Below, piece by piece: positions 1 to 64,000 of a stretch of DNA of 64,000 nucleotides (positions within the stretch are counted from its first letter, which is position 1; each line of letters begins with the position of its first letter). A program made the translations under genes and the position numbers. The notes under the pieces were generated by a model. It saw only the letters and a list, made by a program, of their open reading frames with translations, had not been told where the DNA came from and ran no database searches. The DNA is taken from contig OX638316.1 of assembly GCA_951812525.1 (NCBI GenBank), positions 682,001 to 746,000 of the forward strand, written 5' to 3'. The stretch comes from an uncultured Poribacteria bacterium. GTDB lineage: Bacteria > Poribacteria > WGA-4E > WGA-3G.

Positions 1-2
1 TT

Positions 3-830
3 AGCACAGATTTCGCCGACTTCTCCATCGGTCGGGATGCGATTGCTTGGGGAAGTGCTCGAATCATAAACCCAACCGACATTATTGCGCCCTATACCTT
101 TGATCAGCTCGACACGGAAGATCGTGTTGGCGTAGACGCGTTCAGAGTTCGGATTCCTATAGGTGTTATGGGAGAGATAGACACGGGATACATTTTCGGC
201 AGCAGTTTCGATTTTGACAAAAGCGCAGTTTTTCTCCGAACGCAATTGAATGCAGTTGAAACCGATTTCTCAATTCTATTGTTGGAATTTCAGAGAGATC
301 TTCTCGTCGGTTTCGATATAGCTCGCGGTATTGGGGGTGCGGGATTCTGGTTGGAAACGGCTTACGTATTTGCCACTCCGTTTGATGCGGGGCCTGATGC
401 ACCGGATAACTATCTGCGAACCTCTATCGGTTTGGACTATAGCTTCGGCGGAGAGACCTATACTTTTATCGAATATCACTTCAATGGAGCAGGCGCACAG
501 GAACCTGAAAATTTCCTTACTAATTTAGATCAACCGGCGTACACGCGTGGCGGTGTTTATCTGCTTGGCACCTACTATCTGGCTCCGGGAGTCGCCTATC
601 AACTGACCCCACTGATTAGCCTCAGCGGACAAATGCTGTTTAACCTATCTGATCCATCAACCTGGATCGCCCCACAGATTTCATATAACGTCGCCGAGGA
701 TATTCATCTCTCTGTTGGTGGCTTCATTAGCATCGGCAAAAGACCTAAAAATGGAGATTCTCCTCAATTTCAATCGGAGTTTGGCAGTTATCCGAACCTC
801 TTTTTTTCTTCATTCCGGGTCTATTTCTGA
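3..830 (+). CDS. Outer-membrane beta-barrel protein, 3' part
   Basis: The frame is open from the left edge (enters at base 3), so the start lies outside the window. An internal ATG at 168 is not the true start, because coding-like sequence (DFSIGRDAIAWGSARI, then IINPTDIIAPYTFDQLD) continues upstream in the same frame. The visible 275 residues alternate hydrophobic and polar residues in short strands, with turns rich in Gly/Asn/Asp, and end in ...SSFRVYF, the aromatic C-terminal residue typical of outer-membrane barrels inserted by the BAM complex. The upstream segment resembles large porin-like or DUF1302-type barrels, but I cannot name the family firmly. Probable role: outer-membrane channel or surface protein. 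The next gene is convergent. Confidence 0.6.
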   Translation, partial: STDFADFSIGRDAIAWGSARIINPTDIIAPYTFDQLDTEDRVGVDAFRVRIPIGVMGEIDTGYIFGSSFDFDKSAVFLRTQLNAVETDFSILLLEFQRDLLVGFDIARGIGGAGFWLETAYVFATPFDAGPDAPDNYLRTSIGLDYSFGGETYTFIEYHFNGAGAQEPENFLTNLDQPAYTRGGVYLLGTYYLAPGVAYQLTPLISLSGQMLFNLSDPSTWIAPQISYNVAEDIHLSVGGFISIGKRPKNGDSPQFQSEFGSYPNLFFSSFRVYF

Positions 831-855
831 GCCGTACGAAGAAGCAAGTTCAATG

Positions 856-972
856 ATGGAATATCGTGAACAGTAGATCGGCGAAGTTGGAAACCTCGCC
901 TACCGAGGATCAGGAGATGTTATGGAATATCGTGAACAGTGGATCGGCGAAGTTGGAAACCTCGCCTACCGA
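856..972. repeat. Tandem pair of 51-bp units containing a palindrome
   Basis: Two near-identical 51-base units start at 856 and 922 (period 66). Each begins ATGGAATATCGTGAACAG and ends with the inverted repeat GGCGAAGTT-GGAAA-CCTCGCC followed by TACCGA. The same palindrome type recurs at 4727 and 43523. The second unit overlaps the last two codons and the stop of the convergent kinase gene. Confidence 0.85.
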
Positions 973-1604
973 TGGACGGTAAATGATGTGGTTACTGTCC
1001 ACATTCCATTCTCGAATGTAGCGACAATGTCAGCGTTTTGCTTGGGCATATCCCGTTGTATATGGTGATCTTGCGCCGGTAGACATCGGTTCGCGTAAAC
1101 GCGTCGCACGGTGTGTTCATCACCAAAGTATTCCTTATCTCGCTTAACCGCTCGGTTCATAATCACAGAGGTGTCTACCTCTACCCAAACCGTAAGATCC
1201 CACCAATGAGAAAGTTCCTGTCGCAGCAGGAACACCCCTTCAACGAGAACGATGTCACACGAACTTGGATGGGCTGAAGACACACTGTCTTTAGCGGTTT
1301 CAAGTGCTCGCACAAGTGCAGCATAGTCAAAGGCATTCTCAAAGTAGTCAATGTGTTCAGGCGTATTCGGTGTCCTTAGGTGGCGGCGGATTAGGAAAGC
1401 ATCTATTGAGAGTAAGGTTACACGCAAACCGAGGTGACTCAGCTGCTCGCGAATGTCCATAGCAAGTGTAGACTTTCCAGCACAATCCCGTCCGCTCAAC
1501 GCAATAAATTGTAGCGGACGGGATTGTAAATGGCGTGTTCTGATTTTCTGAGCGATGGACGTTGCGAATTCACCTTGGGACATTTGGTGACTTGTAATAC
1601 CCAT
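966..1604 (-). CDS. P-loop kinase, uridine kinase/phosphoribulokinase-like
   Basis: A 212-residue protein with a Walker A motif (SGRDCAGKST, about residues 37-46) after a short N-terminal helix. A conserved segment LLSIDAFLIRRH follows, like the Asp that contacts substrate in uridine kinases, then IVLVEGVFLLR (Walker B region). This order is typical of the uridine kinase/PRK family, which phosphorylates nucleosides or small sugars/alcohols with ATP in the cytoplasm; the substrate is not evident. GAGGT lies just before the ATG. It sits 27 bases downstream of the TonB-dependent receptor on the same strand, so the two may be cotranscribed. The last Arg codon and the TAG stop (966-971) lie inside a mobile palindromic repeat, suggesting the C-terminus was reshaped by repeat insertion. 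Confidence 0.75.
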   Translation of the reverse strand: MGITSHQMSQGEFATSIAQKIRTRHLQSRPLQFIALSGRDCAGKSTLAMDIREQLSHLGLRVTLLSIDAFLIRRHLRTPNTPEHIDYFENAFDYAALVRALETAKDSVSSAHPSSCDIVLVEGVFLLRQELSHWWDLTVWVEVDTSVIMNRAVKRDKEYFGDEHTVRRVYANRCLPAQDHHIQRDMPKQNADIVATFENGMWTVTTSFTVHR

Positions 1605-1631
1605 TTGACCTCGTTATTGGTTACAACACCA

Positions 1632-4457
1632 TTAGAAAGTTTGTGTCAAACGTACCATTGACAAGCGTCCCATTTCTGGAGTTCCGATAAATTGCTGATG
1701 TTTGCGGTTCAGCAAGTTTTGTATAGTAAATGAAAGGCGCGGTCTGGGACCGATTGGCAAATCATAGCCTGCGTTTAAATCAAACGTATAATACGATTCG
1801 ATATCACCGACGTAAACCCCTGACCTCACAGGAAAACCTGCCACAAAACGCGTTCGGAGCCCTACCGCCAATCCGAGATTGGCGTCCAGGTATTGAACGC
1901 TCGCTCCAAATTTATTTTTAGGGGCGTTGAGCGCAATGTCGCCGAGTCCATCAACGTTTTCAAAAAGATCCTTACTAACAAACGAATAATTCGCACCGAA
2001 ATTCCAACTTGGGTTGAGATAATAGGTAAAATTTAAATCCAGTCCATTGAGTGAAATGTCACCGTAGTTCCGATAGGTAAGCATAATCGCGTTCGGATCG
2101 GCTGCTTGTTCAGGTGTTACTGTGCCAAAAGGTATGAAAGCGGGACCGTTGTTTTCAGTGCCTGCGACGAACAACGTCACCAACTCATCAACAGGTGAAC
2201 CATTGCCGTTCCCGCCTTGCGTCGGTGCGTCAAAAGCCAGCAGTGCTTGATTCAGAGTCGCATTTTTGGGATCAGCTAACGCCGCCGTAATCTGTTTGCC
2301 GAGGGAAGCACCTAAGGTTGTAGCGTCTAAAAACACATTCGGTGTTTCGACGACAAGAGGACCAACGAAATCGTTGATTCTTGAGTGGTAGGCATCGACA
2401 GAAAAAGCCAACCTATTCATGAGAATCCCTTTGTACCCGACCTCATACGTCTGTGTGATCGTCGGCATAAGCGGGTTAACATCATTTACGTCTTCAACGT
2501 CAATGAAATCACCTGCCTGTGGATCAAGCGAGCGTAAGACATTTTTTACGCCACTTACCTGCTTTGGGATAAGGTCTTCAACACCATCTGAGAGAGTTGT
2601 CACCACTGATGCGGGTAGTCCTTGCGCTGTCAGACCTGCTTCAAAAATCGGCTTTACGCCACTCATAACGGCACTTCGACCGACATTCCACATAAGGTTG
2701 GTAAAAACAGGATCATCAAGCGGAATGTGTGTTTCTGGTGGAAGTTTTGCTAAAGGTGAGAAGGGTGATCGAAATTCTGGTCTACCATCTGCACTTCTTT
2801 TGAAGGTGAACCCCGTCTCGGCGCGAACCCCTTGTGCGCGTATGTCGATATTCGGACTGAAGCCAAACGCCGGTTGAAAGTTGGCACCCAACCCAAAAGG
2901 ATCCTGGACTGAGAGAATATCAAGAAACAGATCCGAAGTTCTAGGGGTATTGAAGGCACGGTTATAGGTTATCCTGATGTTATGATCATCGTCAGGTTGG
3001 AAAGAAAGGGCAACGCGCGGGGAAAGCACCAATTTTTCGAGTTGATTGTGATCATCAACCCGACCAGCTGCGATGAATTTCAGCTGCGGAAGGATTTTAG
3101 TCTCTGATTGCAAGTAGGCACCTATCTCGTTGACACTGTCATCTTCCTCGTTGATGCCGTTGATGGTGCCTTCTGTATCAGGACGGGTTAGCAAAACATC
3201 CATTCCATACGTAAAGCGTTGCCATGTGCCGAAGCTATAGCCGTGTTGAATCTGTCCGACATATAGGTCGGAATTGTCGATGGTTGGGTCTCCGCTCCGG
3301 ACGACATAGGTATCTCCAGCATTGCTCCGATTCCAAAAGCCTTGTGCAAAGAGATCTTTGTAAATAAACCGTCCTTGGAGATAGCCGTACGTCCAGTTTT
3401 GGGCTTGACCGGCACCGATTCCAGTTAGTTCAATACCGGTGGCTTGTGTGAAACCACTGGCAATAATCGCTGTCGTATCGTTATTGGGACTATAATCAAC
3501 GCGAAACTCGCCGCTGGCTCTGTAAGTATCAAAAATTAGTCCACCTGCGCCTTCAAGATCCTCTTTGGCACGTCCCTCTTGCCAATCATTTCCTCGAAAA
3601 TAATTACCTGAAAATTTATAGCCGATTGTCTCGTTGACAACACCTGCATGCCGAAGAGAACCTGTGAGTATACTCCGTTCACCACCACCGAGACTGATCA
3701 TTGTCCCTTGAGAGGTGAACGGCGAACGGGTGATGATATGCATAACCCCGTTAGCACTGTTTGGACCGTAAAGTGCCGCGCCCGGACCTGAAACGACTTC
3801 AATCTGTTCAATGTCTTCGCTTATAGTAGGAACGAAACTGTAACTGTTGACTCGTAGTGAAGGCACACTCGCAATACGATTGTCAACGAGCGACAGAAGT
3901 GAACCTGAAAAAACGTTGTTGAAGCCGCGGACTACAACGTACGATGCTCCCAATCCGGCAGTCACGACATCCACTGCCCGCAACGATTTCAAGTGCTCGG
4001 TAACACTCGGCGCGACTCGATCTCTGATTTGTGAATCATCAATAAAAGCGACGGATGCTGGTGCTTCAAGCACCTTTTCTCGACGGCGTGATGCTGTAAC
4101 GGAAATTTGGTCGAGTTGAATGACTTCTGTAGAAAGGGCAATCCCCATCGTCAGCGTTTCGTCGGCACGAATTCCAACGTTTGGTATGACCGTATCGGTA
4201 TAACCCTGTAAAGAGGCAGTAATCGTGTAAACTCCTGCAGCTAAATCCGCAACTTCAAGTACACCAGTCGCATCGCTAACGCTTGTAACCACATCGCCAT
4301 TTTCGGGAGCGATGGTAATCGAAACACCACTCAGCTCATCACCCGTTCGATCCGCCACGGTGATGTTCAAGGTGCCCGCCTGCGTTGACGCCACAGCGAT
4401 AACTAAAATAACAAGTATAATCAATAAAAAAACACTAAGACGGTTCAATCGCTTCAT
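1632..4457 (-). CDS. TonB-dependent outer-membrane receptor
   Basis: A 941-residue protein. Residues 1-27 form a signal peptide. A carboxypeptidase-regulatory-like (CarboxypepD_reg) domain occupies about 28-110 (TLNITVADRTGDELSGVSIT... with repeated VYTITASLQGY). The plug domain is at about 115-245 (VLEAPASVAFIDDSQI; VVRGFNNVF; IEQIEVVSGPGAALYGPNSA; GVMHIITRSP). The rest is a 22-strand-type barrel ending in SMVRLTQTF with a terminal Phe. This architecture is that of SusC/TonB-dependent transporters that import siderophores, cobalamin or oligosaccharides using TonB energy; the ligand is unknown. AGAGGATG precedes the ATG, and a -35/-10-like pair lies upstream (4476-4504). The P-loop kinase follows 27 bases downstream. 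Confidence 0.92.
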   Translation of the reverse strand: MKRLNRLSVFLLIILVILVIAVASTQAGTLNITVADRTGDELSGVSITIAPENGDVVTSVSDATGVLEVADLAAGVYTITASLQGYTDTVIPNVGIRADETLTMGIALSTEVIQLDQISVTASRRREKVLEAPASVAFIDDSQIRDRVAPSVTEHLKSLRAVDVVTAGLGASYVVVRGFNNVFSGSLLSLVDNRIASVPSLRVNSYSFVPTISEDIEQIEVVSGPGAALYGPNSANGVMHIITRSPFTSQGTMISLGGGERSILTGSLRHAGVVNETIGYKFSGNYFRGNDWQEGRAKEDLEGAGGLIFDTYRASGEFRVDYSPNNDTTAIIASGFTQATGIELTGIGAGQAQNWTYGYLQGRFIYKDLFAQGFWNRSNAGDTYVVRSGDPTIDNSDLYVGQIQHGYSFGTWQRFTYGMDVLLTRPDTEGTINGINEEDDSVNEIGAYLQSETKILPQLKFIAAGRVDDHNQLEKLVLSPRVALSFQPDDDHNIRITYNRAFNTPRTSDLFLDILSVQDPFGLGANFQPAFGFSPNIDIRAQGVRAETGFTFKRSADGRPEFRSPFSPLAKLPPETHIPLDDPVFTNLMWNVGRSAVMSGVKPIFEAGLTAQGLPASVVTTLSDGVEDLIPKQVSGVKNVLRSLDPQAGDFIDVEDVNDVNPLMPTITQTYEVGYKGILMNRLAFSVDAYHSRINDFVGPLVVETPNVFLDATTLGASLGKQITAALADPKNATLNQALLAFDAPTQGGNGNGSPVDELVTLFVAGTENNGPAFIPFGTVTPEQAADPNAIMLTYRNYGDISLNGLDLNFTYYLNPSWNFGANYSFVSKDLFENVDGLGDIALNAPKNKFGASVQYLDANLGLAVGLRTRFVAGFPVRSGVYVGDIESYYTFDLNAGYDLPIGPRPRLSFTIQNLLNRKHQQFIGTPEMGRLSMVRLTQTF

Positions 4458-4475
4458 TATAACATCCTCTTTAGA

Positions 4476-4504
4476 TATAAAACGTTGTTGATCTCGCCTG
4501 TCAA
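4476..4504 (-). promoter_or_regulatory. Putative sigma-70 promoter of the TonB receptor gene
   Basis: On the minus strand TTGACA (complement of 4499-4504) is followed after 17 bases by TTTATA (complement of 4476-4481), upstream of the receptor's ribosome-binding site. The remainder of the 320-base gap to 4778 holds one palindromic repeat (4727-4752) and no credible gene. Confidence 0.45.
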
Positions 4505-4726
4505 GCGGTATCTTAAAAACCGAGTAATTAATATTCGGACATAATATTTTCCACCTAAGTATAACACAGTTGAGATAAAAGATGAATTTATCCGTTCCAA
4601 GTTAAGGGCATTTAGGTTGCAGTTGCTCGTTATCAGGACAGGTTGGCATCCTTGCGTAGATGGTCGGAAACCCCCAGCAGTCAGCAGAACAATAGTAATG
4701 AATTGGATGGTTTTGTTAGGGATAAT

Positions 4727-4752
4727 CGGCGAGGTTCGGAAACCTCGCCAGC
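4727..4752. repeat. Dispersed palindromic repeat
   Basis: CGGCGAGGTTCGGAAACCTCGCC is a perfect-stem hairpin (GGCGAGGTT/AACCTCGCC) of the same type as the units at 876-906, 942-972 and 43523-43550. It lies in the gap between two genes transcribed on the minus strand. Confidence 0.75.
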
Positions 4753-4777
4753 GAGTAAAAATGGCAACACATCGTTT

Positions 4778-7700
4778 CTACTTTAAGATAAGCAACTTGC
4801 GGAGCGATGAAATGTTATCAGCTTGAAGTTGATAAAAATAGATACCACTTGCAACTCGTTCCCCGAAGATGTTTCTACCGTCCCAATATGCGGCACGGCT
4901 CCGGTGGGTGTAGTATCCTTCCGTTTGATGTCCGAGGTCTAAACGGTGGACGACAGTACCGCGCACATCATAAATTGTGATCTGCACGTTGCTGGCATTT
5001 GCCAACTGATATGGGATCCACGTCTCTGGATTGAACGGATTAGGGTAGTTCGCGAGCAGCTGCGTCTGCTCTGGACGTGTCATCGCTAAAATATGCTCCA
5101 ACATAGCGATTGCCCGTAGGTATTTCAGAGAACCGTCGCTCTCATCACGCAAAATGCTCAGGTATGACTCCAGCACGCCTCGATCCAGTGCCTGAAGTGT
5201 CTCTCGATCCAGCAGTGCCAACAAGTTCCGGCTTGAAGGTGATCCGCCATCGGTGCCGATATTATCTGTTACGAGTGTTAGGTCGTCCTGATCCACAGTT
5301 CCGTCACTGTTGACATCCGTGCGGGAGTCAGCTATATCGGCTCCTGTCTGTCCCAAGGCAGCGGTGACGAGTGCTGAATCTGTCGCATCCACGCTCCCAT
5401 CCTCATTGACATCCCACGGCGGATACTGAGACACTGTTATATCTACATTCTTCAGTGCCCCCTGCGTGAGTGCATACAGTGGCGATGTATCCAGAATCGG
5501 ATTGTCTGCAAGTCCCAACTTTTTCAGTTTTGTCAGACTTGAGAGTGCAGATACATCACTGATGTTATTGTCCGCCATCCATAACTCTTTTAGGTTCGTT
5601 AAGCTTCCCAACGCACTTATATCACTAACCTCGTTATACCTGAGATTTAAATTCGTTAACCTAGTCAAGTTTCCCAACGCACCTATATTACTAACCTCGT
5701 TCTCTTTGAGATTTAAATATGTGAGTTGAGTCAAGTTTCCAAGAGTTGCGATGTCGCTGATGTTATTATCCCGTAGCCATAACTCTTTTAGGTTCGTTAA
5801 GCTTCCCAACGCACTTATATCACTAATCTCGTTCTCCTCAAGATTTAAACGCGTTAATTTCGTTAAGCTTCCAAGAGTGGTAACATCGCTGATGTTATTA
5901 TCCCGTAGCCATAACTCTTTTAGGTTCGTTAAGCTTCCCAACGCACTTATATCACTAATCTCGTTCTCTGCCAAACCTAAATGTGTTAGATTCGTCAGAC
6001 CGGCAAGAGGGGTGATATCACTGATGTTATTCGTTCCTATCTTCAACTCCGTTAGTTCAGTGAGTCCTGTGAGCAATCCAATATCACTAATCCGATTTGT
6101 TCGGAGATCTAACTTCCTGAGACTGGTCGCATATTCCAAACCCGTGAGGTCGCTGATGCGCTTTTTGGTTGCCGTTAAGTTAGTGAGTGTTGCGACTTGT
6201 TCCTGTGTAAAGTTTTCATCCGCGGCAATACCGAGTGCATTTCGGATTCTGTTTCTGAGGTTCTCATCCGGCATCCACACTGACGCATCCGGTGGTGGTG
6301 TTCCTACACCACGTCCTTGGTGCGCGCTTCTTAATTGTTGGCTACCATCATTTTGCCCTTGCGCGCCACCGTCATCATCGGGAATATGCATTCTCACAAG
6401 GTCCAGGTCTACTTGATTAATATATTGATCGCCGTTGACATCGCTACGCAATATATGTCTAGGGTTAGTGGTACTATCTGCTTCTTCTACAGCGGTTTGT
6501 ATAGTGTTTACGTACAACGCAAAATCTTCTCCCCTCTCCTCAAGCCCCAGCCCCAAATACCTTTCAACAAACTCGGCATCGGCTTCTTGTATCATCCCAT
6601 CGTCATTGACATCCCACGGTGGATTAGTCAGATTCGTACGCACAGTCACAATTTCTGAGGCAACGTTCGGGAGGTTGGTCCCGACTTCGTAGACGACACC
6701 TGCTGGCACTTGAAGCGTCACCTCACGCTCACCTGTTTCTGTCGGGTTAATTCTAGCGTAGTATAATTGTGCACCATCGGCTTCCCATAGTCTCGTCGTA
6801 ACGGAGGCACCGGCGGTGCCACCGACCTCTATCTCATCACGTGCGAAACCGTAAACACCGCGAGGAAAGAGAATAGACGCATCAGCATTCACTACATGCT
6901 CAACAGCATTCTCGGATGTAAAATGAATTTCGATCTCGAAGGGTCCATCTTTTACGCCATCATCCACAGTAATGACGGGTGTTGGACCTGTCCCCGTATT
7001 GTTATAGGTAATCTGAGGGGTATTTCCATCGGGTAGAAGAGGTGCATCAACAACGGTAACCGTTAGTGGATCTGGGTTAGAGAGTGTCAACTCTGTGTCG
7101 TCGACATCAAAGATTTTCGCTTCGGTGATTTCAAAACTGCTCTGTCCTGTGGTAGTCGGTGTAAAGAACAGCGTCGCAACTATAGGATCACTGTGCGTCA
7201 CACGCCAGTCATTCCCGTCTACATGCCCAGTCTCAGCGTCTATGAAAGGATCGTTGGATAGCCAGAGATCTGCGCTGAGTGTTATTGGATCGCCAGCGGT
7301 ATGATTGGTAATAGCAGTGACGTTGCTATCATCTGCGTTGTATGAAACCGTCAATGATCCGAGATTTGCACTGGGATCGACTGTTATCTGATAACGGTTG
7401 GCTCTCCTACGACCGCTTAACACTATATCAACAAACGATGTTTCATTGAGGCGAATGCGATTTATCCCGGGTGCCGGATCAATAGCAACGGTCCCCGTGA
7501 GCCCTGCTTCCCGCACGGGAACAATAATACCGGGAAGCTCGTCGTCCTCAAGAGAAGTTGTGGTACTCCCGCCATCTTGAAGGTGTGTATCTTCTATGAT
7601 CGCAACCCAATGATTTCCAATCTCTGGTGTCTCAAATGTAATAGTGAAGAGCGTTCCTTCAGTAAAAAAAACCGGCGCACCCATATCGTAATTTATACCC

Positions 7701-8098
7701 AAAACAAGTTGTCTCTTAACTCTGTCCCCGTCTTCTGGAGTTGTCTCCTCTCCAAACGTCAGATCCATCAAATCAAACTGGTCCTCCCCGGGCTGGATAT
7801 CACTACGGGTATTAAAAACAAGGTCATTAGAGTACTCAACGGTTATAGTGAATACAGAAACATTTTGAGGGTTTAAGATTTCGACACTCACCACAAATTC
7901 TTCATTTGGTGCGGGATCTGGGGAAGGTGGAACGAGAACTAAGGTTCCACTTGGGTCCTGCGCAGATGCATCTTGGATAAACCAACTGCTCGCCACAAGA
8001 ATGAATCCTAAACATAGTAAAAAACAATAGTTAGAAACCGTTCTCATAGAAAACTGAGATGCGGTATACTTACAACAACATCTGTTCGTTGTGTTCAT
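4778..8098 (-). CDS. Secreted cohesin/dockerin/leucine-rich-repeat protein with T9SS-like C-terminus
   Basis: I start at the ATG at 8098 (MNTTNR...), because AGGAGGG lies 11 bases before it; an in-frame ATG at 8131 has no such site. The product is about 1106 residues. Order: signal peptide (hydrophobic ...YCFLLCLGFILVASSWF, then ASAQ); a cohesin-like beta domain (TLVLVPPSPDPAPNEEFVVSV) and a second, weaker one; dockerin-like calcium loops (WDVNDDGMIQEAD; SDVNGDQYINQVD); about ten 22-residue internalin-type leucine-rich repeats (N-x-ISDIS-x-L-x-x-LTNLKEL); another dockerin pair (WDVNEDGSVDATD; TDVNSDGTVDQDD); and a C-terminal FlgD/T9SS-like beta domain (NYPNPFNPETWIPY ... GERVASGIYFYQL). Likely surface-attached or secreted, mediating protein-protein or host contact. 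The repeats are nearly identical at DNA level, implying recent expansion. Confidence 0.88.
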   Translation of the reverse strand: MNTTNRCCCKYTASQFSMRTVSNYCFLLCLGFILVASSWFIQDASAQDPSGTLVLVPPSPDPAPNEEFVVSVEILNPQNVSVFTITVEYSNDLVFNTRSDIQPGEDQFDLMDLTFGEETTPEDGDRVKRQLVLGINYDMGAPVFFTEGTLFTITFETPEIGNHWVAIIEDTHLQDGGSTTTSLEDDELPGIIVPVREAGLTGTVAIDPAPGINRIRLNETSFVDIVLSGRRRANRYQITVDPSANLGSLTVSYNADDSNVTAITNHTAGDPITLSADLWLSNDPFIDAETGHVDGNDWRVTHSDPIVATLFFTPTTTGQSSFEITEAKIFDVDDTELTLSNPDPLTVTVVDAPLLPDGNTPQITYNNTGTGPTPVITVDDGVKDGPFEIEIHFTSENAVEHVVNADASILFPRGVYGFARDEIEVGGTAGASVTTRLWEADGAQLYYARINPTETGEREVTLQVPAGVVYEVGTNLPNVASEIVTVRTNLTNPPWDVNDDGMIQEADAEFVERYLGLGLEERGEDFALYVNTIQTAVEEADSTTNPRHILRSDVNGDQYINQVDLDLVRMHIPDDDGGAQGQNDGSQQLRSAHQGRGVGTPPPDASVWMPDENLRNRIRNALGIAADENFTQEQVATLTNLTATKKRISDLTGLEYATSLRKLDLRTNRISDIGLLTGLTELTELKIGTNNISDITPLAGLTNLTHLGLAENEISDISALGSLTNLKELWLRDNNISDVTTLGSLTKLTRLNLEENEISDISALGSLTNLKELWLRDNNISDIATLGNLTQLTYLNLKENEVSNIGALGNLTRLTNLNLRYNEVSDISALGSLTNLKELWMADNNISDVSALSSLTKLKKLGLADNPILDTSPLYALTQGALKNVDITVSQYPPWDVNEDGSVDATDSALVTAALGQTGADIADSRTDVNSDGTVDQDDLTLVTDNIGTDGGSPSSRNLLALLDRETLQALDRGVLESYLSILRDESDGSLKYLRAIAMLEHILAMTRPEQTQLLANYPNPFNPETWIPYQLANASNVQITIYDVRGTVVHRLDLGHQTEGYYTHRSRAAYWDGRNIFGERVASGIYFYQLQADNISSLRKLLILK

Positions 8099-8182
8099 AT
8101 TTTTATTTCCCTCCTGGGGTTTGTCATACATATAGCGAGGCTTGCAGGAATCTTACTCTAAAAAACACACAAACATAGCTAA

Positions 8183-8198
8183 ACCCACGTCTGTGGGT
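8183..8198. promoter_or_regulatory. Perfect inverted repeat upstream of the LRR protein gene
   Basis: ACCCACGTCTGTGGGT lies about 85 bases before the start codon of the minus-strand LRR/dockerin gene. It could be an operator or a 5' UTR hairpin. The rest of 8099-8641 shows a relic peptide at 8386 and a hairpin at 8528 but no gene. Confidence 0.35.
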
Positions 8199-8385
8199 AA
8201 ATCCTGTATCGAAATTAGGGTTAGCCAAAAAAAATCATATTAGGGCATATAAAATATATTATTTATTTTTATTTTATATACCACTTATCTGTTTAAGCAA
8301 ATTTTATGCCAACGTTCTTTGAAAAACTCAGATCCTCATTAAAATGGGTAAATCCTAAGCCATGAAAACACGTATAGATGTAAGT

Positions 8386-8418
8386 AGACACTGGGTTTAT
8401 CAAGATAGGTATAGGTAA
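8386..8418 (+). pseudogene. Short coding relic (peptide RHWVYQDRYR)
   Basis: These bases encode RHWVYQDRYR followed by a stop. A closely related peptide (THWVYQDKYQ) is encoded on the opposite strand near 13340-13374, and 18 bases are identical (8388-8405 versus 13354-13371 reversed). Shared peptide with diverged DNA around it suggests both are remains of one gene family; the family is not recognised. Confidence 0.3.
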
Positions 8419-8527
8419 AACAATCGTTAAAGGGATGTCTCCATTTGTGACCACTCTTTATCGGCAGTGCGCAAAAATTGCGAGTATACCACAAATAATG
8501 ATTGTCAGGGTGAGGCTTAACGCAAAA

Positions 8528-8551
8528 AAGGCACGGTCAGAAACTGTGCCT
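8528..8551. repeat. Hairpin repeat
   Basis: AGGCACGGTCAGAAACTGTGCCT: a 9-bp stem with a short loop, in the gene-free gap left of the composite transposon. It matches the general design of the window's other intergenic palindromes (variable stem, 3' edge CCTA). Confidence 0.6.
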
Positions 8552-8641
8552 ATGTGGCGCGTCAAGATCCCGAAATGCGCTCTTATCAAAATCAGAAACT
8601 GAATAGCTACTCCTACAGGTTTAGGGTAAACCACGTAAGTC

Positions 8642-8650
8642 TACTCTTTA
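8642..8650. repeat. Target-site duplication of the composite transposon, left copy
   Basis: TACTCTTTA directly abuts the outer end of IS copy 1. The identical nine bases directly abut the outer end of IS copy 2 (12400-12408). The inner flanks of the two ISs do not match each other or this sequence, so the duplication belongs to the whole 3.7-kb unit. Confidence 0.9.
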
Positions 8651-8685
8651 ACGTGAGTTCGATAAAAAGTTTTAGAGGTTATTGT

Positions 8686-8725
8686 GAATCTATAAGTGTT
8701 GATTTCATCAAGCCCTTATAGATTC
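8686..8725. repeat. Hairpin at transposase 3' end, IS copy 1 orientation
   Basis: The arms GAATCTATAAG/CTTATAGATTC enclose an 18-base loop reading TGTTGATTTCATCAAGCC. The transposase stop codon lies in one arm. In copy 2 (11430-11468) the whole hairpin is present as the reverse complement. Confidence 0.85.
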
Positions 8726-9566
8726 ACTGACGGTTTCTTCGCCTGATACGTATAAGCAATCAAGGCGGAAAATACATTGACTTGGAAGTTTGTGAAACTT
8801 CGGTGCCGCGTATGCTCAAGTTGACTCTGATGCTTCAGCTGGTCAATCACTGACTCAATGCACATCCGCTTCTTCAGCATCTCCGTATCAAAGTCAGAGA
8901 GCGCTTGAGATGCCATGTTCTTACGACCTTGGAAATCAAGATGACGCCCTGAGTTTTCAGCACTTCAGATAAGGAACCAGAGATATAGCCTTTATCTCCA
9001 TAGAGTCTTCCAAAAAGACCCTGCGTCAACTCCTCAACACGGCTACGGTCGTCTGTGTTTGCCGGGGTCATCTCAGCTGAAAGCAGTTCTCCCGCTGTAT
9101 TGACGATCAGATGGAGTTTAAAACCATAGAACCAACCCACGGAGTTTTTCCCATGACCGGCTTTTTCAGCGAAAACGCGATGCTTCTGAATACGGCGGTT
9201 CCCACAGACGGCAATCGGTGTTGAGTCAATAAATGAAATACCATTACACTTGCCAAATCGCAGGTGAAGATACTCAGAGAGTAGCGAAAATACCTCGGAC
9301 GTGAGTTCAACGAAGCGATTGTAACTGACGAGTTTCGGGAATGCCCAACCTAGATACCGACAGACGTGCTTTTGGTAATAGTGTTTGAAACTCCTATAGC
9401 TGCTCTGATGAAAGTTCACCAAGATCGTCATCACCTCGCTGGGATGTAGATTGCGGGGACGTCCGCGGCTCTCGGGTGTATCCGAGTCAGAATCTTCAAA
9501 GGGCATCTGTTTTTCAGTGGCAAGATAAAAGTCGTCAATATCGCAGAAAAGTGATACAATAGACAT
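8716..9566 (-). pseudogene. IS982-family transposase, frameshifted (copy 1)
   Basis: The DDE transposase begins MSIVSLFCDIDDFYL, with the first catalytic Asp in NGISFIDSTPIAVCGNRR and a second region in GWFYGFKLHLIVN...NTDDRS, as in IS982. The frame reads correctly from 9566 to about 8920. Compared with copy 2 one C is missing (copy 2 CTTACGCACC, copy 1 CTTACGACC, near 8923), after which the remainder (ALSDFDTEMLKKRMCIESV ... KKPSVNL) continues in another frame to 8716. The intact protein would be about 281 residues. Programmed -1/+1 frameshifting is not known for IS982 to my knowledge and no slippery run is seen, so I call it a pseudogene. Confidence 0.85.
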
Positions 9567-9568
9567 TG

Positions 9569-9621
9569 GAGAACTCCTTTTGGTATGGGTGTGGTTACCT
9601 CATTATACCAAAGGAGTTCTC
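9569..9621 (-). promoter_or_regulatory. IS hairpin masking the transposase ribosome-binding site, with internal promoter
   Basis: The arms GAGAACTCC (9569-9577, extending through TTTTGGTAT) and its complement (ending 9621) form a long hairpin. On the transposase strand the 3' arm contains AAAGGAG just before the ATG, while the 5' arm overlaps an extended -10 (TGGTATAAT). A transcript starting from this promoter would lack the 5' arm and leave the site free, whereas read-through transcripts would fold and hide it. The same sequence is at 12313-12365 in copy 2. Confidence 0.7.
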
Positions 9622-9703
9622 TAAACCCACCCCTATTTTATTATCGAACTCACGTTTGAATAAGATTTTTTACTAAGGAAAAATCCTGTAAAGGAGAATC
9701 ATA

Positions 9704-11263
9704 ATGAAATCACCACTGAACAAAATCACGCTTAATCTTGACAGCGACATAGAAGTTTCCGTCAAAGGTTTCATTGCACCGATAGAATACACCCAACACG
9801 ACTTCCATGCGAAATGGGATATGTTGGCGAATCTGCAGGTCGCCGAGCCAGAAAAGCAGTATCAAGTATCGGTTTTTCAATCCTTTCTTCCATCGAAATC
9901 GGTCTCTGTTGGTGAACTCTGGCAGATTGAGGAAGAAGGGGTCTTAGAACTGCTGAGGCAGCTCCACCCCAATCCAACACTGGATATGCATGATTCTCGT
10001 GGTTTGTGGGCATGTCTGCGTGCCTATAACGATGAAATCGCAGATGTTGTGTTCCGTATTCACGCAGAATTTGACCTAGTAGAGGGACGGTTCACACCCT
10101 CACAATTCGCTGGACATCTAATTATCAATCGGATCGAAGAAAAAATCACCTCCTTCCAGATGCATGTGCCTGACGGCACATTGAACTTCGACGCTATTAA
10201 GTGGGAAACAGAAACATACAAAGGCAAACCGACTTACACTGCGGACTTAGGCTTTTGCCCCCAAATAGAACTTTGTACTGGCGCGCAAGATGTTTTGCAG
10301 GATGCCAAATCCACTGAATCCATTACCCAAGCAGAAGCGGAGCAGGCATTAGCAGTACGTTTCTACAAGTTCCAGCAAATTAATTGGGTGCCACTGGAAG
10401 AGGCACTGGGACTCGCACAAGCGCAACAGAAACCCATCCATGCGATTTCAGTAAATGGTCCACTTATGGACGAGGCGTGCTGAGGGAGCGGAAAAACACT
10501 GAGAGCAGTTGCTCTCTCCGATGACCAGAATATTACATTCTTGAACGAAAATTTCATCAACACTTGGGTGATAGATTCCGATTTAGGACGTCGTCCCAGT
10601 CTACGTGATCCGATTGCCGGGCGGCGCAAACGTGAATCTAAGATCTTTGACACAACGCATCCGTTGGCACAGGCAATCGTGAAAGGATGGAAAGCAGGTT
10701 TCCAAAAAAGCTCACCCGTCGACGCTTTTATCCTATCGCCAGAACTTGGACTGATGGGCAAACAGCCCGTTAATGAACTCATTGACGACAGCAAGAGTAG
10801 AGGACTCCAATGCCATGAGGGATACCTCACGTTTCTAAAGGAGGCTTTAGCAGACAAATTTCCTGGATTAGGTAACGTTGTCCTCAGCAGAGAACAGCCT
10901 TCTCAAGAGATATTAGACACCTTTCAGATACCGACAGTCGGCTATCAGAACTACACTGTTGTTGTGATTGATACCAGAGCGTTTGAAGGTGGTGGAACAC
11001 TCACCATTGATATTGAAGTCGGTAGAAGGGATGCGGTAGGCTTTTTCTATTTGTTTGATGGCGACAGCGAGCTGCCTACAGAAGAAAAAGTGCCTAAAGG
11101 CAAACTCGCTTCAACCTGGATTTCGCCCGGCGATACACGCCAAATCACACATCATTTCGATCAAGGTCAGTTTTTTAAGTTGGGTGCCACCGGATCTTGG
11201 CGCCCAGAGAAAGGGACCACTAATGCTTTTCGCGCAAAGATCTGTGTATGGAGAGTTAAATGA
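9704..11263 (+). CDS. Selenoprotein N (SELENON)-like selenoprotein with in-frame UGA
   Basis: One 519-residue frame is interrupted only by TGA at 10481-10483 (residue 260), which I read as selenocysteine. AAAGGAG lies before the ATG. Segments match, as I remember it, the lumenal part of animal SELENON in order: QSFLP (60), FRIHAEF (117-123), FTPSQFAGH (130-138), DLGFCPQIEL (181-190), the thioredoxin-like segment VPLEEALGLAQAQQKPIHAI (229-248), then EAC-U-GSGKTLR (257-267; animal motif SCUGSGRTLR), LNENFINTW (279-287) and YLTFLKEAL (374-382). Residues about 400-519 form an extra beta-rich domain absent from the animal protein. In animals SELENON is an ER redox protein linked to calcium handling; here there is no signal peptide or membrane segment, so a cytosolic thiol/selenol oxidoreductase role is inferred. 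It is the sole passenger of a composite transposon. A nonsense mutation is the alternative, but the exact position in CUGSG argues against it. Confidence 0.88.
10481..10520 (+). promoter_or_regulatory. Sec UGA codon and SECIS-like hairpin
   Basis: After the UGA (10481-10483) a hairpin GAGAGC-AGTT-GCTCTC occupies 10501-10516: a perfect 6-bp stem with a GU-containing tetraloop whose G is 25 bases past the UGA. Bacterial SECIS elements bound by SelB sit in the coding region just downstream of UGA with a G/GU in the apical loop at roughly this distance. An alternative fold pairs GAGGGAGC (10482-10489) with GCTCTCTC (10511-10518). Confidence 0.72.
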
Positions 11264-11429
11264 AAATATTTCAAAACAAAATAACCTCCATTCTTATATG
11301 AAAACTCGAGCGAGAGGACTACGTGCGCGAATGACCAACGCCTAAAATTACCCTCGGACTAATGGGAAAAACATGTTCCTAATTTGTAAATATAACGTGA
11401 GTTCGATAAAAAGTTTTAGAGGTTATTGT

Positions 11430-11468
11430 GAATCTATAGTGCTTGATGAAATCAACACTTATAGATTC
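11430..11468. repeat. Hairpin at transposase 3' end, inverted relative to copy 1
   Basis: The loop reads TGCTTGATGAAATCAACA, which is essentially the reverse complement of the copy 1 loop, while the flanking IS sequence stays in the same orientation. One base is missing in an arm. Confidence 0.85.
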
Positions 11469-12310
11469 ACTGACGGTTTCTTCGCCTGATACGTATAAGC
11501 AATCAAGGCGGAAAATACATTGACTTGGAAGTTTGTGAAACTTCGGTGCCGGGTATTCTCAAGTTAACTCTGATGCTTCAGCTGGTCAATCACTGACTCA
11601 ATACACATCCGCTTTTTCAGCATCTCCGCATCAAAGTCAGAGAGATCTTGAGGAGCCATGTTCTTACGCACCTTGGAAATCAAGATGACGCCCTGAGTTT
11701 TCAGCACTTCAGATAAGGAACCAGAGATATAGCCTTTATCTCCATAGAGTCTTCCAAAAAGACCCTGCGTCAACTCCTCAACACGGCTACGGTCGTCTGT
11801 GTTTGCCGGGGTCATCTCAGCTGAAAGCAGTTCTCCCGCTGTATTGACGATCAGATGGAGTTTAAAACCATAGAACCAACCCGCGGAGTTTTTCCCACGA
11901 CCAGCTTTTTCAGCGAAAACGCGATGCCTCTGAATACGGCGGTTCCCACAGACGACGATCGGTGTTGAGTCAATAAATGAAATACCATTACACTTACCAA
12001 ATCGCAGGTGAAGATACTCAGAGAGTAGCGAAAATACCTCGGACGTGAGTTCAACGAAGCGATTGTAACTGACGAGTTTCGGGAATGCCCAACCTAGATA
12101 CCGACAGACGTGCTTTTGGTAATAGTGTTTGAAACTCCTATAGCTGCTCTGATGAAAGTTCACCAAGATCGTCATCACCTCGCTGGGATGTAGATTGCGG
12201 GGACGTCCGCGGCTCTCGGGTGTATCCGAGTCAGAATCTTCAAAGGGCATCTGTTTTTCAGTGGCAAGATAAAAGTCGTCAATATCGCAGAAAAGTGATA
12301 CAATAGACAT
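11460..12310 (-). pseudogene. IS982-family transposase with premature stop (copy 2)
   Basis: The frame is intact from ATG 12310 through the conserved DDE regions (FIDSTPIVVCGNRR; GWFYGFKLHLIVN; TPANTDDRS; RLYGDKGYISG) and through the point where copy 1 is frameshifted. It stops at 11564 after ...VIDQLKHQS, because the CAA (Gln) of copy 1 is TAA here. About 33 C-terminal residues (QLEHTRHRSFTNFQ...) are lost. Whether the 248-residue product is active is unknown. The ribosome-binding-site hairpin of copy 1 is conserved (12313-12365). Confidence 0.82.
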
Positions 12311-12399
12311 TGGAGAACTCCTTTTGGTATGGGTGTGGTTACCTCATTATACCAAAGGAGTTCTCTAAACCCACCCCTATTTTATTATCGAACTCACGT

Positions 12400-12408
12400 T
12401 ACTCTTTA
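12400..12408. repeat. Target-site duplication of the composite transposon, right copy
   Basis: TACTCTTTA is identical to 8642-8650 and immediately abuts the outer terminus of IS copy 2. Confidence 0.9.
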
Positions 12409-12487
12409 AGAACTTGGCATAAGATAAAAGCTTGTGTAAATTATGATTTTTTTCTCAATACTGGAAATTATTTTCTACAGGTTACAT

Positions 12488-12516
12488 TTGACTTTCAAGT
12501 CAAACTGTGGTATAAT
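12488..12516 (+). promoter_or_regulatory. Strong sigma-70 promoter with no gene behind it
   Basis: TTGACT (12488-12493), 17 bases, then TATAAT (12511-12516). No plausible protein frame follows for about 1 kb, so it may drive an untranslated RNA, be a relic, or be chance in AT-rich DNA. The region 12409-13461 otherwise shows only a hairpin at 12674 and a coding relic at 13218-13409. Confidence 0.45.
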
Positions 12517-12673
12517 TAGCCATATTAAGACGTTTAACTATATTTTTTTTATCTGGAATATAATTATCTTTCTATGGATTTTCGAGATTTGTGATTCTTC
12601 GAGATTTGATCGGTGCCTTGCTTTAGCGACAACTTTGGTTATAGTCGCTCACCTACCTGATATCTCTTTATTG

Positions 12674-12698
12674 TAGGAACGACTTTCCAGTCGCGACA
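12674..12698. repeat. Palindromic repeat with TTGTAGG edge
   Basis: TTGTAGGAACGACTTTCCAG continues as TCGCGACACC. The short stem CGACT...AGTCG and the TTGTAGG edge fit the dispersed palindrome family of this window. Confidence 0.5.
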
Positions 12699-13217
12699 CC
12701 CACCTAAAACAGGAAACTAACCCCTAAAACTAATGAAATAGAAAATGTGTAGATATCTTGCGGACAGTTATGCAAAAATGCTCAGCCAAGAGTATATTTT
12801 TAGTATTACCGAACAAAAAGTGTATGCCTCAATAAATGGTCCCACTCTGATCCATTTCCCATTATCAGACACCATCAGACAAAAATTGCCTCTAATTCAC
12901 AATAGTTGAAGAGGATAATTCAAAAATTGACGACCTTTGTGCGTTTGTGTGTTGTCGTTTTGTGACAAAGCGTCCCATTCTAGTAGGAAAAGTTGATGTG
13001 AAATTCAGACAATGTAAAAAAGATTATACATCAGTAAGGCGAACTCGAAGTGCATGATAAAACTATTAGTAAGTGTAGAAAAATTACCGTCTACTATGAC
13101 TTTCATAGGTTGATAGGAGACAAAGTTATAACGCCGATTCATTAAATACCTTGCAAGACAGATGTAGAATTGATGTGCTGGCACGCCTCAAAGGACAGTG
13201 TACATAGTGCCTCACCT

Positions 13218-13409
13218 TTACTCAGGATAATTAAACAATTTCTGCACCCAATGTGGCAAGTTTTGCGCTATATCAACAAGAAATGGATTGAAAACAGGTA
13301 TAATTTCTCCAGTGAAAGTAGTCTTACGGTTAAAGCATAAATACTGATACTTGTCTTGATAAACCCAGTGTGTGCCTATGTTTACAGAGGGATACCGGTG
13401 AAAATACAC
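13218..13409 (-). pseudogene. Probable coding relic (contains THWVYQDKYQ)
   Basis: A 63-codon frame encodes GTHWVYQDKYQYLCFNRK and ends PHWVQKLFNYPE. It has no ribosome-binding site and no partner gene. Its core peptide reappears on the opposite strand at 8386-8418, so it is more likely a fragment of a repeated gene than a chance frame. The family is not recognised. Confidence 0.3.
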
Positions 13410-13461
13410 TTCAGATTTTAGGGATAATTTGGCAAAAATACACTATATTTCATCGCACGCA

Positions 13462-13478
13462 TTGGCACGAAACTTGCT
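13462..13478 (+). promoter_or_regulatory. Sigma-54 (-24/-12) promoter
   Basis: TTGGCACGAAACTTGCT matches the RpoN consensus TGGCACG-N4-TTGC exactly: GG at 13464-13465 and GC at 13476-13477, correctly spaced. It lies 42 bases upstream of the first activator gene, which itself encodes a sigma-54 activator, so autoregulation or a cascade is likely. Confidence 0.9.
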
Positions 13479-13519
13479 TAAAAACAACAAGAACTGATTT
13501 AGTTTTATGAGGAGCCATT

Positions 13520-14623
13520 ATGCAACAACATTCAGTGTTCATTCAATTGCCATCGGCACCAATGCAAGCGATTTATAACACGATTCAGCAGGTTGGAAAA
13601 TCAAACATTCCGTTTTTCATTACTGGTGAAACCGGCGTCGGTAAGGAAGGCGTCGCAAGATACATTCATGAAAGTGGTGCTCGACGCGACCAACCTTTTA
13701 TAGCCATCAACTGTGGTAGGTTCTCCGCAGAACTCCTGCAAAGTGAACTCTTTGGACATGAAGCAGGGGCGTTTACGAGCGCAATCCGTCAGCGGCGAGG
13801 GGCGTTTGAAGTAGCAAACGGTGGTGTTCTCTTCTTGGATGAAGTACCCGAAATGTCGTTGGATGCCCAGAAAATGCTGCTGCGTGTTTTAGACACAGCG
13901 ACATTCACGCGTCTGGGTGGAAACGAAGTTCTGGCGGTGGATATCCACATTGTCGCAGCGACCAACAAAGATATTATGAAAACGGTTGCGGAAAAGGAGT
14001 TTAGGGAGGACCTCTACTATCGCCTTAAGGGCATGATGCTTCATCTACCGCCACTAAGAGAACGTCCGGAGGACGTCTCGCCTTTAGTCACAGCATTTAT
14101 TACCGAGTTCAGTGCGGAATATGGAAAAAATGTTACAGGGATCTCTTCAAAGGCACTCACGCGCCTTACACAGGCAGCGTGGCCGGGGAACATCCGCCAG
14201 TTGAGAAGCACTGTCCAGACGGCTGTCGCACTCGCGACAACTGATAAACTCGAGCCCAAAGATTTTCCTGGCATCTACCCAGAACTCGCCGAGGCACTTA
14301 TCTCTATATGGCACACCCTCCCATCGGAAACGCAAGACGCAATATGGGAAACACTCCCGCTGGAAACACAACACACAATTATGCACGAACTCTCGAAGCA
14401 GACAGCAGGATTTTGGCGTAGCCTGCCCGTTTCCAAAATGGCGAAAAAGATCGAAAATGGGGAATCTCTAAATATAGAAAATATGAATCAGAATGAAATT
14501 CTACGTGCGGTTGCACAGAAGCGTATACAACAATACACTTCCCTGCGTGAGGCAGCTGAATCATTAAGTATTGATATTCGCACGCTTCAGAGATACGCGC
14601 AATGGAAAGAGTCAGACGAATAA
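13520..14623 (+). CDS. Sigma-54-dependent activator lacking a sensory domain, copy A
   Basis: A 367-residue protein that starts almost directly with the AAA+ domain: Walker A GETGVGKE (36-43), intact sigma-54 contact loop GAFTSA (83-88), Walker B VLFLDEVPE (103-111), an arginine-finger region REDLYYRLKG, and a C-terminal Fis-type helix-turn-helix (TSLREAAESLSIDIRTLQRY). There is no receiver, GAF or PAS domain, as in PspF/HrpS-type activators, which are controlled by partner proteins or by expression level. Between AAA+ and HTH lies an unusual repeated linker (IWHTLPSETQ / IWETLPLETQ, about residues 263-300). AGGAGCC precedes the ATG. A perfect sigma-54 promoter lies upstream, and a close paralogue follows. 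Confidence 0.93.
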   Translation: MQQHSVFIQLPSAPMQAIYNTIQQVGKSNIPFFITGETGVGKEGVARYIHESGARRDQPFIAINCGRFSAELLQSELFGHEAGAFTSAIRQRRGAFEVANGGVLFLDEVPEMSLDAQKMLLRVLDTATFTRLGGNEVLAVDIHIVAATNKDIMKTVAEKEFREDLYYRLKGMMLHLPPLRERPEDVSPLVTAFITEFSAEYGKNVTGISSKALTRLTQAAWPGNIRQLRSTVQTAVALATTDKLEPKDFPGIYPELAEALISIWHTLPSETQDAIWETLPLETQHTIMHELSKQTAGFWRSLPVSKMAKKIENGESLNIENMNQNEILRAVAQKRIQQYTSLREAAESLSIDIRTLQRYAQWKESDE

Positions 14624-14966
14624 TGTAGGGTGGGAAAGCGGCATGGATGTCTAGAAAAAATAGCAACACCGCAAAGGCATAAGGAATATCCAGTATATAA
14701 TAAATTAGCGAGAACCGGATAAAAAACATCATAATGCGGAAACTGAGAGGTCATAATTTCCATTTACAGAAGCAACCTGTGTGCATTTCACACACTTGGT
14801 GCTTGTATGTACTGTCAAAAGATGAATATTAGGTCAACATAAATTAAAATATAGCGTTAACTCGAAAAAATAACAGCAATATGCTATGGAAAACCGGTTT
14901 TTGTACTGTCGCAGTTATATTGCCTATGAACGAAAGAAAGGTTGTCCACGGTAATGACGCATCGTT

Positions 14967-15039
14967 GTACAATCCGTTTGTACGGAGTAAAACTGCCCAA
15001 ACTTAAATATATTCTTCGTCCAAACTAAAATATACTTTA
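14967..15039 (+). promoter_or_regulatory. Palindrome and direct repeats before activator copy B
   Basis: GTACAA-ATCCG-TTGTAC-like inverted repeat (14967-14983) is followed by two direct repeats CCAAACTTAAATATATTCTT (14997) and CCAAACTAAAATATACTTTA (15020), period 23, ending at the ribosome-binding site. They could be operators. The gap 14624-14966 otherwise holds only a TGTGTG/CACACA hairpin at 14778 and the palindrome AAAACCGGTTTT at 14890. Confidence 0.4.
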
Positions 15040-15050
15040 AGGAGCACATT

Positions 15051-16154
15051 ATGCGTCCGCAATCATCGTTCATCCAATTACCGTCTGCGCCAATGCAGGC
15101 GATTTATAGAACAACTCAAGAAATAGTAAAGTCAAACATCCCGCTTTTCATTACCGGCGAAACCGGCGTTGGTAAGGAAGGCGTCGCAAGATATATTCAT
15201 GAAAGTGGTCCGAGACACGACCAACCTTTTATAGCTATCAACTGCGGTAGATTCTCCGCAGAACTCCTGCAAAGCGAACTCTTTGGGCATGAAGCAGGGG
15301 CGTTTACGAGTGCAATCCGTCAGCGGCGAGGGGCGTTTGAAATGGCAGACGGTGGCATCCTCTTTTTAGATGAAGTCCCTGAAATGTCCTTAGACGCACA
15401 GAAAATGCTGCTGCGTGTCTTGGATACGGCGACATTCACACGTCTGGGTGGAAATGAAACTTTGACGGTGGATGTTCACATTATTGCAGCAACCAATAAA
15501 GATATTGTGAAAGCCGTTGCGGAAAAGGAGTTTAGGGAGGATCTTTACTACCGCCTTAAGGGCATGATGTTTCACATCCCGCCGCTCAGGGAGCGTCCGG
15601 AGGACATAGCACCCTTAGTAGCAGCATTTATTAGCGAATTCAGTACTAAATATGGGAATAGGGTTAGGGAGATCTCTCGAGAGGGACTCACGCGTCTTGA
15701 GCGGTCGGCGTGGCCGGGGAACATCCGCCAGTTAAGAAGCACCATCCAGACGGCTGTCGCTTTCGCGACAACAAGCAGACTCGAACCCAAAGATTTTCCT
15801 GAAATTTATCCTGAGTTCGTCCAGACACTTATTTCTATATGGCAGACACTTCCACCAGAAACACAGAATGCGATATGGGAATCGCTCCATCCGGAGACAC
15901 AGCATACAATTATGCATGAACTCGCAACACAGTCTCCGCTACCTTGGCATAGTTTGCCGACTTCCAGCATTCTGAGGATAAGTGGAGCAATGGAGTTTCT
16001 CAATATAGAAAATATGAATCAGAATCAAATCCTACGCGCAGTTGCCCAGAAGCGTATACAGCAATACACCTCTCTGCGTGAGGCAGCTGAATCGTTGGAT
16101 ATTGATATCCGAACATTACGTAGGCACGCGGAATTGGAGCAGTCTGAAAACTAA
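15051..16154 (+). CDS. Sigma-54-dependent activator lacking a sensory domain, copy B
   Basis: A 367-residue paralogue of copy A, equal in length and nearly identical through the AAA+ core (GETGVGKE, GAFTSA, ILFLDEVPE). It diverges in the linker (IWQTLPPETQ / IWESLHPETQ) and in part of the recognition helix (SLDIDIRTLRRHAELEQ versus SLSIDIRTLQRYAQWKE). The changed recognition helix suggests the two bind different enhancer sites. AAGGAGC precedes the ATG. No correctly spaced sigma-54 promoter was found directly upstream, unlike copy A. A hairpin (16176-16196) and a terminator (16261-16322) follow. Confidence 0.92.
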   Translation: MRPQSSFIQLPSAPMQAIYRTTQEIVKSNIPLFITGETGVGKEGVARYIHESGPRHDQPFIAINCGRFSAELLQSELFGHEAGAFTSAIRQRRGAFEMADGGILFLDEVPEMSLDAQKMLLRVLDTATFTRLGGNETLTVDVHIIAATNKDIVKAVAEKEFREDLYYRLKGMMFHIPPLRERPEDIAPLVAAFISEFSTKYGNRVREISREGLTRLERSAWPGNIRQLRSTIQTAVAFATTSRLEPKDFPEIYPEFVQTLISIWQTLPPETQNAIWESLHPETQHTIMHELATQSPLPWHSLPTSSILRISGAMEFLNIENMNQNQILRAVAQKRIQQYTSLREAAESLDIDIRTLRRHAELEQSEN

Positions 16155-16260
16155 GTAAAACCAAAAGACCGACCCTTCTGACAAGAAATGTCAGAATCTC
16201 GAATACACGCGTTATGTAATGGGAATTGGCACAAAAAATAGCACAATGTAAAAACCAAAA

Positions 16261-16322
16261 GAGAACTCCCGATGGTATCAATGCGGAAGTTAATGCCGTT
16301 ACCAGAGGGAGTTCCCTTTTTT
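16261..16322 (+). terminator. Rho-independent-type terminator
   Basis: GAACTCCC (16263-16270) pairs with GGGAGTTC (16307-16314), with inner pairing GGTA/TACC, followed by CCTTTTTT. It closes the activator B transcript. Its arms resemble the IS982 ribosome-binding-site hairpin (GAGAACTCC...TGGTAT), which may be coincidence. Confidence 0.65.
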
Positions 16323-16417
16323 AATCTTGATATTTACAGCATGAGTTCATAAAGCAACCTTGCTCGGCAAACTTGTACACCGTGAGAGCCTGCGATATTT
16401 CTCAAGTTCACGCCCCA

Positions 16418-16442
16418 CGCCACAAACTAACAGTTTGTGCTA
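16418..16442. repeat. Palindromic repeat CACAAACTAACAGTTTGTG
   Basis: A 7-bp stem CACAAAC/GTTTGTG followed by CTACAA. The same loop (TAACA) with a slightly different stem occurs at 42654 (CCGCAAACTAACAGTTTGCGG). Confidence 0.75.
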
Positions 16443-16456
16443 CAATGCGTTGGCAT

Positions 16457-17521
16457 CTATTTAAAAACCACGATTAGCTTCCGATGCATCGCTTGCTGCG
16501 AACCTGCCCTTGCTCGAATCACAAGGAGATAACGTCCGTTTTGAACGAGCACGCCAGCATCTGTTAATCCATCCCACTGTGCCAAGTTCGGCCCGATGTA
16601 ACGTGGGACTTCTTCGAGCAGCTGTCGAATCCGTCTACCTCGAAGGTCGAAGATGTCCATCGTCACAAACACCTGCCTAACATCCGGAGCGTTGAGGTGA
16701 TACGCAATTGTCAACCGATGTCTATCCGGTGCGAAAAATACACGCGGTGAGAACTTGATGTTCTGAATCTGTAGTCGCTCACTACGCTTCAAATCTTCGG
16801 GCACAGTCGTCATCAAAGTGTAAACCCCGAAGTGGTTAATTGGGGTCGTTACACCCCCTTGAACCGTGTTCTCGCTACCTTGCAATGGCACCCACTTTTT
16901 TGCAAAAGCCTCCCAAAAATAGAGTTGGGGTTTCGTATCTATGAACCCACCACTCCCAAACAAAAATGTAAGGTGTCCGGGTCGTTTTAAGACGAGATTT
17001 CCCGGTGAGATTCGGATGACCCGAACGAATCGATGCGGGGTCGGCGGTAATCCCGGGGGTGATACAATTTCGATCCCTATTTCCTGTTCAATAGTAAGGG
17101 CACCTTCAGGAAGTTCTACCGCTACACCCGCTGGACTTTGGAGCTTCCCACCCGTACTACCGATAGTTTTCGTTTCAGGGACAACACGCAACTTCGCACG
17201 TTGTTCTACACCCCCCACACGGCAGATAAGGCTGCCTTGTCCCACAAAGACCGCTGTTAGCGTCGGCGATACACCCGCTGTAATCCTGCCTAAATTTCCC
17301 GAAAGAAACCACTGTGCTGGAAGCACGCTTCCATCGGATGAGACTGCTTGAAGTCGGTAGCGTTTCCCTGAGATCAACACATAGGGCTGCACCACCGCTG
17401 CTGCCCCGTCGAATACCCGAATTTCAAACGGATTTCCAACAGCTTTAACATCGGAAGAACATAACACTATTAGCGCGATAAATATGAAGTGGACTGTGAT
17501 TCGGTGGAAAAGTGTTTGCAT
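16457..17521 (-). CDS. Secreted ZU5-like / FlgD-Ig-like protein
   Basis: A 354-residue protein with a signal peptide (HFIFIALIVLCSS...AVG). An N-terminal Ig-like beta region precedes a ZU5-type segment (GSTGGKLQSPAGVAVELPEG, about residues 120-240), known from ankyrin-linked and PIDD-like proteins and from many bacterial surface proteins. The C-terminal 85 residues resemble the FlgD-Ig/T9SS fold (MDIFDLRGRRIRQL; AQWDGLTDAGVLVQNGRYLL). Probably secreted or surface attached; function unknown. It is divergent from the branching enzyme gene with a 61-base gap. Confidence 0.6.
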   Translation of the reverse strand: MQTLFHRITVHFIFIALIVLCSSDVKAVGNPFEIRVFDGAAAVVQPYVLISGKRYRLQAVSSDGSVLPAQWFLSGNLGRITAGVSPTLTAVFVGQGSLICRVGGVEQRAKLRVVPETKTIGSTGGKLQSPAGVAVELPEGALTIEQEIGIEIVSPPGLPPTPHRFVRVIRISPGNLVLKRPGHLTFLFGSGGFIDTKPQLYFWEAFAKKWVPLQGSENTVQGGVTTPINHFGVYTLMTTVPEDLKRSERLQIQNIKFSPRVFFAPDRHRLTIAYHLNAPDVRQVFVTMDIFDLRGRRIRQLLEEVPRYIGPNLAQWDGLTDAGVLVQNGRYLLVIRARAGSQQAMHRKLIVVFK

Positions 17522-17582
17522 GTGCTTATGTTAGCGTATATCATCTTGCATTGCAAGCTGTCTTATGGTAAACTGAGTCACT

Positions 17583-19646
17583 ATGGGAAAGCAACTTCCA
17601 AAAGCCAGAGAGACCGACGGCACTGCCCTCATCGACAGAGATCCCCAGCTAAAACCGTATGCCGACCAACTCCGCGAACGGTTCAGTCACTATCAACGTT
17701 TTAGAGCCGAGATTGAAAAGACTGGTGGCGTATTAGGCGAAATAAGTCAAGGGCACCACTACTTCGGCTTCAATCGCGCGGAGAACGATGGCGAAACTGG
17801 CATCTGGTATCGTGAATGGGCACCGCACGCGGATGCGCTTTCGCTGATTGGTGATTTTAACGGCTGGGATCGCGATGCAAATCCGATGTTCATAGATGAA
17901 TGGGGGGTCTGGCATCTCTTTCTACCCGATAGAGATTACGCTGACCGTCTCACACACGAAAGCAGAATCAAAGTGCATGTGGTATCAGAACTCGGCGGAC
18001 TCGACCGAATCCCTGCTTATATTCAGCGCGTTGTTCAGGAAGGCAATGCTGATTTTAGCGGGCAGTATTGGGCACCAGCACACCCCTACCAGTGGAAACA
18101 TCACGCCCCTAGTTTCGATGCCCAAACCGAGGGATTGCGGATTTACGAAGCACACGTCGGCATGGCACAGGAAGCAGAAAAGGTAGGTACATTCGTTGAG
18201 TTCACAGAAAATGTCCTCCCTCGAATTGCCGGCTTAGGTTATAACGCTATTCAACTGATGGCGGTAATGGAGCATCCTTATTATGCAAGTTTTGGGTATC
18301 ATGTGAGCAACTTTTTCGCTGTCTCAAGTCGTTTCGGTACCCCGGAAGAACTAAAAGAACTTATTGATACAGCACACGGGATGGGATTGCTGGTCATCAT
18401 GGATCTGGTGCACAGCCACGCCGTCAAAAATCTCAATGAAGGATTGAGCCAGTTTGATGGCACAGCACATCACTACTTCCATGCTGGTGCGAAAGGTGAA
18501 CACACTGCATGGGATTCGCGATGTTTCGATTACAGCAAATACGAGGTGAAACGCTTTCTGCTGAGCAATATCCGTTACTGGCTGGAGACCTATCGCTTTG
18601 ATGGATTCAGATTTGATGGTATCACGAGCATGCTTTATAGCGATCACGGGTTAGAGCGAGAGTTTACCTCCTATGCGGATTATTTCGACATAGACGTTGA
18701 ACTGGATGCTATTGCTTACTTGATGTTGGCAAATGAGGTTGTCCACACCGTCAATCCTGACGCAATTTCGATTGCTGAAGATATGAGTGGCATGCCGGGA
18801 CTAGCACGTCCTACCGATGAGGGTGGACTCGGCTTCGATTATCGGCTCGCAATGGGCATCCCGGATTATTGGATTCAGTTGTTGAAAGAAAAAGAGGATA
18901 AAGACTGGCACATTGGGGAGATTTATGGAATGTTACGGAATCGTCGCGCAAGCGAAAAACATATCGCTTACGTCGAAAGTCATGATCAGAGTATTGTCGG
19001 CGACAAGACACTCGCTATGCAACTGATGGATACCGAACTTTATACGAAAATGAGTATTTCTTCGACAAGCCTTGTGATTGCAAGGGGGATTGCACTCCAC
19101 AAACTCATCCGTCTCTTGACGTTTAGCTTAGGTGGCGAAGGGTACCTCAACTTTATAGGAAACGAATTCGGACACCCCGAATGGATCGACTTTCCGCGCG
19201 AAGGGAACAATAACTCCTACTGGTATGCGCGCAGACAGTGGCACCTACTTGACGATAACACGCTCCGATACAAGCACCTCAACGCTTTTGATCGCGCCAT
19301 GCAGCATCTCGATATAGCACACCACGTCCTTGCTGATGCAGGTATTTATCTTTTATTAATTCACGAGGAGGCAAAACAGATTGTCTACGAACGCGGCGGA
19401 CTCATCTTCGCCTTCAACTTTCACTCGACAGCATCCGTCACCGATTGGCGCATCCCAGTGCCTCAGCGGGCAGATTATCGCCTCATTCTCAATACTGATG
19501 ATATTGCCTACAGCGGCCACGGTGCCGTAGAAGGCACCCATTACCCGTGGCAAGATGTCCCTATGGAGGGACACACGCAATCCATTCAGCTTTATGTTCC
19601 AGTTCGGAGTGCGTTGGTGTTAGCGGCTTCCGTAGAAAGCCAGTAA
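17583..19646 (+). CDS. glgB: 1,4-alpha-glucan branching enzyme (eukaryote-like GH13_8)
   Basis: A 687-residue protein. CBM48-type N-terminal domain (WYREWAPHADALSLIGDFNGW), then a GH13 TIM barrel: region I DLVHSH, nucleophile Asp in DGFRFDGITSM, acid/base Glu in ISIAEDMSG, third Asp in YVESHDQSIVGDKT, and a C-terminal beta domain. The sequence style (GLRIYEAHVGM; YASFGYHVSNFFAVSSRFGTPEELK; FIGNEFGHPEWIDFPR) is that of the plant/animal/yeast branching enzymes and their bacterial counterparts rather than E. coli GlgB. It introduces alpha-1,6 branches into glycogen in the cytoplasm. It forms a glycogen locus with the synthase-like, phosphorylase and GlgC genes that follow. Confidence 0.95.
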   Translation: MGKQLPKARETDGTALIDRDPQLKPYADQLRERFSHYQRFRAEIEKTGGVLGEISQGHHYFGFNRAENDGETGIWYREWAPHADALSLIGDFNGWDRDANPMFIDEWGVWHLFLPDRDYADRLTHESRIKVHVVSELGGLDRIPAYIQRVVQEGNADFSGQYWAPAHPYQWKHHAPSFDAQTEGLRIYEAHVGMAQEAEKVGTFVEFTENVLPRIAGLGYNAIQLMAVMEHPYYASFGYHVSNFFAVSSRFGTPEELKELIDTAHGMGLLVIMDLVHSHAVKNLNEGLSQFDGTAHHYFHAGAKGEHTAWDSRCFDYSKYEVKRFLLSNIRYWLETYRFDGFRFDGITSMLYSDHGLEREFTSYADYFDIDVELDAIAYLMLANEVVHTVNPDAISIAEDMSGMPGLARPTDEGGLGFDYRLAMGIPDYWIQLLKEKEDKDWHIGEIYGMLRNRRASEKHIAYVESHDQSIVGDKTLAMQLMDTELYTKMSISSTSLVIARGIALHKLIRLLTFSLGGEGYLNFIGNEFGHPEWIDFPREGNNNSYWYARRQWHLLDDNTLRYKHLNAFDRAMQHLDIAHHVLADAGIYLLLIHEEAKQIVYERGGLIFAFNFHSTASVTDWRIPVPQRADYRLILNTDDIAYSGHGAVEGTHYPWQDVPMEGHTQSIQLYVPVRSALVLAASVESQ

Positions 19647-19688
19647 CACCTTGAAGTCCCTCGGTGGCGTATTGCAAGCGCGCCGTTA

Positions 19689-20528
19689 TCAGGTCGTATT
19701 ATTGTCTAGTGAATACGCACGGTTACCACCGGGACCGCCGCCTATTGCCCACGTTCCACGGAACAACGATTGCCGTTTCGGAGGCATCGTTTCGATAACT
19801 TCATGGCTCAGGTTTAATCGATGCCACTGTGCCCAGATCGAGTTGTAACAATTGAAGACAGCACACCGTGGATTCGATGGGTTTGTCCAATCGTTCGCTG
19901 CGTGGACAAGGCTTTCCGTGAAAATAACAACAGAACCGGGTGGACAGCTATAGTCGTCCATCATCTCACGCATGCTTCCTTCCCATGGTGACTCGCTGAT
20001 GTTGGGACGATACTGGTCAGGACCTCCATAATTGAAGTGCGCTTTGTGTGAGCCACTGAGAAAAGAGGTGGCACCTTGTCCCGACTTGACCTCCTCAAGC
20101 TCCCATACAACGCGCGTCAGCCCTGCGAAAATCTTTCCACCTGCGACCTGATACCGCATCGCATTTGCCTGCTGCGGTGGGCGCACGACGTGTGGTAGAC
20201 CGTTATCGCCACGTTCAGATATGTTCCAACCGGGAGGCCGGACGGTCGTGAAAGATCCTTCACACCGAAATCCGTAACAATCATCCGATACAAACGGATC
20301 TTCGGACAGGATTTCGTTCAAGATTCCAACAATCGCCGGATGGTCAAGCAAGTTCTGTAATGCGCCTTGATAACTCTGTCTGGCACCCGCATAGACCTCT
20401 GCTTTCGTCTCTTCGATTTCCGACTCCGACAATACCGACGGCAACAAAATCCAACCACGCAGATCAAAGAAGAATTTCTGCTCCGCTGTCATCGGTACCG
20501 CTGCGTCTATTGATGTCTGCTTTGACAT
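19689..20528 (-). CDS. Phytanoyl-CoA dioxygenase (PhyH)-like protein, atypical metal site
   Basis: A 279-residue PhyH-fold protein with the conserved ATSFLSGSHK segment and a distal VIFTESLVHAAND. At the position of the usual HxD iron ligands the sequence reads MRYQVAGGKIFAG, so the canonical pair seems absent. It may use other ligands or be non-catalytic. Family members are Fe(II)/2-oxoglutarate oxygenases acting on lipids or small molecules. AAGGAG precedes the ATG, 25 bases after the glycogen-synthase-like gene, so the two form an operon; the reason for that link is unknown. Confidence 0.75.
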   Translation of the reverse strand: MSKQTSIDAAVPMTAEQKFFFDLRGWILLPSVLSESEIEETKAEVYAGARQSYQGALQNLLDHPAIVGILNEILSEDPFVSDDCYGFRCEGSFTTVRPPGWNISERGDNGLPHVVRPPQQANAMRYQVAGGKIFAGLTRVVWELEEVKSGQGATSFLSGSHKAHFNYGGPDQYRPNISESPWEGSMREMMDDYSCPPGSVVIFTESLVHAANDWTNPSNPRCAVFNCYNSIWAQWHRLNLSHEVIETMPPKRQSLFRGTWAIGGGPGGNRAYSLDNNTT

Positions 20529-20553
20529 TGAATTCTCCTTAAAAATAAAAATA

Positions 20554-22302
20554 CTATAAAGCCTGTTTCAATCCAGGCAAGAAATAATTCTCAACGACAA
20601 CTTCCCAACTCATGCGTGAAGCGATGTCGTAGCCCTCCCGAATCATATCCTCGACATCGCGAGGTTTGCGCGGCAGGCGTCCAAGGAGTTTTGCCGCAAT
20701 ATCTCTACTATTCTCCACTTCAATGGCAGTTCTTTCAGTCAAGCCGATATGGATCACGTCTTCTAATGAAGTCGGCGGTATTTGGAGCTGCGTATAGTCG
20801 GCGATAACGACGTTTGGCACCTCGTCGCCGTCGGTAGCACGATGAATGAAACCACAGCAGCCGCAAACGTTACTTACAACACAGATCGCACCGAAACTCA
20901 GTGGTTCCACCTGTGCAATCCCAAAAGGTTCATAGGTTGACTGCCCAAATTCTGCATCGCTTCCCTTACGGATGTCCATGAACTCCATCTCTACGGGCAT
21001 CCGCTTCCCGCAAGCATCTTGGCTCCATCCAAACTGATTGACAAAAACGACCTTAATCGCCTTAGACCGTAGATTGAAGGCGGAGACCCCGTTGTTTAAC
21101 TCAACTTCGGCACCCACGAGATCTGGGTAACCGATTTTGTGATACACGGGCCAGCCGTATTCGTGCTCCATTTCATGGATAGTCTCATAAGGTCGTCCAG
21201 TTGCGATCTCTGTAGAGAGGATGAATAGCACCGCTGTTTTATCGTTGGAAGCGAGCAGGGAATCCAGATGCGATAGCACTTGTAAATCACGCCATAACCC
21301 TTTGCTTTTAACCAAGCGCGTTACGTGCGTAAAAACGTAATCTGGACGATAGTCGAGGAGCGTCGCTGCATATTTTTGGAGGAGTGCCTTTGATCTCAAT
21401 TTTTCTTGTAGGGTCACCTCAAAAGCAGGGATACCGTTGTAAACAAGGTTAATAGGGAAATCCTCAAACGGCTTTGCCAAAAATCGGAGTTCATCTACAA
21501 CCAAGTCTCCAACCGCAAAGATGGCATCACAGAGATGTGCTTTGTCAATTAGGGCGTGCTTGAAATACCAAAATGGATCATCAAACACATCATGAACGGT
21601 CTGTCCTTGTACCTTTGCTTGCTCCAAAACATTATAGAAACGGATATCGTGTCCGGGGTGTCCTTCAACGATAGGACGGATTGTCGCCACCTCGTGTGCA
21701 TAAAAAACAGTACGCATATTCTGCGCACTCTCGTCACTCTCCCGCTCAATAAGCGTTTTGAGTGCCAACGGCATCCCCATAAACTCGTGCGAGATAATGA
21801 AGACAGGTGTATTTGATTCCTTACCAATAAGTGCTCGCAACGCATAATATGCCGGTTGGGCAAGGCGGACGTATTCCTCAAACTCCCATTCACTCTCGTA
21901 ACGGTCCGATTCGATGTGAAAGTTTTCATAAAGTTGCCATTTGAACTGCCCAATAAGTTCTTCGTTAATACTCGATACATTCACCAAAATAACGTCTGTG
22001 AGGATTGTAATTTTCTTATTTTTATCCTCGAACTGTCGTTGTCCGTAGATAAGCTCAACCTGATAAGTCTGCTCAATCCCACTGAGCGCATCGGCGTATG
22101 GTGTATCTTTTATCCCTTCGCTGGCACGATAGAGCACAGTGTCTAATTCTCCTAAGTCGGCACCCGGAAAGAGCGGACCGACGAGAAAGGTGCGCTCAAT
22201 TGCCTCATTATAACTCCGGGTTGTCAACAACCCTTCCAAAACTGCCCCTATGCCTCCCATTTTTTGGATGGCTTCGTGTGTGACGTGAACAACAATACTC
22301 AA
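20554..22302 (-). CDS. Glycogen/starch synthase-like GT-B glycosyltransferase
   Basis: A 582-residue protein with a TTG start (GAGGT 8 bases upstream). The N-terminus HVTHEAIQKMGGIGAVLEGL resembles the substrate loop (K-x-GG-L/I) of glycogen synthases. The C-terminal half has THVTRLVKSKGLWRDL and a retaining-GT E-x7-E motif (STYEPFGIAQVEPLSFG). It is probably the glucosyl donor-using step of glycogen synthesis, with ADP-glucose from the nearby GlgC. It is divergent from typical bacterial GlgA (about 480 residues) and has an acidic segment of unknown role, so the donor and acceptor are inferred from context. A promoter is visible upstream (22395-22423). Confidence 0.75.
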   Translation of the reverse strand: MSIVVHVTHEAIQKMGGIGAVLEGLLTTRSYNEAIERTFLVGPLFPGADLGELDTVLYRASEGIKDTPYADALSGIEQTYQVELIYGQRQFEDKNKKITILTDVILVNVSSINEELIGQFKWQLYENFHIESDRYESEWEFEEYVRLAQPAYYALRALIGKESNTPVFIISHEFMGMPLALKTLIERESDESAQNMRTVFYAHEVATIRPIVEGHPGHDIRFYNVLEQAKVQGQTVHDVFDDPFWYFKHALIDKAHLCDAIFAVGDLVVDELRFLAKPFEDFPINLVYNGIPAFEVTLQEKLRSKALLQKYAATLLDYRPDYVFTHVTRLVKSKGLWRDLQVLSHLDSLLASNDKTAVLFILSTEIATGRPYETIHEMEHEYGWPVYHKIGYPDLVGAEVELNNGVSAFNLRSKAIKVVFVNQFGWSQDACGKRMPVEMEFMDIRKGSDAEFGQSTYEPFGIAQVEPLSFGAICVVSNVCGCCGFIHRATDGDEVPNVVIADYTQLQIPPTSLEDVIHIGLTERTAIEVENSRDIAAKLLGRLPRKPRDVEDMIREGYDIASRMSWEVVVENYFLPGLKQAL

Positions 22303-22394
22303 TTATTTTACCTCACTTAATATATTTTCCTATGAATTCATATTTTGTAATCTAAGATTCTAATAGGTTTATTCAGCATCCTGAAGATTAGAAC

Positions 22395-22423
22395 ATCTTA
22401 TTAAATAAATGGAAAGTTGTCAA
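22395..22423 (-). promoter_or_regulatory. Sigma-70 promoter of the synthase-PhyH operon
   Basis: On the minus strand TTGACA (complement of 22418-22423), 17 bases, TAAGAT (complement of 22395-22400), about 95 bases upstream of the TTG start. Confidence 0.6.
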
Positions 22424-22537
22424 GCATTTTCCAAAACAAGCACTCGTCAGACAGGTCTGCATTATTGCCGTTCCCTATGATGCATGTCTCGACCAAATTC
22501 GTAATTTTTCTACTGACACCACATCGGATTTTTGTGC

Positions 22538-22566
22538 TTGACAACCGCGTCAAAATCAACTATAAT
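22538..22566 (+). promoter_or_regulatory. Consensus sigma-70 promoter of the winged-helix/phosphorylase operon
   Basis: TTGACA (22538-22543), 17 bases, TATAAT (22561-22566): a perfect match. It is followed by a roughly 90-base leader to the winged-helix gene. It is divergent from the synthase promoter, so both arms of glycogen metabolism are controlled from this gap. Confidence 0.85.
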
Positions 22567-22663
22567 TATATATGAAAAATGGCGCGACAATTTTGTAGTT
22601 CGCGCTGGGCAGTAACTAAACATTTTCAATATTTTTTATACTTTATAGCCTTTTGGAGGTAAA

Positions 22664-22888
22664 ATGTTAGACAATATCGGACACATTGCTGGCACTATCT
22701 GGCACTATCTTGAACAAAACAACGAAGCCACTGTTACAAAAATAACACGCGAAATCGGCGAAACCGAACGTACAGTCCTTATGGGAATTGGTTGGCTCGC
22801 TCGCGAAGGAAAATTAGATTTCAACCAACGGAAACAGGGCACCTATATCACACTAAAAACACATCAATTAGATGCGGAAGTTGGATAG
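22664..22888 (+). CDS. Small winged-helix protein (DUF2582-like)
   Basis: A 74-residue protein: GTIWHYLEQNNEATVTKITREIGETERTV LMGIGWLAREGKLDF matches, in style, small winged-helix proteins of the DUF2582 type. Helices 2-3 (VTKITREI...ERTVLMGIGWL) form the HTH, followed by a short wing (RKQGTYITL). TTGGAGGT sits before the ATG. It is the first gene after a consensus promoter and lies 23 bases before the phosphorylase gene, so it may regulate this operon or other genes; the ligand and target are unknown. Confidence 0.75.
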   Translation: MLDNIGHIAGTIWHYLEQNNEATVTKITREIGETERTVLMGIGWLAREGKLDFNQRKQGTYITLKTHQLDAEVG

Positions 22889-22911
22889 ATCTCGGAAGGA
22901 GAACGGATTAA

Positions 22912-25509
22912 ATGAAGCCACTCCGGCAATTAACAGTGGTCCCCACCTTGCCATCGAATCTTGAACCGCTACGTGAACTCGCCTTAAATTTGTGGTGGAC
23001 CTGGGATCGTGAAGCCCTGGACCTCTTTCGTCACCTTGATGCTGGGTTGTGGGAAAAAACCTACCACAACCCGGTTGCAATGCTCGGACAGATTTCCCAA
23101 GAACAGCTGGATGCAGCATCAAAAAACAGCATGTTCCTTGCCCGCCTTGAAGTCATCCACAGAAAGTTCAAAGAATACCACAAAACACTTTCATGGTTTG
23201 AGGCAAATCACAACGATGAGACACTCGACAACCTGAAAATCGCCTACTTTTCAATGGAATTCGGGTTAACAGAGTGTATGCCGCTGTACTCCGGTGGCTT
23301 AGGCGTCTTAGCAGGCGACCATCTAAAATCCACAAGTTATTTAGGGCTGCCTTTTGTAGCAGTCGGGCTGCTCTATCAACACGGTTATTTCCGACAGACG
23401 CTTACCGCAGATGGATGGCAGATGGCAGATTACCCGATAAACGACTTCTACAATATGCCTATCCAACCAGAGAAACGTGCCGATGGAAGTCCACTATTAA
23501 TAGAAGTTTCATATCCTGAGGGAACCGTTTTCGCTAAGGTCTGGCGCGCCCAAGTCGGGCGCGTGCCTTTATATCTCCTCGACACCAACATACCCGAAAA
23601 TCAGAGCGAGGAAACACGGAACATCACGGATTATCTGTACGGTGGGGACGAACGACTCCGTATCAAACAGGAAATTCTGCTTGGGATTGGTGGGTACCGC
23701 GCCTTAGCTGCGCTCGGTATTCAACCGACCATCTGCCACATGAATGAAGGGCATGCAGCGTTCCTCGCAATTGAACGCGTCCGTCAACTGATGCAGGAAA
23801 CAGGTATCCGTTTTGAGGAAGCCTGCGAAACCACGAAAGCGGGAAACATCTTCACAACACATACTCCTGTCCCTGCTGGTATCGACTGGTTTCCACCTGA
23901 TTTAGTGAACTACTACTTCAGTAATTACTATGACGAACTCGGCGTTTCTGCCGAAACCTTCCTTGGTCTCGGCAGAGCGAACCCGACTAACACAAACAGT
24001 GAATTCAGTCCTGCACTCCTTGCGCTGAGATTATCGGCAATGCGCAACGGTGTGAGTCAATTGCACGGGGATGTCTCCCGCGAAATGTGGAAAAGCCTTT
24101 GGCAAGGTGTCCCTGTCCATGAAATACCGATTAGTGCGATTACTAACGGAATTCACACCCGTTCCTGGGTCTCCAACGATATGCAAAGTCTCTTCGACAG
24201 ATACCTCGGACCTCATTGGATTGTTGAATTGACAAACCAAGCCGTCTGGACTCAGATCTCGAACATTCCCGACCCAGAATTGTGGCGGACACACGAACGC
24301 CGACGCGAACGTCTTATTACGTTCGCACGCCAACGGCAAGAGCAGAAACACGCCCTCGGCGGCACGATTTTCAGCCGCGCCCAAGAAACAGAAAGCGCAG
24401 CGATCAAAGCCCTCAATTCTGCTGCGTTGACTATCGGGTTCGCGCGCCGATTTGCAACCTATAAGCGAGCGACGTTACTTTTTCAAGATATCGATCGTCT
24501 CGATGAAATTCTCAATCACCCTGAACATCCTGTACAACTCATCTTTGCGGGTAAAGCACATCCTCACGATTACGAGGGAAAACTGCTGATCCAGAGCATC
24601 GCACGTATTGCAGCGGAACCACGTTTCTATAATAAAATCGTTTTCATTGAGAACTATGATATCTGTGTTGGACGCTATCTTGTTGAAGGTGTTGATGTCT
24701 GGCTAAACAACCCTTTACGTCCCAACGAGGCAAGTGGCACGAGTGGCATGAAAGCGGCGGCAAATGGTGCTCTCAATCTCAGCATCGCAGATGGCTGGTG
24801 GGCAGAGGCAAATCATTTAGGTGGCGGATGGACAATCGATACCGGACCTGCTTCAGATGATACTAAATCCAATGACAAAACACATGCCAATGCCATTTAT
24901 GAACTCCTTGAAAAAGAGATTGTCCCGCTCTTTTACGAGCGCAACCCGGTTGACGACGTCCCTTATGCGTGGGTCGCACGCATGAAAACGGCGATGCAGA
25001 ATCTCGCCCCTATCTTCAATACCAAACGGATGGTGACTGAGTATGCAGAGCAGTTATATTTCCCAACACACCGGCGTTGGCTGCAACTCAATGAAAACGC
25101 AGCGAAACGTGGCATCGCCTTAGCTCACTGGAAAGACCACATCCGGGACCATTGGGGGAATCTCTGGATTGAGGAGAAATCTCCTAACGGAACGTCTGTC
25201 GCAGCGCAAAATCCCGAATTGGGTGTTGGTGAATCCAGAACAGTGCAGGCAGTCGTTCACACCGATGTCCTATTCCCACACGAACTTGCTGTTCAAATTT
25301 ATCACGGTGTATTAGATAACACGAGAGAAATTCACAATGGCAAGGCTACCGCTATGGAATATCAGAAGGATCTCGGCGGCGGTGCCTATCTCTTTGAAGG
25401 AACGCTCACCTTGAAAGAGACTGGATTGCACGGGTATACCGTGCGTGCCTTACCTTATCATGAGGATCTGGCATCTCTCTCTGAACTCGGGCTCGTAACC
25501 TGGGCATGA
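22912..25509 (+). CDS. glgP: Alpha-glucan phosphorylase, short bacterial form
   Basis: An 865-residue protein. The N-terminus carries the DUF3417 cap (LEPLRELALNLWWTWDREAL, about residues 17-125) typical of the short glucan phosphorylases. The core includes FSMEFGLTECMPLYSGGLGVLAGDH, HMNEGHAAF, FTTHTPVPAG, GFARRFATYKR and the PLP-lysine region GTSGMKAAANGA. It releases glucose-1-phosphate from glycogen using phosphate and PLP in the cytoplasm. GGAAGGAG lies before the ATG. It sits in one operon with the winged-helix gene and next to GlgC. Confidence 0.95.
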   Translation: MKPLRQLTVVPTLPSNLEPLRELALNLWWTWDREALDLFRHLDAGLWEKTYHNPVAMLGQISQEQLDAASKNSMFLARLEVIHRKFKEYHKTLSWFEANHNDETLDNLKIAYFSMEFGLTECMPLYSGGLGVLAGDHLKSTSYLGLPFVAVGLLYQHGYFRQTLTADGWQMADYPINDFYNMPIQPEKRADGSPLLIEVSYPEGTVFAKVWRAQVGRVPLYLLDTNIPENQSEETRNITDYLYGGDERLRIKQEILLGIGGYRALAALGIQPTICHMNEGHAAFLAIERVRQLMQETGIRFEEACETTKAGNIFTTHTPVPAGIDWFPPDLVNYYFSNYYDELGVSAETFLGLGRANPTNTNSEFSPALLALRLSAMRNGVSQLHGDVSREMWKSLWQGVPVHEIPISAITNGIHTRSWVSNDMQSLFDRYLGPHWIVELTNQAVWTQISNIPDPELWRTHERRRERLITFARQRQEQKHALGGTIFSRAQETESAAIKALNSAALTIGFARRFATYKRATLLFQDIDRLDEILNHPEHPVQLIFAGKAHPHDYEGKLLIQSIARIAAEPRFYNKIVFIENYDICVGRYLVEGVDVWLNNPLRPNEASGTSGMKAAANGALNLSIADGWWAEANHLGGGWTIDTGPASDDTKSNDKTHANAIYELLEKEIVPLFYERNPVDDVPYAWVARMKTAMQNLAPIFNTKRMVTEYAEQLYFPTHRRWLQLNENAAKRGIALAHWKDHIRDHWGNLWIEEKSPNGTSVAAQNPELGVGESRTVQAVVHTDVLFPHELAVQIYHGVLDNTREIHNGKATAMEYQKDLGGGAYLFEGTLTLKETGLHGYTVRALPYHEDLASLSELGLVTWA

Positions 25510-25551
25510 CAAAAACAATAGACACACTATAGGTAAAACATCTGTTTCGCG

Positions 25552-25580
25552 TTGCCCCAAATCGTTTTTAAGCGTATAAT
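25552..25580 (+). promoter_or_regulatory. Sigma-70 promoter upstream of hisB
   Basis: TTGCCC (25552-25557), 17 bases, TATAAT (25575-25580). It leaves a leader of about 115 bases with no obvious attenuator. Confidence 0.6.
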
Positions 25581-25703
25581 ACAGATAGTCCACCGTTGTG
25601 TGTATGCGTTTGAATCAGCGAGATTTTGCAGACGAGATTCTCTAACAAATAACTCACTTTAAGGAAAGAAACTAACAGAAAGGCACAGCGTCAAAAGATC
25701 GGT

Positions 25704-26291
25704 ATGGACAGAACAGCAGAAATTGCTCGAGAAACAGCAGAAACCCGCATCCATCTTCGCCTGAACCTCGACGGAACAGGTAACGCTACTATTAACACGG
25801 GTGTCGGATTCCTTGATCACATGTTGGAACTCTTCGCTAAACACGGCTTCTTCGACTTAGAAATCGAAGCGAAGGGAGATCTACACGTAGACGCACACCA
25901 CACCACTGAAGATGTCGGTATCTGTTTAGGACAAGCTCTCCAAAAAGCCGTCCTCGATAAAGCCGGAATGCGGCGTTTCGGCAGCTTCACCGTCCCGATG
26001 TATGAAGCACTCGCCAAAGTCGATTTGGATGTCTGCGGTCGCCCGTATCTCCACTATGAGACACCCCTTCGGGACGCGAAAGTCGGCGATTTCGATGTTG
26101 AACTCGCTGAGGAATTTTTTCACGGATTCGCAAATCACAGCGGCACAACGCTACATATCAACGCTCCTTACGGTACAAATCAACACCACATCATCGAAGC
26201 CATCTTCAAGGCAGTTGCGAAAGCATTGCACATTGCCACACGCCTCGATGCACACATTACAGGTGTGTTGTCCACAAAAGGGAGTTTATAG
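25704..26291 (+). CDS. hisB: Imidazoleglycerol-phosphate dehydratase
   Basis: A 195-residue monofunctional HisB. It shows all family hallmarks: ETRIHLRLNLDGTG, GVGFLDHMLELFAKHG, LHVDAHHTTEDVGI, and the second metal site FFHGFANHSGTTLHI ... NQHHIIEAIFKA. It dehydrates imidazole glycerol phosphate in histidine synthesis (Mn-dependent, 24-mer). Start codon choice follows the conserved N-terminus; the ribosome-binding site is weak. It stands alone, without other his genes, between glgP and glgC, with its own promoter. No histidine-operon context is visible in the window. Confidence 0.97.
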   Translation: MDRTAEIARETAETRIHLRLNLDGTGNATINTGVGFLDHMLELFAKHGFFDLEIEAKGDLHVDAHHTTEDVGICLGQALQKAVLDKAGMRRFGSFTVPMYEALAKVDLDVCGRPYLHYETPLRDAKVGDFDVELAEEFFHGFANHSGTTLHINAPYGTNQHHIIEAIFKAVAKALHIATRLDAHITGVLSTKGSL

Positions 26292-26409
26292 TTCAGAGCC
26301 TCCTATTAAAAAAGACGAGACCACTTCACCAACAGCCTCAATCCAATAGAAACTTTCAACGTCGAAGGTTTTTAAAATCCTTCCACTTATAGCAATTTAG
26401 GAGAACTTT

Positions 26410-27702
26410 ATGAGTAACGGGAACGTCATCGCGGTGATTCTTGGCGGCGGTCGCGGCACACGCCTGTTTCCACTCACCCGAGACCGCGCGAAACCCAGCG
26501 TCCCGATCGCAGGTAAATTTCGACTCGTAGACATACCAATCAGCAACTGCCTTCATTCCGGATTTGATCGCATCTTCGTCCTGACACAATTTAATTCCGT
26601 CTCACTGAACCGACATATCGCACGTGCATACCGATTTGATAGTTACCGCCGTGGATTCGTTCAAATCCTCGCTGCACAACAGACCCTAATGGGCGAAGAA
26701 TGGTATCAGGGAACAGCAGATGCCGTCAAACACAATGAACCCTATATTCTCAACCCACGGTTCGCAGACGATTATGTCCTCATCCTCGCTGGTGACCATC
26801 TTTATCGGATGGATTACCGCAAAATGCTACAAGTCCACACCGAATCCAACGCTGCCATCACCGTCTCTGTTATTCCTGTCAGAAAAGAGGACACAAGTGG
26901 ACTCGGCATTCTCCAAGCCGATACAGATGGACGTATCGTCAATTTCGTGGAGAAGCCGCAAACCGAGGAAGAACTGCTTCCACTACGCGTTGATTCCGAT
27001 GTTTTTACCTCGCGAGGTATAGAACCACAGGGCAGGGAATACATCGCCTCAATGGGTATCTACATTTTTAACCGCGAGGTACTCCAAAACGCCCTTCAAG
27101 ATGACACAAATGTGGACTTCGGTCAAGATATTATTCCGAAGATTATTCAGACGCTTCCAGTCTCCGCCTATTTTTTCGATGGCTATTGGGAGGACATCGG
27201 GACCATCCGCTCCTTCTACCACGCGAACATCGGACTCACCAATACCGCACCGGCGTTCAATTTCTACGATGAACAGGCACCCATCTATACCAACCGCCGT
27301 CATCTACCCAGCACAAAAGTCAATAGCAGTAGTGTTCGTTCCTCAATCCTCGCCGAAGGTTCTATCATTGATGACTCGGAACTCGATAGAACAATTGTCG
27401 GCATTCGCAGTATTATTTCTCATGGAAGTCGAATTTACCAGTCTGTACTTATGGGTGCTGACTATTACGAATCAGAGATAGCGCGAGCAGAGAACGCCCA
27501 GTCAGGCGTTCCCAACGTTGGTATTGGGCGAAATTGCCTAATTCAGAACGCAATCATTGACAAAAATGCGCGTATCGGCGATAATTCTGTACTCGTTAAC
27601 CGAGACGGGATTGATAATTATGACGGCGAAAACTATTACATTCGGGACGGTATTGTGATTGTTCCGAAGGATGCAACGATACCGCCCGAAACCTCCATCT
27701 AA
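26410..27702 (+). CDS. glgC: Glucose-1-phosphate adenylyltransferase
   Basis: A 430-residue protein with the nucleotidyltransferase signature GGGRGTRLFPLTRDRAKPSV, PIAGKFRLVDIPISNC, WYQGTADAVKHN, LILAGDHLYRMDYR, sugar site FVEKP and DGYWEDIGTI, and a C-terminal left-handed beta-helix (SIIDDSELDRTIVGI ... IGRNCLIQNAIIDKNARIGDN). It makes ADP-glucose from glucose-1-phosphate and ATP, the committed and usually allosteric step of glycogen synthesis. TTTAGGAG lies before the ATG. It is downstream of hisB and completes the glycogen locus. Confidence 0.97.
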   Translation: MSNGNVIAVILGGGRGTRLFPLTRDRAKPSVPIAGKFRLVDIPISNCLHSGFDRIFVLTQFNSVSLNRHIARAYRFDSYRRGFVQILAAQQTLMGEEWYQGTADAVKHNEPYILNPRFADDYVLILAGDHLYRMDYRKMLQVHTESNAAITVSVIPVRKEDTSGLGILQADTDGRIVNFVEKPQTEEELLPLRVDSDVFTSRGIEPQGREYIASMGIYIFNREVLQNALQDDTNVDFGQDIIPKIIQTLPVSAYFFDGYWEDIGTIRSFYHANIGLTNTAPAFNFYDEQAPIYTNRRHLPSTKVNSSSVRSSILAEGSIIDDSELDRTIVGIRSIISHGSRIYQSVLMGADYYESEIARAENAQSGVPNVGIGRNCLIQNAIIDKNARIGDNSVLVNRDGIDNYDGENYYIRDGIVIVPKDATIPPETSI

Positions 27703-27703
27703 T

Positions 27704-27736
27704 CTCCAGCCTTGATTTCGTAATCAAAGGCTGGAG
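27704..27736 (+). terminator. Hairpin after glgC
   Basis: CTCCAGCCTTGAT / ATCAAAGGCTGGAG forms a long stem in the gap between glgC and the LamG gene. There is no T-run, so it may be an RNA-stabilising hairpin or one of the dispersed palindromes rather than a true terminator. Confidence 0.5.
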
Positions 27737-27754
27737 TAACAAGGAGAATTTCTG

Positions 27755-28540
27755 ATGCCTAAAGGACTATCACTTCTAACCTTCGTCCTTCCCGTTCTAA
27801 TACTTTTCATGGCACCGTACGCTACAGCACTGGACACAGATGGGCTCGTCGGTGCATGGTTGTTCGATGAGGGCAAAGGGCAAGCGGTTACAGATTCCTC
27901 TGATAACGGACTGGACGGCGAAATTGCACAAGGAAAACCAAAATGGGTCGAAGGAAAATTTGACGGTGCTATGGAGTTTGGTGGTGCTGATATGGTGACT
28001 GTCGATGATGATAACGCACTCGACCTTGAAGACTTCACGATCGCTGCGTGGGTGAATATCCCCAAAATCTCCGGCGCATGGCAGATTATTGCCACCAAAG
28101 AGAATCGAGGTCCTGTCGGTAGGAATTACGGACTCTTCGGCAATATTAACACCGGTGTTATCCACTATTCCTTCACAACAGGCGGCGGTTGGAAATCGTT
28201 TGATGCGCAAACCGTTGTCACCGATGGCGAATGGCACCACGTTGCAGGCACTTATGACGGCTCCGACTTTAAACTCTACATCGACGGAGAAGTAGATGCA
28301 GAAACGTCACCAGGGACGGAACCTGATACCCACGATAACTTTTTCTTTATCGGCGGCTGTGATGTCGGGGGTTATTGGATGTCGGGAACTATTGATGAAG
28401 TTGTCCTCTACGACAGATCTCTCAGCGAAGGAGAAATCAGCGAATTAATCGAAGATGGCATGGCGGTAGCTTTAGACGTGCAACCCGGTGGCAAGCTGGT
28501 AACAACCTGGAGTCAAATTAAAGAACGAGCCGCTCGGTAG
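27755..28540 (+). CDS. Secreted LamG-domain protein with GK-L-TTW tail
   Basis: A 261-residue protein: signal peptide (1-25, ending YATAL), a LamG/concanavalin-A-like jelly roll (about 30-225; LVGAWLFDEGKG, FTIAAWVNI, WHHVAGTYDGSDFKLYIDGE, GTIDEVVLYDRSLSEGEI), then the C-terminal tail LDVQPGGKLVTTWSQIKER shared with six other proteins in the window. LamG domains bind glycans or proteins; here probably extracytoplasmic. ACAAGGAG precedes the ATG. It lies 35 bases upstream of a small gene that overlaps a PhyH gene. Confidence 0.85.
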   Translation: MPKGLSLLTFVLPVLILFMAPYATALDTDGLVGAWLFDEGKGQAVTDSSDNGLDGEIAQGKPKWVEGKFDGAMEFGGADMVTVDDDNALDLEDFTIAAWVNIPKISGAWQIIATKENRGPVGRNYGLFGNINTGVIHYSFTTGGGWKSFDAQTVVTDGEWHHVAGTYDGSDFKLYIDGEVDAETSPGTEPDTHDNFFFIGGCDVGGYWMSGTIDEVVLYDRSLSEGEISELIEDGMAVALDVQPGGKLVTTWSQIKERAAR

Positions 28541-28575
28541 ATTCTAAGATGCGTTAAGGAGAACGCACTGATATT

Positions 28576-28851
28576 ATGTCTGAATTAAGGCAACAACTCC
28601 TCGTGCTACATCTGCACACGCCTGACTTGAATAGTAACGTTGTCGCTTGGGCAATGTACGATGGTACTGGTCAAAAACGCCATACCACAGGCGACAGTGA
28701 TGCTCCACCCTACAGTTCGGTTGTGGAAGCTATGCGAGATGGCTGGCGAGTGATTCAGTTTCCACAACAATTTCCCGCTTATCCGGGTATGGAATACCAT
28801 ACCTCATATCTCAGGTTTGAGTATATACTTGAGAAATTGGAGAAAATCTAA
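28576..28851 (+). CDS. Conserved-looking small protein, unknown function
   Basis: A 91-residue soluble protein (MSELRQQLLVLHLHTPDLNS...) with no signal peptide or recognised motif. TTAAGGAG lies upstream, and its TAA overlaps the ATG of the following PhyH gene by one base, so it is translationally coupled and probably real. A role with the PhyH enzyme is inferred only from this coupling. Confidence 0.6.
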   Translation: MSELRQQLLVLHLHTPDLNSNVVAWAMYDGTGQKRHTTGDSDAPPYSSVVEAMRDGWRVIQFPQQFPAYPGMEYHTSYLRFEYILEKLEKI

Positions 28852-29669
28852 TGAGCGATAAAAACCATTTACTCAGTACGGAACAGATGGCGAACTTCGT
28901 TGCGGACGGCTACCTTCGCTTCGACGAACTAATTCCCCGCGCATTCAATGAAGCGGCGCATGCCGAAATGGAAGCCGGTGTTATTGTGCGTGGACGCGGT
29001 GGCACGGTTTTAGATGAAGTCTGGGACGACGATTCTGCTGTCGGCAAAGTTTTCCGACTTCCAGAAGTGAAGGGCATCATTCGCAGTCTCGTCGGCGAGA
29101 ATCCGCTTTACGATCACCATGCCGTTCATATTGTACGTCCGCAAAACGAAATAGGACAAATTTGGCATGCCGATGCAATCATTGACCTACGGATGCATTT
29201 TGACATCCAATTTTTCTATTTCTCGCACGATACACCGCGCGAAATGGGTGGAACAATGATCTTACCAGGGAGCCACTATCGCCGTGTCTGTGAGACGGAC
29301 ATCGCGCGTTACCAAAACTTCCTTGGACAGCTGCCCGTCGTTTGTAAAGCAGGCACGCTGCTTGTTGTGCATCACGGGATGTGGCACTGTGCGCAACCGA
29401 ATTTGACGGATCGGACGCGCTACATGTTTAAACTCCGCCTCAACCCGACAGTGCGTCAGCTTAAGCTCTGGAATACAGACGACCTCGATACAGCCGCTTT
29501 CCATGGTATTTTAGGGAGGAATCACAGGTGGTACGGGAACGATGTCAGACTTGAAATCGTCAACCGCATCAAGCAGTGGCGCTTCCTTACCGGCGATGAT
29601 TCATTCGATGTAAGCTACTGGCTCTCTCGACTTGAAAACATGCCAGAGAATTCGCAAGAGGCAGCTTAG
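28851..29669 (+). CDS. Phytanoyl-CoA dioxygenase (PhyH)-like Fe(II)/2OG oxygenase
   Basis: A 272-residue protein with an intact iron site: HxD in IGQIWHADAI, followed by GGTMILPGSHYRR, distal His in HHGMWHCAQPN and the 2-oxoglutarate-binding Arg region DRTRYMFKLRL. It hydroxylates a small organic or lipid substrate, not identified. It is cotranscribed with the small protein before it and with a LamG gene upstream, a LamG-PhyH arrangement seen again at 54990-56575. Confidence 0.88.
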   Translation: MSDKNHLLSTEQMANFVADGYLRFDELIPRAFNEAAHAEMEAGVIVRGRGGTVLDEVWDDDSAVGKVFRLPEVKGIIRSLVGENPLYDHHAVHIVRPQNEIGQIWHADAIIDLRMHFDIQFFYFSHDTPREMGGTMILPGSHYRRVCETDIARYQNFLGQLPVVCKAGTLLVVHHGMWHCAQPNLTDRTRYMFKLRLNPTVRQLKLWNTDDLDTAAFHGILGRNHRWYGNDVRLEIVNRIKQWRFLTGDDSFDVSYWLSRLENMPENSQEAA

Positions 29670-29682
29670 TTACGAAACAAAA

Positions 29683-29705
29683 AGGCGCGGTTTACAACCG
29701 CGCCT
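29683..29705. terminator. Bidirectional hairpin between convergent genes
   Basis: GGCGCGG-TTTACAA-CCGCGCC with AAAAA before the stem. It separates the plus-strand PhyH gene from the minus-strand GspC-like gene. Confidence 0.6.
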
Positions 29706-29732
29706 GGAAATAAGTTCTGAAGATCCAAAGTA

Positions 29733-30560
29733 CTATCTATTTCTATTGGCTCGTCCTCTGTTCCCGCCTCTTCTATTCCCAGCAGCGCGTCTTCTAATTT
29801 CCCGCATTATTTCTTGCCGCTCCTCTGGCGAAGAATCGCGAAGTTTCTCCGCTAACTCCTTTTGGTTTATCCCTAACATCTCGATTTGCTCTTTCATCTC
29901 CATCTGTCTCCGTTTTTCCGCTTCCATCTGTTGCTGTTTGGCGTTGGCTTGGTCTTTTGGAGTATCCCCTTCTTTTTCAGATGCGCCTTCACGTCCTTTG
30001 CTGCCACTACCTCGGTTCGTCGTGAGAAACTGGAGTGTCTCTGTCTTGAGTGTTATCGGTTTTCCGTCTTTTTCCAATACTACCTGTTTTGCTTGGATGT
30101 CTTTTACTGTTACGCCCCCCAACTTTTCCCCAATGGTAACAAAATGGTAGCGGTTCGATCGCCTTTCCAGTAGCGTCGCTTGCGCTATTACACCGTCTGC
30201 ATCAACAGCAGTACCAACCAAACTGTAAGCAGGTTCGTTATTCGGTGGTGTCCATCCCAACGGTCGAAAGAGATTGTTATCAATAATCACTTTGTAGAAC
30301 GCTGCATTTTCTCCAAAGTCAACTGCAGCGCGGTTTTGACGTTGCCGAAACCTATTACGCTGCACCTCGACTTGTTCCTTCATTTTTGCCGTCTCTTGTG
30401 TTTTCGCCGAATCCATCTCCGACTTGGTCCCGATAAAATCCGCTTTCGTTTTCTCTTGTGCGTGCAGCAACACCCCAAAACCGAGGAGTAGACACACTAC
30501 ACACCCAATCCCCAGTTTCATAATGATGTTGCGTTGATTACCAGTAATTCTTAATCCCAT
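29733..30560 (-). CDS. GspC/PilP-like periplasmic protein with coiled C-terminus
   Basis: A 275-residue protein with an N-terminal membrane anchor or signal (KLGIGCVVCLLLGFGVLLHA, about 15-34). An HR-like segment follows (NNLFRPLGWTPPNNEPAYSL; LVGTAVDADGVIAQATLLE; FVTIGEKLGGVTVKDI; VVLEKDGKPITLKTE), resembling the GspC/PilP domain of type II secretion and type IV pilus systems. The C-terminal 90 residues are charged, with a coiled-coil (QQQMEAEKRRQMEMKEQIEM) and an Arg/Asn/Gly-rich end (GNRRGGNRGRANRNR) that could bind nucleic acid or polyanions. GGAGG lies 6 bases before ATG 30560. No other secretion genes are nearby. Confidence 0.6.
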   Translation of the reverse strand: MGLRITGNQRNIIMKLGIGCVVCLLLGFGVLLHAQEKTKADFIGTKSEMDSAKTQETAKMKEQVEVQRNRFRQRQNRAAVDFGENAAFYKVIIDNNLFRPLGWTPPNNEPAYSLVGTAVDADGVIAQATLLERRSNRYHFVTIGEKLGGVTVKDIQAKQVVLEKDGKPITLKTETLQFLTTNRGSGSKGREGASEKEGDTPKDQANAKQQQMEAEKRRQMEMKEQIEMLGINQKELAEKLRDSSPEERQEIMREIRRRAAGNRRGGNRGRANRNR

Positions 30561-30748
30561 TCAGCTTTCCTCCATCGCGCTTCCCAAGCGGACCCATGAT
30601 CCTCCACTTACAGTTTAAGACAATCTCCATTGCAGAAGGTTCTCTTTAATTTTACTATATCCTTTGCTGAATGTCAATTGTACTCGGAATTGTTGCCAAA
30701 AACAGATAGAATTGATTTCGACATATCCATTCTCTTCGCCAAAAAACG

Positions 30749-30777
30749 TTGACTTTCCAGATAAAATGCGGTAAACT
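30749..30777 (+). promoter_or_regulatory. Sigma-70-like promoter
   Basis: TTGACT (30749-30754), 17 bases, TAAACT (30772-30777), 42 bases before the following gene. Confidence 0.5.
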
Positions 30778-30818
30778 TTATAGAAAGAAATCTGTTTAAT
30801 AAACAAAGGGACAAACCT

Positions 30819-31361
30819 ATGAAACGCCACAGCACCCCTCAAAAATACATCGCATTTGCGTGCAGTTGCGCCTTTATCTTTATCTTAACAGGTGGGCAGG
30901 TGGAGGCAGCGCGGCGTTCCCGCGTACTATCAATAGCACTCTTTGCGTCCGGTATGGGTCTCCAATTCGGTAGCAATTTTCTCAAAGCCTCTGCGCAAGA
31001 TCGGTACGATACCTATCTCAACGCTGCAATCCAAGCAGATATTCAGACACACAAGGACGCTTTTCTCGTTAGACGAAACGCTGGTACTATCATGTCGCGC
31101 GTCGGTCTCGGATGTGTTGGACTTGCCGTGCTTTTCGCAATCTATAATCAAGTGGTTACACCAGAACTTGTGGAGGATTCAACATCCTTAACAGACCGAT
31201 TAAAAAATCAAGCCGAAACACCGAGGACGCGCCTCAGCGACTTTGCAAATCGCCTCTCTCAAAATACAGGTCTGCTACGCCCACGCACTACGTTCCAATT
31301 GCACCCACACTATGATACCCAAACGCATCGCGCGAGCCTAAGGCTTCTGCACCATTTTTAA
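30819..31361 (+). CDS. Exported protein of unknown function
   Basis: A 180-residue protein with a signal peptide (IAFACSCAFIFILTGGQVEA, mature near ARRSR). Two further hydrophobic segments (VLSIALFASGMGLQFG; VGLGCVGLAVLFAIYN) bracket a Gln/Asp/Tyr-rich stretch with ASAQDRYDTYLNAA. The C-terminus is Arg/His rich. Family not recognised. It is followed by an fn3 lipoprotein and a beta-barrel protein on the same strand, suggesting a cell-envelope operon. Confidence 0.6.
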   Translation: MKRHSTPQKYIAFACSCAFIFILTGGQVEAARRSRVLSIALFASGMGLQFGSNFLKASAQDRYDTYLNAAIQADIQTHKDAFLVRRNAGTIMSRVGLGCVGLAVLFAIYNQVVTPELVEDSTSLTDRLKNQAETPRTRLSDFANRLSQNTGLLRPRTTFQLHPHYDTQTHRASLRLLHHF

Positions 31362-31438
31362 GCATATCTGAAAAATAAAAGGTGGTGTGCCATGGAGTTA
31401 GGCATCAATTTTGCACACCGCTTCAAAGGAGAAAGGTA

Positions 31439-32551
31439 ATGTATCTCATCCGCCATCTATTCAACGGCAAGATTTGGCTGTTAGGTCTCCCGATGTGCTT
31501 TGCAGTCCTTGTGTTTAGCACTTGCACAAACACGGAAGATTTCGCGAATCCTCTCGATCCTGAGAATTTGCGGACGGCTGGTGCGCCTGACGGTCTCGCT
31601 CTTTTCGCAGGAGATAAACAGGTACGGGTCACATGGAACGATATAGGTCAAACGGGCATTAAAGGATACCGCATCTACAGACGCTCTACAGGCGGAACGG
31701 ATGCGGAATTCAAACATGTTGGCTCCGTTGACGCGCCTGCAAACGAATTTATTGACACCCAAAACCTCGAAAATGACCGAGTTGATGCGTCGGGACGACC
31801 TCTCGCTTATGAATACCGGGTCACTTATGTAGATATCAACGGTGTGGAAACGCCAGATCCAATAAACCCACCTACCGAAGGTGAAGAACCACTCCGTATC
31901 TGGAAAACGGCACTCGCGACACCGAGCGTCCCACCGCCTGCACCGACTGTAACGCTTGGGGATCCGACCGATCTCACGATTAAACTTTTTTGGGATGGCT
32001 ACGAGTTTCCTTACGACTTCTCTATCTTCCGCGTTTACGCCGCACTGGATCCTAAAGACGACAAACCGCTCCGGTTCAAACTGATTGCTGAACCGAAACG
32101 AGACCAACTTTACTACTTTGACCACGATTTTGAAACGGATGGGACACGCAAAGTTTATCGCGTCGCTGGCGTTGACGAATTTGGAGCAGAGGCTATTACC
32201 GTAATTACTGCAGCCGTGCCAAATCTGCCACCCGCACCGCCAAAGAATGTTCGGGTCCGCTACATACCACGGTCTTTTCTCAATGCAAAATACGATGCAG
32301 TCATTTCATGGATACCCAATACGGAACCAGATCTCGCTGGATACCAACTCTATACCAGAGATGCAGCAGGAAAACTGCTCCCGAGGCCCGCAGTCGGACG
32401 AAAGGACCGCAACTTCACAATTATTGGTGAAGACCCCAACCTCATCGGTCAGTCGTTGGAATTCAAGAAGTATTATATCACTGCATTTGACGATAGCCCC
32501 GGACCCGATGGACGGCGAGACGAAAGCGCGTTGGTAGAAGCAAAACCCTAA
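31439..32551 (+). CDS. Fibronectin type III-like lipoprotein
   Basis: I chose the ATG at 31439 (AAAGGAG 7 bases upstream) rather than an upstream in-frame start. 370 residues. The N-terminus has a hydrophobic signal followed by a lipobox-like VFSTC and TNTEDFANPLDPEN. At least three fn3-like repeats follow (VRVTWNDIGQTGIKGYRIYR; LKLFWDGYEF-type; VISWIPNTEPDLAGYQLYTR). Lipid-anchored cell-surface scaffold proteins of this style are common in FCB-type bacteria. It precedes the barrel protein by 14 bases, so the two are probably cotranscribed. Confidence 0.7.
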   Translation: MYLIRHLFNGKIWLLGLPMCFAVLVFSTCTNTEDFANPLDPENLRTAGAPDGLALFAGDKQVRVTWNDIGQTGIKGYRIYRRSTGGTDAEFKHVGSVDAPANEFIDTQNLENDRVDASGRPLAYEYRVTYVDINGVETPDPINPPTEGEEPLRIWKTALATPSVPPPAPTVTLGDPTDLTIKLFWDGYEFPYDFSIFRVYAALDPKDDKPLRFKLIAEPKRDQLYYFDHDFETDGTRKVYRVAGVDEFGAEAITVITAAVPNLPPAPPKNVRVRYIPRSFLNAKYDAVISWIPNTEPDLAGYQLYTRDAAGKLLPRPAVGRKDRNFTIIGEDPNLIGQSLEFKKYYITAFDDSPGPDGRRDESALVEAKP

Positions 32552-32565
32552 AAAAGGATAAATCC

Positions 32566-33540
32566 ATGCCCGTTAAAAACAGAAAATTCAATACACAACA
32601 CCTCATTTATACGCTCTGTGCCTTATTTCTCATTGGCACCGCACTGCCACTCTCAGCGCAATTGCCAGCGGTATCGCAGCTCAATACCATTCAGACAGCG
32701 GAACCGCTCGGTAAGGGAGGCACCAGTACTACATTTGGACTTCTCCAATACGCCAAAGTCGATCTCCTACCAGATCTGAGTCAAAGGGTAGACATCGGTG
32801 GGTTTGAGGAATCTCATCGCGTAACGCTTGAAATCGAGACGTTTCTCGTGCCTGTTAGATTCGCTTACGGCTTAAGCGATGAACTCGACCTCATCCTCGG
32901 TGGTACATTTTCGACAGGGGGTGCCCGGAAAGTTGTCCACGATTTCTACGGCACCAACGCAGAGAATGACGCAGACCCGAATATCAACCGTCGTGTCTAC
33001 GACCAACCGCTATTTGACGGGGTCATCGGACTCAAGTACAACATCAAACCCGATCGCAATGACAATTTTCCAAGCTTCTCCGTTGGTGGAGACGCACAGT
33101 TCGGTTTCACAGCCGATGACCGACTCAACTCGGATAATGAATTCCTCGATCACAGTCCAGCTGACGGCTTTCCATTTTTAGGTGTTAACACCTATCTGGT
33201 AGGGACCCAAAGGCTCGGCAGCCTTTTCAAACTCCATGCAGGTGTCGGTGTTTTCTTAACATCAAAATCCTTGAAAACAACGGACTTCTTCACCCTTAAT
33301 TGGCAAGTAGGCACTGAAATAGCCATTTCAGATAACATGTGGCTGGTAGGCGATTTCTCGCGCGAACTTCCATACGCAGGCGTGCATGTGACAAACCTCA
33401 TCGGAATCACATTCCGCTACGAAATCTCAAATACGCTTGCCTTCCAACTCGGATTCAACAGCCGTCCCGGATTCCAGTTCAATCTAACCTTTGGTGGCGA
33501 GCAGGCACAGGCAGTTGGCGGCGAGAACCTACTCTTTTAG
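32566..33540 (+). CDS. Outer-membrane beta-barrel protein
   Basis: A 324-residue protein with a signal peptide ([20 protein letters not shown]) and a repeating pattern of amphipathic strands ([82 protein letters not shown]), typical of transporter or OmpA-like barrels. Ends ...GGENLLF. Probably forms an envelope unit with the preceding lipoprotein. The substrate is unknown. Confidence 0.75.
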
Positions 33541-33562
33541 CAACAAAATTAGGAAACTACTG

Positions 33563-34012
33563 ATGAGAGCAGTCGTTCAACGCGTCAAATCCGCAAGCGT
33601 TAAAGTAGAAGGTAAACTCGTCTCCGAAATCGGAGCAGGCGTTCTTATTTTCCTCGGTGTCGCCCATGAAGATACCGCAACTGAAATAGAATATATTGCT
33701 AACAAAGTCGCTAATCTCCGCATCTTCGAGGACGAAGAAGGTAAAATGAACCGTTCACTGCTCGAAATGGGTGGAGCCGCTCTCGTTGTTTCACAATTCA
33801 CGCTCTACGGCGATTGTCGGAAAGGACGGAGACCCAGCTTCATCAAAGCCGCCCGCCCTGAATTAGCGAACGCACTCTATGAGGAATTTATTACCGCTCT
33901 TGAACAGCAAAATATCCAGACACAGGGTGGCACCTTTCAGGCAATGATGGACGTGGAACTTGTTAACGACGGTCCTGTTACCATTTTACTGGACAGCGAC
34001 AAGCAGTTTTGA
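33563..34012 (+). CDS. dtd: D-aminoacyl-tRNA deacylase
   Basis: 149 residues starting [15 protein letters not shown] at 33563, the conserved N-terminus of the family; the longer upstream frame is not used. Active-site signatures [17 protein letters not shown] and [11 protein letters not shown] (the Gly-cisPro pair) are present. It removes D-amino acids mischarged on tRNA, by a chiral proofreading mechanism in the cytoplasm. It lies 22 bases after the barrel gene. Confidence 0.96.
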
Positions 34013-34031
34013 AGCCACAAAGGAGAGGAAT

Positions 34032-34997
34032 ATGGCTCGTAAAATGCGTCTCGGTTTAGGTCAATTCAGCGAACTCAGCGAAGAACGGTTAAAGTTTATC
34101 AAACAGCTTGGTGTCGAAGATGTGCTGCTCAATACGGCACAACTGCCCGGCACAGAACGCTGGGAATTCATGGACATCCTTCATCTCCGAACGGAGGTAG
34201 AAAACGCTGGACTCCGATTAGCAGCCCTTGAGAACGTGCCTGTCAGTTTTTATGATGAAGCCATGCTCGGACTATCGCGTCGTGACGAACAAATCGAAAA
34301 CATGGCGACGACGATTCGCAACATCGGTAAAGCTGGTGTTGAAATCTTCGGGTATCACTGGATGCCGAATGAGGTCTGGAGAACTTCCCGAACTACACTT
34401 AGTCGAGGTGGTGCTGCCGTTACGAGTTTCGATATGGAACAGGTCAAGGACGCACCACTAACGCACGGACGCGTTTTTACCGAAGAAGAAATGTGGGAAA
34501 ATTACGAGTATTACATGAACGCAATTCTACCGATTGCAGAAGAGGCAGGCGTTAAACTCGCACTCCACCCAGATGATCCTCCTGTCGAATCCCTTGCGGG
34601 TGTCCCGCGTCTGTTCCGCAACTTTGACGGCTTCAAACGTGGGATGGAAATCGCCGACAGCCCGATACACGGACTCGACTTCTGTGTCGGTTCTTGGTCA
34701 GAAATGGGACCGGGTGTTACGGATGCGATTCGCTATTTTGGGGAGCGCGATAAGATTTTCTACGTCCATTTCCGAGATGTCGAAGGACACATCCCAAAAT
34801 TTGCTGAATCCTTTGTGAATGAGGGCAATTGCGATATGTTTGAGGTGATGCGTACACTAAAGGATGTCGACTTCACAGGTTTCATGATTACTGATCACGT
34901 CCCGCATGTTGTTGATGATACGGATTGGGGACACCGGGGTCGCGCGTATGCTATCGGATATATGACGGCGTTCCTTGAAATTCTGACTGCGACGTAG
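34032..34997 (+). CDS. Mannonate dehydratase-like protein
   Basis: A 321-residue protein starting MARKMRLGLGQF after AAAGGAGAGG; it is shorter than E. coli UxuA (about 394). UxuA-style motifs are present: LALHPDDPP, DFCVGSW, FYVHFRDVEGH and ITDHVPH, which carry the metal-binding His, Cys and Asp residues. UxuA dehydrates D-mannonate to 2-keto-3-deoxygluconate in hexuronate degradation. No other uronate genes lie next to it, so substrate specificity is inferred. Confidence 0.82.
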   Translation: MARKMRLGLGQFSELSEERLKFIKQLGVEDVLLNTAQLPGTERWEFMDILHLRTEVENAGLRLAALENVPVSFYDEAMLGLSRRDEQIENMATTIRNIGKAGVEIFGYHWMPNEVWRTSRTTLSRGGAAVTSFDMEQVKDAPLTHGRVFTEEEMWENYEYYMNAILPIAEEAGVKLALHPDDPPVESLAGVPRLFRNFDGFKRGMEIADSPIHGLDFCVGSWSEMGPGVTDAIRYFGERDKIFYVHFRDVEGHIPKFAESFVNEGNCDMFEVMRTLKDVDFTGFMITDHVPHVVDDTDWGHRGRAYAIGYMTAFLEILTAT

Positions 34998-35052
34998 ATA
35001 TGAATTAGTTAAATGCCTCACCACAAGAAAAGTATAAAAAAGTAACGGATTC

Positions 35053-35565
35053 ATGGGGATGTTAAAATACCAACTATTTCCTAGGTCTCAGGGAATAACT
35101 GAGCAAATTCAGAATGTCATTGAATGCTTTGAACGGACATATGACCAGATAAAATCTCCTGAAAACGAACTGAAAAGCAACGAAGTTTTAGATATATTGA
35201 GACCTCATCTTGAACAAATCGGCTTCACAGTCGAAACCGGAAAATCAAAAGGGCAAAAGATCCCTGTTCCTGTTCTTTTCGGCTTGAACAATACTGTTGA
35301 CCAATCTTTTAATGCTGATGGTATAAGCAACGACAGGAAAACAGTGCTTGAAGTTGAAGCGGGGAGAGCAACTGCCAATTTTGCGTTTTTGAAAGACATT
35401 TTCCAGGCATCTATGATGCATGGTGTCGATTTTCTGATCTTGGCTGTCAGGAACGACTACAAAGGTGGCAACGACTTTCAAAAAGTTTATACGTTTTTAG
35501 AAACACTATATATTAGCAGCCGATTAGTGCTACCTCTGAAAGGTATTATCTTGATTGGGTATTGA
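35053..35565 (+). CDS. Putative PD-(D/E)XK endonuclease-like protein
   Basis: A 170-residue protein. The centre reads KTVLEVEAGRATANFAFLKD, with an E-x-E and charged residues after a beta strand, followed by HGVDFLILAVRNDYKGG, a pattern of restriction-endonuclease-like folds that act on DNA. No signal peptide. No clear ribosome-binding site and weak neighbours; gene-free gaps on both sides and AT-richer sequence suggest acquired DNA. No methyltransferase is adjacent. The exact family is unclear. Confidence 0.5.
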   Translation: MGMLKYQLFPRSQGITEQIQNVIECFERTYDQIKSPENELKSNEVLDILRPHLEQIGFTVETGKSKGQKIPVPVLFGLNNTVDQSFNADGISNDRKTVLEVEAGRATANFAFLKDIFQASMMHGVDFLILAVRNDYKGGNDFQKVYTFLETLYISSRLVLPLKGIILIGY

Positions 35566-35629
35566 AAGCAAGATGTAGTGTTAGGTCGTGAACAAGTTAA
35601 TTAAAACAAACACACAGCGAGGTACCACC

Positions 35630-37270
35630 ATGCATAACAGACCTCCATCCATCGGCGAATACCTACTCAGAAAACTGGAAAACTACGGCATTGAACATAT
35701 CTTCGGCATCCCCGGCGATTATGTGCTGCGGTTCTATAAGCTTATTGAGCAGAGTTCCATTCAGCATGTCGGTATGACCCGTGAGGATGCAGCTGGCTAC
35801 GCAGCAGACGCTTACGCACGCACAAAGGGTATGGGTGCCGTCTGTGTGACCTACTGTGTTGGCGGATTATCAACAGTGAACGCTGTCGCTGGTGCATACG
35901 CTGAAAAATCACCCGTTGTCGTTATTAGCGGCTCTCCGGGTATCAAAGAGCGTGGGAAAGATGCCCTTCTACACCATAAAGTCAGGGATTTCCATACCCA
36001 ACAACGTATCTACGACGAGATAACTGTTGCGACTGCGCTGCTCGATGAACCCTTTACAGCCTTCAACGAAATCGACCGGGTACTTGATGCCGTGTATCGT
36101 TATAAACGTCCAGGATACATCGAAATCCCGCGCGATATGGTAGATGTCCGCGGCACACTCTACCAAGGTCCCTCAACCGGCGGACACGTTAGCGATCCTG
36201 ATGTTTTGGACGCTGCCATTGACGACGCATGCAATTTTATCAATAAGAGCAAAAAACCTGTAATCTTGGCAGGTGTAGAACTCCACAGATTCGGCTATCA
36301 AGATAAATTGATTAAACTGGTGGAAGAAAAACGGATTCCAGTTGTGGCGACGCTCCTCGGAAAATCTGTGATACCGGAATCACATCCGCTCTACTTGGGG
36401 ATTTATGAAGGAGCAATGGGTAGGAAAGAAGTTAGAGAGTTTGTTGAAGATTCAGATTGTGTGATTATCCTCGGTGCCTTCATGACCGATGTGAACCTCG
36501 GTATTTACACCGCAAATCTCGACCGTGCACGCTCTATTTATGCCACTTCCGAAAAAATCGCTGTCCGCTACCACACCTACGAAGATGTGATGTTTGACGA
36601 TTTTATTGACGGTATCAACGCGTCAAAACTCCGTAAACGAAGGAAACCTAATTTAGGCTGGGCACTCCCAGATGCCGAACCGTTCGCGGTTGAAGCTAAC
36701 GCACCTCTAACAGTTAGTCGCCTTTTCCAACACGTCAACGAATTCATTAGCGATGAACTGACGGTTATCGCCGATGTCGGCGACAGTCTCTTCGGAGCCG
36801 TGGAACTCCGGATACATCAACACACCAATTTTATCAGCCCGGCTTACTACACCTCAATGGGTTTCGCAGTCCCAGCATCCGTTGGTGCCCAATTCAGTAT
36901 GCCAGACACTCGTTGCCTTGTTATCGTCGGAGATGGTGCCTTCCAAATGACAGGCACCGAACTCTCAACAATCGTGCGTCACGAATTCAATCCGATTATC
37001 CTTGTTTTAAACAACCACGGATACGGCACAGAACGGCACCTTCTTGAAGGCACCTTTAATGATATAGGGTGTTGGAACTATAGCGGTATGCCGTCACTCT
37101 TTGGAACGGGACGCGGGTTCCATGTCCGAACCGAAGGCGAATTTGACGAAGCCATTAAAGCCGCTCTTGCCGAGACGCGACATTTTACACTGATTGAGGC
37201 AGAACTCGAAAAGTTGGACACCTCACCCGCACTTGCTCGGTTAGCGGAACGGATGTCTGGAGAAATCTAA
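35630..37270 (+). CDS. ThDP-dependent decarboxylase (pyruvate/indolepyruvate decarboxylase-like)
   Basis: Start at ATG 35630 (GCGAGGTACCACC before it); about 546 residues. Three-domain ThDP fold: N-terminal PYR domain with the activating Glu in MTREDAAGYAADAYAR and the HH pair typical of pyruvate decarboxylase (LLHHKVRDFHTQQ); a central domain; and a C-terminal PP domain with GDGAFQMTGTELST...NN. The HH pair favours 2-keto-acid decarboxylases (PDC/IPDC) over acetolactate synthase. It would release CO2 from pyruvate or an aromatic/aliphatic 2-keto acid. It is isolated, and no alcohol dehydrogenase is next to it. Confidence 0.82.
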   Translation: MHNRPPSIGEYLLRKLENYGIEHIFGIPGDYVLRFYKLIEQSSIQHVGMTREDAAGYAADAYARTKGMGAVCVTYCVGGLSTVNAVAGAYAEKSPVVVISGSPGIKERGKDALLHHKVRDFHTQQRIYDEITVATALLDEPFTAFNEIDRVLDAVYRYKRPGYIEIPRDMVDVRGTLYQGPSTGGHVSDPDVLDAAIDDACNFINKSKKPVILAGVELHRFGYQDKLIKLVEEKRIPVVATLLGKSVIPESHPLYLGIYEGAMGRKEVREFVEDSDCVIILGAFMTDVNLGIYTANLDRARSIYATSEKIAVRYHTYEDVMFDDFIDGINASKLRKRRKPNLGWALPDAEPFAVEANAPLTVSRLFQHVNEFISDELTVIADVGDSLFGAVELRIHQHTNFISPAYYTSMGFAVPASVGAQFSMPDTRCLVIVGDGAFQMTGTELSTIVRHEFNPIILVLNNHGYGTERHLLEGTFNDIGCWNYSGMPSLFGTGRGFHVRTEGEFDEAIKAALAETRHFTLIEAELEKLDTSPALARLAERMSGEI

Positions 37271-37418
37271 ATTTTCCGGTTTGTTGCGGTGTTGGGTTTC
37301 GCTATGCCTAATTCCAGAAACATTTCACCAACAAAAAAGGCTCTTTAGAAGTTTGACAGCACTTGTTGTTTCCGCTCAACCCAACCTACATTGACCTCAC
37401 GCTTTTAACTGAGAACCA

Positions 37419-38219
37419 CTACAGCGCAGCAATCTTCTCACGTAAGAAACCCGTACAAAAAGGCACTTGTTCTTCCGAGAGTCCGTGCAACACGACAGCA
37501 CCATCATAGCCGCTCTCCTTCAGCAAACCGAGATACTGATCGTAGTCCAGCAACCCTGTCCCAGCAGCGAGGTGTCCTGCTTGACCGTCCGTGTCCAAGT
37601 CTTTCGCATGCGCAAGGGCAATATCGTCACCAAGTAGTTCAAATGCTTCGTCAAGGATCTCTCGCATCTTTGGTAGTTCACCCTTGTGAAAGATGTTCGC
37701 ACCATCCATACACACTTTTAGATACGGCGATTGCATCTCATCAAGCAAGCGACGCGCTCTCTGCGCCGAATCAATCACGTTTGCTACTTCAGGTTCAAAT
37801 GCGAGTGTCACCCCGTATTCCTCGGCTACCTCTAACGCCTGTCTCATGGATGTAACCAGATCCCGCCATGCCGATGCCGAATTATTATCAGGATGTGCGC
37901 GCCACATGCTGTCTGGGTTTCGTGAACCTGTGCAGATCGTAATTACCGATGTTCCCATCGGAGCACATTGCTCGGCGACAGAACGTAACATACGCAATCC
38001 AGCGTGTCGTTTCTCAACATCGGGATCAATCATATTGTAGGTACCACCAAGCGCTGAGATCGTGATCTGTCGAGTGTCCAGCTCCTTGCGAACGTCTGCA
38101 AGCGATAGTCCCGCTGGTACATGATATTGTAAATGATGGACATCGTGTTCCACAATAGCATCCAGCGTCTCGCTGAGCGTTTCCCGACGGATTGTCCCTC
38201 CCATAAGTCCAACGTGCAT
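37419..38219 (-). CDS. Xylose-isomerase-like TIM-barrel protein (sugar epimerase/isomerase family)
   Basis: A 266-residue AP endonuclease 2-type TIM barrel (MHVGLMGGTIRRETLSETLDAIV; GVTLAFEPEVAN; YLKVCMDGANIF; IALAHAKDLDTDG), with Glu/Asp/His metal positions at the strand ends. Such enzymes isomerise or epimerise sugars or polyols (e.g. inosose, hydroxypyruvate). AGGAGAAACTT precedes the ATG. The substrate is not evident. Two further members lie at 41699 and 42726. Confidence 0.82.
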   Translation of the reverse strand: MHVGLMGGTIRRETLSETLDAIVEHDVHHLQYHVPAGLSLADVRKELDTRQITISALGGTYNMIDPDVEKRHAGLRMLRSVAEQCAPMGTSVITICTGSRNPDSMWRAHPDNNSASAWRDLVTSMRQALEVAEEYGVTLAFEPEVANVIDSAQRARRLLDEMQSPYLKVCMDGANIFHKGELPKMREILDEAFELLGDDIALAHAKDLDTDGQAGHLAAGTGLLDYDQYLGLLKESGYDGAVVLHGLSEEQVPFCTGFLREKIAAL

Positions 38220-38501
38220 AAGTTTCTCCTGTAAAATAATGGTTTGTTGTAGGTTTCGTCTGAAGAATGGGAACGTTCCAAAAACATGATGATTATATTA
38301 TACAATAGATCCGATGGCAAGGAAAAATGCGCTAACAAGCCCTGGAATCTTACGATGAATCCAAGAATATCCACAACAGCTTTCTGAAACCGCCCCAGTA
38401 AATTGTTAGCGTCACCGCAGCCATTGCAAATATTTCTTTCATGCGCTTGAGCAGCAACTGAAAGGCTAACATCTTCGTGTATTCACCTAAACCACCATAT
38501 A

Positions 38502-39779
38502 TTATTCTAACAACGGCTCTACAATAACGCCCATAAATAGTACCGTCTTTGTCTCGTTATCACGAATCGCAAAGAAAAAAGGACGATCCGCAATGAATTG
38601 TGGTGGCGGTGGTGCGACACTTGTTGCATCAACCGCAACGCTGGTTACCGCAGCAGCCTCAGTGCCCTCTTCGTTAACCTCAACGAAGGTTTTATGAACG
38701 ACATCTTGGATGTACAAATTCACATTGGCAGTTTCTAAAGATGCCATACGACTGAAATCCGCGCGACCTGCGTCAAACGCGATGTCCATACCGAGCGCTT
38801 TCAGTATGTCGTTAAGTCCCCGTTCGTATTCCATTTTAAATTTGGGAACTTTGAGCAATACCTTCTGCTCTTGAAGCTGAGATATCCAATTTTCCCAACT
38901 CTCGACATTCAAACGCTGAAAAAAAACGTTGAGATCCGACTCGCGACCAGGGAGAAAGATGGACATACTCATCCGTCCATCACCATAAGGGAGACTAATC
39001 GCTTGAAAATCTTCTTCATCGTTTCTGTAGTACGGGTAAACATCTGTCCTTGACATCATTGGCACCTGCTTTTCATCGCCGGTAGCGAGATGGAAGGTCG
39101 CGTCTCGTGTCAGTGATGGATCAAATTCTGTCTGCCATGTCCCTTTAAAATAGATAGCATTAATGAGAAACAACACTGTGGACGGATCAATTCCGTCACC
39201 AATGATTCTTTGAATCTTGCCGTTGGTATTGGTATCTACCCACTTATTGATTATTCTTGAAGCATTAGAATCGTCAAAATTAAGTGTTGAGATCTCTACG
39301 CCGAAAAATTGAGTGTTTCGTTGTAGGAAATCCTGTTTGAACGGGATACCTTGGCGTGCCCAAAGCGAGTTGGCAATTGTGAGTGTTACTTTCGGATCTG
39401 ATTTCAGAAGTATTTGGTGCAATCCTGCATAGCCAGCGTTGATCAATTCAGAATTTAACCCTTGTAACTGCAATGTGTTGACCATCGCCTGTTCCGTCTC
39501 ACCTGCAGCACCATTTAGCGTCATTGCCAAAGCAATAGAAATACTGAACGGCGAAATAAAGATATTTTTATCCTGCTCAGTTTCTCGGATTTCGTTGAAC
39601 AGGTTAAAGCCGAATTTGGTATTTGCTGAGACAACCCCGTTATCAATAAGTCCAACCCCAGGTTCGTCTTGCATCATCCCGTGAAGGGTAGATTCAAACT
39701 CATTACATCCAATAAACATCAGTAAAACAAAACACATCAAGCCGAGAAAAATCTGTCCAATTGTCTGTTTCCTATTCAT
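38502..39779 (-). CDS. Serpin family protease inhibitor, lipoprotein
   Basis: A 425-residue protein with a lipoprotein signal (LMCFVLLMFIGC, Cys 25). Serpin fold segments include FGFNLFNEI, IFISPFSISIALAMTLNGA, FLINAIYFKGTWQTEFD, KVPKFKMEYERGL, and a reactive centre loop with the mobile hinge EEGTEAAAVTSVAVDATSVA, then RPFFFAIRD. The Ala-rich hinge predicts an inhibitory serpin; the P1 site lies near Thr-Ser (by alignment to antitrypsin, approximate), suggesting elastase-like or papain-like targets. Membrane anchoring would place it at the envelope surface, where bacterial serpins are thought to protect against host or competitor proteases. The gap 39780-40156 (377 bases) shows nothing recognisable. 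Confidence 0.94.
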   Translation of the reverse strand: MNRKQTIGQIFLGLMCFVLLMFIGCNEFESTLHGMMQDEPGVGLIDNGVVSANTKFGFNLFNEIRETEQDKNIFISPFSISIALAMTLNGAAGETEQAMVNTLQLQGLNSELINAGYAGLHQILLKSDPKVTLTIANSLWARQGIPFKQDFLQRNTQFFGVEISTLNFDDSNASRIINKWVDTNTNGKIQRIIGDGIDPSTVLFLINAIYFKGTWQTEFDPSLTRDATFHLATGDEKQVPMMSRTDVYPYYRNDEEDFQAISLPYGDGRMSMSIFLPGRESDLNVFFQRLNVESWENWISQLQEQKVLLKVPKFKMEYERGLNDILKALGMDIAFDAGRADFSRMASLETANVNLYIQDVVHKTFVEVNEEGTEAAAVTSVAVDATSVAPPPPQFIADRPFFFAIRDNETKTVLFMGVIVEPLLE

Positions 39780-40156
39780 CTATTTCCTTCCTCTCAAAAG
39801 ATCGCTCTACTACAGTTGAAAGTTTACGCTCAGTAAGGTGTCCGCCAGTGTCCGCATATTGGTAAAATTCGTTAATAAATTTGGCTTAGTATAGAATATT
39901 AATTATACCCAAATCCGATCCATCAATCAAACTATAGTGAATTTTGGAAAGATATAGACATCTCAGTGAACACCTACCCACTCCCGTCTTTCCTAATACG
40001 GTTGTTCCGCGCCTACCCACAATGTATTAGCAATTGCATATTTCACCATAACATCTACACTAAATGACCCTGACTCCCATAATATACACTCTTGATATTT
40101 TAAGACGCTAATGATACCATATTCCTCATTCAGCAGAGGTGGAGGTCGTGTTCGTG

Positions 40157-41590
40157 ATGAACCCGGAAACAATTATCACCAAAATATGCAATGCTATTGA
40201 TCAGATTATCGAAAGCAGCAAACCGTACAAAGGGCTGTTCCCCTCGATTCTGCATCCACAGACTGGCGATATGCTCATGGAGAAACCGCCCAAAATTCCG
40301 GGACAACGGGATGGTGATCGCGCATATCTCGGCTCCAACTTGATTCATGATGAGCCGCTACTCGCCACAATGAACACACTCGCTGAAAATCAATCGAAAC
40401 CGGAATACGCTGAAGCTGTAGACCGATACTTGGAACATTTTGCCCAGAATTGCACACAGACGACAACAGGGTTATTCCCCTGGGGTGAACACTCGTTTTG
40501 GCATCTCATCGAAGAGCGTGTCGGATGTTCGCGAGATCCCAAGGGTGGTGCGGCGATTCATGACCACCTGCGTTTTGTACCGCTCTGGCTCTGGCAGAAA
40601 CTGAATACGTTCAACCCTGACTGCGTGGAGCGTTTTGCCGATGGGTTAGACTATCACTGGACAGCAGGCGATGGATTTGAATACATTCGTCATGCGAACA
40701 TTGATACAAAAGTACATCTTACACGCGGGACACGTGCGTGTGATTTTCCGCGTCATTCAGGTTTTTACATTTTTGATTTGGCGTTCGCGTATACACAAAA
40801 CCGACATCCTGAAATCCTCCAACAGATTCAGAGGTTTACCGACTACTGGTGGGAAAAACGGGACAGGCGCGGACTGTTGCGCATCGAAAGCCGTTCACCA
40901 ACAGAAGCTGAACGGTTTTTTGAGAAGAATGCTCCGACACAGACACTGTCATTGGGGATTAGTCTGCTTGAATCCGCAGCACTGTTGGAATCATATCTAC
41001 CCGAATTGGCAAACCAGATGCGTCAATACGGTCTGGTTTATATCGACGGTTTTCTCGCTGCACCCCACAATCTTGAGACTCGCGAATTCGTTGGTTTATG
41101 CGAGTGCCAGACGAACCGAGTTGTCGAGCGCATGTCGGTTTGGGGGAGTGTCTACGGTGCGGGAGCGGCGTGTGGTCCGGCGGTGCTTTGTCTCGGTGGA
41201 TGGCGATTGACGCAGAACGAGCGGTTGATGGAATGGGCACGCGCCGTTGGCAATACCTACCTCAATGAGAAATTTCCTGTCGATCGCGTTCACACGGAAG
41301 GGTTTAAGATTCCGGCAGCGGATGCCGGTCTTGCGCTTGAGTTGTTCGCCGATCTCTACGACATCACTAGCGAGTCGATGTGGTTAGAAGGTGGCCTCCA
41401 ACTTGCAGAGATCGTATTGGATATATATTTTCCCGAAACACTCCCGTTTGGAGCGTCCGGAATTGACTGGTATGAGTCACAGATGGGACCAGCGTTTCTG
41501 ATTCACGGTCTGGCACGCATCGCACTGCTGGCACTGTCGCAAACATCGCCGTATCGCTGCCCTCTCTCGCCCAATTACACGGCACGATAA
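40157..41590 (+). CDS. Alpha/alpha-barrel (six-hairpin) protein, possible polysaccharide lyase or glycosidase
   Basis: Start at ATG 40157, behind GGAGG. About 477 residues, no signal peptide. Long amphipathic helices and motifs such as GLFPWGEHSFWHL, FDLAFAYTQNRHPEIL, LSLGISLLESAALLESYLPELANQM, GLALELFADLYDIT point to an alpha/alpha toroid, as in glycosidases, epimerases and pectate-lyase relatives. The family is not identified. Neighbouring sugar isomerase-like genes suggest carbohydrate degradation. It is cytosolic by sequence. Confidence 0.55.
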   Translation: MNPETIITKICNAIDQIIESSKPYKGLFPSILHPQTGDMLMEKPPKIPGQRDGDRAYLGSNLIHDEPLLATMNTLAENQSKPEYAEAVDRYLEHFAQNCTQTTTGLFPWGEHSFWHLIEERVGCSRDPKGGAAIHDHLRFVPLWLWQKLNTFNPDCVERFADGLDYHWTAGDGFEYIRHANIDTKVHLTRGTRACDFPRHSGFYIFDLAFAYTQNRHPEILQQIQRFTDYWWEKRDRRGLLRIESRSPTEAERFFEKNAPTQTLSLGISLLESAALLESYLPELANQMRQYGLVYIDGFLAAPHNLETREFVGLCECQTNRVVERMSVWGSVYGAGAACGPAVLCLGGWRLTQNERLMEWARAVGNTYLNEKFPVDRVHTEGFKIPAADAGLALELFADLYDITSESMWLEGGLQLAEIVLDIYFPETLPFGASGIDWYESQMGPAFLIHGLARIALLALSQTSPYRCPLSPNYTAR

Positions 41591-41649
41591 GCACATTGAA
41601 ATTAAAAGGCTTTGTAGCCTGCCGGCTTTTTACAGGTTAATACGTTTTC

Positions 41650-41673
41650 TCCGCAGAGGTTTCCTCTGCCTCA
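41650..41673. repeat. Hairpin repeat in gene gap
   Basis: GCAGAGGTTTCCTCTGCC: an 8-bp stem with a minimal loop, of the dispersed palindrome type, just upstream of the ribosome-binding site of the isomerase gene. Confidence 0.6.
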
Positions 41674-41698
41674 GAAGAAAAAAGATGAAAGGAAAATT

Positions 41699-42475
41699 AT
41701 GGCAAGAGTACCAATTGGTTTAGAACTGTTTTCTGTCCGAAATGAGTTGGCTGAAGACGTCCGCGGCACGATAAAAGCGGTCGCTGAAATGGGATATGAA
41801 GGCGTTGAGTTTGCGGGTCCACCACAACACTCAGCGCAAGAACTAAAAGGTTTGTTGGATGAGTTCGGTTTAATCTGTTGCGGTTGGCACACGCCATTCA
41901 ATCTCGTCCAAGAAGACACCATAGACGAGACAATTGAATTCAACAAAGTCTTGGAAAACCCTTATGTCATCGTTCCGGGTATTCCGGGTGAACTGCGTCA
42001 ATCGCGGGCGGACTGGTTGAAGTTAGCGGACATTTTCAATGGAATCGCCGATAAACTCGCCGCACACGGTATGGTGACAGGTTACCACAACCACCACGTC
42101 GAATTTACGCCGCTCGATGGCGAAATACCGTGGGACACCTTCTTCGGTAACACGAACGAAGGCGTCGTGATGCAGCTGGATATGGGCAATGCGCTCTCTG
42201 GTGGTGGCGACCTCGTTGGGATTCTGGAGAGATACCCGGGTCGTGCTGGCACAGTCCACCTCAAACCTTATACCGAATCACTGGGCGAGGTAGACAGACA
42301 CGCCGGGTTCCGTCCTGTGATTGGCGAGGACAGTGTGCCGTGGGATGAGATCTTCCGTGTCTGCGAAACAACCGGCGGTACGAAATGGTATATCGTTGAA
42401 TATGAAAGTGATGCCTTCCCGCCGCTTGAGGCTGTCGAACGCTGTCTAACCGCGCTAAAGGCAATGGGTAAATAG
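41699..42475 (+). CDS. Xylose-isomerase-like TIM-barrel protein
   Basis: A 258-residue sugar isomerase/epimerase-family barrel (GLELFSVRNELAEDVRGTIK; MGYEGVEFAG; GMVTGYHNHHVEF; MQLDMGNALSGGGD; GTVHLKPYTE; WYIVEYESDAFPP), with metal-binding Glu/Asp/His positions. The HHVEF and DMGN motifs resemble those in inosose or allulose epimerase-type enzymes. The specific reaction is unknown. GAAAGGA lies before the ATG. Confidence 0.82.
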   Translation: MARVPIGLELFSVRNELAEDVRGTIKAVAEMGYEGVEFAGPPQHSAQELKGLLDEFGLICCGWHTPFNLVQEDTIDETIEFNKVLENPYVIVPGIPGELRQSRADWLKLADIFNGIADKLAAHGMVTGYHNHHVEFTPLDGEIPWDTFFGNTNEGVVMQLDMGNALSGGGDLVGILERYPGRAGTVHLKPYTESLGEVDRHAGFRPVIGEDSVPWDEIFRVCETTGGTKWYIVEYESDAFPPLEAVERCLTALKAMGK

Positions 42476-42570
42476 CAGTCAATTTCAGCAGTCAGCGGTC
42501 AGCAAAAGAATCCTGTGGGATTTATGTACATTTTACATGCCACAGTTGAAAGTTGCTGACCGCCGATGGA

Positions 42571-42667
42571 ACCCCTTTGTAGCACAATCTATAGATTGTG
42601 TCTTGCGTACGGTCCTATCCACACTATACTACGTTTGGCTACCCGCAAACTAACAGTTTGCGGTACG
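42571..42667. repeat. Two palindromic repeats (variable-stem family)
   Basis: TTGTAGCACAATCTATAGATTGTG (42575-42601) and CCGCAAACTAACAGTTTGCGG (42650-42670) lie in the 250-base gene-free gap. The second shares its loop with 16418-16442; the first has the TTGTAGCAC edge. Confidence 0.7.
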
Positions 42668-42725
42668 AAAACGTTGTGACTAATGAAGCATCTTCAGATA
42701 ATTAGATTCCAACTGGAGTAGACTC

Positions 42726-43484
42726 ATGAAAACCTATCGTGCAAGCACCCTCCCATTCTCCCAGTTCGGTTTGACGGAGTTCGTGGGCGGATTAGCCCAA
42801 AGCGGTATGTCCGCTATTGAACTCGCCCAAGTCCATTATTCGGATGTGGAATCCGAAACTCTCGCTGCACTTCGAGAGGAGACCGTACTCCATTTCACAT
42901 CTATGCTGAGCACGGTGGCGGTTGACGCGCCAGACGGGCTTGAAACGTTAATATCGATTCTCGACACTGCCCAAAGACTTTCTATTCCAATAGTCAGCAT
43001 TGCGAGTGGTGGAAATGAAACCGCCACCCCTCGCGAGATCGAAATGATTATAGGTCATCTCAAAACGGTCACTACAGAGGCAGCGGCTCGCAACCTGACA
43101 GTCATGCTTTACGCTCATGAAGGAAGTCTGGCTTACAACCTTGAACGCACGCAACAAATTCTCAACGCGATTCCATCCGAAAATCTCGGCTTTTACTACA
43201 GCCCGTACCATTTTCATCGCGCAGGAGACGATCCAGTTGTCGCCCTACGCGCTTTGTCAGAGCGGCTCACCAGTGTCTATTTCAATTGTGGGGTCGATTC
43301 AAAAACAGGAAGCGAGCCGTTTTGGGCACCGGAGATGGATTTTCACGCCATCTGTCAGGAGCTAGATCGCGTTGGGTACGCTGAAGAAATCATGCTTATC
43401 TACTTAGGGTTGAAAGCGGAAACACCACAACCGATTATTGAAGGCGTCGCAAAGGCGCGAGCGAAGTTAGAAACCTATTTTTAA
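42726..43484 (+). CDS. TIM-barrel sugar isomerase/epimerase-like protein
   Basis: A 252-residue AP-endonuclease-2-type barrel (FGLTEFVGGLAQSGMSAIELAQ; IPIVSIASGGNE; LTVMLYAHEGSLAYNL; LGFYYSPYHFHRAGDD; EIMLIYLGLKAE). Some usual metal ligands are not obvious (AHEG instead of ENH), so it could be catalytically altered. Function unknown. TGGAGTAG precedes the ATG. It is convergent with the ceramidase-like gene. Confidence 0.6.
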   Translation: MKTYRASTLPFSQFGLTEFVGGLAQSGMSAIELAQVHYSDVESETLAALREETVLHFTSMLSTVAVDAPDGLETLISILDTAQRLSIPIVSIASGGNETATPREIEMIIGHLKTVTTEAAARNLTVMLYAHEGSLAYNLERTQQILNAIPSENLGFYYSPYHFHRAGDDPVVALRALSERLTSVYFNCGVDSKTGSEPFWAPEMDFHAICQELDRVGYAEEIMLIYLGLKAETPQPIIEGVAKARAKLETYF

Positions 43485-43522
43485 TTTCTGATAGATTTTA
43501 GAAATAGTGATACACTGTGCAC

Positions 43523-43550
43523 TGGCGAAGTTGGGAAACTTCGCCTACCG
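43523..43550. repeat. Palindromic repeat GGCGAAGTT-GGGAAA-CTTCGCC
   Basis: Same class as 876-906, 942-972 and 4727-4752, followed by TACCGA. It lies between convergent genes. Confidence 0.8.
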
Positions 43551-43597
43551 AGTGGAGGTAACAAGTTGAGTTTGTATCGGCTCGCGAGTTGCACCCT

Positions 43598-44839
43598 TTA
43601 TGAATCTTTTAATTCCCCTAATAGATTCGTTATCTCGGCGTGAATCTGTTCTTCAACCGCTGGTAGGAGTGCTAAACGATACGGACCGCTGAGTGCGTGG
43701 TTCCGGGGTCCCGCTTCATATCCGGCTCGCAATCCCAATTCGTAAGCCTTCCTTGTTGCAACGTAGACCTCACTACCGTTCGTATAGCCAAAGACGAATG
43801 TGTGTGAGAACGGCGAGGTATCGTCTGCAAAGAGTTGATACTCTGCAAAGAGTTCATGCGCTACAGACAGGAAGCAGAGTGCATCTCCAACAGCAAAAGC
43901 ACTCATCGGGAAGGGCAAAGTGCATTTTTCACCGCTTTTAGCGACTTCTAACAAAGCAACAAAGCGTTCATCGTCAGGAAACTCTTTAATTAACTGCTCG
44001 CACTCCGCAACCGAAGGTGGATCTCGGAACGGCAAATTGACAAGCTTTGAACATGCTTTAAGGGGTGCTGCAGGAACCTCTTCCGCTGTCTTTAACGCTT
44101 GGTGTGTCGCAAAGGCGAGTGCGAATCCGGCAACATCGCAAGCATCGAAACCACCCCGTAGCGGATACCCGTTGATATCCGCTGCGCAGCCTTGAGCGAA
44201 CAGCAAAATGCTCTCTGGCTTTAGATTCAAGAAATTGCGTAGATGCTCAACGGCGTACCCCGGATAATCGGCACCGATCTCCTCACTCGACCAGTGGACA
44301 ATCACCGGATGTGCAGCATGTGAAAACAGCACGGCAATGATCTCTCCATTGGCATCGTAAGCCCTTAATACGTCAACCCACGGCACAACAGCACCTTCAG
44401 GGTTAGGTGCCATTGTAATATAGCCCTCGTCATTCATCAGACGACGGTTGTAGCCGATTTGGACTGGGGCGCGTCCTGACCGCAATGTTGCAGGTTCAAG
44501 CGCATCTACGGCATTTTCCACCAACTCGGCAAGACAGGTCGCCAACCACGCCTCGGATTCCTCGGTTATCCATCGTCCGTCAACACCCGGTGCGTTATGC
44601 GTATGACTACAGTTGATGACGACGTGCTCCGGCGGTATGCCCGAAGCGCGTTCAATCGCATCAAGCAACACTTTGTTGTATTGGAGCGGAAACTGTCCGT
44701 AATCGGCTGTCACGATAGCGAGACGTATTTTGCCATCATCAAGCACTAACGCACGCGCATACAATTCGGCGTAAACGTCAGGTCTATCCTTTATGGAGGT
44801 AATCACGGTCTCTGCTGCGCCTGCCATTAGGGTATCCAT
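43598..44839 (-). CDS. Neutral/alkaline ceramidase-like protein
   Basis: A 413-residue protein similar to the N-terminal catalytic domain of neutral ceramidases: MAGAAETVIT...LYARALVLDDG, zinc-site NCSHTHNAPGVDG, then AVLFSHAAHPVIVHW and a QGCAADINGYP loop. There is no signal peptide and the nucleophile region differs from the animal enzyme, so it may be an amidohydrolase for other lipid-like amides. Neutral ceramidases split ceramide into sphingosine and fatty acid. Weak ribosome-binding site. Neighbours do not reveal the substrate. Confidence 0.72.
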   Translation of the reverse strand: MDTLMAGAAETVITSIKDRPDVYAELYARALVLDDGKIRLAIVTADYGQFPLQYNKVLLDAIERASGIPPEHVVINCSHTHNAPGVDGRWITEESEAWLATCLAELVENAVDALEPATLRSGRAPVQIGYNRRLMNDEGYITMAPNPEGAVVPWVDVLRAYDANGEIIAVLFSHAAHPVIVHWSSEEIGADYPGYAVEHLRNFLNLKPESILLFAQGCAADINGYPLRGGFDACDVAGFALAFATHQALKTAEEVPAAPLKACSKLVNLPFRDPPSVAECEQLIKEFPDDERFVALLEVAKSGEKCTLPFPMSAFAVGDALCFLSVAHELFAEYQLFADDTSPFSHTFVFGYTNGSEVYVATRKAYELGLRAGYEAGPRNHALSGPYRLALLPAVEEQIHAEITNLLGELKDS

Positions 44840-44888
44840 AAAATTGTCCCTATCCCTAAGACAACTGCAAAATTGGGTTCCTTAGTCC

Positions 44889-44914
44889 TACGGCACACAG
44901 TGTGTGCCTACTAC
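44889..44914. repeat. Palindromic repeat GGCACACAGTGTGTGCC
   Basis: A perfect palindrome followed by TACTAC, in the gap between two minus-strand genes. It fits the dispersed variable-stem family. Confidence 0.7.
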
Positions 44915-44916
44915 CC

Positions 44917-45975
44917 TTAAGTCAAATCTGCCAGTTTCGGCATTACTTCGTTTTTGAGGAGCGTCATCGAATTTAACCACTGCTCTTTCGGTTCCCACTC
45001 GTGTCCCATAGCGAGTAGCACGCCAAAGCCGCCGACCTCGTCATAGAGTTCACGCAAGCGATCCGCAACATGATCCGGGCTTCCGACAATCCACAGCGTA
45101 TCCAATAAATGTTCGAGGCTCATGTCTGCGTCATCCATATCCGGATCCGGTTTGAAGTTCCCTGGACTAAACAAGTTAAACCAATAGTCCCTAAAATCAC
45201 GTCCGAGTGTGCCTTCAAGAGCCTCTTTGCGTGCCTGTTCGGTAGTATCGGCGACGTAGACTTCACGGGCGATACGCCATGTCGAACGAGACGGCGATAA
45301 GCCAACCTTTTCTGCTCCCTCTTCAACGGCATCCCAGTGCGTCTTGATAATAGGAACATGTGCTAAATTAATACTCATCGGAATCCAGCCGCGTTCGCCA
45401 GCAAGAATGAGCGTGTCGGATCTCGGAGATGACCCCGCCATCGCAATTGGCGGATGCGGTTTCTGATAAGGCTTCATGTGGACACTTACAATGTTCGGAC
45501 GGTCTTCGGGAATTTTGAATTCCCAGAAATCGCTCTTGTAATGTCCGGGTTCCGGGTCTGTCCAAATCTTGAGGACAGCCTCAATTCCTTCGCGGGTCGA
45601 CTGTCGTCTATCCCCGTCCGCCAAGAACATTTCCGCATCGCTCGGTGTGGAACTTGAACCAACGCCCCAATGAAAACGTCCGTGCGTTTGGTGATCAAGT
45701 TGCGCGATGCGATGCGCCACAACAGCAGGATTGTGTATCGGCATACAGGTGATACCCGTGCCAAAGATGATGTTCTCTGTCATCGCAGCTGCTTTCGCAA
45801 TAAAAAGATCAGGAGAGGGAATATTCTCCCATGTGAACGTAAAATGTTCACCAACATAAGCTTCTTTGTAGCCCAACTCGTCCAGGACCACCATCTGCTC
45901 AATATCGTGATCGAGCGTTTTGGTGGTGTCGCTACCGGGTGGATGCAAAGGCATTGTGAAAAAACCGAGTTCCAT
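44917..45975 (-). CDS. Luciferase-like (LLM class) flavin-dependent monooxygenase
   Basis: A 352-residue LLM-type TIM barrel: MELGFFTMPLHPPGS, YVGEHFTFTWENI, GTGITCMPIHNPAVVAHRIAQLD, GRFHWGVGSSSTPSDAEMF, ERGWIPMSINL. This N-terminal pattern resembles limonene-monooxygenase-like and related F420/FMN enzymes. It would oxidise a small organic compound with reduced flavin; the substrate is not known. AAAGGAGC precedes the ATG. Confidence 0.85.
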   Translation of the reverse strand: MELGFFTMPLHPPGSDTTKTLDHDIEQMVVLDELGYKEAYVGEHFTFTWENIPSPDLFIAKAAAMTENIIFGTGITCMPIHNPAVVAHRIAQLDHQTHGRFHWGVGSSSTPSDAEMFLADGDRRQSTREGIEAVLKIWTDPEPGHYKSDFWEFKIPEDRPNIVSVHMKPYQKPHPPIAMAGSSPRSDTLILAGERGWIPMSINLAHVPIIKTHWDAVEEGAEKVGLSPSRSTWRIAREVYVADTTEQARKEALEGTLGRDFRDYWFNLFSPGNFKPDPDMDDADMSLEHLLDTLWIVGSPDHVADRLRELYDEVGGFGVLLAMGHEWEPKEQWLNSMTLLKNEVMPKLADLT

Positions 45976-46189
45976 GGAAAGGCTCCTTTGTGTCGTTCAA
46001 ATTTCTAAAATATTGGATTTCCGCACCGGTTCTCCCGCTGTGAAAAACGAGTTTTTGCTAATTTTTAACGCGAATCTACATAAAAACGCAGATATTTATT
46101 CTCATCTATAACCTTTTGTATAGCAGGCTAAGTCCATTGTACACGATACATCACTACAGAAAAGGAAGTCTGAGGATATGTTTCAAAAC

Positions 46190-46218
46190 TTGACAAAATC
46201 AGTCAGGTGTGTTATTTT
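46190..46218 (+). promoter_or_regulatory. Sigma-70-like promoter of the ABC substrate-binding gene
   Basis: TTGACA (46190-46195), 17 bases, TATTTT (46213-46218). The -35 is perfect and the -10 weak; the remaining gap 45976-46189 holds nothing recognised. Confidence 0.5.
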
Positions 46219-46303
46219 TTAAAGGTTTTAAAATATAGGTAAGAACTTACCATAAATCCAAATATTTTTCAAGTATTTTTACCAAAAGGAGAAATGTCGT
46301 ACT

Positions 46304-47497
46304 ATGAATGCAAGAACTTTTCTTTTAACCCCACTCGTTCTATTTGCACTCCTCGTCGTATCTCTATCAGGGTGTGAACGAGTGAATCAAGTGATCCAAC
46401 CCGATGCCCCTACTATTCCCACCGAAGCGACATTAAAAATTGGCGTGATTCAACCTTCTAACACTTTTACCGGCTTTAGCCAAGGTGCTGAAACCGCTCG
46501 CGCCCAAATCAATGAAAAGGGCGGGGTGCTCGGTATGCAAGTCGTTTTTATCAGTCGAAATAACCAGCCCGTTGCGAGCGAACCGCCGACACCGGAAGCG
46601 AGCATTAGTGCCGCACAAGAACTAATTGATACAGAAAACGTCTTTGCCTTATTAGGTCCCATTTACTCCACTAATGCTGTTGAAGTCGGTCCAATTGCAC
46701 AACAGGCACAGCGGCTCATGCTCCCCGGCTCCAGTGGCGCAAATGTACCCGCAGCAGGAGATCATGTCTTTCTTATTACAGTCCCAAATCCATTTCAAGG
46801 GAAGGTGATGGCAAGTTTCGCGATGAACCCTGACGAACTCGGTGCCAAAACGGCAGCGACAATTATCGAGGACGGTGATGTCTATACTACTGATCTTGTA
46901 CAGGCATTTGAAGATGCGTTTCAGAAAATCGGTGGGAAAATTGTTTACAGCGGTGCTTATCCCGTCGGCGATGCTACCTTCACCACACTGCTCACAGAAA
47001 TTCACGAGACGGCACCTGATGTTATCTTCTGTCCAGGTTTTCAGCCAGAAGTACCGTTGTTGATAAACGCAGCACGACAACTCGGTATTACAGCAACCTT
47101 TCTCGGTGGCAGTGCATGGGATGACAGAGAACGCTTTCTTAGCATCTTAGACGATAACACGGTTTTGGATGGGAGTTATTATCCAACGAACTTCTCTGTT
47201 GCGACACAGGACGCAGACGTTCAAGAATTTGTCCAAGCTTACAACGGACTGTTCGGAAGTCCACCGGACGGTATTGCTGCATCAGGCTACGATGCAATGC
47301 GACTCTTAGCATTGGCGATAGAGACAGCAGGTTCGCTTGATCATAAGGCGGTCCGTGATGCGTTCGCCGGCGGCAGCGGTTACAAAGGTGCTACAACCAT
47401 TTCCCATTACGACGAAAACCGGCATCCTGTCAAAAGCCTCGCAATTCAGACAATTCAAAATGGACAGGTTGAACACTATAAAGTTGTAGAACCTTAA
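46304..47497 (+). CDS. ABC transporter substrate-binding lipoprotein (LivK-like)
   Basis: A 397-residue lipoprotein (lipobox VVSLSGC, Cys about 24) of the periplasmic-binding fold type 1, branched-chain amino acid family: LKIGVIQPSNTFTGFSQGAE, VFALLGPIYSTNAVEVGPIA, IVYSGAYPVGDATFTTLLTEI, FCPGFQPEVPLLINAARQLG, GIAASGYDAMRLLALAIE. No permease or ATPase genes lie next to it. It is probably an orphan or remotely paired ligand sensor or importer for amino acids, amides or similar. Confidence 0.9.
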   Translation: MNARTFLLTPLVLFALLVVSLSGCERVNQVIQPDAPTIPTEATLKIGVIQPSNTFTGFSQGAETARAQINEKGGVLGMQVVFISRNNQPVASEPPTPEASISAAQELIDTENVFALLGPIYSTNAVEVGPIAQQAQRLMLPGSSGANVPAAGDHVFLITVPNPFQGKVMASFAMNPDELGAKTAATIIEDGDVYTTDLVQAFEDAFQKIGGKIVYSGAYPVGDATFTTLLTEIHETAPDVIFCPGFQPEVPLLINAARQLGITATFLGGSAWDDRERFLSILDDNTVLDGSYYPTNFSVATQDADVQEFVQAYNGLFGSPPDGIAASGYDAMRLLALAIETAGSLDHKAVRDAFAGGSGYKGATTISHYDENRHPVKSLAIQTIQNGQVEHYKVVEP

Positions 47498-47521
47498 CAC
47501 AAAACGGATACAATGTAGAAG

Positions 47522-48292
47522 ATGAACCCAACGCGCCCAAAGGCTTTTTTGATCGACTTGGACGGAACGCTCTACTTTAAAAGCGAACCTTGTCCCGGAG
47601 CAATCGAAACTGTCCACTATCTGCGTCAGGAGAAATACCAACTCCGATTTCTGACGAACACGACTGCCAAAACGCCGAAGATGCTTCACAAACAGATGCA
47701 AGCGTTGGGTTTTGACATCCACGAAAACGAAATTTTTAATGCCACTTACGCCTGTCTTCTATACTTACGTTCACAACCTGATGTAAGTTGCCACTTCATG
47801 GTCGATGATGCCGTCAAAGCGTTTTTCAAAGAGATACCGACAAATAACGATACTCCAGATTTTGTGGTCGTTGGCGACTACGGCAAACGGTTTAACTTTC
47901 ACACTTTAAACCACGCTTTCCGCCTGTTGATGGATGGTGCTGAACTCATTGCTTTGCAGAAATCACCTTATTGGTTCTCTCCCGAAGGCATATTTTTGGA
48001 TTGCGGCGCGTTTGTGACACTTCTGGAGACCGCCTCAGGTAAAACCGCGAAGGTTATGGGCAAGCCGAGTGAAACGTTTTTCAGGATCGCCCTTGACAGT
48101 CTCCAACTTTCCCAAAGTGAAGCGATTGTGGTTGGCGATGACATCACCTCTGATATAGTTGGTGCACAAGCAACGAAAATGCGGAGTATCTTAGTCAAAA
48201 CTGGAAAGTTTAAACCCCATCAACTGGAAAACCCTGTTGCGAAACCGACGTGGGTACTTGATAGTGTCTTAGAACTGTCGCAACTCTTTTGA
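47522..48292 (+). CDS. HAD-superfamily hydrolase, subclass IIA (NagD/LHPP-like)
   Basis: A 256-residue protein with motif I LIDLDGTLYFKSEPCPGA, motif II FLTNTTAKTP, a C2a cap and motif III/IV KVMGKPSETFF ... VVGDDITSDIVGAQ. A cytosolic phosphatase for small sugar or nucleotide phosphates or phospholysine-type substrates, not defined. It lies 24 bases after the substrate-binding protein gene. Confidence 0.9.
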   Translation: MNPTRPKAFLIDLDGTLYFKSEPCPGAIETVHYLRQEKYQLRFLTNTTAKTPKMLHKQMQALGFDIHENEIFNATYACLLYLRSQPDVSCHFMVDDAVKAFFKEIPTNNDTPDFVVVGDYGKRFNFHTLNHAFRLLMDGAELIALQKSPYWFSPEGIFLDCGAFVTLLETASGKTAKVMGKPSETFFRIALDSLQLSQSEAIVVGDDITSDIVGAQATKMRSILVKTGKFKPHQLENPVAKPTWVLDSVLELSQLF

Positions 48293-48340
48293 ACACGACG
48301 TTTCCCACACCTTTCCATAGAAATATTGGAGGTAACACTT

Positions 48341-49390
48341 ATGGCAAACGAATTAATTCAACTCGGTGTCGTCGGATGCGGGTGGGCAGGTCGCCAAGCT
48401 ATCAACGCCGCCAACGCAACCTCTCGTCTGAATGTCATCGCAATCGCAGAACGTGACCCAGCCCGTCGTGCGGAGGCAGGGGATGAAAATTCCGTACCCC
48501 ATCGCCATGCCGACTATCGCGAACTCCTTGATGATCCAGCAGTTGAAGCCGTCTATCTCGCTACTAATCCAGATGTCAGACTACAACAAGTCCTGGACAC
48601 GCTCAGTTCAGGCAGGCATGTTTTAGTGCAAAAGCCCCACGCAATTCGCGCACCTGAAATCTTGGAGATGGAAGCAGCGGCGCAAAAAGCCGGAAAAACG
48701 CTCCAATTCTGCTATTTTATGCGTCATTTCCCAAATAATCGAAAAATTCGGCGTGCTGTCCTAAACGGAGCAATCGGAGACCTGTATCATGCCCGCGTCT
48801 TTGGGAAATACAACTTCATTCCAGATCTTAATCCCAACAGCCGATGGCTACACGTCTATGGACAGAAAGGTGGTTCATTAGGGCAGCATTACTCACATGA
48901 ACTCAACCTGACGTGGTGGTGGATGGGATGCCCGAAACCGGAGTGGGCGTTCGCCGCTAAGCACGTGCTTTACCCCCAATACGCCGGGCCTGAAGGTCCT
49001 GCGGAGGACTATTTCACCGGTTTACTCGGATGCGAAGGCGGGAAAACTATACAGATCGATTGCTCTCGGATGAGCCACTCAGACTCGGCAAGTGTCGTAG
49101 AACTTTACGGCACCACCGGTGCAATCACAAACGGTGGTATATCTCGGTTCAAAGACGGTGAATTTATCCGAGAGACCGTTGATGAACCCCTCGAAATTGA
49201 CCACGGCGAACTCCCTGAAGAAATCCACGTCTTCTACTATGAACTCAACCATTTTGCGATGGCGATAGCGGGTGAGGTTGTACCAGATGTTTCCGCGTCG
49301 GATGCCTATACCTTCATGCAAATCTTGGATGCGTTCTATGATAGTGCAAAGAGCGGAGAAAAAGTTTATATCCGTTCAGGTAACGTTTGA
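48341..49390 (+). CDS. Gfo/Idh/MocA-family oxidoreductase (divergent copy)
   Basis: About 349 residues, starting at ATG 48341 with TTGGAGGT upstream. Rossmann motif GVVGCGWAGRQAINAA, the family lysine in VLVQKPHAI, and a C-terminal substrate domain (GSLGQHYSHELNLTWWWMG). NAD(P)-dependent oxidation or reduction of a sugar or polyol. It is clearly distinct from the four near-identical copies that follow, though it probably belongs to the same cluster. Confidence 0.9.
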   Translation: MANELIQLGVVGCGWAGRQAINAANATSRLNVIAIAERDPARRAEAGDENSVPHRHADYRELLDDPAVEAVYLATNPDVRLQQVLDTLSSGRHVLVQKPHAIRAPEILEMEAAAQKAGKTLQFCYFMRHFPNNRKIRRAVLNGAIGDLYHARVFGKYNFIPDLNPNSRWLHVYGQKGGSLGQHYSHELNLTWWWMGCPKPEWAFAAKHVLYPQYAGPEGPAEDYFTGLLGCEGGKTIQIDCSRMSHSDSASVVELYGTTGAITNGGISRFKDGEFIRETVDEPLEIDHGELPEEIHVFYYELNHFAMAIAGEVVPDVSASDAYTFMQILDAFYDSAKSGEKVYIRSGNV

Positions 49391-49482
49391 CAAAAACCTG
49401 TTCCGCTGCTAATCTGATACAGTCTGTTTTTTATAGCCTACGGTTTGACGTTTCCCATCAATGACACTCAGGAGATATTTCC

Positions 49483-50523
49483 ATGTATAAAACAGCGATG
49501 TTGGGGTGTGGCGGTCGCGCCCGTGCCCACGCAGATGCTTACCGTTTCGTCAAACGTGGTAAACTCGCCGCTATCTGCGATATGAACACTGAACTCCTCA
49601 ACAAATTCGGGGATGACTTCGGTATCTCTTCGCGTTACACCGACTTGGACGAGATGCTTAAAAAAGAGAAACCTGATGTCCTCCACATCGTCACAAGCCC
49701 GGTGGTTCCGAGCAATAACGAACGGATCCGCTACCCGTTGATGAAACAGGCATCCGACCACGGCGTGTCAGCGGCAATTATTGAGAAACCGGTCGCTGTT
49801 GAAAGCGAGGATTGGAAACAGATCGCAGGGTTAGCAGAAGAAACGAAAACGAAATTTGTCGTTAATACACAACTCAACTTCCACCCGAAAAATCTGGAAC
49901 TCAAAAAAGATGTTGCGGAAGGACGTATCGGCGAGATTAAGTTTATTGATGCCAGTGCACGGAGCAGATCCGCTGAGCAGGGAGGACACGTCCTACAGTT
50001 AGTATCCTCCTATATTGACAACGCACGTCCGGTGCGAGTTCTTGGTCAAATATCTGGAAACGAGTATTTAACTGCTGCTACGCATCCGTCTCCGACGCAT
50101 GTTATCGGGCACGTTTTGTATGAGAATGACCTCCATGTCTCTCTGGCATTTGGAACAGACATGGCACAAAAGGCATCCGATGACCCCGGTATCTACGGTC
50201 ACAAACGCGTTTTTGTGGTTGGCACAAAGGGTTTCGTGCATTGGCGGTTCAGCAGTTGGGAACGCGCAACACTGGAGGATGGCTATGAGAGCGGTCCACT
50301 CAATTATGGAGAGCAAGATGTCATCGCGCAGGCGAACTTTACCGAAGCCATTTTTGATTGGCTTGACGATGAGAAGAATGTGCATCCGACGCATCTCAAG
50401 CAGTCGCTCGCCGAGTGTAGCCTCATCTTAGGGATGTACTACAGTGGGCTAACAAACGAAATTGTTGATTTACCTTTTGAACCTCCCGATGGGTTAATGG
50501 ACTTACTTCAAGAGAAATTGTAA
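49483..50523 (+). CDS. Gfo/Idh/MocA oxidoreductase, tandem array copy 1
   Basis: A 346-residue protein: MLGCGGRARAHADAYRFVKR, family lysine in AIIEKPVAVES, and AQLNFHPKNLEL-type C-terminal beta domain. NAD-dependent oxidoreductase of unknown sugar/polyol substrate. The first 190 residues and last 110 are nearly identical to copies 2-4, but residues about 190-235 (SGNEYLTAATHPSPTHVIGH...) differ in sequence. AGGAGATATTTCC precedes the ATG. Confidence 0.92.
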   Translation: MYKTAMLGCGGRARAHADAYRFVKRGKLAAICDMNTELLNKFGDDFGISSRYTDLDEMLKKEKPDVLHIVTSPVVPSNNERIRYPLMKQASDHGVSAAIIEKPVAVESEDWKQIAGLAEETKTKFVVNTQLNFHPKNLELKKDVAEGRIGEIKFIDASARSRSAEQGGHVLQLVSSYIDNARPVRVLGQISGNEYLTAATHPSPTHVIGHVLYENDLHVSLAFGTDMAQKASDDPGIYGHKRVFVVGTKGFVHWRFSSWERATLEDGYESGPLNYGEQDVIAQANFTEAIFDWLDDEKNVHPTHLKQSLAECSLILGMYYSGLTNEIVDLPFEPPDGLMDLLQEKL

Positions 50524-50627
50524 TTTGAAATGAACCTGTGTTGTGGGGTGAGATCTCCGTGCCTTTGCCCGCTCCACGTTCTGGTGCGCTGCTGGCGTGC
50601 TATCACCAATATTAGAGGAGACTCCTC

Positions 50628-51665
50628 ATGTATAAAACTGCGATGTTAGGATGCGGTGGTCGCGCCCGTGCGCATGCAAACGCCTACCGTTTCGTCAAAA
50701 ACGGCAAACTCGCTGCTATCTGTGATATGAATGAAGAGATGCTCACCAGTTTTGGAGATGATTTCGGTATCTCTTCACGCTACACCGACCTGGACGAGAT
50801 GCTCGAAAAAGAGAAACCTGATGTCCTTCACATCGTCACAGCACCCGTCTTACGCGGCACCAGCGAACGGATTCGGTACCCTCTGATGAAACAAGCATCG
50901 GATGCTGGGGTGCCAGCAGCCATCGTCGAAAAACCGATTGCCGTCGAAAGCGAAGACTGGAAGCAAATCGCAGGTTTGGCAGAAGAAACGCAAACGAAAT
51001 TCGTTGTCAATACGCAGCTCAATTTTCATCCGCAAAACTTGGAACTGAAGCGGGATGTCGCAGACGGTAGAATCGGTGAGATTAAGTTCATTGATGCCAG
51101 CGCACGCAGCACACCCGTTGACCAGGCACCGCATGTACTTCAGTTGGTGTCGTCCTACATCGACAACTCGCGTCCAGTACGGGTACTCGGGCAAATCTCT
51201 GGTACCGAGCAGTTAGACTCAGCCCAACCGTCTCCTATGCACGCTGCGGCTCATGCCTTATACGACAACGGTCTCCATGTCTCTCTCGCCTTCGGGACAG
51301 GGATGGGAACACTCGCATCTGATAGCGAAAGCACGGTTGCACACAAACGTGTGTTTGTCGTCGGAACAAAAGGGTTCGTGCATTGGCGATTCAGCAGTTG
51401 GGAGCGCGCAACGCCAGAAGGCGGCTACGAAGGCGGTCCTCTTAACTATGGAGAGCAAGATGTCGCCGCACAGGGTAACCTCACCGAGGCAGTCTTTGAT
51501 TGGCTTGACGATGAGAAGAATGTGCATCCGACGCATCTTAAACAATCCCTCGCCGAATTCAATCTTCTGCTCGGTATTTACTACAGCGGAATAACAAACG
51601 AGATTATCGATCTACCTTTTGAACCTCCCGACGGATTAATGGATACACTTAGGGAACAGTTGTAA
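50628..51665 (+). CDS. Gfo/Idh/MocA oxidoreductase, tandem array copy 2
   Basis: A 345-residue paralogue of the array (MLGCGGRARAHANAYRFVKN; AAIVEKPIAVES). In the variable region it reads SGTEQLDSAQPSPMHAAAHA and GTGMGTLASDSESTVAH. AGAGGAGACTCCTC precedes the ATG, similar to the other copies. The variable segment falls in the C-terminal domain that forms the substrate pocket in this family. Confidence 0.92.
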   Translation: MYKTAMLGCGGRARAHANAYRFVKNGKLAAICDMNEEMLTSFGDDFGISSRYTDLDEMLEKEKPDVLHIVTAPVLRGTSERIRYPLMKQASDAGVPAAIVEKPIAVESEDWKQIAGLAEETQTKFVVNTQLNFHPQNLELKRDVADGRIGEIKFIDASARSTPVDQAPHVLQLVSSYIDNSRPVRVLGQISGTEQLDSAQPSPMHAAAHALYDNGLHVSLAFGTGMGTLASDSESTVAHKRVFVVGTKGFVHWRFSSWERATPEGGYEGGPLNYGEQDVAAQGNLTEAVFDWLDDEKNVHPTHLKQSLAEFNLLLGIYYSGITNEIIDLPFEPPDGLMDTLREQL

Positions 51666-51707
51666 GCCTGAGCCGAATTCGTAGGGAATATTTACAGGAG
51701 AACTTCC

Positions 51708-52751
51708 ATGTATAAAACTGCAATGTTAGGGTGCGGCGGTCGCGCCCGTGCCCACGCAGATGCCTATCGCTTCGTCAAAAACGGTAAACTCGCCGCTATC
51801 TGCGATATGAACGAAGAATTGCTCACCAGCTTCGGAGACGATTTCGGTATCTCTTCACGCTACACCGACCTGGACGAGATGCTCGAAAAAGAAAAACCCG
51901 ATGTCCTCCACATCGTCACAGCACCCGTTTTACGCGGCACCAATGAACGGATCCGATATTCGCTGATGAAACAGGCTTCCGACCACGGTGTGCCAGCAGC
52001 CATCGTTGAAAAACCGATTGCCGTTGAAAGTGAAGATTGGAAACAGTTGGCAGGATTAGCAAACGAAACACAAACGAAGTTTGTCGTTAACACACAACTC
52101 AATTTTCACCCGAAAAACTTAGAATTGAAGCGAGATGTTGCAGAAGGTAGGATTGGCGAAATCAAGTTTATTGATGCCAGCGCACGCAGCACGCCTGTAG
52201 ATCAGGGTCCCCATGTGTTGCAGCTCGTCTCCTCCTACATCGACAACTCACGTCCAGTCCGGGTACTCGGGCAAGTTTCTGGGGCTCAGGATTTGGACTC
52301 CACTCAGCCCTCGCCTATGCATGCTGCCGGTCAGGCACTATATGACAACGGTCTTCACGTCTCCCTCGCATTCGGGACAGGTGTAGGACAGCGAGTGCCT
52401 AAAGAACCAGATGCGGGTAATCACACCCATAAACGCGTTTTTGTTGTAGGCACGAAAGGTTTCGTGCACTGGCGGTTCAGCAGCTGGGAACGTGCCACAC
52501 CAAAAGGCGGCTACGAAAGCGGTCCGCTCGACTACGGAGAGCAGGATGTCGTTGCGCAAGGCAATCTCACCGAAGCAGTCTTTGACTGGCTCGACGACGA
52601 GAACAACGTGCATCCGACGCATCTTAAACAATCCCTCGCCGAATTCAATCTTTTGCTCGGTATTTACTACAGCGGGGTAACGAATCAGATTATCGAACTC
52701 CCGTTTGAACCGCCGGATGGGTTGATTGATATACTTCGAGAAAAGTTGTAA
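51708..52751 (+). CDS. Gfo/Idh/MocA oxidoreductase, tandem array copy 3
   Basis: A 347-residue paralogue (AIVEKPIAVES; SGAQDLDSTQPSPMHAAGQA; GTGVGQRVPKEPDAGNH). It is very close to copies 2 and 4 outside the variable window, with about two extra residues inside it. AGGAGAACTTCC precedes the ATG. It lies 42 bases after copy 2, so the array is probably one transcript up to here; a new promoter follows this gene. Confidence 0.92.
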   Translation: MYKTAMLGCGGRARAHADAYRFVKNGKLAAICDMNEELLTSFGDDFGISSRYTDLDEMLEKEKPDVLHIVTAPVLRGTNERIRYSLMKQASDHGVPAAIVEKPIAVESEDWKQLAGLANETQTKFVVNTQLNFHPKNLELKRDVAEGRIGEIKFIDASARSTPVDQGPHVLQLVSSYIDNSRPVRVLGQVSGAQDLDSTQPSPMHAAGQALYDNGLHVSLAFGTGVGQRVPKEPDAGNHTHKRVFVVGTKGFVHWRFSSWERATPKGGYESGPLDYGEQDVVAQGNLTEAVFDWLDDENNVHPTHLKQSLAEFNLLLGIYYSGVTNQIIELPFEPPDGLIDILREKL

Positions 52752-52803
52752 ACCGACGGGCGTAGCGATAGGTGAGACTTCAACCTACCGCTACCCCTAA
52801 AAA

Positions 52804-52833
52804 TTGACAGGCATTCCAAAACTGTGCTATAAT
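52804..52833 (+). promoter_or_regulatory. Sigma-70 promoter upstream of the Rpn-like gene
   Basis: TTGACA (52804-52809), 18 bases, TATAAT (52828-52833): both hexamers are perfect. It gives the nuclease gene its own promoter inside the oxidoreductase array. Confidence 0.75.
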
Positions 52834-52868
52834 TCAAAAAAGACACACTAAACCGTGAAAGGAATCGG

Positions 52869-53762
52869 ATGGCAAGTTTTGATACTGCCTCTAAAAAACA
52901 GGTCGAAACAAATCCCCAAGACTTCGTAAACCTCTGCTTTAAATTCGGGCTAGAAGATATTACCGTCCTAGAGATTATCACACCGGAGCAACCTACAATT
53001 GAAATGCATCAAGCAGATATCCTCATCAAAGCACATCGCAACGACAGAGAGGTCCTTGTGCATTTCGAGTTTCAAACTACCGATAGCTACGATCCAGAGA
53101 TGCCGCTCCGAATGGCAGGCTACATTATTAGAGCAATTGAAGTCTACCGGCTGCCCATCTATTCCAATGTCATCTATCTACGGCCCGACGCTGGTAGAAG
53201 TGATCCAGGAAAATTTGAGCAAAATCTGGAACAGCATCGTATTTCCATTGAATACCAAGTTTTTCGCTTGATTGAAATGGATGGACAAGCGATTCTCAAT
53301 TTGAAACCCGCAGGTTTGATACCGTTCACGCCGCTTATGAAGCGTCCAGTAGATATGGATGCAGAGCAGTGGCTACGCCGCTGTATCCAAACTGCAGATA
53401 GCATCGATATTCCTAACAAACCGGAATATCTTGGGAGTCTGGCTGTTTTGGGAAATTTAGTCTATGATTCGGAAATGATTTTAGAGATTATTTTGGAGGA
53501 AACCATGCAACAACCTTCTATTGTCGAATACGTGGCACCACAGGCACATGAACAGGGAGTGCAAAAAGGGGCACGAGAGAGTACTCGGAAGCATATCCTT
53601 GAGGTCCTCGCGCTTCGATTACAGCCCGAGGTAGCACAAACCTTCAAACCAACGCTTGAGGCAATTGATGACCTACAACGTCTCGAGCAGTTGTTTGGTG
53701 CTGCGATAAAAGTGGAAAGCTTGGAAGACTTCAAACAAGCACTAAACGAAAATGGGGACTAA
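52869..53762 (+). CDS. Rpn-family PD-(D/E)XK nuclease/transposase-like protein
   Basis: A 297-residue protein with the Rpn/YhgA-like core: ADILIKAHRNDREVLVHFEFQ (the D and E-x-Q of the nuclease), YDPEMPLRMAGYIIRAIEVY and VIYLRPDAG. A C-terminal helical part follows (HILEVLALRLQPEVAQ). Rpn proteins promote RecA-independent recombination in E. coli, known for that family. Its insertion between two near-identical oxidoreductase copies suggests either a recent insertion or a role in array rearrangement. AAAGGAATCGG precedes the ATG. Confidence 0.85.
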   Translation: MASFDTASKKQVETNPQDFVNLCFKFGLEDITVLEIITPEQPTIEMHQADILIKAHRNDREVLVHFEFQTTDSYDPEMPLRMAGYIIRAIEVYRLPIYSNVIYLRPDAGRSDPGKFEQNLEQHRISIEYQVFRLIEMDGQAILNLKPAGLIPFTPLMKRPVDMDAEQWLRRCIQTADSIDIPNKPEYLGSLAVLGNLVYDSEMILEIILEETMQQPSIVEYVAPQAHEQGVQKGARESTRKHILEVLALRLQPEVAQTFKPTLEAIDDLQRLEQLFGAAIKVESLEDFKQALNENGD

Positions 53763-53854
53763 ACCGCGCCTTCCTCCCCGTAACTTATCTATACTTTCTA
53801 CCATAAACTCTCATCTGTTTTGGTTCAAATCAGGATATTAAAGGAGAACCTTTT

Positions 53855-54892
53855 ATGTATAAAACCGCCATGTTAGGGTGCGGGGGTCGTGCCCGCGCCC
53901 ATGCAGATGCCTACCGTTTCGTCAAAAATGGCAAACTCGCCGCTGTCTGTGATATGAACACTGAACTGCTCAACAAATTCGGAGACGACTTCGGTATCCC
54001 TTCACGTTACACCGATTTGGATGAGATGCTTGAAAAAGAAAAACCCGATGTCCTTCATATCGTCACAGCACCCGTGCTGCGGGGCAGCAACGAACGAATT
54101 CGGTATCCGCTGATGAAACAGGCATCGGATGCCGGTGTGCCAGCAGCGATTGTCGAAAAACCGATTGCCGTCGAAAGCGAAGATTGGAAACAGATCGCAG
54201 GATTGGCAGAAGAGACAAAAACCAAATTCGTCGTCAATACGCAGCTCAACTTCCACCCACAAAACCTGGAATTAAAGCGGGATGTCGCAGAAGGCAGAAT
54301 CGGGGATATTAAGTTCATTGATGCCAGCGCACGCAGCACACCCGTTGACCAAGGTCCACACGTGCTACAACTGGTATCTTCCTATATCGACAACTCCCGT
54401 CCGACGCGAGTACTCGGGCAAATTTCAGGAAGCGAACAGTTGGATTCGGCGCAACCTTCTCCGCAATACGCCAGCGCACGCGTCCAGTACGACAACGGAC
54501 TCCACGTTTCTGTAGCATTCGGGACAGCGATCGCACCGACCGCTTCTGATGATCCAGTCGTCTTTTTCCACAAACGTGTTTTTGTCGTAGGCACGAAAGG
54601 TTTTGTGCATTGGCGGTTCAGCAGTTGGGAACGTTCAACACCAGACGGTGGCTACGAAGGCGGTCCCCTCAGCTACGGAGAGCAGGATGTCATCGCACAG
54701 GGTAATCTCACCGAGGCAGTCTTCGATTGGCTTGACGATGAGAGTAAGGTGCACCCGACGCACCTTAAACAATCGCTCGCTGAGTTTAATCTCCTTTTGG
54801 GAATCTACTATAGCGGTATCACGAACGAGGTGATTGAACTCCCCTTTGATCCACCAGATGGACTGATGGATTCACTAAGAGCCAAGCTATAG
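53855..54892 (+). CDS. Gfo/Idh/MocA oxidoreductase, tandem array copy 4
   Basis: A 345-residue paralogue (AAVCDMNTELLNKFGDDFGIP; AIVEKPIAVES). Variable region SGSEQLDSAQPSPQYASARV and GTAIAPTASDDPVVFFH. The N-terminus combines copy 1-like (MNTELLNKFGDDFG) and copy 2/3-like (VLHIVTAPVLRG) blocks, suggesting gene conversion among the copies. AAAGGAGAACC lies before the ATG. Confidence 0.92.
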   Translation: MYKTAMLGCGGRARAHADAYRFVKNGKLAAVCDMNTELLNKFGDDFGIPSRYTDLDEMLEKEKPDVLHIVTAPVLRGSNERIRYPLMKQASDAGVPAAIVEKPIAVESEDWKQIAGLAEETKTKFVVNTQLNFHPQNLELKRDVAEGRIGDIKFIDASARSTPVDQGPHVLQLVSSYIDNSRPTRVLGQISGSEQLDSAQPSPQYASARVQYDNGLHVSVAFGTAIAPTASDDPVVFFHKRVFVVGTKGFVHWRFSSWERSTPDGGYEGGPLSYGEQDVIAQGNLTEAVFDWLDDESKVHPTHLKQSLAEFNLLLGIYYSGITNEVIELPFDPPDGLMDSLRAKL

Positions 54893-54989
54893 AAGAGGCT
54901 TTGTCCTCTCATCGCGACCACTCTCCTTTTTACCTTAAGGCGAGGTTCTCATGCCTCACCATACACTCATTTAAATGGGAGGAACAACC

Positions 54990-55718
54990 ATGTCCCTTTC
55001 AAGAATTGCGTGTCTAATCTTCTGTCTGCTTAGCATCGCTCATCCCACAGCAAATGCGGAGTTGGTCGGCTATTGGTCATTTGACAAGGCTGACGGTGTG
55101 GATGACCTAACCGGAAACGGGCACGACGGTGTTATCCATGGGAATCCAAAGGTAATCGCTGGAAAATTCGGTGAAGCGTTAGAGTTCAACGGGGGCACTG
55201 ACTACGTCGCGATTCCAGATGATCCAGCAATTTCAGAACTCAAAGCATTGTCTCTGTCGGCGTGGATCCAGCCTCTAAAACTTGGTCCGTGGGTAGCGGT
55301 CGCGGAAAAAGGTATCCATCTCAACTGGAGTTACGGTTTTTTCATTGAACCCGACGGGACGCTCTCCTTTGAGGTATCTACCGGTCCCGGAAACAATCTC
55401 GTCTGTTGTGTCGGCAATGTTAAAATGGAAATAGGACAGTGGTATCACATCTTCGGCTCATACGATGGCAAGTCCGTGAAAGCCTACGTTGATGGAAAAT
55501 TGGAAGGAGAGATGCCCGGTGCCAATGAGGTACACATCACCGAAGGGCTACCGTTCACTATCGGCAGTCGTAACGGCCAGAACCACTTTGGCGGTGCCGT
55601 TGACGAGGTAGCATTCTGGAACGCAGCAATTCCTGTTGAGGAATCCATGGATCCGCTCCCTGTGCGACCAGGACGAAAATTGACGACCACCTGGGGAGCG
55701 ATAAAGACGCAGAAATAA
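54990..55718 (+). CDS. Secreted LamG-domain protein with GR-K-L-TTTWG tail
   Basis: Start at ATG 54990 (GGGAGGAACAACC before it; the upstream in-frame ATG overlaps this site). 242 residues: signal peptide (ACLIFCLLSIAHPTANA), LamG jelly roll (LVGYWSFDKADGVDDLTGNG; LSLSAWIQPL; WYHIFGSYDGKSVKAYVDGK; GGAVDEVAFWNAAI), then the tail PVRPGRKLTTTWGAIKTQK. It is extracytoplasmic and probably glycan- or protein-binding. It lies 5 bases upstream of a PhyH gene, repeating the LamG-PhyH pairing. Confidence 0.88.
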   Translation: MSLSRIACLIFCLLSIAHPTANAELVGYWSFDKADGVDDLTGNGHDGVIHGNPKVIAGKFGEALEFNGGTDYVAIPDDPAISELKALSLSAWIQPLKLGPWVAVAEKGIHLNWSYGFFIEPDGTLSFEVSTGPGNNLVCCVGNVKMEIGQWYHIFGSYDGKSVKAYVDGKLEGEMPGANEVHITEGLPFTIGSRNGQNHFGGAVDEVAFWNAAIPVEESMDPLPVRPGRKLTTTWGAIKTQK

Positions 55719-55723
55719 AAACG

Positions 55724-56575
55724 ATGGAAACGAATCTTGAAAAATTTACGGAACAAGGTTACCTTGTCGTGGAATCGGCACTATCTGAGGCAGACCTTGC
55801 CCCGTTAATCGGTGTGATTTCTGAAGCCGTTGATAAACGCGCTGCCGAACTCTATAACGAAGGCGTAATTCCTGACACCTACGAAGCGATGTCTTTTGAT
55901 CGCCGTTGGCACGCTATTCTAAAAGCATGCGGCAGAGAGAATGAGGTCTTTGGCTGGCACACGCTCGTCTTTAGTGAAGCACTCTTTGACTTGATAACCC
56001 ATCCGAAGGTGCTGGACGTGTTGGAAGTACTTATTGGAGGCGACATTCAATTCAACGGCGACTTTTGGGTGCGTCCGAAACTTCCAAACGAAAAACTGAC
56101 GACCCTCCCTTGGCACCAAGACAGCGCGTACATGCCACAGACCGAAAATGATACCCACCTCACCGTATGGCTGCCCTTGGTCGATGTCAAAGTAGAGAAC
56201 GGTCCGTTGCAATTCCTACCCGGAAGCCACAAGTTAGGTCTGCAAACCTATCATCGTGTTCCCGGAGAGACATTTGCCGTCCCTGTCCTTCCACCTGATT
56301 CATCCGATGCCGACATTGAGACCTTAGAGATGAAAAAGGGCGATCTACTCGTCTTTAACAACCTCGTCTTCCATCGATCATTAGTAAACCACAGCGACAT
56401 TATCCGCTGGTCAACAGACTTCCGATTCAGTCGGACTGGTACCTCACTAAACGGACTCTGGCACGAAACGATCGCGTGTCTTGCCCGTGAACAGGCAAAC
56501 AGGCACTGCCCAACATCGTGGCAGACTTGGCGTGCCCAATGGAATGCCAGTCCACACAAAGATAGATTTGTTTAG
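55724..56575 (+). CDS. Phytanoyl-CoA dioxygenase (PhyH)-like Fe(II)/2OG oxygenase
   Basis: A 283-residue protein with HxD in LPWHQDSAYMP, GPLQFLPGSHKLG, distal His in FNNLVFHRSLVNH and IIRWSTDFRFSRTG for 2-oxoglutarate. It hydroxylates an unknown substrate. It directly follows the LamG gene and is probably cotranscribed. Confidence 0.9.
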   Translation: METNLEKFTEQGYLVVESALSEADLAPLIGVISEAVDKRAAELYNEGVIPDTYEAMSFDRRWHAILKACGRENEVFGWHTLVFSEALFDLITHPKVLDVLEVLIGGDIQFNGDFWVRPKLPNEKLTTLPWHQDSAYMPQTENDTHLTVWLPLVDVKVENGPLQFLPGSHKLGLQTYHRVPGETFAVPVLPPDSSDADIETLEMKKGDLLVFNNLVFHRSLVNHSDIIRWSTDFRFSRTGTSLNGLWHETIACLAREQANRHCPTSWQTWRAQWNASPHKDRFV

Positions 56576-56608
56576 CTTACATATACAATGCCTCTGTTTC
56601 AAAAACGC

Positions 56609-56637
56609 TTGTTTTTTCACACGTTTTCTGTTATAAT
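56609..56637 (+). promoter_or_regulatory. Sigma-70-like promoter
   Basis: TTGTTT (56609-56614), 17 bases, TATAAT (56632-56637), upstream of the next LamG gene. It overlaps a TTATAAT/ATTATAA inverted pair. Confidence 0.5.
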
Positions 56638-56732
56638 CTCTTAATTATAACAGAAAGAAAAAATATGTGATGCAGGAGTCGGTGAATACACAGTTTACCG
56701 TTCACTTAGCAACACATAGGGAGGTTATTTTG

Positions 56733-57488
56733 TTGAACGCAAGAATTATCATTTTTATTCTCAGCATGCTACTTATGTTGGGGACCAGCCTAACCGTTTC
56801 TGCTGAGATTACCGAAGATATGATTGCTGCCGCGTGGCTGTTTGATGGCGATGCTGCAGACGTTTCAGGCAACGGATTCGATGGCGAAGTAGAAGGAGGC
56901 AAATTTGTTGCTGGCCAAATCGGTGAAGCAGTCGAATTGAACGGCAAGAGCGAATGGGTCGCGATTCCAAAACGGATCGGCGAATTTGAGGAAATTACTT
57001 TCGCACATTGGGTCAAATCCACGGGACGCGAATCACAGTGGCGTGTTTTCTTCAATAACGATGGTTGGAAAGCAGGAGACATCCACTACCAGATGCACCC
57101 GAATAATAAAGTAGAGTTCTCTATTAACGGCAATCCTGGTGGAAATGATACCTTTGCAAACTATATGTTAGCAGGGGGTGAAATGGATAAATGGGTCCAT
57201 ATCGCAACCGCCTATAGTGCAAAGGAAAAGAAGATTCGTTTTTATATCAATGGCGAGCTCGACATTGAAAACGATTGGGGTGGAAACCCGGGTGTCCTCG
57301 ATCCTGCACAGATTGGCGACTGGGGTCAAAGCAGACAGTGGGAAGGGTTAATAGACGAGTTCATTATCTTCAATACCGTTCTGGATGAAGACGACATCCA
57401 AACCGTTATGAACGACGGTTTCGAGACAACTCTCGCTGTGGATCCAAAACGGAAATTGGCTGTCACATGGGGCAGTCTGAAAAAATAA
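56733..57488 (+). CDS. Secreted LamG-domain protein with KLAVTWG tail
   Basis: I prefer the TTG at 56733 (MNARIIIFIL...), 8 bases after GGGAGG; upstream in-frame ATGs would place a hydrophilic stretch before the signal peptide. About 251 residues: signal (IIIFILSMLLMLGTSLTVSA), LamG fold (MIAAAWLFDGDAADVSGNGFD; ITFAHWVKSTG; WVHIATAYSAKEKKIRFYIN; GLIDEFIIFNTVLDEDDI), tail LAVDPKRKLAVTWGSLKK. First of several such genes in a row, with short gaps. Confidence 0.85.
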   Translation: MNARIIIFILSMLLMLGTSLTVSAEITEDMIAAAWLFDGDAADVSGNGFDGEVEGGKFVAGQIGEAVELNGKSEWVAIPKRIGEFEEITFAHWVKSTGRESQWRVFFNNDGWKAGDIHYQMHPNNKVEFSINGNPGGNDTFANYMLAGGEMDKWVHIATAYSAKEKKIRFYINGELDIENDWGGNPGVLDPAQIGDWGQSRQWEGLIDEFIIFNTVLDEDDIQTVMNDGFETTLAVDPKRKLAVTWGSLKK

Positions 57489-57532
57489 GAGAGAAGTGGT
57501 GAACACACCGCTTTTCCGATGAAGGAAATAAT

Positions 57533-58375
57533 ATGCTTTGGGCAAAACGTTATTTGAATTACACATTCGCTGTAGTTATTGCTATTACGCTCAGCTTCGC
57601 GATGCTGACTACAAGCTACGCCGAGTTTGATGAAAAAGATATTGCAGGAATGTGGACCTTTGAAGAAGGTAAAGGTAAAGTTGTAAAGGATCTCTCTGCT
57701 AACGGAACCGACGGCGAATTTGTTGGCGACCTGAAATGGGCGAAAGGCAAATTCGGTGGCGGATTAGAGTTTAACGGTCAGGACACTTGGGTCAAAATCG
57801 GCACCAAGGGTGAAGATAAAACATTGGCTGCCTTGGATTTCAAGGACTCTAAAGGTTTTTCAATCCATTCTTGGGTCTATGCAGCAGAAGATCCAACCGG
57901 TAAATGTGTGATATGGAAGGGACTCGGCTGCTCAACCTGGTCCCAGTTCTTACTCGGAACAGGTGCGCATGAGAACGGTGAAAATAGCACACAAGCTGCA
58001 TTTCATATCCGCGCCGCCAATGGCGGTACAAAACTTGAAGTTCTTGGCGATGAACTTTCTGCTAATGAGTGGATACACCTCGTCGGTACATGGGACGGCT
58101 CCCAACTCCATGTCTACGTTAACGGTAAATTACAGAACTCCGAAGATGCCAAAGGACCCCCTTGGGCATCCCCGGAAGAGGTATATATCGGCGCAGATCC
58201 GGGTTGTGGCATGCGCTGTCAGTGGGAAGGTATTATCGACGAAGTTGTTGTCTTCAACGTAACACTCACCGACGATGACGTATCAAAACTCGGCGAAGGC
58301 ATTGAAGGCGCATTAGCCGTCGATGCTGCTGGAAAAATAGCAACAACTTGGGGTTCACTCAAGGCTACCCAGTAA
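57533..58375 (+). CDS. Secreted LamG-domain protein with GKIATTWG tail
   Basis: A 280-residue protein: signal peptide (FAVVIAITLSFAMLTTSYA), LamG fold (IAGMWTFEEGKGKVVKDLSA; FSIHSWVYA; WIHLVGTWDGSQLHVYVNGK; GIIDEVVVFNVTLTDDDVS), tail LAVDAAGKIATTWGSLKATQ. It has extra Cys residues (CVIWKGLGCSTW; DPGCGMRCQ) that could form disulphides. Weak ribosome-binding site (GAAGGAAATAAT). Confidence 0.88.
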   Translation: MLWAKRYLNYTFAVVIAITLSFAMLTTSYAEFDEKDIAGMWTFEEGKGKVVKDLSANGTDGEFVGDLKWAKGKFGGGLEFNGQDTWVKIGTKGEDKTLAALDFKDSKGFSIHSWVYAAEDPTGKCVIWKGLGCSTWSQFLLGTGAHENGENSTQAAFHIRAANGGTKLEVLGDELSANEWIHLVGTWDGSQLHVYVNGKLQNSEDAKGPPWASPEEVYIGADPGCGMRCQWEGIIDEVVVFNVTLTDDDVSKLGEGIEGALAVDAAGKIATTWGSLKATQ

Positions 58376-58421
58376 TTATCCGTCAAAACAGGCACTATTG
58401 GGTAGATGCTGTCTGTCAAAT

Positions 58422-58451
58422 GAGATGTCCGCCATCGCAAGCGGGCATCTC
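58422..58451 (+). terminator. Hairpin after LamG gene
   Basis: GAGATGTCCGC-CATCGCAA-GCGGGCATCTC forms a stem of about 11 bp with one mismatch, between two secreted-protein genes. There is no strong T-run. Confidence 0.5.
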
Positions 58452-58482
58452 CGCCGTTGGTTATGTCCCAAAGGAGAACAAA

Positions 58483-59193
58483 ATGAATGCCCGAAAACTG
58501 TGTGTCTTCAGTATTTGTCTCATTCTCCTATTATTTGAAAACGCAATCGCAGAAACACTATTCTTCGACGATTTTGAGGGAAACGGTGACCTTGAATGGC
58601 CCGATGTGCCAGCGATAACAATTGATACAGACCCAGGCAATCCAGATAACACCGTCCTCATCTTTGACACAAAGAATGACCAGACAAACGCCGATGCGCT
58701 CTTTCTCGAAGGGTTCGAGGACTTGACCGATTACACAATGCGAGCAAAGTTCAACATCGTCGGTGAGACAGCCGAGTTTGCGGCGTTTGGAATAATTGTG
58801 CGTGCGCAGTTAGCGACCGAGTATATGCTCGTAGAACCCGCACAAAAACGGTTATGTTGTGGAGATCCGAGAGAAAACATTCTCAATGTTTTTGAACGTG
58901 GTGCCGCCGGTTGGCCCATCGTTGCCAAGGCAGACATCGATATCGAACTTGACGAATGGCACGAACTATCGGTCACTGTAGCAGACAAAAAACTAACAGT
59001 CGCACTCGATGGCAAACAGATCGCTGAATACGGTAAAGTGCCCTATCCGAAAGGTGGATTCGGTATCCGGGAGTGGAAGTCGGAAACGTTGATTGACGAT
59101 GTAGAGATCTTTGACAAAGGCGGCTCAAGCCTTGCGGTCGAATCTCATGGCAAACTCGCCGTCACATGGGGAATGCTGAAGGTAGGTCGGTAA
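58483..59193 (+). CDS. Secreted DUF1080-like (concanavalin-fold) protein with KLAVTWG tail
   Basis: Start at ATG 58483, behind AAAGGAG; the longer frame upstream runs through the hairpin. 236 residues: signal (LCVFSICLILLLFENAIAE), jelly-roll domain (TLFFDDFEGNGDLEW; YTMRAKFNIVGETAEFAAFG; WHELSVTVADKKLTVALDGK; GGFGIREWKSETLIDDVEIF) resembling DUF1080/3-keto-disaccharide hydrolase-type proteins, then tail LAVESHGKLAVTWGMLKVGR. Role: extracytoplasmic carbohydrate binding or hydrolysis, unproven. Confidence 0.8.
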   Translation: MNARKLCVFSICLILLLFENAIAETLFFDDFEGNGDLEWPDVPAITIDTDPGNPDNTVLIFDTKNDQTNADALFLEGFEDLTDYTMRAKFNIVGETAEFAAFGIIVRAQLATEYMLVEPAQKRLCCGDPRENILNVFERGAAGWPIVAKADIDIELDEWHELSVTVADKKLTVALDGKQIAEYGKVPYPKGGFGIREWKSETLIDDVEIFDKGGSSLAVESHGKLAVTWGMLKVGR

Positions 59194-59245
59194 ATTTTCA
59201 TACTCGACTATAGAAAGCAGAACCAGCGTAAAGGATGTAGGATAC

Positions 59246-60034
59246 ATGGACTTAGGATTGCGTGGAAAACGCGCTATTGTTACCGGTGGTAGCCGTGGTA
59301 TTGGTCGGGAGTGTGCGCTCGCACTCGCACGGGAAGGTGTTCACGTCTGCATTGCTGCCCGAACACAAGATGTACTCAATCAAGTTCTTGCAGAACTTGA
59401 ACAGACGGGACCTAAAGGACACGCTATCGCTGTTGATTTAACCACACAAGCCAGTTGTGAGCAGGTGGTTCAGGAGACGATTGATCGCTTTGGCGGCGTT
59501 GATATTCTTGTCAACAACGTCGGCGCGGCACAGAACGCAGATATTTTAGGACTCCAGCCAAAACTCATTGACGAAGCACTCTCGTTGAAAACCTATAGTT
59601 ACCTGCGTATGTCGCAACTCGTTATTCCTTACATGCGGGAAAATCAGTGGGGACGCATTATCAATATCGCAGGTTCAGCGGGCACAAGCCCGACCCGCGG
59701 AAACATACCCACAGGGGCGGCGAATATCACCATTCTGAACATCACACGCGCCCTCTCCGATGCCGTCGCAGGTGACGGAATCTCGGTAAACACCGTCTGT
59801 CCCGGATTGACGAATACCGGTCGAGCACGCACGCAACAACGTACCAGGGCCGAACGCGAAGGACGTGATGTTGAAGAATTACTGACAGCACTCGGACAAG
59901 AACTTCCCGCCGGTCGTATCGCAGAACCTGAAGAGATCGCGAATGTAGTGACATTCTTAGCCTCCGAAGCCTGCTCCTATATGTTTGGGAGTTCGCTGTA
60001 TATGGATGGCGGTAAGCGACGCGCAACGTCATAA
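59246..60034 (+). CDS. Short-chain dehydrogenase/reductase with atypical catalytic motif
   Basis: A 262-residue SDR: cofactor loop TGGSRGIG, NNVG after strand 4, GRIINIAGSAG. At the usual Y-x3-K catalytic position the sequence is TGAANITILNITRAL, so Thr replaces Tyr and Asn replaces Lys. The NAD(P)-binding region is intact, so the protein may still bind cofactor or act on an unusual substrate, or be non-catalytic. Ends in the family's SEACSYMFGSSLYMDGGKRR. It sits between two secreted concanavalin-fold genes. Confidence 0.88.
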   Translation: MDLGLRGKRAIVTGGSRGIGRECALALAREGVHVCIAARTQDVLNQVLAELEQTGPKGHAIAVDLTTQASCEQVVQETIDRFGGVDILVNNVGAAQNADILGLQPKLIDEALSLKTYSYLRMSQLVIPYMRENQWGRIINIAGSAGTSPTRGNIPTGAANITILNITRALSDAVAGDGISVNTVCPGLTNTGRARTQQRTRAEREGRDVEELLTALGQELPAGRIAEPEEIANVVTFLASEACSYMFGSSLYMDGGKRRATS

Positions 60035-60092
60035 AAATACACTATCACGTCCAATACCAATAAGCAAACCAACTTTGGAGGAGTTTGTCCCA

Positions 60093-60866
60093 ATGCATAT
60101 CCTTAAAAGTCAATCCACTCACAAATATTTCCTCTTCACAGTGATGTGTGCTGCCATTTTTCTTTTGACAACCGGCGGATTCAGTGAGGTTTTATACCTT
60201 GACGATTTTGAAGACGGAAAAATTGATGGCAAATATGAATTCAAAAATCATGAAGGTGATTGGGTAGAAAAGGGCGGCGTTATCAGCCAAACGCACGAAT
60301 CCCCTGGCGATCACACCTACCTTGTCTTAGATGGTGGTTTCCCAGAACCCCATACCGGCTTAGTCATGATTCGCGTCGATGACTGGGGAGACGGGGACCT
60401 GGCACGGTGTGGACTCGGATTTCGTCTCGATCCAGGTGATGCCTCCGGTTACGCGTTTTTGATTCATCATTTCCTCAATAACATGGAATTTCTCAACGAC
60501 CATCTCGCATGGAAACAGAATGATACCGAACCCCCATTCGGTGAGATACAACTCGGTCAATGGTACTGGATGAAAGCCGAAATATCCGACAAAGGATTCA
60601 CTGGTAAAATCTGGGAAGATGGTAAAGACGAACCCAAAGACTGGCTTCTCGACAGCAAACTCGACTTCGGGAATGTTAGACCCGAGAGCGGCCAAGTCGG
60701 GCTTAACGGCGGTTCAAGCAGAGGGGCACCTGCCCTAACCATTGTCTCCTTCGACAATTGGGCAATTTGCGAAACCGCTGATGAATGCACACCCGATGAG
60801 GTTCTTGCTGTTCAGGCAACAGGCAAACTTCCAACGGTCTGGGGTACGCTCAAAGCGCGCTATTAA
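60093..60866 (+). CDS. Secreted DUF1080-like (concanavalin-fold) protein with KLPTVWG tail
   Basis: Start at ATG 60093 with TTGGAGGAG upstream; a longer in-frame start overlaps the SDR gene. 257 residues: signal (YFLFTVMCAAIFLLTTGGFS), jelly-roll domain (VLYLDDFEDGKIDGKYEFKN; TYLVLDGGFPEPHTGLVMIR; WYWMKAEISDKGFTGKIWED; TIVSFDNWAICETADECTPD), tail LAVQATGKLPTVWGTLKARY. It is similar to the protein at 58483. Probably extracytoplasmic. Confidence 0.8.
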   Translation: MHILKSQSTHKYFLFTVMCAAIFLLTTGGFSEVLYLDDFEDGKIDGKYEFKNHEGDWVEKGGVISQTHESPGDHTYLVLDGGFPEPHTGLVMIRVDDWGDGDLARCGLGFRLDPGDASGYAFLIHHFLNNMEFLNDHLAWKQNDTEPPFGEIQLGQWYWMKAEISDKGFTGKIWEDGKDEPKDWLLDSKLDFGNVRPESGQVGLNGGSSRGAPALTIVSFDNWAICETADECTPDEVLAVQATGKLPTVWGTLKARY

Positions 60867-60924
60867 AATGGCTTATCCCGAAGAAAACAATCGGGATATA
60901 TCAATCGCAGCGATCAGGCGCGCC

Positions 60925-60947
60925 CAAAACGCGCCTCTACGAATCAC
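60925..60947. repeat. Palindromic repeat AGGCGCGCCCAAAACGCGCCT
   Basis: Stem GGCGCG/CGCGCC followed by CTACGAATC; the same stem type recurs at 62020-62048. It lies between a secreted protein gene and the small membrane protein. Confidence 0.7.
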
Positions 60948-60983
60948 GCTGTAATACGTGGATTCACATCCACACACTAACGT

Positions 60984-61151
60984 ATGGGAACACTTTTACT
61001 TATCATTTTCGGGATCATCATTTTTGTCGTGGGTGTCCTGATTTTGTTCCAAATTCTGCAAGTAATCTTCGCCTTTGTATTTTCCGTCGCTCTATTTATT
61101 ATTATTGTTGGCGGTGCATACCTAATCCTTAGGCAGATTTTCAGAGGATAG
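60984..61151 (+). CDS. Small two-helix membrane protein
   Basis: A 55-residue frame (MGTLLLIIFGIIIFVVGVLI...GGAYLILRQIFRG), almost entirely hydrophobic, with two predicted transmembrane helices (about 2-22 and 27-50) and a charged C-terminus. There is no strong ribosome-binding site. It could be a leader, a membrane microprotein or chance, but strong hydrophobicity over the whole frame argues for a real product. No family recognised. Confidence 0.5.
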   Translation: MGTLLLIIFGIIIFVVGVLILFQILQVIFAFVFSVALFIIIVGGAYLILRQIFRG

Positions 61152-61210
61152 AAGGTGTCAGGCGTACGCTTGCAGATTTCCTATATCTAACAATTCAAAG
61201 GAGAAAAACT

Positions 61211-62005
61211 GTGCTACAAAAGGCTATTTTTGTGATTTTCACGCTCGCTATCACGCTAATCGTAACCAACCTCTCCGCCCAAATTGTCGAAGATGGACTA
61301 GTCAGCTATTGGAGTTTTGATGCCAACAATATTTCGGGAAAAACTGTTAATGATGGAACCGGCAATTACAACGGCACCATCAACGGAAGTCCGAAAAAAG
61401 TCGCTGGTAAAATCGGTGATGCTTTGGAGTTCGACGGAGACGAGACAAACTTCGTCGAAATTGATAACCCAGAAGAATTTGACTTCAACGTCGATTTCAC
61501 TTGGTCGGCATGGATAAAAACCAACAGTTCCGGTCCAGGCGTAATCTTCGCCAAAACAGGCGGACCCGGCACCGACGATAAGGGTCCCAAAACATTATGG
61601 GTTCGCAACGGTGTCCTTAACCTTGATACCGGTTGGGTAGGCAATGTCGAAGATGCAGGAAACAACATTGACGACAACAAGTGGCATCACATCGCCGTCG
61701 CAGGGATACCAGAAGATAGTAAGGTCCAATACTTTATTGATGGCAAAGAGACAGGTGGCGGCGTGCTCAACCTTGCCCAATTCCCTGAGGATGACTGGAA
61801 CACCCTTCATCTCTTTATCGGTTTAGACGGTAGAGCCGATGGCGAATTTGGGGTCTTCACCGGTATCGTTGACGAATTTAGTGTCTACGATCGAGTCCTC
61901 GACGAAGCGGAAGTTAACCAGAATTTCAAGTCTGACACAGGACTCGCCGTCGATCCGAAGGGCAAACTCGCCGTGACGTGGGGCAAAATCAAAGCACGTC
62001 GATAA
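61211..62005 (+). CDS. Secreted LamG-domain protein with KLAVTWG tail
   Basis: 264 residues with a GTG start (AAAGGAG upstream). Signal peptide (AIFVIFTLAITLIVTNLSAQ), LamG fold (LVSYWSFDANNISGKTVNDG; DFTWSAWIKTNSSGPGVIFA; WHHIAVAGIPEDSKVQYFID; GIVDEFSVYDRVLDEAEVNQ), tail LAVDPKGKLAVTWGKIKARR. Last of the seven proteins sharing this tail in the window. Confidence 0.88.
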   Translation: MLQKAIFVIFTLAITLIVTNLSAQIVEDGLVSYWSFDANNISGKTVNDGTGNYNGTINGSPKKVAGKIGDALEFDGDETNFVEIDNPEEFDFNVDFTWSAWIKTNSSGPGVIFAKTGGPGTDDKGPKTLWVRNGVLNLDTGWVGNVEDAGNNIDDNKWHHIAVAGIPEDSKVQYFIDGKETGGGVLNLAQFPEDDWNTLHLFIGLDGRADGEFGVFTGIVDEFSVYDRVLDEAEVNQNFKSDTGLAVDPKGKLAVTWGKIKARR

Positions 62006-62019
62006 AATACCACGCATTC

Positions 62020-62048
62020 TATAGGCGCGCCATTTATAGGCGCGCCTT
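62020..62048. repeat. Palindromic repeat AGGCGCGCC-ATTTATA-GGCGCGCCT
   Basis: A 9-bp GC-rich stem in the gap after the LamG gene, followed by CTCTAC; it could also end transcription. Same stem class as 60925-60947. Confidence 0.7.
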
Positions 62049-62090
62049 CCTCTACTCTTAAGCACCTCTAATGAGGCAACGAGAAATCCA

Positions 62091-63248
62091 ATGAATGTCG
62101 AGAACCGAACCATCTTTGAAAATGACAATCTTCATATCCTGCGCGGTCTTGACACAGACACGATAGATCTGATCTATCTCGACCCACCTTTCAACTCCAA
62201 TCGGACCTTCCAGGCACCGATAAGCAGCGAAGCTGCAGGTGCTGCGTTCAAGGACTCTTGGACCCTGGACGACTTAGATAGCGCATCTCACGGTGAACTG
62301 GCAGAAAAGGAACCCGAACTCTACCACACCATTAGTGCTACTGAGTTTAGTCACGGGACGGCTATGAAAGCCTATCTCATCATGATGAGCATCCGAATGC
62401 TCGAGATGCACCGAATCCTGAAATCGACAGGAACTATTTATTTACACTGTGATGACAACGCAAACCACTATCTCAAAATGATGATGGACAGCATTTTTGG
62501 GAAAGATAATTTTAGAAACGAGATTATCTGGCAACGAGCAGTAACCAGTAAAGGAAACCTTAAAAAAGGACTCGCACGAGACTCGGACACCATTCTTCGG
62601 TATTCAAAAACCAACGCGTTCGTCTGGAATCAGAAGGCTGTCACGATTCCTTACGACATGGCGAATCTGGACGAAAAAACTAAGAAACAATATTGCTACG
62701 TCGAACCCGACACCGGACGCCTTGTTTCATATACTTCCTTAACCGCCCAAGTCCAAGATCCGGATTCCCATCTTACTTACGAACTCATGGGTGTAACCCG
62801 AACATGGCGATGGGCAAAAGCACGAATGCTGAAAGAAATCAAATCAGGACGCATTGTGCAATTACGTCCCGGAAACGTTCCGCGATATAAGCGGTATCTT
62901 GACGAACAAAAAGGGAAAACCCTCAATAATATCTGGACAGATATCCCCAACTTGACAGCGAAAAGTAAAGAACGGATCGGATACCCTACGCAGAAACCAC
63001 TCGCGCTTTTAGAGCGGATTATTCGAGCGAGTAGCAACCCAATGGACATTGTGTTGGACCCGTTTTGCGGATGTGCTACGACCTGTATCGCTGCTGAACG
63101 CCTACAGCGTCAATGGATAGGCATCGACTTAAGCCCTAAATCCTTTGAACTTGTAAAGATGCGCCTTGAACAATACGGTATCCTTAAACAGACACATCAC
63201 CGAACCGACATCCCAAACCCGAAATGGTTTAAAAAATTGAAGAACTAA
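62091..63248 (+). CDS. DNA methyltransferase (adenine/cytosine-N4, beta-type order)
   Basis: 385 residues. Motif IV DLIYLDPPFNSNRTF comes near the N-terminus (about residues 22-36) and the SAM-binding motif I VLDPFCGCATTCIAAERL near the C-terminus, followed by WIGIDLS: the beta-class order. It resembles site-specific DNA methylases without a linked restriction enzyme. Specificity, and whether it is N6-adenine or N4-cytosine, are unknown (DPPF fits either). GAGG precedes the ATG. It is an orphan between two secreted-protein genes. Confidence 0.88.
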   Translation: MNVENRTIFENDNLHILRGLDTDTIDLIYLDPPFNSNRTFQAPISSEAAGAAFKDSWTLDDLDSASHGELAEKEPELYHTISATEFSHGTAMKAYLIMMSIRMLEMHRILKSTGTIYLHCDDNANHYLKMMMDSIFGKDNFRNEIIWQRAVTSKGNLKKGLARDSDTILRYSKTNAFVWNQKAVTIPYDMANLDEKTKKQYCYVEPDTGRLVSYTSLTAQVQDPDSHLTYELMGVTRTWRWAKARMLKEIKSGRIVQLRPGNVPRYKRYLDEQKGKTLNNIWTDIPNLTAKSKERIGYPTQKPLALLERIIRASSNPMDIVLDPFCGCATTCIAAERLQRQWIGIDLSPKSFELVKMRLEQYGILKQTHHRTDIPNPKWFKKLKN

Positions 63249-63259
63249 GGAGTAACCAA

Positions 63260-64000
63260 ATGAAAAAGTTTATGAAGTTTCTCCAGTCTGCCCAAGTTAC
63301 AGTCGGAATCGTAACAGCACTGTTCCTGATATTCGTTGTTACGCAGCGCATCGCCGACGCAAAACGCGACAAAGAGTATGTCGCCAAGCAGATTACCAAC
63401 CTTAAAATAGACGGTGATCTCAGCGAGTGGAAGCGTGCCGAAATCGTCGCCTTCGATGAACTGAAAGATGTCGGGGACGGGTTTCCGAAAGCGAGCGACT
63501 TTACAGGACAAGGTAGAGTCGCATGGACTGCAAAAGAGCCGACCCGTATCTATTTCGCTGTTGAAATCACGGACGACAAACTCCAAGATGCTAATCCACC
63601 TGATGCCAGATGGTGGGAAGACGACAGCGTCGAATTTATGTTTGACTTTGAAAACGGGATGGTTCGAGACACCCTCGTTCAGTGGACACTCGGTGCGAAC
63701 GGTGAAGACCTATCCGCCGCCGCATCCAAGGAAAATACGGAGTGGGTGTTGGTTAAAAACGGCAACGATTACATCTACGAAGTCGCAATTGACCCGACGA
63801 AACCGCGCGGCAATCCGCAGTTCGCAAATCCGGGACAAGGAGACAAATTTGAAGCGGAAGACGGATTACTGATTGGACTCAGTTTCCACGCGAATGATTG
63901 TGAAGGCGGTGGACGTGAACATCAGATCGGATGGACATCCGGTGGCGCATGGGACGGACTCTCCTATGGCGATCTCATCTTTGATGACGAGATATTAGAC
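63260..64000 (+). CDS. Carbohydrate-binding CBM9-like protein, 5' part
   Basis: The frame is open from ATG 63260 (AAGGAGTAACCAA upstream) to the right edge, so the C-terminus is outside the window. Visible 247 residues: N-terminal membrane anchor or signal (SAQVTVGIVTALFLIFVVTQ), then a CBM9/DOMON-like beta sandwich (LKIDGDLSEWKRAEIVAFDE; RIYFAVEITDDKLQDANPPD; WWEDDSVEFMFDF; YEVAIDPTKPRGNPQF; GLLIGLSFHANDC). CBM9 domains bind sugars or polyphenols. It lies 11 bases after the methyltransferase gene. Confidence 0.8.
   Translation, partial: MKKFMKFLQSAQVTVGIVTALFLIFVVTQRIADAKRDKEYVAKQITNLKIDGDLSEWKRAEIVAFDELKDVGDGFPKASDFTGQGRVAWTAKEPTRIYFAVEITDDKLQDANPPDARWWEDDSVEFMFDFENGMVRDTLVQWTLGANGEDLSAAASKENTEWVLVKNGNDYIYEVAIDPTKPRGNPQFANPGQGDKFEAEDGLLIGLSFHANDCEGGGREHQIGWTSGGAWDGLSYGDLIFDDEILD

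Follow-up and report, generated by a model that had tools for sequence, protein, structure and literature searches.

A probable bacterial selenoprotein with homology to the animal SELENON core in a Poribacteria genome

A 64,000-nucleotide stretch of the genome of an uncultured Poribacteria bacterium (the whole of it is called the window here) holds a gene that most probably encodes a bacterial selenoprotein, a homologue of the animal SELENON (SEPN1) core, with an in-frame UGA read as selenocysteine (Sec), and that would have arrived on a composite transposon. We give this explanation as a whole a probability of roughly 0.93. The coordinates of the gene, of its parts and of the flanking elements are collected in Table 1.

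The gene consists of two frames (9704-10483 and 10484-11263) that, as the earlier note had pointed out, are in phase and are separated by a single TGA. Reading through this codon yields a product of 519 aa that contains LMDEACUGSGKTLRA and is closed by a TGA stop. The internal TGA also falls where the note had placed it with respect to SELENON, since residue 260, within the ACUGSG motif, aligns to the human Sec. Among the loci of the species-level scan, 188 of the 189 homologous alignments spanning this codon read TGA there, and the remaining one reads TCA. Once later loci are included, the position carries UGA in 200 of 201 unique cores, Ser in one and Cys in none, so that the note's proviso about homologues having a sense codon other than Cys or Sec comes down to a single Ser. 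Median dN/dS is 0.16 before the UGA and 0.15 after it (269 pairs), that is, purifying selection is equal on both sides. Because of this conservation and these ratios, the in-frame UGA is not a chance occurrence.

A standard gene finder, like the list of open reading frames, splits the gene in two, which is what would be expected of two separate genes or of a pseudogene cut by a nonsense codon. However, 185 distinct homologous genes were extracted that have TGA at this very codon, with purifying selection on both of its sides, and the GSGKxLRA segment just after the UGA is conserved upstream of any possible start of a second frame. The 185 genes, taken together with dN/dS, can be regarded as having already refuted such a reading, to which we attach almost no probability. 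With respect to individual homologues, the sole Ser case (L064:5646-7214, TCA) may be either a sequence error or a genuine loss, and the L072 gene at 6343 has a second in-frame TGA, located between the thioredoxin and C-terminal domains. Loci L024, L025, L027, L028, L029, L036 and L048 contain many tandem SelN copies with a near-identical leader, about AAAATTTCTGTAGAGGA, 5' of the start codon.

The genome, which is assembled as one contig of 5.06 Mb, possesses selA, selD and a selB gene adjoined by tRNA-Sec(UCA); the search for selA, selB, selC and selD proposed in the earlier note thus recovers the whole Sec machinery. The selD gene (G000:C1:3914052-3914975, L020) has an in-frame TGA itself (CAGUASK), and for this reason its product is probably a selenoprotein too.

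A hairpin resembling the apical part of a bacterial SECIS (bSECIS) lies 3' of the UGA, separated from it by 17 nt up to the stem and by 23 nt up to the loop (stem included). The published bSECIS model requires a stem of 4-16 bp, a loop of 3-9 nt with an early G, a spacing of 16-37 nt and a minimum free energy of at most -7.5 (PMC13188914), and all 185 homologous UGA genes (185/185) comply with it. Stems of at least 6 bp are present in 183/185 genes versus 118/925 random places within the same genes, and 96% of the hairpin pairs are formed versus 38-82% with slid partners. Nucleotides 24 and 33, both of them third codon positions, pair with each other and have changed on both sides in 19 rows, in a compensatory manner. 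Column shuffles of the hairpin were also exceeded; such shuffles ignore kinship and are not relied on. Codon usage is constrained as well: the invariant Arg267 is encoded by AGG or AGA in 157/157 sequences, while in the rest of these genes AGR accounts for 27% of Arg, and the other invariant Arg residues of the family are encoded almost exclusively by CGN. The gene-wide minimum of third-base variation is at codons 257-272. Subfamily B keeps a 7-pair hairpin in a shifted register, despite a different protein at that place. A longer lower stem was considered and dropped, as pairing counts gave it no support.

Decoding of the UGA as a different amino acid (Trp or Cys), or general leakiness, has nothing in its favor beyond the open frame. 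Against these readings stand the presence of tRNA-Sec, SelA, SelB and SelD, the SECIS-type hairpin 3' of the UGA, and the fact that TGA serves as the stop of this same gene (its end at 11263), all of which make these possibilities highly improbable. Since SelB and tRNA-Sec(UCA) are encoded in the genome, a SECIS hairpin follows the codon and the protein is conserved across it, Sec would be inserted at residue 260, and we consider that the UGA almost certainly stands for Sec.

Table 1. Features of the selN-like gene and its surroundings (positions in the window)
Feature	Position	Strand	Basis or remarks
Left 9-bp target-site duplication TACTCTTTA	8642..8650	.	Abuts the IS pair on the outside
Left IS copy, 1005 bp	8651..9655	-	Terminal inverted repeats; DDE transposase frame broken
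selN-like selenoprotein gene	9704..11263	+	519 sense/Sec codons plus TGA stop; read-through translation, bacterial family alignment, SELENON homology
N-terminal beta-rich domain (about residues 1-195), common to animal SELENON	9704..10288	+	90-bit profile match to human; confident model
Thioredoxin-like domain (about residues 220-384), C259-U260 pair	10361..10855	+	DsbH Z 12.8, AGR3 Z 11.3
UGA codon, almost certainly for Sec, residue 260 of ACUGSG	10481..10483	+	UGA kept in 188/189 alignments; Sec machinery in genome; dN/dS equal on both sides
Putative apical hairpin of bacterial SECIS, GAGAGC-AGUU-GCUCUC	10501..10516	+	Pairing, compensatory changes, codon constraint, agreement with published bSECIS constraints
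C-terminal beta-sandwich domain (about residues 393-519)	10880..11260	+	Model, fold comparison (PliG Z 12.2), domain counts
Right IS copy, 1005 bp	11395..12399	-	97.5% identical to left copy, direct orientation; transposase frame broken
Right 9-bp target-site duplication TACTCTTTA	12400..12408	.	Abuts the IS pair on the outside

The human SELENON used for comparison was a provisional copy of the sequence, with 590 residues, Sec at 462 and Arg at 466 and 291. Published residue numbers of SEPN1 agree with it in length (590), Sec462, Arg466 and Arg291 (PMC12839072, PMC8967691). BLASTP of the window protein against this sequence gives 4e-38, and a profile constructed from bacterial sequences only matches it at E=5.9e-59, the best of 2000 shuffled sequences being at E = 4.9. 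The profile match is made up of two separate domains, one in the N-terminal half (90 bits) and one in the Sec half (101 bits), and human and bacterial cores align over about 345-371 residues with 25-32% identity. The similarity over both halves on which the earlier note had made its proposal depend is therefore present, and the blocks FRIHAEF, FTPSQF, LEEALGLAQ, LNENFINTW and YLTFLKEAL lie at the places it gave, in SELENON order. Human Gly273, His293, Gly315 and Asn340 are identical in 8/8 bacterial rows; Arg291, which lies in the FRIHAEF block, is matched by window Arg118 and is invariant in the family alignment, and human residue 466 (Arg) is Lys in the aligned bacterial rows. Arg291Gln, Arg466Gln and Sec462Arg are patient variants on record (PMC12839072, PMC8967691).

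Sec thioredoxin folds are common in bacteria (PMC13188914), and a thioredoxin-family selenoprotein could have come to resemble SELENON at the CU motif only, by convergence. This is hardly credible, since the N-terminal half, which is outside the thioredoxin domain, matches the human protein alone at 90 bits. The features that define a selenoprotein N core are found together in the window protein: homology that goes beyond the motif, (S/A)CU(G/A) with Sec in place, and a thioredoxin-like domain around the Sec. Bacterial proteins begin to align at about human residue 165-190, past the EF-hand, and this calcium domain is absent from them in the alignment to human; the N-terminal membrane anchor, with its type II topology, is absent from the window copy. 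Thus, the description of the protein as SELENON-like along its length stands for both halves (BLASTP 4e-38; 90 and 101 bits) and has to be restricted on account of the missing EF-hand and anchor and of an extra C-terminal domain. By these alignments, the window protein is homologous to the SELENON core and is not an entire animal SELENON.

The structure model of the window protein (mean pLDDT 85) is composed of an N-terminal beta-rich domain, a thioredoxin-like domain and a C-terminal beta sandwich. The N-terminal domain folded by itself reaches a pLDDT of 87.6, and fold comparison gave no clear match for it (best Z 6.1), which is not proof of a new fold. In the model, the thioredoxin-like domain matches DsbH (Z 12.8 over 124 residues at 3.1 A) and human AGR3 (Z 11.3), with C259-U260 placed between its first strand and helix, and the C-terminal sandwich matches PliG (Z 12.2 over 113 residues). 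This last domain is missing from animal SELENON and from short bacterial forms of about 360-390 residues, which end near the end of the human protein; domain counts give one beta domain after the core in most forms and two in some. No model of Pfam or NCBIfam matches, and sequence searches of PDB chains found no relative.

With respect to distribution, the first scan covered one genome for each of 84,980 species with patterns resembling the window protein, for which reason distant relatives in other phyla could escape it, and returned 68 loci, every one titled Poribacteria. Within this phylum, 65 of 85 genomes match, and a single genome can have as many as 18 matches, of which some are pieces; SelN matches in these 85 genomes are confined to families f1-f3, inside the order of the window genome, and there are none in other classes. 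No homologue was detected in a sample of 302 genomes from other phyla, nor in viral contigs and plasmids. Two weak hits in that sample (G241 and G380) were dropped, as they match at 22 bits and extend over no more than about 70 residues of the thioredoxin part. The suggestion of SelN-like sequences in Poribacteria made in the earlier note was right, all homologues found belonging to this phylum. Of the 65 genomes with SelN, 57 have selA, and most of the eight that lack it are incomplete assemblies; selA is also present in 15 of the 20 Poribacteria genomes without SelN. Therefore, Sec decoding is wider than SelN in Poribacteria. The window genome carries six SelN genes, four of them with signal- or lipoprotein-like leaders and two (the window copy and one other) without.

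In the tree, bacterial sequences form two deep subfamilies, each with a long stem of good support (100/99). The human sequence joins between them on a very long branch. This tree has one animal sequence (the human one) and a midpoint root, and its bootstrap had not settled; a tree with one animal sequence cannot settle the direction of transfer. Poribacteria are known as sponge symbionts, and a recent capture of the gene from the sponge host could be envisaged. The sponge Amphimedon has SelN (PMC3473315), and the bacterial family is found in one order only. However, such a recent capture would be expected to leave shallow bacterial diversity and the diversity seen is deep, with the human branch joining between two subfamilies; in addition, all bacterial genes have an in-frame bacterial SECIS and lack the EF-hand and the anchor, so we consider this capture unlikely. 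The opposite course is a tentative possibility, less likely than not: SELENON may have originated as a selenoprotein of bacteria, in the Poribacteria lineage, and passed to the animal stem from an associated bacterium; it would then have exchanged its in-frame bacterial SECIS for a SECIS in the 3'-UTR and gained the EF-hand and the membrane anchor.

The gene is placed between two like IS copies, both with terminal inverted repeats, and TACTCTTTA flanks the IS pair only, with no repeat across either single IS; two like copies around a passenger gene and a duplication outside the pair only are the hallmarks of a composite transposon. Both flanking copies are broken; a solo IS copy at another place is flanked by an 8-bp duplication of its own, and its transposase frame is open. 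An empty transposon site was not found in relatives. The simplest reading of this arrangement is that the SelN gene came to its present place as the passenger of a composite transposon (window 8642-12408). Further along the window, two adjacent genes for sigma-54 interaction domain proteins of equal length (13520-14623 and 15051-16154, 367 aa) look like a tandem duplication, and five genes for GFO/IDH/MocA oxidoreductases of about 345-354 aa occupy one stretch (48326-54892).

The protein is predicted to act as a selenothiol reductase on disulfides or peroxides, an activity of the kind that has been claimed for SELENON and for thioredoxin reductase. This prediction derives from the fold and the motif, as no conserved neighbor names a partner: no gene family adjoins SelN in most loci, and neither a reductase partner nor a substrate was found there. 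After insertion of Sec by SelB and tRNA-Sec(UCA) under the direction of the SECIS hairpin, C259 and U260 would form a selenenylsulfide, which a cellular thiol system would reduce, and the reduced Cys-Sec pair could then reduce disulfides of partners or peroxides. The window copy would act in the cytoplasm and the paralogues with signal or lipoprotein leaders beyond the inner membrane. The beta domains probably bind partners.

A 2026 inventory lists 119 prokaryotic selenoprotein families and subfamilies, without an entry for selenoprotein N (PMC13188914). A search of a literature collection with few subscription journals found no report of bacterial SelN or of selenoprotein N joined with Poribacteria. 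An earlier mention of SelN in Poribacteria may exist. If it does, the new parts would be the scale, the SECIS evidence, the two subfamilies, the added domain, the lack of Cys forms and the transposon. Methods based on Cys/Sec pairs would miss the SelN family, since no Cys form occurs in the sample. SELENON is a human muscle-disease protein of debated chemistry and has no solved relative among the PDB chains searched. A large bacterial family with the SELENON core could provide soluble proteins for structure and enzymology, with hundreds of natural variants; it sets the redox core apart from the calcium-sensing part, and it allows phylogeny to test where an animal selenoprotein came from.

Compared with animal SELENON, the bacterial family shares the homologous core, the CU motif with Sec in place and the thioredoxin-like domain, and the C-terminal end point of the animal protein matches that of the short bacterial forms. 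In contrast, the bacterial family has neither EF-hand nor N-terminal membrane anchor, most copies add a C-terminal beta domain, the SECIS is inside the coding region instead of the 3'-UTR, and genomes carry many paralogues. As in known bacterial selenoproteins (119 families, PMC13188914), UGA, a bSECIS and SelA/SelB/SelD/tRNA-Sec are present, whereas SelN has no inventory entry and no Cys form was found for it. DsbH and the anterior gradient protein AGR3 have the fold of window residues 220-384 (Z 12.8 and 11.3) at 13% and 19% identity; unlike the window protein, they do not contain the SELENON N-terminal domain, and the redox pair that distinguishes the window protein from them is a vicinal Cys-Sec.
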